42,288 nucleotides of DNA from Ignavibacteria bacterium (GTDB taxonomy: Bacteria > Bacteroidota > Ignavibacteria > UBA10030). A program made the position numbers and the translations under genes. The stretch covers positions 1-42,288 of the forward strand of contig VGWB01000005.1 of NCBI GenBank assembly GCA_016873755.1. The letters are read 5' to 3'. Each line of letters begins with the position of its first letter. Position 1 is the stretch's first letter. The notes under the pieces were generated by a model. That model did no database searches and had not been told where the DNA came from. It saw nothing but the letters and a program-made list of their open reading frames with translations. Shown here one piece after another: positions 1-42,288 of the stretch.

Positions 1-159
1 CAGAGAGGATCACTTCATCCCCCGGAAGATGCACGAGATGCAGATGGCGGCCCTTGTCCGCGCGCGAACCGTAACCGGGCGAATGTTCACCAGACAAGAG
101 CATGCCCAGAACCATTGTCAGACGGGGAATATCGGACTCGCACTGGAAGTCATGAGAAC
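1..159. other. Window edge, no supported gene
   Basis: No gene can be supported here. A minus-strand frame stays open from an ATG at 115 to the window edge, but it has no ribosome binding site and no motif I recognise. The frame of the downstream serine hydrolase is also open to the edge, but its sequence before the signal peptide does not look like protein. This may be the 3' or 5' end of a gene cut by the window. Confidence 0.3.
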
Positions 160-1356
160 ATGGATCGAAGAACGAACACACTGCTGACGTTCACAAACTG
201 GGTCACTCGCGTCAGTTCATGGCTCATTCTGGCCTCGCTCCTCTCCTGTTCGCCACCGCATCCGCAGAGGCTGGTGAACGCAATGAGGAGCAACGCCGCC
301 TGTCCGTTGGATTCCGCCCAGATCCAGTCGGTCTTCAACTACATGCAGCACTTCCCCAACGAGTCTGAGGTGTCCATTGCCCTTCTCGTGGGGGATTCCA
401 CATCGTTCATCGGCGTCAAGAGGCACAATGACTCGGTGATCTGTGTCGAGAACCGGACCGGCATTTTCGAGGTCGGCTCTGTGACCAAGACCGTCACGGC
501 AACAATGCTTGCCAAGCTTGTCTATCACGGCGTTATCGGTCTTGACGCGCCGATCAAGTCCTTCCTCCCCATCAAACTGATGCAGAGCTCACTCAACGGA
601 AAAGAAGTGACGCTCCTTCATCTCGCCAATCACACCTCAGGGCTTCCCAGGGAACCCGATAACGTGAGCACAGATTGGGCGATGCCTGGAAGCCCATACC
701 GTACGTATGACACAACGAAGCTATACGACTATCTTTCCAGGAGGATGACACTGCTATCCACACCGGGCGAGAAGCGTGAGTATTCCAATCTCGGCGGCGG
801 GCTGCTGGGCCATCTCCTGACACTCATCACGGGCACGTCGTATGAAGCCCTCTTGGACGAATCGATCTGCAAACCGCTGGGCCTGCACAGCACATTCGTC
901 GCGCTTGATACTGAACGCACGCAGCACCTCGTTCAGGGAAGGGATCCCAAAGGGAATGTCGTTCCGAACTGGGAACTGAATGTGCTCGCCGGGGGAGGCG
1001 GAATCAAATCCACCGCAGAAGACATGGCGAAGTATATCCGGGCACACATGACCGACACGACGTACTTCTTCCTCACGCAAAAGCCGACGATGAAGTACAC
1101 CGAGCATAATACCGCGGGACTCAGTTGGGCCTGGTACACGAACGGTAGCAGGAATTTCGTCGATGCAACAGGTGGAACCGGGGGTTACTCGTGCTCCGTC
1201 ATTTTCGAGCGGTCGACGAGAACGGCAATCGTCCTGCTGACAAACGTCTCCGCATTCTTGGCATCGAAGGGGGACTACATTGTGAAGATGTCTCGGGCAT
1301 TGTACGACCCACTCGCGGCCTCTCGAGAAAGCCTGACCCCGCTAAGCACGAGGTGA
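160..1356 (+). CDS. Serine hydrolase, beta-lactamase/DD-peptidase fold lipoprotein
   Basis: Predicted exported serine hydrolase of the class C beta-lactamase/penicillin-binding-protein superfamily (398 aa). I chose the ATG at 160 because it is followed directly by a signal peptide ending in the lipobox-like LASLLSC (Cys30); an upstream in-frame ATG at 115 would put 15 hydrophilic residues in front. The SxxK motif is SVTK (Ser107, Lys110) in the context EVGSVTKT. The second motif is YSN (Tyr208) in REYSNLGGG, and GGTGGYS near the C terminus stands in for the KTG/HTG motif. The family acts on amide or ester bonds (D-peptides, beta-lactams, esters), and the substrate cannot be read from the sequence. 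It stands alone on the plus strand, and another family member lies at 40.6 kb. Confidence 0.88.
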   Translation: MDRRTNTLLTFTNWVTRVSSWLILASLLSCSPPHPQRLVNAMRSNAACPLDSAQIQSVFNYMQHFPNESEVSIALLVGDSTSFIGVKRHNDSVICVENRTGIFEVGSVTKTVTATMLAKLVYHGVIGLDAPIKSFLPIKLMQSSLNGKEVTLLHLANHTSGLPREPDNVSTDWAMPGSPYRTYDTTKLYDYLSRRMTLLSTPGEKREYSNLGGGLLGHLLTLITGTSYEALLDESICKPLGLHSTFVALDTERTQHLVQGRDPKGNVVPNWELNVLAGGGGIKSTAEDMAKYIRAHMTDTTYFFLTQKPTMKYTEHNTAGLSWAWYTNGSRNFVDATGGTGGYSCSVIFERSTRTAIVLLTNVSAFLASKGDYIVKMSRALYDPLAASRESLTPLSTR

Positions 1357-1513
1357 AAACGGACGCCTGATAAGCGGCCGAACTTGACACATCCCGAAGA
1401 ACTGGTTCGGCGGGTACGCGATTGAGCGGTTATCGCTGACCACCTGAAACCGTCGCGCTTCTTGCCCGCTTGAATGACGGGCTAGGCAATTACAGAAAAC
1501 CCCGCGAACTCGC

Positions 1514-1897
1514 TCAATTTACTCGGATGACCAGGACACGAGCATCCCACCGCTCATCATAGACCGGAATGAACCCGTCTCCATAGAATATCAGGCTCAT
1601 TTCTTCGTGCTTGCCTACGCGCTCCAGCACGATCCCGCTGCCTCCCAACTCAGCCGCTCGGCACTGACTGTCGCGCAGCATTTTCTCCTTTGTCACTGCC
1701 GAAGAGATCTCGAGAACGGCGATCTCCTGATATGAGGAGGGAACCTTCCCGATATCCTGGTACACGTCAACCTCTGTCCAGTGGCGAAGCTGCGGTAGGG
1801 GTTGGTCACTTAGGCTGATTACTTTCATACTCGTGCAGCCTAGCACCAGGGCAGGAAACAGGAGCAAAACGAATCGAAGGACTCCAGACTGTCTCAT
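1514..1897 (-). CDS. Small hypothetical lipoprotein
   Basis: Short exported protein of 127 aa with no function I can name. I chose the ATG at 1897 because a GGAGG sits 7 bases upstream and the product then opens with a typical lipoprotein signal (MRQSGVLRFVLLLFPALVLG, then Cys). A longer in-frame start at 2026 would add 43 residues without a binding site. The mature part contains a stretch on the pattern YQEIAVLEISS and a later AAELGGSGIVLERVG. Such stretches resemble small outer-membrane-associated lipoproteins of the YajI/DUF4156 kind, but this is only a resemblance. It is monocistronic as far as visible. Confidence 0.7.
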   Translation of the reverse strand: MRQSGVLRFVLLLFPALVLGCTSMKVISLSDQPLPQLRHWTEVDVYQDIGKVPSSYQEIAVLEISSAVTKEKMLRDSQCRAAELGGSGIVLERVGKHEEMSLIFYGDGFIPVYDERWDARVLVIRVN

Positions 1898-2393
1898 GAC
1901 ATCCTCCATATTGAGCCGAACAAGCCTGGACAAGGGGGTAAAAGCAAGTATGGCGGTGCAAAAAACGTACCGAGTGAAACACCGAGGACGAACCGCCCAA
2001 AGCATCGCCGTTAAGAAGCTCCACACGCTGCCAAGTGTACGCAGTCGTGGTCAGGTGTATCCGTTTTCGGTCATTCTTGTCAACATCAACGGAATGTGGA
2101 GAAGTGGATACGTTCCCGTTCATGCACACCGTATTGCCGCCTATGGCCCATCTGCGGGGCTGCGCCACCTATACCGTCCCTTGCGCAGTGTGACAAGTCG
2201 ATGTCTTGATCACGCAGGCGGAGGGGTTCCCTGAGCCTTTGTTTTCTCTGCGCGCCCCTGGTCAATCTGCCTTGACCAGCACGCCACCCAACCGACGGCC
2301 GCTTGCATCTTCGAATCTCTTTTCCGAACGTTACAGTGCAGGTTCTCCCGCTCTTTCAAAGTCCCCCTTCCACCTCGCACCGGAGGCACAAAC
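1898..2393. other. Intergenic region with no clear gene
   Basis: About 500 bases between divergent genes. Open frames on both strands lack binding sites and recognisable protein sequence. It must carry the promoters for the lipoprotein (minus) and for the aldolase pair (plus), but I see no convincing -35/-10 pair. The only clear signal is a GGAGG at 2382-2386 that serves the aldolase start. Confidence 0.4.
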
Positions 2394-3230
2394 GTGATTA
2401 CCTATCGACTTAATCGTCTCTTCAATCCCAAATCAAATTGCGCTCTTGACGTCGCCATCGATCACGGATTCTTCAACGAACGATCATTCCTGACAGGTAT
2501 TGAGGATATAGCCAAGGCCGTCAAGACACTGGTCGAGGCACAACCCGATGCCATACAACTGACGATCGGCCAGGCGCCGATCCTCCAGTCGATCCCGGGC
2601 AAGAACAAACCGGCACTTGTTCTGCGCACGGATGTCGCAAACGTGTACGGCACGGAGCTGCCGCGGGTCATGTTCAGCAGGATCATCGAGCAGGCGGTCG
2701 AGCAGGCCTTGCGGCTCGATGCTGTCTGCGTAGTTGTCAACCTCCTCCGCATCCCGAACGCACCGGAGGTGACGGAGCAGTGCATCCAGAACATCCTCAA
2801 GCTCAAGCCGGAGTGTGAGCGGTACGGCATGCCGCTGATGATCGAGCCCCTGGTTTTTCGTCCGAATGAAAAGGCCGGAGGCTACATGGTCGATGGGGAC
2901 ATCGAGAAGATACTCCCTCTCGTTCGCCAGGCTGTCGAGCTCGGCGCAGATGTCATCAAAGCCGATCCGACCGACGATGTCAATGAGTACCACCGCGTCG
3001 TCGAGATTGCCCGTGTTCCGGTGCTCGTACGCGGTGGCGGCAAGGCTCCCGACAAGGAGGTGCTGCAGCGGACGGAACTATTGATGAAGCAAGGGGTAGC
3101 CGGGATCGTTTATGGCCGGAACATCATTCAGCATCACGATCCTGCCGGCATGACGAAGGCCCTCATGGCTGTCGTGCACGAAAAGGTCAACGCGGATCAA
3201 GCATATAGCTTGATCAGGAGGCCGGCATGA
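2394..3230 (+). CDS. Class I aldolase, DhnA/LsrF (FbaB-like) family
   Basis: Predicted Schiff-base class I aldolase of the DhnA family, 278 aa, the normal length for this TIM-barrel family. The start is a GTG at 2394 with GGAGG seven bases upstream. Visible family marks are LDVAIDHG (Asp19, Asp23, His24) at the first strand, the Schiff-base lysine in ADVIKADPTDD (Lys189), and the phosphate-binding VRGGGKAPD (around 212-220) and GIVYGRNI segments. Family members cleave fructose 1,6-bisphosphate, deoxy-sugar phosphates or the phosphorylated AI-2 signal. The exact substrate is open. Its stop codon overlaps the start of a Gfo/Idh/MocA oxidoreductase, so the two are translationally coupled and probably act in one sugar-catabolic route. 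Confidence 0.88.
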   Translation: MITYRLNRLFNPKSNCALDVAIDHGFFNERSFLTGIEDIAKAVKTLVEAQPDAIQLTIGQAPILQSIPGKNKPALVLRTDVANVYGTELPRVMFSRIIEQAVEQALRLDAVCVVVNLLRIPNAPEVTEQCIQNILKLKPECERYGMPLMIEPLVFRPNEKAGGYMVDGDIEKILPLVRQAVELGADVIKADPTDDVNEYHRVVEIARVPVLVRGGGKAPDKEVLQRTELLMKQGVAGIVYGRNIIQHHDPAGMTKALMAVVHEKVNADQAYSLIRRPA

Positions 3231-4357
3231 GCAAGCCGGTTTCCATCGGCGTCATCGGCGGAGGATTGATGGGCCGCGAGACTGCCAGCGCGCTGGGTCG
3301 CTGGTTCGCTCTGGATGGCTTTCCCATCAAGGCTGAGCTTGTAGCCGTGTGCGACATCGCGGAGAAAGTCCGCGAGTGGTTCCGCCAGGTTCCAACCGTC
3401 AAGCTGATCACGGCTGACTACAAGGAACTCATTCACGAGCCCGGGATCGACGTGGTGTACGTTGCTGTCCCGCACCATCTCCACGAACAGATCTACATCG
3501 ACGTCCTCAGTGCGGGCAAGGACCTGTTCGCCGAGAAGCCGTTCGGAATTGACCTTTCTGCGGCCCTCAACATCGCCCGCGTCGTTGACGTGTCCGCACG
3601 ATTTGTGCGCATCAGCTCCGAACTCCCTTTTCTTCCGGGGGCGCAGAGAGTGATTCAGTTCGTCAAAAGCGGAGCGCTGGGAAAGCTGATTGAAGTGCGT
3701 TCAGGATTCTGGCACGCGAGCGACCTCGATCCCACCAAGCCCGTCAACTGGAAGCGCCAGGTCGCAACGTGCGGCGAAGCGGGTGTAATGGCCGACCTCG
3801 GCATGCACGTGATGCATATCCCGTTCCGGATGGGATGGAAGCCAAAGCGCGTCTACGCTCAGCTTCAGAAGGTCTACTCACAGCGTCCCGATGGGAAAGG
3901 AGGCATGGCCCCTTGCGATACGTGGGACAATGCCATGCTGCATACCGAATTCGACTCAGATGGCGCCGAAGTGCCGATGCGATTCGAAATGAAGCGGCTG
4001 GCTCCCGGAGAGACGAACACCTGGTTCATCGAAATCCTTGGGGTCGATGGTGGAGCCCGCTTCAGCACGAAGAAGCCGAAGACGCTCTGGATCTTCGAAC
4101 GCGGGAAGGAACAGATATGGAAGAAGATCGATGTGGGACACGCGTCGGTGTTTCCGACAGTCACGGGCGGCATCTTCGAAGCCGGGTTTCCCGACTGCTT
4201 CCTGCAAATGTGGGGAGCTTTCGTCGCAGAACGCGCGGGCATACTCGAGGGAAGGTTCGGGTGCGTTACGCCCGACGAGGCAGTTTTGAGTCACAAAGTC
4301 TTTGCCGCTGCCCTGGCCTCGAACGAGAGCAGGCGGGCTGAGCCGGTGAGGGGCTAG
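3227..4357 (+). CDS. Gfo/Idh/MocA family NAD(P)-dependent oxidoreductase
   Basis: Cytoplasmic sugar or cyclitol dehydrogenase of 376 aa. The N-terminal Rossmann fold shows GVIGGGLMGRE (residues 8-18), followed by the family EKP motif (103-105, in AEKPFGID). The C-terminal substrate domain contains DLGMHVMH (Asp190, His194), the usual place of the catalytic histidine. The ATG at 3227 overlaps the aldolase stop in an ATGA arrangement, and an AGGAGG precedes it inside the aldolase gene. The family oxidises a sugar or inositol hydroxyl to a ketone, which would supply a keto-sugar for retro-aldol cleavage by the upstream enzyme. Substrate unknown. It ends 3 bases before the convergent DUF454 gene. 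Confidence 0.9.
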   Translation: MSKPVSIGVIGGGLMGRETASALGRWFALDGFPIKAELVAVCDIAEKVREWFRQVPTVKLITADYKELIHEPGIDVVYVAVPHHLHEQIYIDVLSAGKDLFAEKPFGIDLSAALNIARVVDVSARFVRISSELPFLPGAQRVIQFVKSGALGKLIEVRSGFWHASDLDPTKPVNWKRQVATCGEAGVMADLGMHVMHIPFRMGWKPKRVYAQLQKVYSQRPDGKGGMAPCDTWDNAMLHTEFDSDGAEVPMRFEMKRLAPGETNTWFIEILGVDGGARFSTKKPKTLWIFERGKEQIWKKIDVGHASVFPTVTGGIFEAGFPDCFLQMWGAFVAERAGILEGRFGCVTPDEAVLSHKVFAAALASNESRRAEPVRG

Positions 4358-4360
4358 CAC

Positions 4361-4792
4361 TCAGCTGGATTTCGCCGTGGGGACGAGAATGAGATGGATT
4401 GTGACACCGACTGCAATAACTACAAGAACGATGCGCACGGCAAGGGAATCAGTCGCAAAGAGTGCAGACGAGAGAATGGTCGTCCAGAGGATGATGATGC
4501 TGACGGCTTTCGATGTCCGTGTTACCCCTCTTCCCTCCCGATAGTCTTTGACGTACTTGCCGAAGTACTTGTTCTGATGCATCCAGAGATAGAACTTATG
4601 CGAACTTCGCGCATAGCACCAAGCCGCCATCAGGAAGAAGACCGTCGTCGGTAGAAGGGGCAGAAAGATCCCAAGGATGCCAATTCCAACAAAGACTGTA
4701 CCGGCAAACCACAGGGTCCATCGAACGACCCGGCGGTTGTGAATCTTAGCGGATGATTCCGCGACGACGGATGGTGAACTCGACTCTTCCAT
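4361..4792 (-). CDS. DUF454 (YbaN-like) inner-membrane protein
   Basis: Small inner-membrane protein of 143 aa. The start at ATG 4792 is preceded by GAGGG at good spacing; a longer in-frame start at 4894 lacks one. After a hydrophilic head of about 25 residues comes a helical pair with the family signature GILGIFLPLLPTTVFFLMAA, then AxxCYARSSHKFYLWM and the charged loop YFGKYVKDYREGRG. Two more hydrophobic segments follow. This matches the DUF454/YbaN family, which has no firmly assigned function; some members neighbour heme or membrane-stress genes. It faces the aldolase pair and appears monocistronic. Confidence 0.87.
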   Translation of the reverse strand: MEESSSPSVVAESSAKIHNRRVVRWTLWFAGTVFVGIGILGIFLPLLPTTVFFLMAAWCYARSSHKFYLWMHQNKYFGKYVKDYREGRGVTRTSKAVSIIILWTTILSSALFATDSLAVRIVLVVIAVGVTIHLILVPTAKSS

Positions 4793-4935
4793 ATTGCCCT
4801 CAAGTGGGAGACAAACCGGAGGACCGGTTTCACCCTGCTTCTTATCCAACCTGAGAACGGCGAAAAACGTTCCCTCCTGCAGCAAGGTACGCATTTTGGC
4901 AGACTGCTCAGAAACAAAAACGCTGTCACGTTGAG

Positions 4936-4953
4936 CCCCGGCATTCGCCGGGG
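4936..4953. repeat. Perfect GC-rich hairpin
   Basis: CCCCGGC and GCCGGGG form a perfect 7-bp stem around an ATTC loop. There is no T-run on either side, so it is not a standard intrinsic terminator for either neighbour. It could be a leader hairpin of the DUF454 transcript or a dispersed palindromic unit. Confidence 0.5.
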
Positions 4954-5115
4954 TAGACTCCGTCTAAACGTGCGATTTGATGCAAATGTCGCGGTCTTCT
5001 TTTCGTACGCCTTTCTGAGCCGCCTGTCAGTGTGCCGACTTGGAAGAACTTTGAAAAAGTCAGCTGCGCCACGCAAAGAGTTTTGCCCACATCAACTCAA
5101 GCTTCCGGGGAAAGG

Positions 5116-5178
5116 GCACACACCCCTCTGTGCGTGAGCACGCGTCTTGGGGAGAGGAGATGGAGGGGGTGTGTGTTG
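5116..5178. repeat. Dispersed palindromic repeat (CACACACCCCTC type)
   Basis: The left arm GCACACACCCCTC (5116-5128) faces the right arm GAGGGGGTGTGTGT (5163-5176), with about 34 bases between, giving a long imperfect hairpin. The first 15 bases (GCACACACCCCTCTG) recur exactly at 9670-9684. Similar arms bound the larger element at 12345-12540. This marks a family of intergenic palindromic repeats, of REP or MITE-remnant type. Confidence 0.6.
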
Positions 5179-5203
5179 CTCTCTTGCTCAGATTTCAAGA
5201 AAA

Positions 5204-5218
5204 ATCACATATTGTGAT
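5204..5218. promoter_or_regulatory. Possible operator dyad upstream of the acyltransferase
   Basis: ATCACA-TAT-TGTGAT is a perfect 6+6 dyad with a 3-base spacer, about 150 bases before the acyltransferase start. The TGTGA-type half-sites recall dimeric CRP/FNR-like sites, though the spacing is shorter than the usual 6. No adjacent promoter can be assigned, so binding by any factor is only a possibility. Confidence 0.3.
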
Positions 5219-5369
5219 CCAGCGTGTGATGCGATCGGTTCAACCGCACGACTTGTTCAAAGAACATGTGAGACGCGACACTAGGTCCCAGTTAGGCGAA
5301 ATAGCGCTGTAGCCCCCTCGAATTGAAGATCCCTAATGCGGGCGGAACAAAGAGTACGTATCTTGTCCT

Positions 5370-6152
5370 ATGAACACTTCCCTCCCTTCCATCCTTCGCT
5401 CCCTTCGCGTCTGGATCGCGAGCATATCCCTCATTTTGCTCTGGGTGCCGTTCCTGGCGGTCATCCGCCTGTTCGACCGTGACAAGAATGTGATGCGCAC
5501 GGGGCTTTGGTTCCGCAGGCTCGGCCGGGCACTGACCAAAACCAATCCTTTCTGGAAGCTGAAGATCACCGGGAGCGATACGTTGCCGGAATCGCGTGCA
5601 TACGTAGTCGTCAGCAACCATCAATCCATGGCGGATATTCCCCTGATTTCAAATCTGAAATGGGAGATGAAATGGGTGGGAAAGAAAGAGCTGTTCAGGA
5701 CACCGATCATCGGCTGGCTTATGTCGATGGCAGGGGATATCCCTCTCGACCGCAAGGATTCCCGCAGCGGAGCGAGGATGATAAGATCGGCTCTGAAGTA
5801 TCTGAACAACGGCTGCCCTGTCATGTTCTTTCCCGAGGGCACTCGTACGCCGGACGGAACCGTGAGGCCATTCACTGACAGCGCATTCTATCTGGCCATC
5901 AAAGCGAATGTGTCGGTACTGCCGGTTGCTGTGGAGGGCTCATACCAATGCCTCCCAAAACGGAGCTGGGTGTTTGGAAGCCCTGCAGAGGTCCGGATGA
6001 GAGTGTTTGCGCCGTTGGAGACGACGGGAATGACCATGCGCGACGTCTCCCGCTTGCGCGACACGGTACGCGGAGCCATCATTGAGCAGATCGCTGCGTG
6101 GAAGGGCCTGGCAAAGCAGGAAGTGGATGCGCTGGCGAGGAGCTCACAGTAG
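5370..6152 (+). CDS. plsC: 1-acyl-sn-glycerol-3-phosphate acyltransferase (PlsC family)
   Basis: Membrane-associated lysophosphatidate acyltransferase of 260 aa, which makes phosphatidic acid from lysophosphatidic acid and an acyl donor at the inner membrane. One N-terminal hydrophobic helix (about 14-33) is followed by the acyltransferase motif NHQSMAD (His84, Asp89), the substrate-binding FPEGTR (154-159) and a VLPVAVEG segment. The length is typical. Relatives include lyso-ornithine-lipid acyltransferases, so the acceptor could differ. It is monocistronic and converges with the long minus-strand sensor gene about 90 bases downstream. Confidence 0.9.
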   Translation: MNTSLPSILRSLRVWIASISLILLWVPFLAVIRLFDRDKNVMRTGLWFRRLGRALTKTNPFWKLKITGSDTLPESRAYVVVSNHQSMADIPLISNLKWEMKWVGKKELFRTPIIGWLMSMAGDIPLDRKDSRSGARMIRSALKYLNNGCPVMFFPEGTRTPDGTVRPFTDSAFYLAIKANVSVLPVAVEGSYQCLPKRSWVFGSPAEVRMRVFAPLETTGMTMRDVSRLRDTVRGAIIEQIAAWKGLAKQEVDALARSSQ

Positions 6153-6240
6153 CGCTGGATGCGGCCGCGACCAGTTCAATCCGGAGAAGAGAAACAACGT
6201 TGGGTGGGCAGGCCGGTGGTGAAGACAGGATCGTCAGCAC

Positions 6241-9200
6241 CTACAGCACTTTGATCACCACGAGCGCCATGTCGTCGTGCTGCGGGGCTGAAGCAGAGAA
6301 GCGCTGGACATCACGAACGATAGTATCCCGGATTGACTGGGCAGAATGCAACCGCGTATCGAGTGCCTCGAGGAGTCGCTTGAGCCGCTCCTCACTGTAT
6401 TGATTTCGATCCCGATCCTGCGCCTCTACGATCCCATCAGTCTGGAGAATGATGACATCTCCCTGGCGAAGCTGCACCACACGCTCCCGGTGTTTGCTTT
6501 CTCTCAAGATTCCGAGCGGGTGAGTCGAGCCGACAGCTTCGAGCGAGGTAACGCCTTTCTGCGACTTGAGAAGGGGTTTGTTCAGGCCTGCATTGGCAAA
6601 CGTCAATCGTTTCCGCCGCGTGTCAAGCGCACACAGGCAGACAGCGGTGAAGATCTCCCTGTCGGTCTTTGGATAGAGGAGGCGGTTCGCCTTTCTGAGC
6701 ACCTCAGTGATTGGCGATCCGTCAGCGATTTCCGCGCTGATCATCCCGCTTGCCATGACAGCCGTCATGGCTGCCTTCATGGCCTTTCCGGAAACATCAC
6801 CCAGCACTACGCCGAACATCTTCTGCTTCTCATCAAACCAGAAGTAATCGAAGAAGTCGCCACCGACCTCGTTTGCCGGCAAGCAGGTACCCGAAATGTC
6901 GTATCCGTTCACTTTTGGGTCATCGTGCGGCATGATCGACATCTGCGCGTCGTGAGCTGCCCGAAGCTCCGCCGACATCCGTACCGTCCTTAGCCGGCGA
7001 TGGTATGCCAGGAAAAGCAACGCGACGGCGACGACTAAGCAGATCAAGATAAACCACCACGTCTTCCAGAATGGAGGTGCAATCATGACGTTGATTGAAA
7101 CACCGGTTTTGTTCCAAACGCCGTCGCTGTTCGATCCTATCACCCGAAACGTGTAAGCACCGGGAGACAGCGTTGTGTAGCTCGCATATCGCTTGGCTGC
7201 AGTTGTCCGGATCCACTCCTCGTCAAGCCCCTCCATCTTGTACGCGTAGAGATTCTCTTCCGGTGCTGTGTAGTCGAGAGCAGCGAACTCAAACTCAAAG
7301 AAATAATCCTTGTGCGACAGCTTGATTTCGCCAACCTCAGTCAGAGGCTTCCCGAAATCGACAGGCTCATTGAGTTTGCTGAACGCCGTGAGAACAACCG
7401 GGGGAATGTACGGGTTGTCCTTGATCTTCTCGGGGAAAAACGAGTTGAAGCCGTTTATCCCGCCGAAGAACATCTCACCGCGTGGGCTCTTGAAAAATGA
7501 TCCCGCGTTGAACTCTCTTGCCTGAAGCCCGTCACGCGGAGTGTAGTTCTTGAAATGCCGTTTCTCCGGGTTGAACCTCGATAGGCCGTTGTTCGTGCTC
7601 AGCCAAAAGTTACCTTTTCGGTCTTCCAGTATGCCGTAGACAGCATTGCCCGGGAGACCATCTTCCTCAGTAAGGATTGTGCACTTGCTGGTCGCAGGGT
7701 CGAATCGAATCAGTCCGCCGCCCCAGGTGGTAAGCCAGAGAACTCCAAACTTGTCTTCATGGATGTGGAATATGTAGTCGTTGCTGAGACTCTGCGGATC
7801 GCGGGGATCAGACCTGAAATGCTTGATTGTCCCGGTAGCCCGATCGAACCGATCTAACCCCGCCCCGTGCGTTCCGATCCAGAGTATCCCGGAGCGATCT
7901 TCGTGGATAGCCCGAATGTAGTCGCTCCCGATGCTGTTTGGATTGTTCGGATCGTGACGATAGTGGGTAAACCGAGTTTGCCTTCCGCTGCCAGTGCGCG
8001 GCTCCAGCCTGTTGAGCCCTCCACCGTACGTTCCGATCCACAAGGCACCCTGGCGATCCAGCAAGAATGCCCGGATCTCGTCATGGCTGAGACTCGTGGT
8101 GTCTCTAGGATTATGAATGAAGCGTGTGAAACGCTCCGTTTCCGGATTGAATCGGCAGACACCGCCGCCGTTCGTACCGATCCACAGGTCTCCAGAGGGG
8201 TCACCGACGACGAGGCGGACAACGTTGTGGCTCAGGCTGTTCGGATTGCGAGGATCTGATCTGAAATACGTGAAGCGATTGCGCCTCCTGTCGAACCTGC
8301 TCAGTCCGCCGCCGTGCGTCCCCAACCACAAGGTTCCTTTGCGATCCTCGTAGATGCTCCAAATGATATCGACAGTCAGGCTCGTCGGCTTGTCCGGCTC
8401 GGCCTGATAGTGCACGAACTGTCTCTTCCTGACGTCGACCTTGTTGGCGCCTCCCCCATACGTTCCGACCCAGATGACCTCAGAGCGATCCTGGAACAGG
8501 CATCGGATTTGATTGTCGCTGATGCTCGTGGCATCGCGCGGATCTCTCTGATAAGTAACAAATGTCTCCGTTGTCCGGTCGAACGCGTTCAAGCCTCCTC
8601 CGTTGGTGCCAACCCAGAACGCTCCCGAAGAATCCTCTAGAATTGCGTAGACTTCGTTGCTCCTGATGCTCCGGGGATTTCGCGGATTGTGAACGTAACG
8701 CTGAAATGCCAGAGCTCCCGGGCTGCCGGGCCGGCGGATCACCCTGTTGAGACCACCGTCGGTTCCAATCCAGAGTGTGCCCGACCTGTCCTCATAGATC
8801 GCACGGACACGATCGTTGCTCAGGCTTCTCGGATTGCGCTTGTTATGCCGGTAGTGCGCGAAACGAGGAGTCGGCTTCGTGAGCTCATCAGGCGTGAGAC
8901 AATTGAGACCGCGTCCAGTCCCGATCCAGAGCGTCCCCTCACGGTCCTGAAAAAGGCAGGTTATGGCGTCATTGCTCAGCGCGCCCGGATTCTTAGGGTC
9001 GTGATAGAATCGGACAAAGGTTGCAGAGGTGTCGTCGCCATTATTCAACACAACTTTGTTCAATCCGACGGCGGTGCCAACCCAGAGTGTACCGGATCGG
9101 TCCTGGTAGATCGAATAGATGATGTCGTTGCTGATGGTGGTCGAATCAAATGGCGAGTGCCGGTAACGAATAAACCTTTGAGTGCCCGGAAGATACCGGT

Positions 9201-9570
9201 TGAGGCCACCGGCGAAGGTCCCCACCCACAGCGTTCCTGAACGATCTTCGCACAATACAGTGGCCTCATTCTGACTGAGACTGTACGGATCGGTCGAACT
9301 GTTTCTCATCACCGTAAACACGTAACCATCATACAGGTTCAGCCCATCCTCCGTTGCGAACCAGAGAAATCCCCTCTTATCCTGAACAATGCTCGAGACG
9401 ATACTTTGTGAGAGTCCTTGCTGCAGCGAGATTCGCTCGAAGGCAATGCTGCTCTGCTGCCCGCGCGCTGAACCCCAGACACTAAAGGAGAGGAGAAGCA
9501 GAGCGGTCAATCCCTGGAAGCTGATTGTGGTATGAACTGAGCGAGGCGAATCTGAGTTAGAACGAATCAT
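6241..9570 (-). CDS. Reg_prop/Y_Y_Y sensor with SpoIIE-type PP2C phosphatase output
   Basis: A 1109-aa one-protein sensor. After a signal-anchor (about residues 20-38) comes a periplasmic region with 13 clear copies plus one weaker copy of the two-component-regulator propeller motif (pattern D.xGxLWxGTxGGGLxRF). That count fits two 7-bladed propellers. A Y_Y_Y domain follows (around 755-830, e.g. YAYKMEGLDEEWI), then one membrane helix (about 836-857). The cytoplasmic end (about 873-1109) is a SpoIIE/PP2C serine phosphatase with GGDFFDYF (903-910), GDVSGKA (924-930), LQTDGI and HDDMAL, the acidic residues that bind metal. Most Reg_prop/Y_Y_Y proteins end in a histidine kinase; this one ends in a phosphatase, so it should act on a phosphorylated anti-anti-sigma-like partner, none of which is seen nearby. 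No clear ribosome binding site precedes the ATG. Confidence 0.93.
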   Translation of the reverse strand: MIRSNSDSPRSVHTTISFQGLTALLLLSFSVWGSARGQQSSIAFERISLQQGLSQSIVSSIVQDKRGFLWFATEDGLNLYDGYVFTVMRNSSTDPYSLSQNEATVLCEDRSGTLWVGTFAGGLNRYLPGTQRFIRYRHSPFDSTTISNDIIYSIYQDRSGTLWVGTAVGLNKVVLNNGDDTSATFVRFYHDPKNPGALSNDAITCLFQDREGTLWIGTGRGLNCLTPDELTKPTPRFAHYRHNKRNPRSLSNDRVRAIYEDRSGTLWIGTDGGLNRVIRRPGSPGALAFQRYVHNPRNPRSIRSNEVYAILEDSSGAFWVGTNGGGLNAFDRTTETFVTYQRDPRDATSISDNQIRCLFQDRSEVIWVGTYGGGANKVDVRKRQFVHYQAEPDKPTSLTVDIIWSIYEDRKGTLWLGTHGGGLSRFDRRRNRFTYFRSDPRNPNSLSHNVVRLVVGDPSGDLWIGTNGGGVCRFNPETERFTRFIHNPRDTTSLSHDEIRAFLLDRQGALWIGTYGGGLNRLEPRTGSGRQTRFTHYRHDPNNPNSIGSDYIRAIHEDRSGILWIGTHGAGLDRFDRATGTIKHFRSDPRDPQSLSNDYIFHIHEDKFGVLWLTTWGGGLIRFDPATSKCTILTEEDGLPGNAVYGILEDRKGNFWLSTNNGLSRFNPEKRHFKNYTPRDGLQAREFNAGSFFKSPRGEMFFGGINGFNSFFPEKIKDNPYIPPVVLTAFSKLNEPVDFGKPLTEVGEIKLSHKDYFFEFEFAALDYTAPEENLYAYKMEGLDEEWIRTTAAKRYASYTTLSPGAYTFRVIGSNSDGVWNKTGVSINVMIAPPFWKTWWFILICLVVAVALLFLAYHRRLRTVRMSAELRAAHDAQMSIMPHDDPKVNGYDISGTCLPANEVGGDFFDYFWFDEKQKMFGVVLGDVSGKAMKAAMTAVMASGMISAEIADGSPITEVLRKANRLLYPKTDREIFTAVCLCALDTRRKRLTFANAGLNKPLLKSQKGVTSLEAVGSTHPLGILRESKHRERVVQLRQGDVIILQTDGIVEAQDRDRNQYSEERLKRLLEALDTRLHSAQSIRDTIVRDVQRFSASAPQHDDMALVVIKVL

Positions 9571-9872
9571 GGTGAATCACAAATGAGCTAGTGCTGGCTC
9601 TAACAAATAATGTTCTCTTTCTCATCGCGGAGACCTGCCTGAGAGTTCAACAAGGCAGGCGGGCACGGAGCACACACCCCTCTGCAACGCTTATTCAAAG
9701 GACTTGCGGGAGACTGCACTGGAATGAGCTCTCCAATCCTATACGAAGTACGGGCAAAATGGTTCTGATTTGGAATTGGCTGGTCTAGATCGCTCGCGAT
9801 TCATTCGTAGACAGGAAAAAATGAGACCAGGCAAATACCTATGCCGGAGGGCCGCCAACGACCCACGAGCAG
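9571..9872. other. Intergenic region with repeat half and small hairpin
   Basis: About 300 bases between two minus-strand genes. It holds an inverted repeat, CCTGCCT at 9634-9640 with AGGCAGG at 9653-9659. Next to it is an isolated left arm of the dispersed palindrome at 9670-9684. No coding sequence is supported. Confidence 0.45.
9670..9684. repeat. Isolated half of the dispersed palindrome
   Basis: GCACACACCCCTCTG is an exact copy of 5116-5130. No matching right arm follows within 150 bases, so this looks like a truncated copy of the repeat. Confidence 0.5.
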
Positions 9873-11633
9873 CTACTTCTCAAACACGATCCTGCCGTCG
9901 ACGATCGTCATCTCGACGTTCGTCTTGAGGATGTCCGTTGGATCGATCTCCATCAGGTTTAGGTCGAGGACAGTCAGATCAGCGAGCTTTCCTTCCGTAA
10001 TCGATCCTTTGACATCTTGCTCGAATGTCGCATACGCTGCATTAATGGTATAGGCCTTGAGTGCCTCATGCATCGAGATCTTCTGCTCGGGGAACCACCC
10101 ACCTTCCGGTGTACGATTAATGGTGGTCCGCGTCACCGCCGCGTGAAGCAGGTATCGCGGATGGTTGTAGTAATCTGCAGCACCGCTTCCGGCCCAGTCC
10201 GACCCGAAGGTCAAGGTAGCTCCGTTGTCGAGCAACGACTTGAATGCGTAGGCACCCTTGCAGCGTTCATGGCCGATGCGCTCCTCCATCCAGCGCATGT
10301 CATCAGCGACGTGATAGGGGTTGACCTCGGCAATCACACCAAGCCGCTTGAAGCGGGTAAAATCCTCCGGTCGGATCACCTGCGCATGGATGACGCGGTA
10401 TCCCTCAAGTGATTCTCCGATGTCTTTCATCAGCCGTTCGTAGGTGTCGAGCATTAAAGCAACGCCCTTGTCGCCGATCGCATGCACGTTCGCTACAAAT
10501 TTCCCCTGATGCGCCGTTTTCAGGTAGCCGTACATCTTCTCCATGTTCCCCGTTTTGAATTCCGGGTCGTCGCTCGTATGGAGGCGGTAGCGCCCGTAGT
10601 TGTTCGGTTGATCGTCGTACGGCTCGAAGAAGAGTGCGGTGTGATTCCCCATAATGCCGTCGATGTATCCCTTGAAGGCACCCCATCGCAAGTAGTAATC
10701 TTGCTCGCCTGTCACAGGATGCGTCCCCATTTTGATACCCTTTTCCACAAACTCGCCGGCCCGCGATAGATCAGCCCGCATCCAGACGCGCGCGGTCAGT
10801 TCGCCCAGCTCTTGAAGCTTGGCGTACCGTTTCATCTGGGCATCGTCTGTGATATCGTGGACTTCCACAATTCCGTACTCAGCCAGCATCTTCAATGCAG
10901 CTCTACTCTCGTTAAGAAGGCGAGCCTCGGACTTCGGATGCTTCTGAAGCTCCTTCCGGAGTATCGGCAACGCTTCCGAACCACGGTCGATAAGACCGGT
11001 CGCGCGTCCTCTTGCATCGACTTTCATGCCGGGGAGTTTTGCGGTCTCCACTCCCGCGGCTCTCAACGCAGCTGTATTAGCAAGGAACAGGGCACCGTCG
11101 AAGCTGCTGAGCAAACACGGATTCTTGGATGTGATGGAGTCGATCATCCACCGGTTTGGCTCCCACCTCTTCCCCGCCCGCCTGCCGGCCTTCTCCGCCC
11201 CCTGCGCCCACTGCTCATAGGCACCCCAGTTGCCGCCGCTGATCCATTCTCCCCCTTCAAGCAGTCCAGCGACGCGGCTCATCTCTTTCCGCAAGCCTTC
11301 AGCGTCCGAAACCGTCAGGAGATTGGCGTTGTTGAGCATCGCACCGGCACCTGCAAAATGAACGTGCGCGTCGATGAATCCGGGGACTGCGAAACGGCCT
11401 CTCAGGTCTATGACCCGCGTCGTTGTACCGATATACCCGTCGGCATCCTTGTCGTCGGTCAACACGGCCGTAATCTTGTTCCCGACGATAACGACGGCGG
11501 AGGCCCATGGCTTCCGTTCATCCATCGTGTAGATTTTTCCGTTCCTCAAAACGATGTCGCCCGTTCTCTCGGCACAAGAAGAGAGCAGCAGAAGACTGGC
11601 CGCGAAGAGCCAGAAACACAGAGTTCGAGACAT
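9873..11633 (-). CDS. Exported amidohydrolase (YtcJ-like, Amidohydro_3 family)
   Basis: Metal-dependent hydrolase of 586 aa, a normal length for the YtcJ-like branch. It starts at ATG 11633 with a GGAGG about 9 bases upstream, and opens with a lipoprotein signal ending LLLLSSC (Cys20), so it is probably anchored outside the cytoplasm. The N-terminal beta-sandwich segment DIVLRNGKIYTMDERKPWAS is followed by the metal-binding DAHVHFAG. Later come an HAIGDKG histidine segment, HAQVIRPED, and the aspartate-bearing FGSDWAGSG. The C terminus has the usual GKLADLTVLDLN return strand. The family hydrolyses amide or formamide bonds; the substrate is not evident. The gene stands alone. Confidence 0.9.
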   Translation of the reverse strand: MSRTLCFWLFAASLLLLSSCAERTGDIVLRNGKIYTMDERKPWASAVVIVGNKITAVLTDDKDADGYIGTTTRVIDLRGRFAVPGFIDAHVHFAGAGAMLNNANLLTVSDAEGLRKEMSRVAGLLEGGEWISGGNWGAYEQWAQGAEKAGRRAGKRWEPNRWMIDSITSKNPCLLSSFDGALFLANTAALRAAGVETAKLPGMKVDARGRATGLIDRGSEALPILRKELQKHPKSEARLLNESRAALKMLAEYGIVEVHDITDDAQMKRYAKLQELGELTARVWMRADLSRAGEFVEKGIKMGTHPVTGEQDYYLRWGAFKGYIDGIMGNHTALFFEPYDDQPNNYGRYRLHTSDDPEFKTGNMEKMYGYLKTAHQGKFVANVHAIGDKGVALMLDTYERLMKDIGESLEGYRVIHAQVIRPEDFTRFKRLGVIAEVNPYHVADDMRWMEERIGHERCKGAYAFKSLLDNGATLTFGSDWAGSGAADYYNHPRYLLHAAVTRTTINRTPEGGWFPEQKISMHEALKAYTINAAYATFEQDVKGSITEGKLADLTVLDLNLMEIDPTDILKTNVEMTIVDGRIVFEK

Positions 11634-11709
11634 GGCGATTTACCTCCCTCGTTCGGGTGAGTTTGCCGTCATCTCGCAACAAAAGGCGGCGCGGATAGAT
11701 GACGGACGT

Positions 11710-12144
11710 CTACGAGCTTTTGCCCATATAGATGAGCTGGACCCCGGACTGCTTAGCGTACTGCGTGATCCGCTCATCCCGATAGAACTCTTTGTAGTAA
11801 ACGACTCGGACCCCTGCATTTGCTATGAGCTTGAAGCATGTGAGGCAGGGGGATGCCGTGACGTAGATCTCCGAATCATCGATTCTAACACCGTTCTTCG
11901 CTGCCTGCGCAACCGCATTGGCCTCGGCATGAACCGTCCTGACACAGTGCCCGTTCTCCAAATCGTGCCCCGCATCGTCGCAGTGCGGTGCGCCTCGTAG
12001 GCTGCCGTTATATCCGGTGGAAAGGATCGTCTTGTCCCGGACGATCACGGCACCAACGTGTTTTCGATCGCAGGTACTGCGCGTCGCCACCTGTTCGGCA
12101 ATCTTCATGAAATAGTCGTGCCAGTCGACTCGAACATCACCCAT
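11710..12144 (-). CDS. Cytidine/deoxycytidylate deaminase family (dCMP deaminase-like)
   Basis: Cytoplasmic zinc deaminase of 144 aa. The start at ATG 12144 has AAGGGG about 7 bases upstream; a longer frame from 12195 lacks one. The zinc site is complete: His72-Ala-Glu74 (VHAEANAV) and the PCxxC motif with Cys100 and Cys103 (SPCLTCFKL). The N-terminal WHDYFMKIAEQVATRSTC is typical of ComEB/dCMP deaminases, which convert dCMP to dUMP for thymidylate synthesis. Length and motif order match that family. It is probably monocistronic; a palindromic repeat lies upstream. Confidence 0.9.
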   Translation of the reverse strand: MGDVRVDWHDYFMKIAEQVATRSTCDRKHVGAVIVRDKTILSTGYNGSLRGAPHCDDAGHDLENGHCVRTVHAEANAVAQAAKNGVRIDDSEIYVTASPCLTCFKLIANAGVRVVYYKEFYRDERITQYAKQSGVQLIYMGKSS

Positions 12145-12344
12145 CGATATCCCCTTGCGTTGATCAATGATATTCAAAGAAACGGCCGGAAGCAACGTCT
12201 CTGGGATGGCTCATGTGAACTTTTCCCCCTGCGCGGTGTTGGGTCGATTGTGCATCTGATGCAGGACCTACTGCTATGTCTCAGAGTAACCTTGAACAAT
12301 TCGACATCACGGCGCTGGGATTCATCAGGTCAACGGCGAAAGGT

Positions 12345-12540
12345 ACACACCCCTCGTTCCTCGATGGAGTCTGTTCGAGAGAATCTCGAAGAGTCCGACA
12401 GACTCCTCGGAGTCTGACGACCCTCTCACACCCCACATCCCTCCCACGCGAGGGGATGTGAAGTTCTACGACGTGCGCTCGAACAGTCCCCTCTGTGCGA
12501 TGGCCAGGGTGTCGGAGAGAGGGGAACGGAAGGGGTGTCT
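12345..12540. repeat. Composite palindromic element
   Basis: About 200 bases bounded by ACACACCCCTC (12345-12355) and AGGGGTGTCT (12531-12540), an imperfect terminal inverted repeat of the same type as at 5116. Inside are GGAGTCTGT (12366-12374) with ACAGACTCC (12398-12406), enclosing the hairpin TTCGAGA/TCTCGAA (12374-12390). Two further imperfect pairs are CACATCCC (12434-12441) with GGGGATGTG (12452-12460), and CCCCTCT (12488-12494) with AGAGGGG (12518-12524). No open frame fits. It looks like nested or tandem palindromic units rather than a gene. Confidence 0.6.
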
Positions 12541-12693
12541 GTTCTTGATCTTTCCCTGACGGCCTCGATCGAAGTGGTGATGCGAAAGAGAAACGGATCA
12601 ATAGTCTTCCAGGAAACAGGCATTCACGCCGGATTGGAAGTTGGTGGGAGAATCGAGGAGTTCCTCGCCCGCAGGAGATCCTCCAAACGCTGA
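12541..12693 (+). pseudogene. Possible 3' fragment of an unidentified gene
   Basis: From the end of the palindromic element a plus-strand frame runs 50 codons to a TGA at 12691. The translation has a strongly protein-like composition, with alternating strands such as SIEVVMRKRNGSIVFQETG followed by IHAGLEVGGRIEEF. There is no start codon with a binding site. I read it as the C-terminal end of a beta-rich protein whose 5' part was lost where the repeat now sits. I cannot name the family. It could also be a chance open frame. Confidence 0.35.
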
Positions 12694-12710
12694 CGAATCA
12701 AGGGCCGTAG

Positions 12711-12740
12711 CAAAAAGCCCAAGGTGGAAAGTCCTTGGGC
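12711..12740 (-). terminator. Intrinsic terminator of the kor operon
   Basis: Read on the minus strand, GCCCAAGG (12740-12733) and CCTTGGGC (12724-12717) form a perfect 8-bp stem with an 8-base loop, followed by TTTTT (12716-12712). It lies about 30 bases after the stop of the last kor gene. This is a textbook rho-independent terminator. Confidence 0.9.
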
Positions 12741-12769
12741 CCGATTTTCTTGTCGTCCTCTGACTACCC

Positions 12770-13336
12770 TCAGGCGGCGGCGACCGGCTCTTTCTTCAGA
12801 AGCTGCAGCCCGTACTCAAATCCTTTGTTAAAAGCCGCCAAATTGAGTTCCTCGGTCCCCTTCGGGACAGAGACCTTCACTGCATTTCGCGCAGCATCCG
12901 CAGCCACAATATTGGTAATCGCGGCAGTGAAACCGAGCATGACGATGTTCAGGACCAGCCGCTTTCCGAGCTCCTCGGCGAACCGGGTTGCGGGAATCGA
13001 GTAGTGCAGCACATCCTTGCGCAGATTGCGGGTTACGACCAGGTCTTCCTCCGTTAGTAGCGTACCCCCGGAGGCAAGTTCAGGTGAGAACTTTGAATAT
13101 GCTTCCTGCGACATGAGAATCATGACGTTGGGGGAGACGATGTAGGGATAGCTGATCGGTTCATTCGATATGATGAGTTGTGCACTGCATGCACTCCCCC
13201 TCGCTTCTGGGCCAAAGGATTGAATCATCGTTGCGTGTTTGCTGTCGTAGATCGATGCAGCTTTCCCCAAAATGTAACCGCTTAAAATGACGCCCTGCCC
13301 GCCGAAGCCGCCGATCTTGACTTCCGTTCTAGGCAT
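12770..13336 (-). CDS. korC: 2-oxoacid:ferredoxin oxidoreductase, gamma subunit
   Basis: Gamma subunit of 188 aa of a 2-oxoacid (probably 2-oxoglutarate) ferredoxin oxidoreductase. The complex catalyses CoA-dependent oxidative decarboxylation, or the reverse carboxylation, using ferredoxin. The N terminus has the signature IGGFGGQGVILSGYILGKAA, followed by QSFGPEARGSACSAQLIIS, typical of this subunit. It starts at ATG 13336 with GGAG 10 bases upstream, and its first 55 bases lie inside the end of the beta-subunit gene. It is the last gene of a four-gene operon and is followed by a strong terminator. Confidence 0.93.
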   Translation of the reverse strand: MPRTEVKIGGFGGQGVILSGYILGKAASIYDSKHATMIQSFGPEARGSACSAQLIISNEPISYPYIVSPNVMILMSQEAYSKFSPELASGGTLLTEEDLVVTRNLRKDVLHYSIPATRFAEELGKRLVLNIVMLGFTAAITNIVAADAARNAVKVSVPKGTEELNLAAFNKGFEYGLQLLKKEPVAAA

Positions 13337-14226
13337 GGATTAGGCTCCTTGTTTTCATCGGATGGAATGTAGCGGTCGCCAAGCCGCTTGCGAAAGTGCT
13401 CATTCATCGCATCAATGTAGGTGGGTCGCTCTTTGTCGACGAACTTCCCCACAATAATCTTTCCCTGGAGGTCGAGGGCTACTGATTTCGTTTCTGCGCC
13501 GTTCTTGATTTCGCTGCTATTCTTGTAGTAGACCATCTGATCCAGGCCGTCACCAAGTTTATTTCTGCGGCTGTAGAGTGTTGGACACGGCGCGAGGATT
13601 TCGACAAACGAGAACCCCTTCTTCAGCAACGCCTCCTTGATGGCTTTTGTCAAGTGGCGGACATGATATGCAGTCCACCGGGCGACGTACACCGCACCGC
13701 ACGACTCGGCAAGAAAAGGCAGGTTAAAAGCCTCCTCAAAGCTGCCATGTGGTGCTGTCGAGGCACTGGCACCGATCGGCGTTGTGGGAGCCACCTGCCC
13801 ACCGGTCATACCATAGATGAAGTTGTTTATGAGGATGACCGTCATATCAAGATTGCGGCGCGCAGCATGGATGAAGTGGTTTCCCCCAATGGCTGTGAGA
13901 TCCCCGTCGCCGCTGTAAACGACGACCTTCAAACTGGGATTCGCCAGTTTCAAACCAGATGCAAACGGGATGGCGCGACCGTGAGTGGTGTGGAACGAAT
14001 CGAGCCTCACATAGCCCGCAACTCGTCCGGTGCAACCGATGCCGGAAACGATTGCCACCTTGTCGAGATCAAGTCCACTGGTCTCGAGCGCCCGCGCGAA
14101 GCAATTGACCGTTGTCCCGATGCCGCATCCCGGACACCAGATATGCGGCATCCGGTCCATCCGGAGAAATGATTCAATCGGGTTCTCGGGTACCGCCACC
14201 TCAATATCGTAGAGTTCCTCTGCCAT
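13282..14226 (-). CDS. korB: 2-oxoacid:ferredoxin oxidoreductase, beta subunit (TPP-binding)
   Basis: Thiamine-diphosphate-binding beta subunit, 314 aa from the ATG at 14226, which has GAGGG upstream and lies two bases after the alpha-subunit stop. Visible motifs are WCPGCGIGT near the N terminus, which may contribute an iron-sulfur ligand, and VVYSGDGDLTAIGGNHFIHA with a following ILINNFIYGMTGGQ, the TPP/Mg GDG-NN motif. The last 20 residues (after SDENKEPNP) are arginine- and serine-rich and are translated through the start region of the gamma gene, a 55-base overlap. That tail may be a recent extension. Function and partners are as for the other kor subunits. Confidence 0.94.
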   Translation of the reverse strand: MAEELYDIEVAVPENPIESFLRMDRMPHIWCPGCGIGTTVNCFARALETSGLDLDKVAIVSGIGCTGRVAGYVRLDSFHTTHGRAIPFASGLKLANPSLKVVVYSGDGDLTAIGGNHFIHAARRNLDMTVILINNFIYGMTGGQVAPTTPIGASASTAPHGSFEEAFNLPFLAESCGAVYVARWTAYHVRHLTKAIKEALLKKGFSFVEILAPCPTLYSRRNKLGDGLDQMVYYKNSSEIKNGAETKSVALDLQGKIIVGKFVDKERPTYIDAMNEHFRKRLGDRYIPSDENKEPNPCLERKSRSAASAGRASF

Positions 14227-14228
14227 CG

Positions 14229-15392
14229 CTATTTCCCTCGTAGAGATTTCTCGATCGCTGTATAGATATCCTTTGGCTGATGAACGGTTCCTCCGCCGTG
14301 GGGAACCAGGATCACCTTTGATTTCCCCGCCGCGCACCGCTCGACCTCATAGACCATCTGACCCAAATTTATCTCAGGCACAACGAAGGCCTTGACGCGG
14401 TCCGCCAATGCACGGATGCGCTTCTCGGGGAATGGCCAGACAACCACAAGCCGAAGATGACCCACCTTCATCCCCTTCGCTCTCGCCTGCTCAATAGCAG
14501 GAATCGCGGTGCGAGAGGTAATGCCATAGGTTACAACAACAACGTCAGCGTCATCCACATCGTGCTCCTGGAACTGAACAATCTCGTCGGCATGGAGGCG
14601 GATCTTGTCCACAAGCCGCTGCACCAGCTTCGCTTGCGCGCCGACAGACATGTTCGGATATCCCCGTTCATCGTGCGTCAGTCCGGTGACGTGGATACGA
14701 TACCCATCCCCGGCCTTCACCATCAGAGGGACAAGATCCCTTCCCGCCTCAAACGGCTGGTAACCCTCCTTTGGCCCTCCATACATCCGCCGCTCCACGA
14801 TCTCAATTTCCTCAGCAGGCGGAATAACGACCCGCTCGATCATGTGTCCGACACATTCATCCATCATAAAAAGGACAGGGACTCGATACTTCTCTGACAG
14901 GTTAAAGGCTTGAATGGTCAGGTCAAAGCATTCCTGTGGAGAATTCGGGGAGAGCGCGATGATCTCGTAGTCACCGTGCGAGCCCCAGCGGGCCTGCATC
15001 ATATCGCCCTGTGCCGGCATCGTGGGAAGCCCCGTCGAAGGACCCGCACGCTGCACATCCACGAAAACGCATGGCGTCTCGGTGATCGCTGCAAGACCGA
15101 TGTGTTCCATCATCAGAGAGAAGCCGGGACCCGACGTCACCGTCATCGCCTTTATGCCGCCCCAGGCCGCACCCTGAATCGCTATGGATGACGCAATCTC
15201 GTCCTCCATTTGAATGAAGATGCCGCCGATATATGGAAAACGCTCGGCAATCCGCTCCACCACCTCTGTCGACGGAGTGATCGGGTAACCGGCAACAAAT
15301 CGGCAGCCCGCGGCCATCGCCCCTTCACTGCAGGCGTGGTCACCGTCCATGAAATGAGCACCCGCAAGAACACCAGTTGGATCCGCGTGCAC
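14229..15392 (-). CDS. korA: 2-oxoacid:ferredoxin oxidoreductase, alpha subunit
   Basis: Alpha subunit, 387 aa. I chose the GTG at 15392: it comes two bases after the ferredoxin-subunit stop and has GGAG 8 bases upstream. A longer frame from 15473 would run through the ferredoxin gene. The N terminus gives HFMDGDHACSEGAMAAGCRF, then VAGYPITPSTEV (pyrimidine-binding domain) and TVTSGPGFSLMMEHIG, typical of KorA/VorA. The C-terminal half carries the domain II pattern with VVTYGITSRTAIPA. It pairs with the beta subunit to form the catalytic core. The YPITPSTEV form is common in 2-oxoglutarate enzymes, but substrate choice (2-oxoglutarate, branched-chain 2-oxoacid) is inferred. Confidence 0.93.
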   Translation of the reverse strand: MHADPTGVLAGAHFMDGDHACSEGAMAAGCRFVAGYPITPSTEVVERIAERFPYIGGIFIQMEDEIASSIAIQGAAWGGIKAMTVTSGPGFSLMMEHIGLAAITETPCVFVDVQRAGPSTGLPTMPAQGDMMQARWGSHGDYEIIALSPNSPQECFDLTIQAFNLSEKYRVPVLFMMDECVGHMIERVVIPPAEEIEIVERRMYGGPKEGYQPFEAGRDLVPLMVKAGDGYRIHVTGLTHDERGYPNMSVGAQAKLVQRLVDKIRLHADEIVQFQEHDVDDADVVVVTYGITSRTAIPAIEQARAKGMKVGHLRLVVVWPFPEKRIRALADRVKAFVVPEINLGQMVYEVERCAAGKSKVILVPHGGGTVHQPKDIYTAIEKSLRGK

Positions 15393-15394
15393 GT

Positions 15395-15655
15395 CTATGT
15401 CTCCTTCGTTTTCTTCTTGGTGATGTAGCCGTAAATGGCGAAATCCGGACACACCATACCGCAAATGTTGCACCCGGTGCAGAGGTCTCGGACCGTAAGC
15501 ACGGGCGGGTGATATCCCTTCGCGTTGTACTCGCTCGACAGCTCAAGGATTTCCGGAGGGCAAAACTCCACGCAAAAGCCGCACCCCTTGCATCGTTCCG
15601 CAATGATGATCACGCTTCCGGCTGCTTTCTTCGACTGCTCAACGGCTTGTGCCAT
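15395..15655 (-). CDS. korD: 2-oxoacid:ferredoxin oxidoreductase, delta (ferredoxin) subunit
   Basis: Small 2x[4Fe-4S] ferredoxin of 86 aa that carries electrons from the TPP site to soluble ferredoxin. Two complete CxxCxxCxxxCP motifs are visible: CKGCGFCVEFCP and CTGCNICGMVCP, each followed by a typical connecting segment. It is the first gene of the kor operon (order delta, alpha, beta, gamma), with 2-base gaps to alpha and between alpha and beta. A promoter is expected in the 170 bases upstream, but none is clear. Confidence 0.93.
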   Translation of the reverse strand: MAQAVEQSKKAAGSVIIIAERCKGCGFCVEFCPPEILELSSEYNAKGYHPPVLTVRDLCTGCNICGMVCPDFAIYGYITKKKTKET

Positions 15656-15826
15656 ATCGACTATCCTGTTCGGTTGGTATGTCTTGAAAATATGACAAAT
15701 ATTGTGCCGCCTAGGTACTGGTCTTTATTCACAATTTTCCCGCTCTGAAGCTCCCAGTTGACCGGAGAGATTCCGAAATCCGGTAATTCCGCGAGATTCA
15801 GTAGACTGTTCACCAAATCTCTGAGC

Positions 15827-17407
15827 TCAGAACTTGTACGTGTATTTCGTCCAGAGCTCATCGCCGAGCTGCCAATAGCGAGCAACAGCATCGTTTGCAA
15901 GCTTGTGGCTGTAATCAGTGAGCATCTTCTTTGCCCGTGCAGGATCGGTTTTATGAATCTCGACAACCTTCTTCTCCAATTCCGTCTGACCCTCAAAGGC
16001 TTTCGTCTCAATATCCTGCCATACCATTTCGACATCCTTCGCCATCTCCTGAAATCTCAGATAGCACAACTGGCTCACATATCTGAAAGCCCACCAGGCG
16101 CAGTCTCTTCTGAACTTTGCACGTCCGTCAACCACGTAGCTCTTTGGCATAGTCTCCATCCCGCAATAGAAGGGAGTGTGTGGAGTGGTGACAGGATTGT
16201 CATACCCTAACCAGACAACGCCTCCGACAGCATTCGGCAACCAGCTTCTTGACTGTGTCACGTGCACATAAGTCGCCCGGTTACACGCGATGGTCCTTTC
16301 GTTCTTCACGTTGAAGAGTTCTTTGTAATCGCTGTTCATGAAAGGATTGGCGACCGGACTTTTTATGACTTTCCCCTCTTTGTCTTTGGAATTGATTCCG
16401 TTCGTCATATCGAAGTCAGTGCCCTGGTAGTAGTCACGGAATATTTCCAGAACGTCTTTCACGGAGAGCTTCTTCTCGGCCTTCACGGACATGGGGTAGT
16501 TTTCCGCGTTGGGATCAAGCTTCAGTGAAGGGGCCACACTGCTGAGTACGCGCCATTCTCTCCTTCTGCTGTTCATGCTGTTTCTGCTCGCGTACGCATA
16601 ACAGAATTCGAACGCCTCACCGCTTTCAGGATTCCACCAGCCCATCTGCTGCGCAAGTGAAAAGACATTTTCTGAAGCCATGTAGTTGTCGGGATCATTC
16701 AAATCAATCCGGCGAATCCTCGATGCATTCGCCGACACGCCGACGTGGTCGTCAGGAATCCGTACCGCAGCCCAGACGGCCCCGGTCTTGCCGGCCCCCG
16801 GCCCCAGGATCTCGAAGTGCCAGGTTTCCTTTGGATCAGCGAAGGTGAAACACTCGCCGTAATCATTATACCCATGCTTCTTGGTAAGCTGGTCGATAAG
16901 CTTGATCGCTTCTCTTGCGGTCGTGGCCCGTTCCAGAGCCATCCGGTAGAGCTCGGGACAATCAAACAGACCTTCGTCGCTTTTCAGTTCTCTCTTGCCG
17001 CCAAACGTCGTCTCTCCGATCGCGAGTTGGTGTTCGTTCATCACAGGGTACGCTGAATTGATGTATGCATACGTCTCCGGCACCTGGGGAACCTCACCCA
17101 CAGAAATGACGTCGGTGTCCTCCGGTCCTTTTGTTTCTTTGGGATTCATATAGATTGGCGCCATGTCACCCGCTTTGTGCTTCTTGTGCGGAACAATATT
17201 GATCCACGTTCTGTCGGTCCGGGAATCACAAGAATGTGACGTCATCGTCGAGCCATCGGTGGAAGCAGCTTTCCCGACGATGATGCTCGTACAAGCATCA
17301 TATTCGGCGTTCTCGCTGTTTTCTTTATCATAGAGAAGAGGACTGCTGAAAACGAGGGAAAGAAGAAGTATGAGGAACAAACTGATCGGGTAGTTGATCT
17401 TTTTCAT
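15827..17407 (-). CDS. C69-family dipeptidase (PepD-like Ntn hydrolase), exported
   Basis: Secreted or periplasmic dipeptidase of 526 aa in the C69 N-terminal-nucleophile family. The start at ATG 17407 has GAGG upstream and gives a clean signal peptide (MKKINYPISLFLILLLSL). A GTG 12 bases earlier is possible. The nucleophile is Cys39 in DACTSIIVGKAASTDGS, exposed by removal of about 38 residues. SHSCDSRTDRTW follows, then the family segments GETTFGGKREL, EARE-like helices and NASRIRRIDLNDPDNY. The family cleaves dipeptides of broad type. It lies 76 bases downstream of a LUD-domain gene on the same strand, so the two may be co-transcribed. Confidence 0.9.
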   Translation of the reverse strand: MKKINYPISLFLILLLSLVFSSPLLYDKENSENAEYDACTSIIVGKAASTDGSTMTSHSCDSRTDRTWINIVPHKKHKAGDMAPIYMNPKETKGPEDTDVISVGEVPQVPETYAYINSAYPVMNEHQLAIGETTFGGKRELKSDEGLFDCPELYRMALERATTAREAIKLIDQLTKKHGYNDYGECFTFADPKETWHFEILGPGAGKTGAVWAAVRIPDDHVGVSANASRIRRIDLNDPDNYMASENVFSLAQQMGWWNPESGEAFEFCYAYASRNSMNSRRREWRVLSSVAPSLKLDPNAENYPMSVKAEKKLSVKDVLEIFRDYYQGTDFDMTNGINSKDKEGKVIKSPVANPFMNSDYKELFNVKNERTIACNRATYVHVTQSRSWLPNAVGGVVWLGYDNPVTTPHTPFYCGMETMPKSYVVDGRAKFRRDCAWWAFRYVSQLCYLRFQEMAKDVEMVWQDIETKAFEGQTELEKKVVEIHKTDPARAKKMLTDYSHKLANDAVARYWQLGDELWTKYTYKF

Positions 17408-17483
17408 TTCTTGCCTCACGCGATTGTAGGTTGACTGGGCGAATTCGTTCCCTGTGCAAAACGTAGATGTCTGAGGAGATGTC

Positions 17484-18164
17484 CTAGTACCCCAGCTCTT
17501 GGCCGACCAGTACGACGGTCAGCCGGTCCTTCACCCGGTTCGATTCGATGATGACGATCTGGCTGCAGATCCTTTGCGGTGCATGACAGGAAGCGTCATC
17601 ACAGAACCCCGTCCGAGCGCACGGCGTGTCAATTCCGAGCCGAATGCAGTTCAGCGGCGCCGCAACATTCTTGATCCGGCTCAGCCCTTCATCGACCGTC
17701 GCGACGACTTTGTTCATTCCGACCATGAAAATGACCTTCTTCGGACCAAAAATCATACCCGCCACCCGGTTCCCACGGCCATCCTCGTTCACGAGTTTAC
17801 CCTCCGCCGTGACCGCGCCGCTGCTTGTCACCAGGACATCAGCGCTTACCCCTTGCTTGAGAATCTCCTCGACTTCGTCATTCGTTATTCCTTCACGGTA
17901 TCGATCAAGTAACTTGATCTTCATGGTCCTCAGCGTATCCAGCAGTCCCGATTGGATCACGCTCACCGAGCCGCCGAGAGCGACGGTCGATCCCTCCGGA
18001 ATCATCTTGCGAATCTCACTGATTGCATCCCTGCTTGTTGTGCAATACAGCGCGCTGATGTTTCGTTTCTTCAGATTTTCCACCACGTGCTCAGCCTTGC
18101 GCCGAAAGATGACCTCCTTCGGCTTCATTACAATCTCTTGCGTGTCGGTCAGAATATTTGCCAT
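17484..18164 (-). CDS. LUD-domain protein (LutC/DUF162-like)
   Basis: Cytoplasmic LUD-domain protein of 226 aa with a strong GGAGG five bases before the ATG at 18164. Recognisable family parts are MIPEGSTVALGGSVSVIQSG, VTSSGAVTAEGKLVNEDGRG and FMVGMNKVVATVDEGLSRI. A C-terminal cysteine-bearing stretch, TPCARTGFCDDASC, matches the solitary LUD proteins of anaerobes. LUD proteins in lutABC take part in L-lactate oxidation, but no lutA or lutB partner is present here. Its role is therefore unknown. It leads a probable two-gene unit with the C69 dipeptidase. Confidence 0.88.
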   Translation of the reverse strand: MANILTDTQEIVMKPKEVIFRRKAEHVVENLKKRNISALYCTTSRDAISEIRKMIPEGSTVALGGSVSVIQSGLLDTLRTMKIKLLDRYREGITNDEVEEILKQGVSADVLVTSSGAVTAEGKLVNEDGRGNRVAGMIFGPKKVIFMVGMNKVVATVDEGLSRIKNVAAPLNCIRLGIDTPCARTGFCDDASCHAPQRICSQIVIIESNRVKDRLTVVLVGQELGY

Positions 18165-18529
18165 AACAACCTCCGTCGAAATCGAAGCGAGAAACCGGTC
18201 GAAAGCTTGACGGCGAAATGTAAAAGGTTTTGCTGAGAAATTCTCTCGTCACCATTCAAATTGACGCGATGGGTCCTGAAGCTCTTTTGCAGATTTGAGA
18301 ACGTGAAAGATTACAGACAGGACGACGCAGCGGTGGATGAGCAATCTCCGGCGATCCTCGGCCGAGTCTTTCACTCCCGGCTGACGGCCAGACTCGACGC
18401 GCGGACGCACCTCTGCTCGTGATGAGCAGGAGACACTTCAGAAAAAGAGAATTCGCGTTGATATGCTGAGGCAACCGCCGCGGTTCGCACCACCGCTTCC
18501 ATTCGCCTCAGCTCTGCTCCGATTCGTGA
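18165..18529. other. Intergenic region with no clear gene
   Basis: About 365 bases between two minus-strand genes. One hairpin, CTGCTC-GTGAT-GAGCAG (18413-18429), lies about 100 bases beyond the response-regulator stop and lacks a T-run. No coding sequence is supported. Confidence 0.4.
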
Positions 18530-18985
18530 TTAGAGAACTCGGTCCCTCCGCTCAAGAATTGCTGCTACTGTTCCGCTCAGTTCCTGAGCACCGAGAGGCT
18601 TTCGAAGAAACAGCGTTGCCCCGGCTCCAAGTGCCCGAGTTTCCAACCCTGGATCGGGCATGCCGCTGAACACCAGGATGGGCAGGCGGGGGTTGTACGC
18701 CTTCGCTTGACGTGCGAGCTCAATCCCATCAATCCCCGGCAGCTTGACGTCGGTGAGGAGAAGATCGAACGAGCTTTGACGGAGCAATCTCACTGCTTCT
18801 TCCGCTGTCTTGGCCGATACTACTCTGTACTGAGCGCGCGCGAGAACATGCTCAAGTGCCACGCGCACAGGAATATCGTCCTCTACCACGAGGATTTGCA
18901 CAAACGGACGAGAAGGCTTGGGAATCCTCGAAGCAGACCTTGTGGTTATTTGCGGGTTTCTCTGCGTAGGTCCCTTGATCAGCAT
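18530..18985 (-). CDS. Single-domain response regulator
   Basis: Receiver-only protein of 151 aa. A basic, serine-rich head of about 29 residues precedes the receiver. The acidic pair is in VVEDD (Asp36, Asp37), the phosphoacceptor is Asp79 in LLTDVKLPG, the switch Ser is 107 in LVFSGMP, and the conserved lysine is Lys129 in LRKP. There is no output domain, so it should act through protein contacts, like CheY or Spo0F. The start at ATG 18985 has GGGGGA upstream. No histidine kinase is next to it. The ALGAGATLFLRKP stretch is typical of stand-alone regulators. Confidence 0.9.
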   Translation of the reverse strand: MLIKGPTQRNPQITTRSASRIPKPSRPFVQILVVEDDIPVRVALEHVLARAQYRVVSAKTAEEAVRLLRQSSFDLLLTDVKLPGIDGIELARQAKAYNPRLPILVFSGMPDPGLETRALGAGATLFLRKPLGAQELSGTVAAILERRDRVL

Positions 18986-19367
18986 AATAATTCCCCCTTA
19001 GTTGTTTGTCCCCCCAAGAACGGGACCGCAAGTTAACCATGTAGGGGTCAAAGGGCGTGCCAGTTCATCGCCTCCAATCGACACCGGCGCAGCAAGAAGT
19101 TCGCACGGTCACTGGGTTTTTGCGGTCTTGCCGTATGTCAAAATTTCCGTAACCGCAAAGCGCGGCGATCTCTCCGACAAGTTCTACAAATGACCAGAAT
19201 CACAACTCTGCAGGCAGAGATGCCACCATCGCTTGACGGTGACGCGGGTATCTATGAGAGGAGCGGTTCTACAGGAAAGTCGGATTTGGTGGATGCTGGA
19301 GAACGAGGTACCTTCACGACGGCCTATCTCGCACTCGCGGCGCCGCTAGCTTTGTGCTCGCTCGCTT
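18986..19367. other. Intergenic region with no clear gene
   Basis: About 380 bases between minus-strand genes. Short open frames have neither start signals nor recognisable sequence. It should contain the promoter of the response regulator, but I cannot point to one. Confidence 0.4.
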
Positions 19368-19919
19368 TTACACAGCTGCCGAAAACTCCGGCCGATACTT
19401 CGCGACTCCTGAGATGCCTTTCAAAGCAGGTTCGTCGAGGACGAGGATCATGAATGCCTCATCCGGCACGCCATCATACTCACTGATGATGCCGTACTGC
19501 GATGCCCGAAGAAATCCAAAACGAGGGTAATAGTTAGGGTGACCCAACACAATGACGTACGGTTGATGAGCGCTTCGCATTTCCTGCAGACCCGCTTCGA
19601 CCAGCCTCGAACCGATACCCTGCCGTTGGAATTCAGGCAACACGGCCATCGGCGCCAGCCCCATTCCCTGCAATCGGCGATCTTGACCGTCGATCACGGC
19701 AGGAGTAAAGAGTATGTGTCCCACGATCTTGTCTTCGCGAACCGCAGCCAAGGAGACACCCTCAGGGCAGGATTTCCGCAAGGTATCGATGATGTCGGCT
19801 TCTGCCGTTTGACCGAAAGCACGCGTAGTGACCGTTCGAATCTGCGCTTCGTCGCCTGCTTGTTCTCTTCTGATTGTAATCATCTCGACGAGTATGGAGT
19901 CCGGTATATCGCTCACCAT
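19368..19919 (-). CDS. GNAT family N-acetyltransferase (YhbS-like)
   Basis: Cytoplasmic acetyl-CoA-dependent N-acetyltransferase, 183 aa if it starts at 19919. An ATG at 19883 (MITIRREQAGDEAQIR) is an equally good N terminus for the fold. The acetyl-CoA-binding motif is LPEFQRQGIGSRLVEAGL, followed by the YhbS-type VLGHPNYYPRFGF. The substrate is unknown. The start is only 3 bases after the deacetylase stop and neither candidate start has a strong binding site. This suggests translational coupling to the upstream gene. It is the last gene of a four-gene run. Confidence 0.88.
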   Translation of the reverse strand: MVSDIPDSILVEMITIRREQAGDEAQIRTVTTRAFGQTAEADIIDTLRKSCPEGVSLAAVREDKIVGHILFTPAVIDGQDRRLQGMGLAPMAVLPEFQRQGIGSRLVEAGLQEMRSAHQPYVIVLGHPNYYPRFGFLRASQYGIISEYDGVPDEAFMILVLDEPALKGISGVAKYRPEFSAAV

Positions 19920-19922
19920 ACG

Positions 19923-20903
19923 TCAGGGTTTTTGAAGGTGCTCGCCGATACTGCCGAGAGTAGCATACCAGGCATCGCCGCTCGCGTCAAGATGGTCGAG
20001 GAGCCGTTCGAGCATGCGCAGTCGATTCCAGTGACCGATGACCTGAGGATGCATCGTCAGGATAAAGAGGCCTCCCTCTGAACGGATACCTTCAAACTCC
20101 TCTCTCCAGATTTCGAATACCTCGCCAGGGGATCGGAGTCCCGGGAGAGGAGCTTCCCACTCTAGCTGGAAGTACGGCCAGTCGTCCTTCGACCAGTCCA
20201 CCGGCAATTCGATAACGCCGCTGGGGGTCCCGTGCTCGAGGATCTCATACGGCCGGTCATCGGCCATCAGACTGCTGTCGAAGCGAAAGCCAAATTCCTT
20301 CAGGAGTCGCAGCGTTGCCGGGCTGAAATCCCAGGAGGGGGAACGGTAGACCTTCGGCTGGATCCCGGCTTCCCTGAAGAGCTGCAGTCCTCTGGTCATC
20401 GCGTCACGCTCCTGGGCTTCGGTCAATGTCCCGACAGCCTCATGCGCGTATCCATGGTAGCCGATCTCGTGCAGCTTGCTACGCCGGATCGACGCCACCG
20501 CGTCGGGATGCAGCTTGAGGATCATCGCGGGAAAAAAGAACGTGGCCGGGATCTGCCGCTTTTCCAGAAGAGCAAGAATTCGCGCGAGAGCCGCACGGGC
20601 TCCGTAGTGACCGCGAGAAACTTTCGATGGCGAAGCTGTCTCCGGGTATCGCAGCCAGACGAGTTCCGCATCAAGGTCAAATGTCAAGGCCACAGCTACG
20701 CGCTTTCCGCCAGGCCACGATTCCGGCGTGAGGTCTCTCCCCGGATGGGCTTGATTGATCAGCCCCCGGGCCAGATCGACCGACATGTTCCATCGCGGGT
20801 CTGGCTGGCGCAATTCCTGGGAAACGGACTTGGGCAATGGGAAAGAAGTGAGGAACAAGAGGGTGACAATTGTGACCCTTAGCCAGCGAATCCTCGTTCT
20901 CAT
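19923..20903 (-). CDS. Exported polysaccharide deacetylase family protein
   Basis: NodB/polysaccharide-deacetylase-fold hydrolase of 326 aa with an N-terminal signal segment (about 7-28). AGGAGG precedes the ATG at good spacing. The metal site shows TFDLDAE, a histidine pair in GYHGYAHE, and the RSPSWDFSP substrate segment. A C-terminal LTMHPQVIGH supplies the last catalytic histidine. The layout around the metal site resembles the PuuE allantoinase/peptidoglycan deacetylase branch (metal-dependent C-N hydrolysis). A signal peptide argues for action outside the cytoplasm. It sits between a cyclase-family gene (42 bases upstream) and a GNAT gene (3 bases downstream). Confidence 0.88.
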   Translation of the reverse strand: MRTRIRWLRVTIVTLLFLTSFPLPKSVSQELRQPDPRWNMSVDLARGLINQAHPGRDLTPESWPGGKRVAVALTFDLDAELVWLRYPETASPSKVSRGHYGARAALARILALLEKRQIPATFFFPAMILKLHPDAVASIRRSKLHEIGYHGYAHEAVGTLTEAQERDAMTRGLQLFREAGIQPKVYRSPSWDFSPATLRLLKEFGFRFDSSLMADDRPYEILEHGTPSGVIELPVDWSKDDWPYFQLEWEAPLPGLRSPGEVFEIWREEFEGIRSEGGLFILTMHPQVIGHWNRLRMLERLLDHLDASGDAWYATLGSIGEHLQKP

Positions 20904-20945
20904 GAGTGCCTCCTTTGCAGTCTCATAATGAATGCATGCAGACCG

Positions 20946-21599
20946 TCAATATGAACGATCGGATGGAAGTAGAGCGATTGCTCTCACGGGTGAACCGTCT
21001 GCGTGGTCGATTTTAAGAGGAAAACAGCAAAGCGTGAACTTGTCCTCCGGCAACATGCGCAAGTTCGTCAGATTCTCGATAAGGATCATGCTCCCTGCCA
21101 AGAGGATCTTGTGGATCGGAAAATCCTTGGAGTCGGGCTCATCGAACGAGATGGCATCGATCCCTACACCCTTCAGTTTGAACCCGCCGAGCCATGAAGC
21201 TGCCTCGCGAGACAAGACAGGATATCCGGTATAGTAGCTTTCAGTCCCCCACCGTTCGCTCCAGCCGGTGCGCAGCAGAACAAACGCAATATCCTTTAGA
21301 AGACCGCGATACGGTCCGACATCAGGCACATCGATAGTCTGCTTGCTAATAGACGTCAAGTCGAGCAGCGCTGCGGGGCCGATGAAGTGGTCTATTGGGA
21401 GTTGATCCAGTGTTTTTGCTCCAGCGATAATATGAGCAGGCGCGTCGATGTGAGTGCCTGTGTGAGAATAGATCGTGATCTTCTTTTCAACAAAACCTTC
21501 CTCTTCAATTGAGCATGCAGCAGTGAACAAGGGTGGCTCGGTGCCGGGATAGACGGGCATATTGGGCACTATGATATGGCTCAGATCGACCGCGGTCAT
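20946..21599 (-). CDS. Cyclase family protein (kynurenine formamidase-like)
   Basis: Metal-dependent amide or ester hydrolase of the cyclase/KynB superfamily, 217 aa. I chose the ATG at 21599 because GGAGGG lies 7 bases upstream and the product then begins with the typical MTAVDLSHIIVPNMPVYPG. The family metal motif is HTGTHIDAPAHI. Later segments (RTGWSERWG, then GVGIDAISFDEPDS) are also standard. The family includes N-formylkynurenine formamidase and isatin hydrolase, and the substrate is not decided by sequence. It lies in the same direction as the GMPS-like gene upstream (gap 127 bases) and the deacetylase downstream (gap 42). Confidence 0.9.
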   Translation of the reverse strand: MTAVDLSHIIVPNMPVYPGTEPPLFTAACSIEEEGFVEKKITIYSHTGTHIDAPAHIIAGAKTLDQLPIDHFIGPAALLDLTSISKQTIDVPDVGPYRGLLKDIAFVLLRTGWSERWGTESYYTGYPVLSREAASWLGGFKLKGVGIDAISFDEPDSKDFPIHKILLAGSMILIENLTNLRMLPEDKFTLCCFPLKIDHADGSPVRAIALLPSDRSY

Positions 21600-21726
21600 C
21601 GATATCCCTCCTGCAGTGTGGATGGGCAGGACACAACTCGGCTGGCGAAAACAAACACAGGACACTACAGCCGATCATGTTACATGCGATTACGTCCTCT
21701 CGCAGATTCGCCCGGGCACGTCCGCG

Positions 21727-22689
21727 TCAGATTGCTTCAATTGTCGAAGGGGGCTTGGGCGCAATGTTGTACGTTACGCTAACGACCGACGGCATCTCGC
21801 CGATGATCTCGGTCGCGAGCTGTTCGAGCATCTCAAACGAGAGGCGTGTCGGCGTCGCGGTCCGTGCATCAACGCTGTCCCAGCAACGGATTTCAATCTG
21901 CTGGCCGAAATCGCGTTTCCCGTTGCGCATTCCGGTGACGCGATCGGCATGGAGAATTGCCATGTACTGGAACGCTCCCGACCCCTTCAGCAGCCGCTCA
22001 ATGATGGCGGTTGCTTTTCGAACCGTGTCAATACGATCGGGCGTCGCCTCACCGATGACACGGGCGGAGAGCGCGGGTCCCGGGAAGGGGATCCGGTCGA
22101 ATGTCTCCGGCGGAAGCCCGAGCGCTCTCCCGAGCTTGCGCACGCCGTCCTTCCGGAGCTGAATGAGCGGCTCGATGATGCGGTAGCCGAACGCCTGCTG
22201 TGGATCAATCCCGAGCTGCTCGAAGACGTTGTGCTGCCTTTTGATGCCTGCGACGGTCTCATCGACGTCCGTCAGAATCGTTCCCTGGAGGAGGAACTTC
22301 GCCCCGCTCTCTCTGACGATGCGCCCGAAGACATATCGGTAGAAGGTTTGCGTAATCGCTTCACGCTTCTCTTCCGGGTCGGTTATTCCTCTGAGCGCTT
22401 CGAAGAATTCCTTGCGCGCGTCGACGAGCTCCACGGTCACACCAAGCTTCTTGAAGAGAGCGACGACCTGGGCGGGTTCCCCCTCCCGCATCAGACCGTT
22501 TTCGATGAAAACGGTCTTAAGCCGATCTCCGAGAGCCCGATGTCCGAGCATTGTGACGGTGGACGAATCAATACCGCCGGAGAGGGCGTTGATGGCCATC
22601 CCCTCGCCAACCGTGGCGCTGATCTCTTTCACCTTCCAGTCGATGAAGGATTCGCTGTTAAGTTCCTGAGCCGTGATTTCCTTGATCAT
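21727..22689 (-). CDS. Stand-alone GMP synthase ATP-pyrophosphatase subunit
   Basis: 320-aa protein equal to the C-terminal two domains of GMP synthase: ATP pyrophosphatase plus dimerisation domain. The PP-loop is SGGIDSS (37-43), followed by GVTVELVDARKEFFEALRG, LLQGTILTD, IKRQHNV, PFPGPALSARVIGE and the C-terminal KPPSTIEAI. Bacterial GuaA is normally fused to an N-terminal glutamine amidotransferase of about 190 aa; none is present, and the ATG at 22689 has GGGAGG directly upstream, so the short form is genuine. It would adenylate XMP and use ammonia from a separate glutaminase, as in archaeal two-subunit enzymes. It could also be a paralogue with a different substrate. Confidence 0.88.
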   Translation of the reverse strand: MIKEITAQELNSESFIDWKVKEISATVGEGMAINALSGGIDSSTVTMLGHRALGDRLKTVFIENGLMREGEPAQVVALFKKLGVTVELVDARKEFFEALRGITDPEEKREAITQTFYRYVFGRIVRESGAKFLLQGTILTDVDETVAGIKRQHNVFEQLGIDPQQAFGYRIIEPLIQLRKDGVRKLGRALGLPPETFDRIPFPGPALSARVIGEATPDRIDTVRKATAIIERLLKGSGAFQYMAILHADRVTGMRNGKRDFGQQIEIRCWDSVDARTATPTRLSFEMLEQLATEIIGEMPSVVSVTYNIAPKPPSTIEAI

Positions 22690-22816
22690 ACGAGAACCTC
22701 CCTTCTGTCGCGTGACGTCGGCGTTTAAGATGGCTTGCAGTATGTACGGCCCCGTGAAGTGACTCGGTCCAACTCCAAGCGGCTACCTTCACCACGAAAC
22801 TGCTCCGACAATATTG

Positions 22817-23125
22817 CTACTCCCCTTCACCCACAGGTTCGGGAGCAGCTGTCCCCAGGACGGCTTTCCCACCTGCGAAATCGTACGTAATGGGCTTTTC
22901 ATTCCTGAGGATGTCGACAACGTATGGGAGCATCGCTATCGGTAGATGCATAGTGATTTCCCCTGACGTTGTCTGGCTGTCGGTCGGAATTGTCATCCCT
23001 GTATCATGAAAGTGTATATGACCGACAAGACTCGACCCCTCGTACAGGGCAACTTTGGCCGGAACTCCCTTCGCACTGGCTGATCTGCCGTAGAACCACA
23101 CATGATACTTGTCGACGAGAGGCAT
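22817..23125 (-). CDS. Small conserved-looking hypothetical protein
   Basis: 102-aa cytoplasmic protein with no family I can name. It is likely real: it has an AAAGGGA binding site before the ATG and no competing frame, and its sequence is protein-like. After KYHVWFYGRSASAKGVPAK come a two-strand stretch (ALYEGSSLVGHIHFHDTGM) with two histidines, and MLPYVVDILRNEKPITYDF. It has a compact beta-rich pattern. It precedes the broken methyltransferase-like gene region and may be independent of it. Confidence 0.65.
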   Translation of the reverse strand: MPLVDKYHVWFYGRSASAKGVPAKVALYEGSSLVGHIHFHDTGMTIPTDSQTTSGEITMHLPIAMLPYVVDILRNEKPITYDFAGGKAVLGTAAPEPVGEGE

Positions 23126-23220
23126 CCGTGTTCCCTTTCCATCTGTGATGATTTTGGGCGCTCAGACCTGGACCGCTCTCGGATCCGGATACTTCAGAGC
23201 CAAGTTCTGCCGGCCTTGTG

Positions 23221-23770
23221 TCAGGCGACGGCCTTCTTGGTCCGCGAGGAGAATCCTACATACCTTGGTACTCGTTCGCAGTACCTCTCATATGCTTCAC
23301 CGTGAACTCTTCGCAGATGTTCCTCTTCCGAAACCACCATCATGTGACCAATACATCCATAGAGCACTACCCATCCCAATGCGAACCACGACGGCCACAG
23401 CAATCCGACGCCGACAACCATGAGTGCTCCACCCACGATCTGGGGATTCCGGCTTGCACGATACAATCCCACTTGCACTAGACCTTCCGCTTCTTGTCCA
23501 AATGTCTTTGACATTCCAAGCCCCGCCATCGCAACAGCCGCGACAACTATCCCACCTGTCATCAGCAGTCCAAGGCCACCACCAGTCCGGTGGATCGTAA
23601 ATCGAAGGGATGCACACGAACACCGACCAGACCAGAAGCTCCAGGAAGCCTGTGAACGGTCTCAAGCGACCCAACCGCTCGTAATCACGCCGGACAATGA
23701 CCCGGAAGGTGACGAAGGCGGCAAAAAGCAGCAGAAGCGCCGACATCAGGTATAGAGCAACTCTCTCCAT
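23221..23770 (-). pseudogene. Frameshifted isoprenylcysteine carboxyl methyltransferase-like protein
   Basis: Two minus-strand frames together make one small membrane methyltransferase of the ICMT/PEMT type. The N-terminal half (from 23770) gives MERVALYLMSALLLLFAAF, then VRRDYERLGRLRPFTGF and SIYDPPDWWW. The C-terminal half continues in another frame with VGLYRASRNPQIVGGALMVV and the family ending EEEHLRRVHGEAYERYCERV. The switch must lie around 23565-23590, in or just after a GGTGGTGG run. A single-base error or mutation there would explain it. Either the gene is broken or the assembly has an indel. The family uses SAM to methylate terminal carboxylates or small substrates. Confidence 0.6.
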
Positions 23771-23886
23771 TGGACCAGCCTACTTTCACTGCGTCTTCTC
23801 TCTGTGGTCAGGTTTAGCTGTCGAAAATGAACACGAAAACGTTGGCTGAATAAAGCGCAGGTACGGCGTCAGATTGGAGAAGCATT

Positions 23887-24201
23887 TCACTCAATCCGGA
23901 GCAGCAGCAGAAAGCCAATCACGGTCGCCACGGACAGGAACGGCACAGCATAGGGCACCAGTGCTTTCGGAAGAAACAATCCAAAGAAGCCCTTATCGTC
24001 GCCGTATTTCCTGTGGAATGGCTCCAACGGACAACGAAAGCCGCTAACAACCATTGCCAGCCCCTCAAGGAGAATGGCGATGCACGCCGGCAAGAGAAGG
24101 GGGTGAGGTTCCCCGACGATCCCGCAATAGTAGATTACCGCGATACTCGCAAGAGAAATGAGCCCAAAAATCGAATGGACAATTCTCACCAGAACCAGCA
24201 T
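23887..24201 (-). CDS. Small integral membrane protein (DUF2784-like)
   Basis: Membrane protein of 104 aa from the ATG at 24201, which has GGTGGAG five bases upstream. A GTG at 24255 would add a cysteine-containing hydrophilic head of 18 residues and has no binding site. About three to four hydrophobic segments are visible (MLVLVRIVHSIFGLISLASI, then PACIAILLEGLAMVVSGF, and a C-terminal pair). Between the second and third is RCPLEPFHRKYGDDKGFFG. That loop recalls DUF2784 proteins, but the match is from memory and weak. Function unknown. Confidence 0.6.
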   Translation of the reverse strand: MLVLVRIVHSIFGLISLASIAVIYYCGIVGEPHPLLLPACIAILLEGLAMVVSGFRCPLEPFHRKYGDDKGFFGLFLPKALVPYAVPFLSVATVIGFLLLLRIE

Positions 24202-24301
24202 GTTCTCCACCGGTTGCGTGTCACGTCCGCCATCGCACGAACCACATCCGTTCACCTGATTGTCTGCTGCAAGAACCCTCCGGATAGTGCGGAGAGTAGG
24301 C

Positions 24302-25039
24302 CTATTGCAGCTTCCTGATCCGTACTTCGATCCCCTTGTGGTCCTTGAGAAGTTCGACCAGCTGAGCGGTATTCGTGTTCCCGTAGTGGTACGGGTAGAG
24401 GATCTTTGGTTTGATCCTCTTCGCCGCTTCTGCCACCATCTCGGGCGTCATCGTATACGGAAGGTTCATCGGCAAAAATGCACAATCGATCTTGGCGAGG
24501 GCTGACATCTCCGGGATGTTCTCCGTATCACCCGCCACATAGATCCTCATCTCGCCGAATGTCATCACGTAACCGTTGCCTGAGCCCTTGGAGTGGAATG
24601 GGACACCCTCACTTCGCATATGCACGATATTGTACGCGGGGACCGCTTCGACCTCTATCCCCTGGATCACCCGTTCATCCCCGTTCTTAAGTACAAGCCC
24701 CCCGCGCACGCTGTTTGCGCAGGCCTGGGTGTACGCAAGTTGAGTCTTCTCAGTACGGATTTTTTCAATCGCCGCGACGTCGAGGTGGTCCCCATGCTCG
24801 TGGGTGACGAGGATGAGATCTGCCTTGGGCATCTGCGTGAAGTCAGCGTATCGGCTGACAGGATCTACGTAGACGATCTTTCCCTTGAACTCAAAGATCA
24901 AGGAACCGTGGCCGAGAAATGTCATGATGACGTTACCGTCGCGAGACTTGAGTGTATCTGACTCGAATTTTGTTTGCCCGCAGACGAGGCTCACCATGAT
25001 TCCCGTCGCTAGTGTGAGCAACAGCAGGTATCGATACAT
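24302..25039 (-). CDS. Exported MBL-fold metallohydrolase (UlaG-like)
   Basis: Metallo-beta-lactamase-fold hydrolase of 245 aa with a signal peptide (MYRYLLLLTLATGIMVSLVC). GGAGG stands before the ATG. The metal motif is HEHGDH in ILVTHEHGDHLDV, followed by VYVAGDTENIP for the later aspartate and PYHYGN with the last histidine. The MTFLGHGSLIFEF opening is typical of the UlaG/RNase Z-like branch, which acts on cyclic or phosphate-linked small molecules. The substrate is unknown. An exported member is unusual but not rare. The neighbouring genes give no shared pathway. Confidence 0.9.
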   Translation of the reverse strand: MYRYLLLLTLATGIMVSLVCGQTKFESDTLKSRDGNVIMTFLGHGSLIFEFKGKIVYVDPVSRYADFTQMPKADLILVTHEHGDHLDVAAIEKIRTEKTQLAYTQACANSVRGGLVLKNGDERVIQGIEVEAVPAYNIVHMRSEGVPFHSKGSGNGYVMTFGEMRIYVAGDTENIPEMSALAKIDCAFLPMNLPYTMTPEMVAEAAKRIKPKILYPYHYGNTNTAQLVELLKDHKGIEVRIRKLQ

Positions 25040-25205
25040 AGTATACCTCCTCTCCCGCAGGCGAGTATTGGGCCTCGACTCACATCAGACTATTGAGAGC
25101 CCTTCATCCGCGGGATTTGTGTGGAAATCTCCGTGATAACGCAAACGGTGCTTGAGGAAAGCTAGCCAAGAACAACGCCAGAATCAACGTCCCGTCACGT
25201 TTTGA

Positions 25206-26645
25206 TCACAATATCCTCTTCTTGTCACTGGACCCCTGGGCTATTGACACTGTGGAGGGGCGGCCCATCCTCATCCACTCTGGTACAGCCACCGGCAGCG
25301 GCTTTCGTCCATAGACGAGATCATCCATCTTGCGTGCGAAGACCCGAAACAACGCCGAGTTGCGGACTCCGAACCGTATGATATTGTGAAACAGGTTGTC
25401 AGGATGTGAATATGGGCACACACGCACGCAGCGCGCACAATCCGTCCCGGAAGAACACCAGAATGTGAAACATGCCTCAGAGTCTATCTGCCATCGCCGA
25501 ACGCCGTCGATCTCGCATCGGTCACCTGATGGAATCGCTTTGCTCGGACAAACGACTGCGCACTTGGTGCACTGCCTGCAAAAGTCAATCACAGAATAAT
25601 CCCGCGTCCTGGTGTCAGTGACAAGCGGCAGATCGGTCGTAACGACGGAAAGACGAACGCGGGGTCCCAGACCGGGCGTCATTAGCAACCCCATCCTGCC
25701 GATCTCGCCGAGCCCCGCATCGCGGGCGACAAGCGGACAGACGATACGATAATTGCCGTCAATGTGAGCGCGTGCAGGATAGCCGAGTTTCCGAATGAAC
25801 TCAGCAATCTGAACTGCAATTGCGCCTGCCGCAAGATACTGCTGTGCGGATTCCATCACTGTGGGGCCGTACGGGGCGTGGTCGATAGCTTCTTTCTCCA
25901 TCTCAACGGTCAGCGCTATGGCGTACTTGTGCTTCAGGTCGATCGGTTGTCCGTACGGCTCATTTCGACCAATATGAGAGTAGAGATGATAATCCCTCAG
26001 TCCTGTGATCCCGACGGAGACAGCCCCGAGCTTGTGAGCCCACATTTTGACGAACCGCGACATTTTCGCCGGATCAGCATAGATCTTTTCTGAAGAGGGT
26101 TCATGATCCAGGATGCCATGGAACGCTGCGACGGCGTCAAAACTGGCCTGGGCCGCCGCAAACTGGCATGGTTCAAAGTAGGCTGCTCCCTTGCCGAGCA
26201 GCCCCGGCTTTGACCTGAACCGGTCGTCGGGTGCTCGTTTTTCGGGATTCCTTCGATAGTACTCGTCGAACCGCTCCGTTCCCGGTACCAGGTGATACCG
26301 GGCGAACATGATATCGCGCTCATCGATTTGGTGTCGCGGAGTATCGTCTTCAGCGATGGAGCGCTGACCTAGCGGCACGAGAAAGGCGAGTACCGCCAAG
26401 AGCGGAAGGGCAAGCAAAAGTATGGCGGCGATTTCTTGACCAGGAAACCTGATGAACCCGGCGGCCACGTACGGCACTAACAGCAGGAGGCCCATAAGGA
26501 GCATCCTGCTTGCAGCGCGGCGCTCCCCCTCTTTGACCGAGACGATGGCAGCAACTACAGTCAGGCCGAAGAGCACCAGGCCGACAGCGACCAGCAGGGG
26601 TCCGACGTAACTGAACTGGGGTGCTTCCATTCGGGGTGGTTCCAC
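25206..26645 (-). CDS. Membrane-anchored reductive-dehalogenase-like Fe-S/corrinoid protein
   Basis: 479-aa protein with three N-terminal membrane helices (about 14-37, 47-66, 71-93). The following domain matches reductive dehalogenases (RdhA) and, more distantly, epoxyqueuosine reductases. The corrinoid-domain signature GLGEIGRMGLLMTP is at 311-324. Two iron-sulfur motifs follow: Cys356, Cys359, Cys362, Cys366 (CRQCTKCAVVCP) and Cys397, Cys403, Cys406, Cys410, with C392 close by. There is no Tat signal and no separate rdhB. Charges in the loop after helix 1 suggest the catalytic domain is cytoplasmic. The start is a GTG at 26645 with AAAGGA upstream. Activity is inferred from family; it need not be dehalogenation. 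Confidence 0.82.
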   Translation of the reverse strand: MEPPRMEAPQFSYVGPLLVAVGLVLFGLTVVAAIVSVKEGERRAASRMLLMGLLLLVPYVAAGFIRFPGQEIAAILLLALPLLAVLAFLVPLGQRSIAEDDTPRHQIDERDIMFARYHLVPGTERFDEYYRRNPEKRAPDDRFRSKPGLLGKGAAYFEPCQFAAAQASFDAVAAFHGILDHEPSSEKIYADPAKMSRFVKMWAHKLGAVSVGITGLRDYHLYSHIGRNEPYGQPIDLKHKYAIALTVEMEKEAIDHAPYGPTVMESAQQYLAAGAIAVQIAEFIRKLGYPARAHIDGNYRIVCPLVARDAGLGEIGRMGLLMTPGLGPRVRLSVVTTDLPLVTDTRTRDYSVIDFCRQCTKCAVVCPSKAIPSGDRCEIDGVRRWQIDSEACFTFWCSSGTDCARCVRVCPYSHPDNLFHNIIRFGVRNSALFRVFARKMDDLVYGRKPLPVAVPEWMRMGRPSTVSIAQGSSDKKRIL

Positions 26646-26862
26646 TCGTTCCTTTCAGATGGCAGGAATGTACACCGGAAAGCAACCTCTGTCAAGGATG
26701 GAACAAGACCTCAAAAGCTTCAACGACTTCCCGTTGCTTCACCACCACAAAGTCCTTAATATTGCATGACTGCCGATTGTCATTTCCGACAGAACCCGCC
26801 TTGAAGCAGTGAATGGCTTGAAACGATTCACTCGATTCATCACAGAAATGGAGGTAGCAGAA

Positions 26863-27456
26863 ATGAATTTTCAACGCCGTATTGGCTTGCAGTCACTCCG
26901 TCTCCTCTCGCTCTTCATGGCCCTGTCGGTCTTCATTTCTTCTCCCGGTATGTCCCAGCCTTGGCATGCAGACAATGCTGCTTCTGGCACACAGAGCACC
27001 AGCTCAACCCAGTCCGCACCTCGTTCCATCGACGAAGTCATCAAGACATTCTATGAATCTCTTTCGTTCCCGGAGGGAAAGGGTCCCGACTGGGACCGTT
27101 TCCGCAGTCTCTTCTCATCGGCAACTAGCCCCTGCGTCCGAATGACGACCGACAGCATCTCGATCATGGACCGGGAAAGCTTCATCGCGTTCTTCGATGG
27201 TCGAATCAAGAAGGGAACCCTGAAGAGCTTTGTGGAGAAAGAGATCGGTCGGACAGCAGAAGTCTACGGGGGCCTGGCCCAGGTGTTCAGCTCTTACGAG
27301 AAACGCGCGAACCTCGCCGACGCCGGAAAACCCACCCGCGGGATCAACAGCCTGCAGCTCTTCTTCAAAGAAAACCGGTGGTGGATTGCCTCCCTTGCGT
27401 GGCAGGACGAGATTCCCGACAAGCCGATTCCAAAGAAGTACTTGAAGCGGGATTGA
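26863..27456 (+). CDS. Exported NTF2-like (SnoaL-type) hypothetical protein
   Basis: Secreted protein of 197 aa. The ATG at 26863 is right: GGAGG lies eight bases upstream, and the product then has a signal peptide (MNFQRRIGLQ, then LLSLFMALSVFISS) with a cleavage region near SPGMSQ. A serine/threonine-rich linker follows, then an NTF2-like fold segment (IDEVIKTFYESLSF, FRSLFSS, FIAFFDGRIKKGTLKSFVEK and the ending SLQLFFKENRWWIASLAWQD). The family binds small molecules or has no enzyme activity; nothing specific is visible. It is the only plus-strand gene of this region and faces the cupin gene. Confidence 0.8.
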   Translation: MNFQRRIGLQSLRLLSLFMALSVFISSPGMSQPWHADNAASGTQSTSSTQSAPRSIDEVIKTFYESLSFPEGKGPDWDRFRSLFSSATSPCVRMTTDSISIMDRESFIAFFDGRIKKGTLKSFVEKEIGRTAEVYGGLAQVFSSYEKRANLADAGKPTRGINSLQLFFKENRWWIASLAWQDEIPDKPIPKKYLKRD

Positions 27457-27538
27457 TGCGCGTGGGAGTTCAGGTTTTACACTCTCGGTGACCGCGGGGT
27501 ACAACTGCCGAACACTCTAAAGCCGCCAGAAATCCGTT

Positions 27539-27850
27539 TCACACATCCTCGACGAAGACTGCTCTCACGACGTCCGTGAGTGCCCTTCCCATGTGCTTGT
27601 GCTCAGGGCCGGCGGGGATGAAAACCCCGTCGCCCTCCTTGAATATCTGTACATCTCCAGGGAATCGAATCTCGAACTGCCCCGTCAGCACGTAGCCGAT
27701 ATGACCCTTTTCGCACCAGTGCGGCTCCATTTCAGGCGTGTATTCGACAAGCCGCAACTGACGGCCAGACTGACGGAGGGCCTTGAAGCGAAGCCCTTTC
27801 ATCGGCGATTCCCACAGTATCTCGTTGAAATCAACTCGGTGCGGCGTCAT
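27539..27850 (-). CDS. Cupin-domain protein
   Basis: Small single-domain cupin, 103 aa. AGGAG lies seven bases before the ATG. The beta-barrel metal site is suggested by PHWCEKGHIGYVLTG (two histidines), a later FIPAGPEHKHMG and the GDGVFIP strand. The function is probably metal-dependent binding or oxidation of a small ligand; none can be named. Its start lies 19 bases inside a short DinB-like fragment on the same strand, so that fragment may once have been the first gene of a unit. Confidence 0.85.
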   Translation of the reverse strand: MTPHRVDFNEILWESPMKGLRFKALRQSGRQLRLVEYTPEMEPHWCEKGHIGYVLTGQFEIRFPGDVQIFKEGDGVFIPAGPEHKHMGRALTDVVRAVFVEDV

Positions 27851-27998
27851 ACGTTTCTCCTGACGAGAAGGCGATGTTGTTAACTCTCTCGCTCATGCGC
27901 CTGCAGGCAGCCTCGTCATCCACGCCGTCCAGGCAATTGATGAACAACCTGCTGTTGAGCTTCAGGATTTCAAGGAGAGGCTTCATAGGCTCGAGCAT
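27831..27998 (-). pseudogene. DinB-like N-terminal fragment (55 codons)
   Basis: A 55-codon frame starts at ATG 27998 with GAGGTC upstream and ends at a TGA inside the cupin gene. The translation (MLEPMKPLLEILKLNSRLFI, then NCLDGVDDEAACRRMSERVN and NIAF) resembles the first helix pair of DinB-family proteins, in which this is followed by about 110 more residues. Those are absent. I read it as a truncated gene. It could still be expressed as a short protein, because it has a good start. Family identity is from memory of the pattern. Confidence 0.42.
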
Positions 27999-28186
27999 GG
28001 CGACCTCGGTGCAATTGTTTCAACTGCTAACGACGTCAGGGTACTAAATGAGCTTTGAATTTCTTGTCTGGATGCTGATCTTCGTTACCATACTATTTCG
28101 AATCGTGCCGCATGAAGATCGATACCAAGCCCGAGGAATACAAAGGACTGCCCATCGAACCACGGGCAAGGGGGAACCCAATGTTC

Positions 28187-28869
28187 CTATCGCTTAGCGG
28201 GAAAGCGCTGCTTGAACCATTGCAGGATTTGAGATGAATCCCGCAGCTCTTCTCCCCACGACGGGTCCGCAAACAGAATATCATACCGCAGTGTGACGAG
28301 ACTGTCAAGCGACACTGGCCTCAGTCTAGCAGGCATTTGCTGATGAAGGAAAAGAGGATAGTTGTACACCTCCGGCAGCTCCATCATTTCTGAGCGGTCG
28401 AGGTGTGTCAGAATCGCACCGGTCAGTGCAGCTTGATGCAGGAAGATCTGCTTCCTCCTGTCTCTTACGGACATTTCCTTCAACACCGAATCACAACACA
28501 GCACCTCGAAGCAGGGTGGCCATCTTCTCAAGAGCCCCCGCTCAGGATGCACAACGAGGATGCCGGCGTTGAAGTACGCGCGTATGGTTTCCTGATCCAC
28601 GGGAGTCACCATAGGGAAGATGTTGCTCTGCGGGACCGCCAGCTTTTCATAGAGTCGCGACCAGAACTCATCCGGCGGCTCGCTGTAGCGCGAGCCGATG
28701 AGCTTGTGCATCACCGGCCGGTAGGCCAGATTCACACCTCGGGGCAAGAAGAACTCACGAGGCTCGTTCACAATGACGTTATCCGGGTCGAGCCAGACCA
28801 GAATATCGCAGTCCCCTCGGCCTCTGCGTTCGCTGCAGCGAAGACCTTCATCGCATAGAGGACCCTCTG
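28187..28869 (-). pseudogene. Decayed glycosyltransferase-like gene
   Basis: The main frame gives protein-like sequence from CDILVWLDPDNVIVNEPREF onward, with FPMVTPVD and AYFNAGILVVHPERGLL. This is reminiscent of nucleotide-sugar-dependent transferase-like proteins with a DxD-type motif (DPD). Just upstream another frame reads YAMKVFAAANAEAEG, which fits the missing part. The join needs a one-base change near a GGGG run at about 28812-28816, and a TAG at 28870-28872 cuts that frame. The expected further N-terminal portion is missing, because the next gene ends at 28896. I take it as a 5'-truncated, frameshifted remnant. Confidence 0.5.
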
Positions 28870-28895
28870 CTAATCGATTGCACCCAGGCAACAGA

Positions 28896-30779
28896 TCATC
28901 TCTTGAAGGTAAACGCCATCAGTCGGTTGTCGAACAGAGTAGGAATCACCAACAAGTTCTTTTCAGGAATGTACTCAAAGTCCGCACAGAAGTACTTGGG
29001 CACCGTCGTGTTCAGAAGCAGCGTCCTCTCGCCAGACGTGGACACTCTGAAGACTCGCCCGTTGTAGTCCGAGATGAGCAGGTTCCCCTTTCCGTCCGCC
29101 TTGATGCCGTCCATGATCGATCCGGGTCCCAGGCTTACCACCGTCGAGATTTTCTTGTCCTTCAGGTCGACCGACTTGATGGTTCCGTCTGATGATGCAC
29201 CCACCAGTAGCCGGTTACTGTCGACGAGCAGCCCGTTCGCATTACCGATCTCGCTACCTTGCAGCCAGACCTCAAATTGGCCATCCTTGAACTTGAACAC
29301 GATGCTTCGCTGACTGTCGGTTATGTACATGTTTCCATCGGCATCGATGGCGATGTCGTTTGGAAACCTGGCTTCGGGAATGGGATACTTGTTGTGGATC
29401 TTACCGGATTCTAGATCGATTTCAACCAGATTGGCTCGCTCGACAACATACAGTTTGTCCTTCCAAATGCACATCCCTGTCGGCCTGACCAGACCGGGAA
29501 TCCACTCCATCGTCTCCACCTCTCCGTTGAGCTTGACCCTGGAAATGAACTCCTTCCCCGCGTTCAGGTAGTTCGATACGTAGAGAATATCCCTCTTCCG
29601 ATCGTACACTACGGACTCAGGGAACCGGAGTTTTCGTGACAGCTCCCAGACTTTGGTAAGGCTCTTGTGCTGCTCGACAGCCTTGGCGTCCTGGAGCATC
29701 AATCCCCATCCGCCAAACGATTCCGCGACCAGCATCATGAGTTCATTCTCACCTTTCTTGAGGGGCAGATAGAGATAGTCGTTCAGTCCGACAATGCCGA
29801 GAAACGATGGGTCCCGCTGGCGATAGGCACTGTTGCCGCTGAAGATGACCTTTCCGTTGAGAAAGAGAGTCACGAAATCACTGTAGCCAAAGGCATACTG
29901 CTTTGTCTCGTCCTTCTTGGCGTGAATGGTGGTCTTCGCGAAGATGCAGGTTGGTTCTCCGGCGTACGGCTTGGCGTACCTCGCAATATCGAGCAAGCCC
30001 GAGGGTTCGGTGCGGACCTTCTGCCACCGAAGATCGCTCAACTCCTGGTCTCGTGGGTATTGTTCGAGGTCAATGTGAGCATTTTTGAAGGGTTGTGAGA
30101 TGAGCCATTCCCCCACGATACCCGGCGCGGGATCTAGTGCTGCAGCAGGTGGGAACTGCAGGCTGTTGTCGATCCTGTAGCGGAAGTTCGAGAAGTACGC
30201 GGTCTTATCCCGCGTTCCCGATAAGCCGAGCATTCCACTGCTGACGCCATGCTTCAGGTCCTTGATGAACAACGAGGGTTGGGGAGCATCTCCAATGAAG
30301 ACCCGGGCCTGCGTTCCCATGACCTCGATCTTGAAGCGAATCCATTGGTTGTTCGGGATGGTTGCCCCCGCAGTGCATCCATCGCCGTTATACAGTTGCC
30401 AGCTGTCGACGCCGTTGAAGGCCGGGACATACTGGATGGCATCCGGATACCATCCCGCGCGGTGAGGCCGTACGTAGACCCGCTCATAGTCGTCCTCCGA
30501 CTGCATCCGAAAGAGAATACCCGGGTAGGAACGTCTTCCACCGGCTGCATCGACGGCGAAGTCAAACTCGATGACGCCGTTCCCGAACTGAACGTCCTTC
30601 AGGAACGCGATCCCCATCAGGCAGGTTCTTCCCAGATGCTCCACAACCTCCGCGTTTCTTAATTCCCACCGGCCAGACCGGAAGTGAACGCTGTCCGTCT
30701 GACTGACGGCGGCGGTTTGAACCAGAAGGAGAAGAACTGAAACGAGAGCGATCGCACGTTCGACGGGAACTGCGTTCAT
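28896..30779 (-). CDS. Exported LamG-like plus SMP-30/NHL beta-propeller protein
   Basis: Secreted two-domain protein of 627 aa. GGAGG precedes the ATG, and a signal peptide (AIALVSVLLLLVQTAAVSQ) follows. Residues of about 30-205 form a concanavalin-like/DUF1080-type sandwich (FGNGVIEFDFAVDAAGGRRS, NNQWIRFKIEVMG, SGMLGLSG). A middle part (about 230-370) has FGYSDFVTLFLNGKVIFSG, a jelly-roll-like carbohydrate-binding pattern. The C-terminal half (about 380-627) is a six-bladed SMP-30/NHL-type propeller (e.g. RFPNDIAIDADGNMYITDSQ). Probable role is binding or hydrolysis of an extracellular sugar lactone or polymer, by inference. A C-terminal secretion tag is not visible. Confidence 0.85.
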   Translation of the reverse strand: MNAVPVERAIALVSVLLLLVQTAAVSQTDSVHFRSGRWELRNAEVVEHLGRTCLMGIAFLKDVQFGNGVIEFDFAVDAAGGRRSYPGILFRMQSEDDYERVYVRPHRAGWYPDAIQYVPAFNGVDSWQLYNGDGCTAGATIPNNQWIRFKIEVMGTQARVFIGDAPQPSLFIKDLKHGVSSGMLGLSGTRDKTAYFSNFRYRIDNSLQFPPAAALDPAPGIVGEWLISQPFKNAHIDLEQYPRDQELSDLRWQKVRTEPSGLLDIARYAKPYAGEPTCIFAKTTIHAKKDETKQYAFGYSDFVTLFLNGKVIFSGNSAYRQRDPSFLGIVGLNDYLYLPLKKGENELMMLVAESFGGWGLMLQDAKAVEQHKSLTKVWELSRKLRFPESVVYDRKRDILYVSNYLNAGKEFISRVKLNGEVETMEWIPGLVRPTGMCIWKDKLYVVERANLVEIDLESGKIHNKYPIPEARFPNDIAIDADGNMYITDSQRSIVFKFKDGQFEVWLQGSEIGNANGLLVDSNRLLVGASSDGTIKSVDLKDKKISTVVSLGPGSIMDGIKADGKGNLLISDYNGRVFRVSTSGERTLLLNTTVPKYFCADFEYIPEKNLLVIPTLFDNRLMAFTFKR

Positions 30780-30969
30780 TGTGAGCCTCCTTTTGCATAG
30801 TCATTCCTCCGTTTTCAAACAACAAAAACCACATACTCGTCAATCTCTCCACATTCGACTCCCAGAGCACCGCCTTCTGCCAAATTCTGCGGCAGCACAA
30901 CTTCGCTCCAAATGGTCAAAGCCGGTCGTGGCAGTGTCTGAAAGATCCTTGCGACAGTCACGTCACGTG

Positions 30970-31818
30970 TCACTTCGACGGCTGCGATGGCGCTGCTTGC
31001 ATGGCCAGGAGGCCGTTCACGACGCGCCACTGCCCGTCTTGCTTCGCGAGATGTACGTAGTCGACCGATCGAGGCGTGGTAATCTTCACAGAACCGATAT
31101 CCTCATACACTTCCAGAACCGTAACCTCGGGCTCGATCTGCCCCAGCTGCTGTGCAGCTCGGCCGCTGCGAACGACCTCGAGCAGAACTTCACCGTTCGC
31201 TTCTTGCACAACCATGTTGCCGCCAGGACCGTACTGAACGAAAGCTCTCCTCGCAATCTCAGGGTGAAGGACACGCTGAACCGCTTCTGCGTCCTTGGCC
31301 AGGGTTCCGTCGCGTAGGACAGTCATTACCTTCTTGATTGCATCTGTCTCCTGCTGCGCATCGCCAGAGGGCTGCTGAGCAGGCGGCCGCCAGAGCACGT
31401 TCACGATGCGCCATTGCCCATTCTGCTTCGCCAGGTGCAGGAAGTCGTTGAAACGGGCAGTGAAGATCTTCGCGGATGCCGTGTTCTCCGTGAGATCGAG
31501 GAGCTCGTAGGAAATACCGCGCTCCTCCGGAGCAAGCTTTCCCCTTCCTGATCGCGTCACTTCCACGAGCATGACCGAATTCATTTGCACCAGGAATGTC
31601 GAGCCGGGCTGACTTGATGGAACGAGGCCCCGTTTGACAAGCAGCGGATGCAGCGCTCGCTCCATGCGCTCAGCGCTTCCTTCATAGTATCCTTCCGCAT
31701 AGTCGTGAGCAGCCTGCTTGACGGCAGCTTTGTCTTTCTCGACATCGGGCTTGTCCTGCGCAACGACACACCAAGACAACAGAACAAGAGCCAACAGCAC
31801 GGACATCATTTTGCTCAT
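30970..31818 (-). CDS. Exported protein with two lumazine-binding/NTF2-like domains
   Basis: 282-aa protein from ATG 31818, with GGAGG five bases upstream and a signal peptide (MSKMMSVLLALVLLSW) ending near VVAQ. Two similar units follow, each with a helix pair ending in H-P (ERALHPLL, then QRVLHPEI), a V-L-V-E-V-x-R-S-G strand (MLVEVTRSGRGK, LLEVVRSGRAA), and the ending DFLHLAKQNGQWRIVNVLW / DYVHLAKQDGQWRVVNGLL. This is the putative lumazine-binding (NTF2-fold) family, here as an internal duplication. Ligand unknown. No clear operon partner. Confidence 0.85.
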   Translation of the reverse strand: MSKMMSVLLALVLLSWCVVAQDKPDVEKDKAAVKQAAHDYAEGYYEGSAERMERALHPLLVKRGLVPSSQPGSTFLVQMNSVMLVEVTRSGRGKLAPEERGISYELLDLTENTASAKIFTARFNDFLHLAKQNGQWRIVNVLWRPPAQQPSGDAQQETDAIKKVMTVLRDGTLAKDAEAVQRVLHPEIARRAFVQYGPGGNMVVQEANGEVLLEVVRSGRAAQQLGQIEPEVTVLEVYEDIGSVKITTPRSVDYVHLAKQDGQWRVVNGLLAMQAAPSQPSK

Positions 31819-32403
31819 ATGAACCTCCGAATGTAGTAGAGTCTGGTAGGATAGAGCGTGCGGTGGAATTGGCAAAACGCCAGCTCGAAACGTGACCCAA
31901 GTTGCAGGTTTGCAGCTGTTGAATGTTGGACCATTGAAGCCCGGGCGGACAAGATGATGCTACACCGCGCAGTAGGAATGACCGTGGAGTGGATCGTTCT
32001 CACCGGCATTCGGCGTTGCCGTGCGCCAGCACAGTGCATGAGCATTTACGAGAAGTTTCCGAGAATGTTCGGGGGAATCAAAAGGGATTCGCCAAACGGT
32101 CTGGACGTGCGGCGGGTGGTTGCAGAATGAGGAATTCATGTATTCCGAAAACTGACTCAGATTCGGCACGTGAGACCACCGGTGATTGTTGCATCATCTC
32201 ATCGAAGTTCATAAATTGAACGTCCGATGCGGCCGCAACCGTGGAGCACGTTTCAATCGTAGTAGCTCCATATCTCGAGATGATGCAACCTGAAGGTTTA
32301 CGCACCTCAAACGAGAGCTACGGTGGGCAGCCGGAGTGATCGGCTGCTACGGTCGGATCATCGCTACGGCACCCTCGAACGACAAGAGAAAGGAAGGCTC
32401 GTT
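31819..32403. other. Long divergent intergenic region with nested palindromes
   Basis: About 585 bases between the divergent NTF2-like and M3 peptidase genes. No coding sequence is supported. The part next to the peptidase gene holds the nested inverted repeats of 32188-32289, described separately. Confidence 0.5.
32188..32289. promoter_or_regulatory. Nested inverted-repeat structure upstream of the M3 peptidase
   Basis: GTTGCATCATCTC (32188-32200) and GAGATGATGCAAC (32277-32289) are a perfect 13-bp inverted repeat enclosing 76 bases. Inside are the perfect palindrome TGCGGCCGCA (32228-32237), the hairpin TGGAGC/GCTCCA (32242-32247 and 32265-32270) and a looser ATTGAACGT/ACGTTTCAAT pair. It lies 115 bases before the peptidase start. 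It could be a structured mRNA leader, a protein-binding region or a small inverted-repeat element. Confidence 0.5.
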
Positions 32404-34512
32404 ATGACGAAACTACTTCTACTAACCTGTGTCTGCTCGTGCTCAATTGGCCTCGTGCTGGCCCAGCAAACGGGCACGAAGAATACCGACGGCAATCCAT
32501 TCTTCGCCAAGTACAACACCCCGTTCGAAACCCCGCCATTTCAGCTGATTAAGATCGAACACTACATGCCGGCGTTTCGCAAGGGCATGGAGCAACAGAA
32601 ACAGGAGATTGATGCGGTCGTCAACAATGTTGAAGCCCCGACATTCCAGAACACGATCGAAGCGCTCGATCGAAGCGGTGACCTGCTCGAGAGGGTGAAC
32701 AGCGTGTTCGGGAGCCTGCGCAGTGCCAACACGAACGACGACCTTGACAAAATCGCCAACGAAGTCACGCCCCTGCTGACCAAACACCGGAATGACATCA
32801 ATTTGAACGAGAAACTCTTCCAACGGGTGAAAGCGGTGTACGACAAGCAGAAAACACTGAAGTTGGATGGCGAGCAGACGAAGCTTCTGCAAGATACCTA
32901 CAAGGGTTTTGTCCGCAGTGGAGCCGACCTTTCCGCCGAGAAGAAAAAGCGATTGCGAGAAATCAATGAAGAGCTCTCGATGCTCTCGCTGAAGTTCAAT
33001 CAAAACGTTCTGAAGGAGACGAACAACTTTAGGCTTGTCATCGACAAGTCGGAAGACCTCGCGGGGTTGCCTCAGACAGTCATCGATGGAGCCGCCGACC
33101 TGGCAAGGAAATCGGGGCTCGAAAGCAAATGGGTCTTCACGCTCCAGAAGCCGAGCATGATTCCATTCCTCCAATACGCTTCAAACCGGGTATTACGAGA
33201 GAAGATCTTCAAGGCCTACATCAACCGGGGCGACAACAGCAATGAGTTCGACAACAAAGGGATCGTCTCCAAATTGGCAGCACTGCGGGTCGAGCGGGCG
33301 AACCTGCTCGGATACAAGACCTACGCCGATTACGTGCTTGTGGAGAACATGGCCAAGACCCCGAAAGCTGTATATGATTTTCTGATGCAGATCTGGGAAC
33401 CGGCGCTGAAGGTTGCGAAACGGGAACGGGATGAGTTCCAGGCGATGATCAGGAAGGAAGGAGGAACATTTGAGCTGCAGCCGTGGGATTGGTGGTACTA
33501 CGCGGAGAAAGTGAGAAAGGAGAAGTACGATCTGGATGAATCCGAGCTCCGTCCGTACTTCCTGATGGAGAATGTGCGCAAAGGCGCGTTTGAGGTTGCG
33601 ACCAAGCTGTACGGGATTCAGTTCGTCGAAAGACATGACATTCCCAAGTACCTCGATGAAGTGCAGGTTTTCGAGGTCAAGCATAAGGACGGGTCTCATC
33701 TTGGAATCCTTTACACCGATTACTATCCCCGGGCGGGAAAGCGGCCGGGAGCGTGGATGGGCTCGTATCGGAGGCAGGAGCGGCGAGACGGGAAGTTCAT
33801 CACACCCGTTGTGTATAATGTGGGGAATTTCTCACGACCGGCCGGGGATAAGCCGTCGCTGCTGAGTCTCGAGGAGGTCGAAACGCTGTTCCACGAATTT
33901 GGCCACGGACTCAACGGCTTGCTCTCAAATCGCACGTATACAGGCCTTGCGGTGCCGCGGGACTTCATCGAACTACCGTCGCAAATCATGGAGCATTGGG
34001 CGATGGAGCCGGAGGTCCTCAAGACCTACGCACTCCATTACCAGACACACGAACCGATACCCGATAAATTGATCGAGAAGATCCAGAAGAGCGGAAAGTT
34101 CAACCAGGGCTTCGTCACTGTGGAGTATCTGGCTGCAGCGTTCCTCGACATGGACTGGCATATGCTCACCACGACCGAGCCGGTCGAGACCAATGTGTTC
34201 GAACAGAAATCGATGGAAGAGATTCAGCTTATTCCAGAGATCGTCGTGCGCTATAGGAGTCCGTATTTCGCGCACATCTTCGCGGGCGGCTACATAGCGG
34301 GATACTACAGCTACATATGGGCGGAGGTGCTGGATACTGATGCCTTCGAGGCGTTCAAGGAGAACGGGTTATTCGACCAGGCGACCGCGAAGGCGTTCCG
34401 CGAGAACGTTCTCGAGCGAACTGGTACAGATGATGCGATGACCCTCTATGTGAAGTTTAGAGGAAAGAAGCCGACGATCGAGCCGTTGTTGAAGAAGAGG
34501 GGATTGCTGTAG
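32404..34512 (+). CDS. dcp: M3-family peptidase (peptidyl-dipeptidase Dcp), exported
   Basis: Zinc metallopeptidase of 702 aa, the normal size for Dcp/oligopeptidase A. The ATG at 32404 is supported by GGAAGG upstream and by the signal peptide (MTKLLLLTCVCSCSIGLVLA). The zinc motif is HEFGH (His497, Glu498, His501) in TLFHEFGHGLNG; the third ligand glutamate is in FIELPSQIMEHW about 25 residues later. The substrate loop YFAHIFAGGYIAGYYSYIW is typical of Dcp. It should cleave dipeptides from the C terminus of peptides, here in the periplasm. A palindromic structure precedes it and a palindromic repeat follows. Confidence 0.93.
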   Translation: MTKLLLLTCVCSCSIGLVLAQQTGTKNTDGNPFFAKYNTPFETPPFQLIKIEHYMPAFRKGMEQQKQEIDAVVNNVEAPTFQNTIEALDRSGDLLERVNSVFGSLRSANTNDDLDKIANEVTPLLTKHRNDINLNEKLFQRVKAVYDKQKTLKLDGEQTKLLQDTYKGFVRSGADLSAEKKKRLREINEELSMLSLKFNQNVLKETNNFRLVIDKSEDLAGLPQTVIDGAADLARKSGLESKWVFTLQKPSMIPFLQYASNRVLREKIFKAYINRGDNSNEFDNKGIVSKLAALRVERANLLGYKTYADYVLVENMAKTPKAVYDFLMQIWEPALKVAKRERDEFQAMIRKEGGTFELQPWDWWYYAEKVRKEKYDLDESELRPYFLMENVRKGAFEVATKLYGIQFVERHDIPKYLDEVQVFEVKHKDGSHLGILYTDYYPRAGKRPGAWMGSYRRQERRDGKFITPVVYNVGNFSRPAGDKPSLLSLEEVETLFHEFGHGLNGLLSNRTYTGLAVPRDFIELPSQIMEHWAMEPEVLKTYALHYQTHEPIPDKLIEKIQKSGKFNQGFVTVEYLAAAFLDMDWHMLTTTEPVETNVFEQKSMEEIQLIPEIVVRYRSPYFAHIFAGGYIAGYYSYIWAEVLDTDAFEAFKENGLFDQATAKAFRENVLERTGTDDAMTLYVKFRGKKPTIEPLLKKRGLL

Positions 34513-34543
34513 CAATCTCTTCGCTCTTCGAGACTCCCAATGG

Positions 34544-34667
34544 AAAGGGGCTGTCCCAAAAGTCATTCTGAGGGAAGACGCTTCTCAGTCGACCGAAGAA
34601 TCTGAAAAAAACTAGCAGATTCTTCGCTGCGCTCAGAACGACGTTTCCTCTTTTAGGACAGCCCTTT
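34544..34667. repeat. MITE-like palindromic repeat
   Basis: AAAGGGGCTGTCCCAAAA (34544-34561) and TTTTAGGACAGCCCTTT (34651-34667) are near-perfect terminal inverted repeats. Inside, CGAAGAATCTG (34594-34604) and CAGATTCTTCG (34616-34626) form a perfect 11-bp stem, and CATTCTGAGG faces GCTCAGAACG. From memory, units of this make (attctgag...gaagaatc...gattcttcgc) are widespread in bacterial genomes as non-autonomous repeats. It could also act as a terminator for the M3 peptidase transcript. Confidence 0.75.
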
Positions 34668-34746
34668 CGGTTTGATCTGATTTGCCGCGTGAACCTTCCG
34701 TTTGCCCTCCGCTCTGCCTAGAAACTCAGCCGAAAACCTATTATTT

Positions 34747-34829
34747 GCCACGAAGTCACCAAGACACGAAGAAAGAATTTTGGTTTTCGTCCCACTTTGA
34801 ACAACTTTGTGCCTTTGTGTCTTCGTGGC
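34747..34829. repeat. Second imperfect palindromic repeat
   Basis: GCCACGAAGTCACCAAGACA (34747-34766) faces TTTGTGTCTTCGTGGC (34814-34829), with GCCACGAAG and CTTCGTGGC perfectly paired at the tips. Together with CTTTGTGCC inside it gives an imperfect 80-base hairpin. Sequences of this kind recur in many bacterial genomes as dispersed repeats. No protein product is implied. Confidence 0.7.
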
Positions 34830-34849
34830 GATGCTTTTCGGATAGGTCT

Positions 34850-35911
34850 CTAGTCCGCTCTCACCCGGTATATTCGGTAAGGATCGACGCGATTCGGCCC
34901 AAGATGGAGCTGCGAGGTCGTAACATAGATGTCTCCATCTGGCACAATCGATATGCTGTCAGGCCACTTGAGAGCCGCGTCCTGGACTACAGTTTCAAGC
35001 GTCCCTTCCGGCGTGAACCTTCGAAGCGCGTTGTACTCCAACGATGTTAGGTACAGATTCCCATCTTTTCCAAATTCGATCCCGTCAGCGACTCCCGTTT
35101 TCGCTACAAACTCTACTCTGTTCCCGAGCTCCTGCTCGGAAAGCGATGAATCCTGCAGCCACGCGGTTTTGATCCGATACAGGCTGCGGCCGGTGAGCGC
35201 TTGGTAGTACAGATAGTCACCGTTCGGATCCAGTGCGAGACCGTCGCTGTGGATCTTCACACCAATTGTGACGCCTTCAACCACAAAGGTCGTATCCTCT
35301 GCTTTCGTCGAAGGATGAGTGCGCAGCACTCGCCGGGCTCGCCCCGTTGTCAGATTCACAACGACGATCGCCCCTTCGCCGGAGTCCGTTATGTACGCAA
35401 ACCTCCGCCGGGTGTCGATACGCACATCGTTGAGATAGCATCGTTCCGGAACGATTGATTCGTCGAAGGTAATCTTGTGAACAACCTGATCGGTGCGAAG
35501 ATCCACCTTCACGAGCTTTGCACCCCCATCCACGACACCGGTAAGCTTCGGATTGGCCGCATCAAGAATCCAGAGATAACCCTCATCATCGATGTAAACG
35601 CTCTGAACACACACAAAATGCTCTCTCGGCGAGAGCGAGGTGTCCCACATGTTCCACGTCTCGCCCGGATAGGGTCGCAGGAAGTTCGCGTTGACGATTT
35701 CTGCAACCGACGTCGTCTCCGCTCCCGACCAGCGCGGGTAGCTGACAAAGATGCGTCCCTCCTTCGACACGGCCACGCCCGTCCAGAGCTCGTACGATTG
35801 CGCAACTGGTTGAAGGGTATATGACGCCGTCCTCTCCTTCTGGCAGGACGCCGTAAGCAGAACGAGACACGGAATCAAGGCACGGATCAGCAACGCCGAA
35901 AAGCGGTTCAT
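34850..35911 (-). CDS. Major royal jelly/yellow-like propeller lipoprotein
   Basis: Lipoprotein of 353 aa. The ATG at 35911 has GGAG upstream and begins the signal MNRFSALLIRALIPCLVLLT ending with the lipobox LTASC. The mature part shows the repeating blades of the MRJP/yellow family: LWTGVAVSKEGRIFVSYPRW, a QSVYIDDEGYLWILDAANPK blade, YLNDVRIDTRRRFAYITDSG, HSDGLALDPNGDYLYYQALT and ADGIEFGKDGNLYLTSLE. Bacterial members are often annotated as L-dopachrome tautomerase-related proteins, with unproven activity. It lies downstream of the M19 dipeptidase on the same strand (gap 233 bases). Confidence 0.88.
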   Translation of the reverse strand: MNRFSALLIRALIPCLVLLTASCQKERTASYTLQPVAQSYELWTGVAVSKEGRIFVSYPRWSGAETTSVAEIVNANFLRPYPGETWNMWDTSLSPREHFVCVQSVYIDDEGYLWILDAANPKLTGVVDGGAKLVKVDLRTDQVVHKITFDESIVPERCYLNDVRIDTRRRFAYITDSGEGAIVVVNLTTGRARRVLRTHPSTKAEDTTFVVEGVTIGVKIHSDGLALDPNGDYLYYQALTGRSLYRIKTAWLQDSSLSEQELGNRVEFVAKTGVADGIEFGKDGNLYLTSLEYNALRRFTPEGTLETVVQDAALKWPDSISIVPDGDIYVTTSQLHLGPNRVDPYRIYRVRAD

Positions 35912-36110
35912 GTCATTTCTCCAGAGTCCGAATACGGATCGATACCTACGGCGGAAGTGGATTCTGATCAAGAGACGAAACTCACCCAAGACACTTACAA
36001 TATTCTCAAGAGAGAGGTCAAGACAAATGTGGAATCGTCAGGCGGCGGTGGGAAACGCCGAACGGCTATCGAGCGAAGAAAGGCAGGGACGAAGCGGATT
36101 GATACGGTGT

Positions 36111-36129
36111 TGAACCTTCCGAAGGTTCA
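36111..36129 (-). terminator. Possible terminator hairpin after the M19 dipeptidase
   Basis: TGAACCTT (36111-36118) and AAGGTTCA (36122-36129) form a perfect 8-bp stem with a 3-base loop, 15 bases beyond the dipeptidase stop. No T-run follows on the minus strand, so it may only stall polymerase or be a processing stem. Confidence 0.4.
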
Positions 36130-36144
36130 GAGGACTTATCATTT

Positions 36145-37428
36145 TCACTTCATGTTTTCTGATACACGCTCAACTTCTCTCCAGACACGAAGAAGATTCT
36201 CTCCCCAGATCTTCTTGATATCGTTTTCCGAATATCCTCGTCGCACAAGCTCTACGGTGATGTTCAGACTTTCACTCGCGTCGCCCCACCCTGTCAAACC
36301 GCCGCCACCGTCAAAGTCGGAGCCAATACCGACGTGGTCAATGCTGATGACCTTCACAATGTGATCGATATGGTTGACCATATCCTGCACCGTCACCGGG
36401 GTGCGAGGGAATTTGACGTCGATCTCTCGCATCTTCTCCCGCAGCTTCGCAATTTGCTCCTGGCTCAACGTTTGCATCGCCCGGCGCATACCCAGACCGC
36501 GCCCCTCGGGGAGGCCAAACTCTTTCCGCAACTCCGTCAGGGCTGCCAGTCGCTCCGGCGAATCTTCACGCCTCTTGATGTACTCCGCAAGCGAGACGAG
36601 CTGAACAACTCCCCCGTTCCTCTTGAGTTCTCGAAGCGTCTCGTCATCAAGATTGCGCGGGTGCTCGTTGACCCCACTTGCTCCCGAATGCGATGCAATG
36701 ATCGGTGCCTTCGAGAGGCGAAGAACCTCCAGCGAGGCGTTCTTCGACGCGTGCGAGATGTCGATCATGATTCCCAGCCTGTTCATCTCCCGCACAACCT
36801 GCCTGCCAAACTCGCTGAGGCCGCCGTACTCCTCCGGCGGCTGACCCTCACGCGGTGTTGACGAGTCGCAGATCTGATTGTGTCCGCTGTGTGTCAGCGT
36901 AATATACCGCGCTCCTCGGTCATAGAACTCCTTGACCCTGCTGATATCCGTTGCGATCGGGTAACCGTTTTCTACGCCGATGCACGCTACAAGCTTTCCG
37001 GAGGCGTTGATCCGTACGACATCAGCAGGTGAGACGGCGATCGCAACCTCGTCGGGATACCTCACAGACAGGCGATGGATCGCGTCGAAGCGGGCTAGAG
37101 CGTTCTTGTAGGCAGATTCGTACGACGCCGCCGAGCGATCGCCGGTGCCCGTGAAGACGGCAAAGAACTCGACGTCGAGGCCGCCTTTCCGCATTTTCGG
37201 GAGAGTGACCTGACGCCGGTTGTCGGCGCTTCCGACGTCCTCCTTTTCGGAGGCAAAGTCATCCGAGATGTCGGCGTGGCTGTCGATGGTAATCGCCCGC
37301 TCGTGGACTCCCTTTGCGTAGGCGACGAGTTCTTCCTCGCTCTCGAATCTCGGGGTTCGCTGCTCAGAGCTGAAGAATGAACAACCTGCGATGAGAACGA
37401 GGACGGGAAGGATTCGTTGTGGGTGCAT
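36145..37428 (-). CDS. Membrane dipeptidase (peptidase M19) lipoprotein
   Basis: Zinc-dependent dipeptidase of 427 aa, anchored as a lipoprotein (LVLIAGC, Cys16). The TIM-barrel enzyme has the metal-binding HxD in TIDSHADIS (His51, Asp53), an ENGYPI segment with the bridging glutamate, TLTHSGHNQICDS, DISHASKNA and SHSGASGVNEHPRN, followed by HVGIGSDFDGGGG. M19 dipeptidases cleave dipeptides, including those with a C-terminal D-amino acid. It has an Asp/Glu racemase upstream (gap 257 bases) and a propeller lipoprotein downstream on the same strand. The start has no clear binding site. Confidence 0.92.
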   Translation of the reverse strand: MHPQRILPVLVLIAGCSFFSSEQRTPRFESEEELVAYAKGVHERAITIDSHADISDDFASEKEDVGSADNRRQVTLPKMRKGGLDVEFFAVFTGTGDRSAASYESAYKNALARFDAIHRLSVRYPDEVAIAVSPADVVRINASGKLVACIGVENGYPIATDISRVKEFYDRGARYITLTHSGHNQICDSSTPREGQPPEEYGGLSEFGRQVVREMNRLGIMIDISHASKNASLEVLRLSKAPIIASHSGASGVNEHPRNLDDETLRELKRNGGVVQLVSLAEYIKRREDSPERLAALTELRKEFGLPEGRGLGMRRAMQTLSQEQIAKLREKMREIDVKFPRTPVTVQDMVNHIDHIVKVISIDHVGIGSDFDGGGGLTGWGDASESLNITVELVRRGYSENDIKKIWGENLLRVWREVERVSENMK

Positions 37429-37505
37429 GGCGGATAGTCTAGAATAATGGCGGAAAGAGTGGAATTGCCCTTGAAATCATACCATGAACGTAAAGGGCTG
37501 CAATT

Positions 37506-37634
37506 GGTTTCTACTCACCCCCCTACTCCCCCTCTGTACAACACCTGTACAGACCGGGGACATGGGGTGGATTCAGTTTAACACTGGCAAAGCCAAGTTC
37601 TCCATGGCCACTGCCAAAGGCGGTGGGTTTCTAC
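37506..37634. repeat. Structured intergenic segment with hairpins and a 9-bp direct repeat
   Basis: Between the racemase and dipeptidase genes. CTGTACA-ACACC-TGTACAG (37534-37552) is a perfect 7-bp hairpin, flanked by C-rich and G-rich runs that extend it imperfectly. Two mini-hairpins, GGC-AAA-GCC (37586-37594) and GCC-AAA-GGC (37613-37621), follow; each lies in a 13-base near-copy of the other. GGTTTCTAC is repeated directly at 37506 and 37626. A short plus-strand open frame covers part of this but does not look like protein. It may be a remnant of a mobile element or a structured RNA. Confidence 0.4.
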
Positions 37635-37685
37635 GTATGACCAAGATTTGCTTCGGCGATTTAGGCCTCGGTGGTACACTTATCG

Positions 37686-38381
37686 TCAGGGTTTGTCGAG
37701 TGAGAAATCCACAGCAGCAAGCGCATGGATCGCCGTCGTGCTGAACACCGGCAGATCGGTGTGTTCCTGCTGTATGAGGAGAGGAATCTCCGTGCAGCCG
37801 AGCACGATTCCTTCCGCTCCCTTTGCGCGTAGCTTCTCGATGATACCGAGGAAACGCTTTCTACTCTCGTTGTTGATGATACTCATCAACAGCTCATGAT
37901 CGATGGTCTGTTGGATGAACTCCCTGTCATCCGTCTCAGGGACAATCGCCTCGACGCCTTCGCTCTTCAGTTTCATCTTGTAGAAGTCCTTCTCCATTGT
38001 GAGCTTTGTTCCCAGGAGGCCGATGGTCGAGAGACCACAACCGTTGACAGCCTTTGCAGTCGCCACGCCGATGTGGATCAGAGGGACAGGGATCTCACGC
38101 TCCAACCTGTCAGCAAACATATGCATTGTATTCGCACACAGCAAGATGCATTCTGCGCCGACGCCGACCAGTTTCTTCGACGCATCGAGCAGGAGAGAGT
38201 GGATTCCCTCTATGTCCTGACTCTTGTGGCACCGATCGATGTCTCCGTAGTTGAGTGAATAGAGGATGCATCGGCCGAATTCAAACCCTCCGCGCCGCCT
38301 GTTGACCTCCTCGTTGATAATGCGGTAATACTCCGCCGTCGAGATCCAGCCAGTACCACCGACAAGCCCGATGGTTTTCAT
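37686..38381 (-). CDS. Aspartate/glutamate racemase family protein
   Basis: Cytoplasmic cofactor-independent amino-acid racemase of 231 aa. AAGGAG precedes the ATG. Both catalytic cysteines are present: Cys82 in LLCANTMH and Cys196 in VLGCTEIP. The N terminus TIGLVGGTGWISTAEYYRII and the spacing match the YgeA/AspR branch, with substrates Asp, Glu or broader amino acids. Together with the M19 dipeptidase it could free and interconvert D-amino acids from wall-derived peptides; that is inference from adjacency and same strand. Confidence 0.92.
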   Translation of the reverse strand: MKTIGLVGGTGWISTAEYYRIINEEVNRRRGGFEFGRCILYSLNYGDIDRCHKSQDIEGIHSLLLDASKKLVGVGAECILLCANTMHMFADRLEREIPVPLIHIGVATAKAVNGCGLSTIGLLGTKLTMEKDFYKMKLKSEGVEAIVPETDDREFIQQTIDHELLMSIINNESRKRFLGIIEKLRAKGAEGIVLGCTEIPLLIQQEHTDLPVFSTTAIHALAAVDFSLDKP

Positions 38382-38479
38382 ATCTAGTCTCCTTCAAGGT
38401 GTAGATCAGATTGGTCGGCACGCCACGAGCCGGCGATAAATCGGGCAGTCCGACCTATGATGTATCGGAGTGGTCAAAC

Positions 38480-39271
38480 TTAGAGCTTGACCTGCTGCTT
38501 TCGCCGCGTGAACAGAAGCGCCGACCACGTATCATCGATTGCGCAGATCTTGAAATCCACCAACCCTGCTGCAAGTCCGGCTTCGCGCACGAATTGCTGG
38601 GTGAGGTCTGTCGGAACCCGCGATGCTTTCTTCGGCCAGGCGATCCATATCTTCCCGTCGCCGATGGCTTTGGCCAGCCGCCGAACTTCCCTGTTGATCT
38701 CCACTTGCGACTTCGCGAACCAAAGTGTCAGGTCGCAATCGCTATTGTGTGCTTGCTTCACTTTTACCCCCTCCGGCATCCGTCCCAGGACTTGCTCGAA
38801 ATTCTTCGGCGCGTGCAAGAGCGCAACAACGGACCGGGGCTTGATGCCGAGTTTCTTCGGCAGCGGTGTTCCGGAGTATCCAGCAAGCATCGATTTGGGA
38901 ACGACTGGATCAAGTGGCGGATTGGTTATCGCTTTCTTAAGTGCAGAACGGATCTTTCCCCACTGCGTATATACAGCGTCCGGCACGCTCGCTTTCGCTC
39001 GAGCGACCTTCTCCGGTTCCCCGCCGACAAACACGAGCGGAATTGCCCGTGTTCTCTTCTGATGCCGGATCGCCAGACCCATGTCACGTCCTTGTGCGGG
39101 CAGACGGGACAGGTCGATAACAACGGCAACCGGCACTCTCTCGCCAAGCTCTCGAAGGAAACTCAGCGCCTTGGGAACCTCCCAGTTCACATCGTATCCC
39201 GCGGCTTGTATCTTCTCCGCCCTCCCGCGAGCTTCTTTTTCGTTCCAGTGGATCAGGCGAACCGATGACAT
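38480..39271 (-). CDS. Receiver-like domain fused to DUF3052
   Basis: 263-aa cytoplasmic protein from the ATG at 39271, which has AGAGGA upstream; a TTG 18 bases earlier is possible. Residues 1-118 look like a degenerate response-regulator receiver: VAVVIDLSRLP (Asp53 at the phosphoacceptor site), then IPLVFVGGEPE, but the N-terminal acidic pair and the lysine near the end are not in place. Residues 125-263 match DUF3052: MLAGYSGTPLPKKLGIKPRS, VVALLHAPKNFEQVL, WIAWPKKASRVPTDLTQQFV and VDFKICAIDDTWSALLFTRR. DUF3052 proteins usually stand alone and have no assigned activity. The fusion suggests control by phosphorylation-like signalling or only a structural use of the fold. Confidence 0.85.
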   Translation of the reverse strand: MSSVRLIHWNEKEARGRAEKIQAAGYDVNWEVPKALSFLRELGERVPVAVVIDLSRLPAQGRDMGLAIRHQKRTRAIPLVFVGGEPEKVARAKASVPDAVYTQWGKIRSALKKAITNPPLDPVVPKSMLAGYSGTPLPKKLGIKPRSVVALLHAPKNFEQVLGRMPEGVKVKQAHNSDCDLTLWFAKSQVEINREVRRLAKAIGDGKIWIAWPKKASRVPTDLTQQFVREAGLAAGLVDFKICAIDDTWSALLFTRRKQQVKL

Positions 39272-39692
39272 GTGTGCGTTCCTCTTCAATGCGCGATCAA
39301 CGTTCCATTATACGCACACCGTGATCCGCAAGCAAGAGCAATGCTTCCGGTGCTGTGCTCTGAACAGATGATTGCGAGACGTTGCGTCTAGAAATGAACG
39401 ATTATTCTCACTTCTGATAAGGAAGGGTCGGACGAAATGAGACAGAGCTTCCCCTCAACCGATCGACGCAACCGCTCGTCGAAATTCGGTGTCGCGGGAT
39501 AGTGCGGATCAGTAGCTTTTCGTAACATGCCCGGAAGAGATAGGAGGAACGACCACGTTCATCCCCCTCATGTCGCTGGCGATCGCTTCAGTTGTCGTCA
39601 GCGTCGTTACTTCCGCCATCATTAGTTTAGGAATTGCGCAGTTAACTCGAGAAATCAGTAGCCACGATCATGTGGCCAAAGAGGAAAACGTT
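39272..39692. other. Divergent intergenic region
   Basis: About 420 bases between the DUF3052 fusion (minus) and the choloylglycine-like gene (plus). A small hairpin, AGACG-TTG-CGTCT, lies at 39377-39389. An in-frame ATG at 39570 would add a hydrophobic 41-residue extension to the downstream protein; a GGAGG at 39543 is too far from it. No separate gene is supported. Confidence 0.4.
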
Positions 39693-40598
39693 ATGAGACT
39701 CGGCGCTTCAATTGTATTCCTCACTATTCTGCTCTCGCCTCTTCTCAGTCAGACGAGGACAAGCACGCTCCTGCAGCAGGAGCCGCCGATTGACGGAGCA
39801 CCGGGAATTGAATTGCCTGTTTGTTTCGGTGCCGGGATTTCAAACGGCGCCTTCGGCTGCACCATCGTCATGGCGGCCCGCAACGGCCTCGTGCTGGTAG
39901 GAAACAACGAAGACCGAAACCATACGCAAACGATTATGACTTTGGTCCCCGCGACGTTGAAGTACTACGGCCGGATCGTTTTCGGGTATGACGACGGCCC
40001 CATACAGGGCGGCATGAACGATCAAGGGCTGTTCATCGACGCCAACGCCCTTCGGCCCACGGGCTGGAAGCCCGACTCGGGCAAGCCGACATACCCGCTG
40101 AATATTATGATGTCCGTGTTGGCAACTTGCGCCACTTGCGAAGACGTCAGGGCCTTCTTTGAAAAATCCAATTTCCCTGCGCTCGACCGGGCCCGGTTTC
40201 CCGTCGCCGACCGATCGGGTGCGTCGATGGTGGTCGAATATGGCGAGGACCGAGTTCAATTCGTCAGGACCACGGCATGGTACCAGATCGCCACCAACTT
40301 CGTGATGTCGAATGTCAGGAACGGCAACTATCCCTGCTGGCGATACCGGACCGCTGACAAAATCCTCTCTGAATCCAAAGAGCTGAGCGTTGAACTCATC
40401 CGAAAGATCCTGGACGAAACCCACCAGGAAGGCGGAGCCCTTACCGTGTACTCCAACATCTATGACCTGAAGGAGGGAATTGTCTATGTCTACAATCTCC
40501 GGAATTTCGATGAAGTGGCCGTCATGAATCTCTCTGAGGAATTGAAGAAAGGTCAGAGGGAGATTGAGCTCGCTTCGTTGTTTCGGAAACCGCAATGA
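39693..40598 (+). CDS. Exported choloylglycine-hydrolase-like Ntn amidase
   Basis: Linear-amide C-N hydrolase of 301 aa, probably periplasmic. I chose the ATG at 39693, which has GAGGAAA eight bases upstream and begins a signal peptide (MRLGASIVFLTILLSPLLSQ). The N-terminal nucleophile would be Cys56 in AFGCTIVMAARNG, after removal of the head. GNNEDRN follows, then the GGMNDQGLFIDANAL segment and a C-terminal ALTVYSNIYDLKEGIVYVYN, standard for the family. Known members hydrolyse bile-salt, penicillin V or acyl-homoserine-lactone amides; the substrate here is not evident. The stop overlaps the next start by 4 bases (ATGA), so it is coupled to a serine hydrolase. Confidence 0.85.
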   Translation: MRLGASIVFLTILLSPLLSQTRTSTLLQQEPPIDGAPGIELPVCFGAGISNGAFGCTIVMAARNGLVLVGNNEDRNHTQTIMTLVPATLKYYGRIVFGYDDGPIQGGMNDQGLFIDANALRPTGWKPDSGKPTYPLNIMMSVLATCATCEDVRAFFEKSNFPALDRARFPVADRSGASMVVEYGEDRVQFVRTTAWYQIATNFVMSNVRNGNYPCWRYRTADKILSESKELSVELIRKILDETHQEGGALTVYSNIYDLKEGIVYVYNLRNFDEVAVMNLSEELKKGQREIELASLFRKPQ

Positions 40599-42112
40599 AC
40601 CACACTCTATATCCTACTCTCATGAAGAAGAAATGGATCATACTGTTCATCATTCTCCTCAGCAGCACAGCCTGCGATGGAAGGCGGTCGACGAACACGG
40701 GAGACTCGGTTCAGATCGCGGGTTGCTGGAAGGGTCGCCAGATTTCAAGATTTGACCGTCCTTTTTCTGAGCGGATTCTCTTCACGTGCAGACGAGACAG
40801 CTCGCTTGCCCTCTCGATGATCTATGAAATTGGTCCCAGAAGCAGGGTTTGGACCTTCGATGCCGATGTGACTATCAGAGAAGGAACGATGCGCTGGGAA
40901 GACCACGAAGGCCTTCTCAGCAAGAACAATGATACCATGAACGTCACGAGAGTCGACCGCGGTGGAAAATCAGTCTGGCTCTATGTTCGGGATCGGTCCG
41001 CCGATTCGCTTATGACGCAACTACATGCGTACACCGCAGGGCCCTACGTCTACGAGATGCCTGAAAGACGGAATGACGGTTGGCAATGCGCAGATCTTGC
41101 AGCGAGCGGGATGGACAAGTCAAGAATCATCGACTTGATAGAGCAAATAAGGAACGGTAAGCACGACGACATTCACAGTTTCTTGGTCGTCAAAGACAAT
41201 AAGCTAGTCGTCGAGGAGTATTTTGCCGCGAACGGAAAGAAGCACGGTCGGTTCATCACCGGACTTTTTCGCGAGAAGGTTCATCATCTGGCATCCACCA
41301 CAAAGAGCGTCACATCCACTCTTGTTGGGATAGCCATTGACCAGGGCTTTATTAGAGATGTCGAGGATCCAATCTATCAGTACCTGCCGGCATACAGTTC
41401 TCTCTTCAGCGAAGACAAGAAACGAATCAGAATCTGCGATATGCTCACAATGACGCCGGGATTCGAATGGCGCCAGTTCGGTGTCAGTGACGACCGCAAT
41501 GACGGGATGAGGATGTGGAATACCGACGATGTGATCGGGTACGTACTTCAGAAGCCGCTGGAAGCCAAGCCGGGAGAGAAATTCAACTATACCAACGGCG
41601 TCCCGACTGTCACAGGGGCGATCATCAAGAACGCCGTTGGCATGGAGGTAGGGAAGTTCGCTGAGAAATATCTCTTTCAGCCGCTGGGAATTTCCGAATA
41701 TGTATGGACAAGCTATCCGGATGGTTCGATCGAAACCGATGGCGGACTGGCATTGCGCTCGCGTGATCTGGCGAAGATCGGGCAGCTCTTCTTGAACAAG
41801 GGTCTATGGAACGGCAAGAGAATCGTTTCAGAACAGTGGGTACGTGAATCGACGAAGGAACGACTGAAGTTCGGCAACTTGTTCTCCCGATGGGGATATG
41901 GATATCACTGGATGGAGACTGTAACGCGCGTCAGGAATCGGGAGGTGCGCTCGTATTTCGTCCCCGGCGATGGTAACCAAATATTGGCCGTGTTCCCTGA
42001 CTTGGGCATGGTGATCGTGTTTACCGCTGGCAATTACGGAAAAGATCCAAAGCCGATCTACTATTCAGTATTCGAAGAATTCATCCTGCCCGCGGTGATT
42101 CCGGAAGGGTAA
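40595..42112 (+). CDS. Serine hydrolase (class C beta-lactamase fold) lipoprotein
   Basis: 505-aa exported hydrolase overlapping the previous gene by 4 bases. An internal ATG at 40622 (MKKKWIILFIILLSSTAC) would begin the lipoprotein signal directly, and neither start has a strong binding site; the overlap favours coupling. The lipobox Cys is residue 27. A non-catalytic beta-rich region of about 130 residues comes first (IAGCWKGRQISRFDRPF, IRICDML later). The hydrolase part has STTK (Ser234, Lys237) in HLASTTKSVTS, then YTN (Tyr332) in FNYTNGVPT. The 6-aminohexanoate hydrolase/EstB-type ending SRWGYGYHWME is seen near the C terminus. Substrate unknown. Confidence 0.9.
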   Translation: MNHTLYPTLMKKKWIILFIILLSSTACDGRRSTNTGDSVQIAGCWKGRQISRFDRPFSERILFTCRRDSSLALSMIYEIGPRSRVWTFDADVTIREGTMRWEDHEGLLSKNNDTMNVTRVDRGGKSVWLYVRDRSADSLMTQLHAYTAGPYVYEMPERRNDGWQCADLAASGMDKSRIIDLIEQIRNGKHDDIHSFLVVKDNKLVVEEYFAANGKKHGRFITGLFREKVHHLASTTKSVTSTLVGIAIDQGFIRDVEDPIYQYLPAYSSLFSEDKKRIRICDMLTMTPGFEWRQFGVSDDRNDGMRMWNTDDVIGYVLQKPLEAKPGEKFNYTNGVPTVTGAIIKNAVGMEVGKFAEKYLFQPLGISEYVWTSYPDGSIETDGGLALRSRDLAKIGQLFLNKGLWNGKRIVSEQWVRESTKERLKFGNLFSRWGYGYHWMETVTRVRNREVRSYFVPGDGNQILAVFPDLGMVIVFTAGNYGKDPKPIYYSVFEEFILPAVIPEG

Positions 42113-42179
42113 TAGATGGGCAAAGTCGGCAAGCTGAATTGCCTCATTGTCACTCTCTTTTCGCAATGATACGCTAACG

Positions 42180-42288
42180 ATGAAAAGTTGCCTGGGCGTC
42201 AGTTATCTTTCTTTCGTGCTCATCCTAGGGAGCCCTTTCTCCTGCTCCCAGTCAAACCGGCCGTTGGCTGAACAGCTCCAGGCAGCGC
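42180..42288 (+). CDS. N-terminal start of a further lipoprotein (cut by the window)
   Basis: From ATG 42180 the frame is open to the window end and begins with a likely signal peptide: MKSCLGVSYLSFVLILGS, then PFSC, followed by SQSNRPLAEQLQAA. The PFSC cysteine could be lipidated. No domain is visible yet. The ATG lacks a clear binding site. The L-A-E-Q-L-Q start recalls the first helix of beta-lactamase-fold hydrolases, which would make it a third such gene, but that is a guess. Confidence 0.55.
   Translation, partial: MKSCLGVSYLSFVLILGSPFSCSQSNRPLAEQLQAA

Follow-up and report, generated by a model that had tools for sequence, protein, structure and literature searches.

A hybrid putative reductive dehalogenase with a shortened RdhB-type anchor and a predicted cytoplasmic catalytic domain

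Reductive dehalogenases (RDases) that carry N-terminal helices were described as hybrid putative RDases by Jochum (2018) and Atashgahi (2019; PMC6797604). They are defined by three N-terminal helices, an EXE motif, and the absence of both a Tat signal and an RdhB (PMC6797604). TMHMM predicted some of them to have an exoplasmic C-terminal domain (C-out), and the table of the 2019 study lists Marinifilum fragile as C-out and M. breve as C-in (PMC6797604). The orientation, and how a C-out protein would cross the membrane without Tat, was left undecided there; the comparison presented here points consistently to the inside. In the 2023 structure of PceA2B2, PceB has its EXE loop on the P side, joining TM2 to TM3, and fused RDases are considered probably related to that complex (PMC10624902). 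A full-text search of the open-licence literature found no functional study of hybrid RDases.

The window, the whole 42,288-nucleotide stretch of DNA analysed, carries on its reverse strand an ORF of 479 amino acids with a GTG start (25206..26645); all of the features of this gene given below are on the same strand. By its sequence, the product is a member of the hybrid class already described. AAAGGA, resembling a ribosome-binding sequence, is directly upstream of the GTG, and a promoter-like TTGACA-N17-TACATT lies in the same stretch (26650..26695), both as read directly from the sequence. The profile search gives 162.8 bits to the NCBIfam reductive dehalogenase model TIGR02486 (curated cut-off 160.35, E 1.8e-47) and 33.9 bits to the QueG model, for which the cut-off is 200. 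The ORF is therefore assigned as a reductive dehalogenase (RDH) homologue, as the original prediction had it, and as a putative corrinoid/FeS enzyme. The host genome has one RDH gene above the TIGR02486 cut-off and a separate QueG gene. The Pfam matches of note were to Fer4 families only, with no listed match of the ORF to PF13486 (Dehalogenase) at E values up to 10. A search of the genome with PF13486 also gave no match, its controls being equally silent, and a PHROGs search gave none. In a sequence search of the PDB, the best relatives were the NpRdhA and PceA proteins.

A scan of GTDB species genomes found 26 related loci, and the window protein was aligned with 25 relatives (alignment A1), 23 of the rows, the window protein included, having a membrane domain. 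The catalytic residues are Tyr270 (25836..25838), equivalent to NpRdhA Y426, and Arg331 (25653..25655), equivalent to NpRdhA K488 and to the Arg of respiratory RDases, the register being taken from the PDB sequence matches and alignment with NpRdhA and PceA. Both are invariant in all 26 rows, as are the eight cluster cysteines: Cys356, 359, 362 and 366 of the first 4Fe-4S cluster, a CxxCxxCxxxC motif (25548..25580), and Cys392, 403, 406 and 410 of the second (25416..25472). The corrinoid-domain signature GLGEIGRMGLLMTP (25674..25715) and both cysteine clusters are located where they had originally been read. The QueG of the host genome has H and F at the positions of Tyr270 and Arg331; a QueG identity for the ORF is ruled out on these residues and on the profile scores. 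An AlphaFold2 model computed from the 26-row alignment (pLDDT 88.9, pTM 0.87) has the RDH fold. It matches PceA (8q4h_A) in Foldseek with an E value of 8.7e-19, and VIA-align gives Z scores of 36–37 over 334–346 residues to NpRdhA and PceA 8q4h_A, against 15–16 to QueG.

Three transmembrane helices take the place of a Tat leader, as predicted, at residues 14–38 (26532..26606), 42–64 (26454..26522) and 70–89 (26379..26438) of the AlphaFold2 model, and hydropathy of the relatives agrees. There is no Tat motif ahead of the first helix; the RRxFxK signal typical of respiratory RdhA is absent from the protein. The EXE motif is E39-G-E41 within the loop VKEGERRAASRML (residues 37–49, 26499..26537), and nearly all of the relatives have one. 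This K/R-enriched loop includes K38, R42, R43 and R47, the positive charges on which the original prediction had relied. No RdhB-like EXE ORF is present on either strand within 22–30 kb, and the absence of a separate RdhB was thus borne out. For comparison, six RdhB sequences adjoining Tat-type RdhA genes, one of them fused, were made into a profile. With hhalign, residues 5–49 of the hybrid correspond to RdhB residues 32–76 (probability 94%, E 8.6e-8) with a score of 43, against 17 for the best of 100 block shuffles and 13 for the reversed control. The hybrid TM1, EXE loop and start of TM2 match the RdhB TM2, P-side EXE loop and start of TM3, respectively. The RdhB TM1 has no counterpart, the alignment beginning just ahead of the RdhB TM2, and the hybrid TM3, which runs into the catalytic domain, has none in RdhB. 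The proposal of a fused RdhB-type anchor is therefore upheld as to homology, although a whole RdhB is not present: the profile alignment supports a shortened RdhB type, consisting of the TM2-EXE loop-TM3 hairpin and one extra helix.

The distribution of positive charge indicates which way the protein faces. Over the 23 full-length hybrids there are 78 K/R in the EXE loop and 62 after TM3, a total of 140, against 2 in the N-terminal tail and 8 in the second loop, a total of 10; the post-TM3 residues are partly within the folded domain, yet the EXE loop alone still has 78 against 10. This pattern places the EXE loop and the catalytic domain in the cytoplasm in 23 out of 23, the window protein included, although these sequences share kinship and are not 23 independent tests of topology. 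The six RdhB have the opposite pattern overall, with 1 K/R in the N-terminal tails and 6 in the EXE loops, one per sequence, against 14 and 21 in the cytoplasmic segments. Counting against this placement, a share of the positive charge in the hybrid EXE loop, that of the motif Arg, is a legacy of RdhB, whose own loop is on the P side. Proteins whose cofactor domain is exported by the dual Sec/Tat route need an RR pair (PMC5449189), and since none of the 23 hybrids has one between TM2 and TM3, this route of export was rejected. Two members of the hybrid clade, L017 (919-2028, +) and L024 (1102-2097, +), have neither a membrane domain nor Tat and so must be cytoplasmic, if translated as read. 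The M. fragile and M. breve hybrids are 90% identical, so the published split between C-in and C-out looks like predictor noise. The catalytic domain of the hybrid is thus very probably at the inner face of the membrane, the side to which the original prediction had assigned it.

A different kind of fusion is found in a genome of the order Bacteroidales (G532). L063 (1453-3153, -) encodes a 567-amino-acid RdhB-RdhA fusion, separate from the hybrids, in which a complete three-helix RdhB is followed by an internal Tat motif, SRRNFLG, and then the RdhA core. Since it groups with a Tat RdhA (support 100/100), it represents a second, independent fusion event. Its retention of an internal Tat signal is as expected if the protein is exported.

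The C-terminal end of the protein bears upon the electron donor. A pair of helices (residues 418–445, 25311..25394) aligns with the menaquinone-binding alpha17 and alpha18 of PceA, so that PceA H495, R499, D515 and Y520, with roles as given in PMC10624902, correspond to H420, R424, D441 (or D442) and Y445. H414 is at the position of PceA K489, just ahead of the pair. All 25 hybrids that have the C-terminal helices keep the pocket H, R, D and Y and carry His where PceA has K489; NpRdhA is without the His. The anchorless L024 lacks the quinone-type helices as well. L017 keeps the pocket residues though it has no membrane domain, and L056, a soluble NpRdhA-like protein, has the H, D and Y; organisms without quinone also retain some of these residues (PMC10624902). 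Given L056 and L017, taking conservation of the pocket to prove that quinone is used would go too far, and this argument was dropped. The host genome encodes a protein of the MqnA/MqnD family (futalosine menaquinone pathway) above the cut-off and a MenA-like protein that scores under its curated cut-off. Together, the kept residues and the Mqn- and MenA-like genes make feeding by quinone, with menaquinol as the electron source, plausible. There are two cobalamin riboswitches in the host genome, one of them before a gene for a BtuB-like receptor. Elsewhere (L068:1069-2343, +; genome G000, contig C45), a MenA-like prenyltransferase and an N-terminal PAS sensor domain share one 425-amino-acid ORF.

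The full-length relatives are 41–59% identical to the window protein. Their hosts are Bacteroidota (Marinifilum, Labilibaculum and others), KSB1, Calditrichota, Gemmatimonadota and one Dethiobacter assembly; several of these species, including Marinifilum and Labilibaculum, appear in the earlier table (PMC6797604). As only 1 of the 296 genomes sampled from the window's phylum, its own, has a full-length hybrid, the gene is rare in that phylum and patchily distributed. Comparison of RpoB places the host in the FCB group, closest to an Ignavibacteria assembly (72%) and next closest to KSB1 and Calditrichota. In the protein tree, however, the partner of the window protein is UBA2214 (99/99) and not that assembly, and this departure suggests that the gene has been transferred between lineages. 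The hybrids form one clade (99/97) apart from other RDH groups in a tree of 48 sequences from which characterised RdhA sequences were left out. Soluble NpRdhA-like proteins are the sister branch, with support of 93/91 that falls short of full. Among 98 genomes of the Dethiobacter class there were mostly soluble RDH relatives without RdhB. Genomes of the window's class also contain a soluble RDH-like family with GFGELGRHGSIIHP (L031-L034), forming its own clade and keeping the Tyr, the Arg and eight Cys; the one member scanned, L031, scored 139 bits, under the TIGR02486 cut-off.

The genes near the hybrid gene encode a metallo-beta-lactamase-fold protein (24302-25039), a PEMT-like methyltransferase, a cupin protein and others, with no evident link to it. 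Across 22 loci, the only neighbours to recur were response-regulator domains, which are common, and two small clusters shared by close relatives. Distant relatives have no conserved neighbour, so function could not be inferred from an operon. As far as context tells, the hybrid gene acts alone. Also in the window (21727-22689, -) is a 320-amino-acid protein with ATP-pyrophosphatase-type and GMP synthase C-terminal domains, among whose Pfam matches there is no amidotransferase family.

The family, the fold, the conserved catalytic residues, the homology to RdhB and the charge pattern are shown by computation; as to cofactor, quinone donor, substrate and physiology, we infer the following. The hybrid would be a cytoplasm-facing, probably menaquinol-fed corrinoid reductase, in which a shortened RdhB anchor is fused to an RdhA-type domain; a probability of roughly 0.55 is given to this. 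The N terminus would be outside, and the EXE loop and catalytic domain inside. Menaquinol, or another donor from the membrane side, would dock where the anchor hairpin faces the C-terminal helix pair, in the space between them, and electrons would pass through the two [4Fe-4S] clusters to the cobalt of the corrinoid. The corrinoid would remove halide, or a leaving group like it, from a substrate present in the cytoplasm or one that has already crossed the membrane. A different substrate, as the original prediction proposed, may be possible. Tyr270 would be the proton donor, assisted by Arg331. Because quinol oxidation and substrate reduction would both use the inner face, the site, like fumarate reductase, would make no contribution to the proton gradient. 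Any energy would come from the quinone-reducing enzyme; otherwise the gene may serve to dispose of electrons, or to dehalogenate compounds as a source of carbon or for detoxification. For the clade as a whole, a more tentative proposal, held at somewhat under even odds, is that it represents a menaquinol:organohalide oxidoreductase inverted in the membrane, with the RdhB hairpin keeping its role at the quinone site. The extra K/R in the EXE loop and the added helix would have flipped the module, bringing quinol oxidation and dehalogenation to the cytoplasmic side, where Tat is not needed.

The same enzyme in the same topology could instead receive electrons from ferredoxin, flavodoxin or NAD(P)H-linked reductases in the cytoplasm, the anchor only localising a catabolic or detoxifying dehalogenase like NpRdhA. 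The soluble, incompletely supported sister branch, the clade members without membrane helices (L017 and L024) and the lack of a conserved partner gene are in keeping with this. It is nevertheless considered unlikely, given that the 23 full-length members keep both the RdhB-homologous hairpin and the residues of the C-terminal quinone helices, and that L024 has lost these helices along with the anchor. Less likely again is that the protein is no dehalogenase but a corrinoid/FeS reductase with the same fold and QueG-like chemistry, whose substrate in the cytoplasm or membrane is not halogenated. QueG itself is a case of the fold serving such substrates, hybrids are found in many organisms without known organohalide respiration (PMC6797604), and neighbouring genes are not conserved, but the hybrids without exception have the dehalogenase Tyr and Arg where the host's QueG has H and F, and the fold match to RDases is well above that to QueG.

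Least probable of these readings is that the catalytic domain is exported by an unrecognised route and works as in classical organohalide respiration. The uniform C-in charge pattern and the missing RR before TM3 argue against this, and a fusion in another genome that would be exported, L063, keeps its Tat motif. The P-side position of the RdhB EXE loop (PMC10624902) and the C-out calls of TMHMM (PMC6797604) are on its side, the latter being set against the near identity of the M. fragile and M. breve proteins.

What is added here to the description of the hybrids is the register of their anchor to RdhB and one consistent cytoplasmic topology. With the register, point mutants can be chosen to test whether quinone is used. 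If the menaquinol-fed, cytoplasm-facing reading is true, many Bacteroidota of sediments, and other bacteria of the FCB group, would carry out reductive dehalogenation at the inner face of the membrane, as an electron sink like fumarate reductase and not as classical organohalide respiration.

Among the known systems, respiratory RdhA differs from the hybrid in having a Tat signal and an rdhB partner gene, neither of which is present in the window locus. The PceA2B2 menaquinol:organohalide oxidoreductase of Desulfitobacterium hafniense (8q4h, PMC10624902) has in common with it the fold, the Tyr and Arg, the two clusters, the C-terminal quinone helices and the EXE hairpin, but is made of two subunits, is exported by Tat and has its catalytic domain on the P side. 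RdhB of this type has one more N-terminal helix than the homologous part of the hybrid anchor, and the opposite charge pattern. The catabolic NpRdhA (4ras) is, like the hybrid as predicted, cytoplasmic, and has no Tat signal and a related corrinoid/FeS core. It differs in an extra N-terminal RDH-like repeat, Lys for Arg, and the lack of membrane helices. NpRdhA also carries a fused reductase, absent in the hybrid. QueG, an epoxyqueuosine reductase, is a distant relation in fold and FeS clusters and is without the dehalogenase Tyr and Arg. The closest likeness is to the hybrid putative RDases themselves (PMC6797604), which are about 450–480 amino acids long and, like the window protein, have EXE between helices 1 and 2 and two FeS motifs; the window protein, from a metagenome-type assembly of the FCB group, differs from these in nothing essential.
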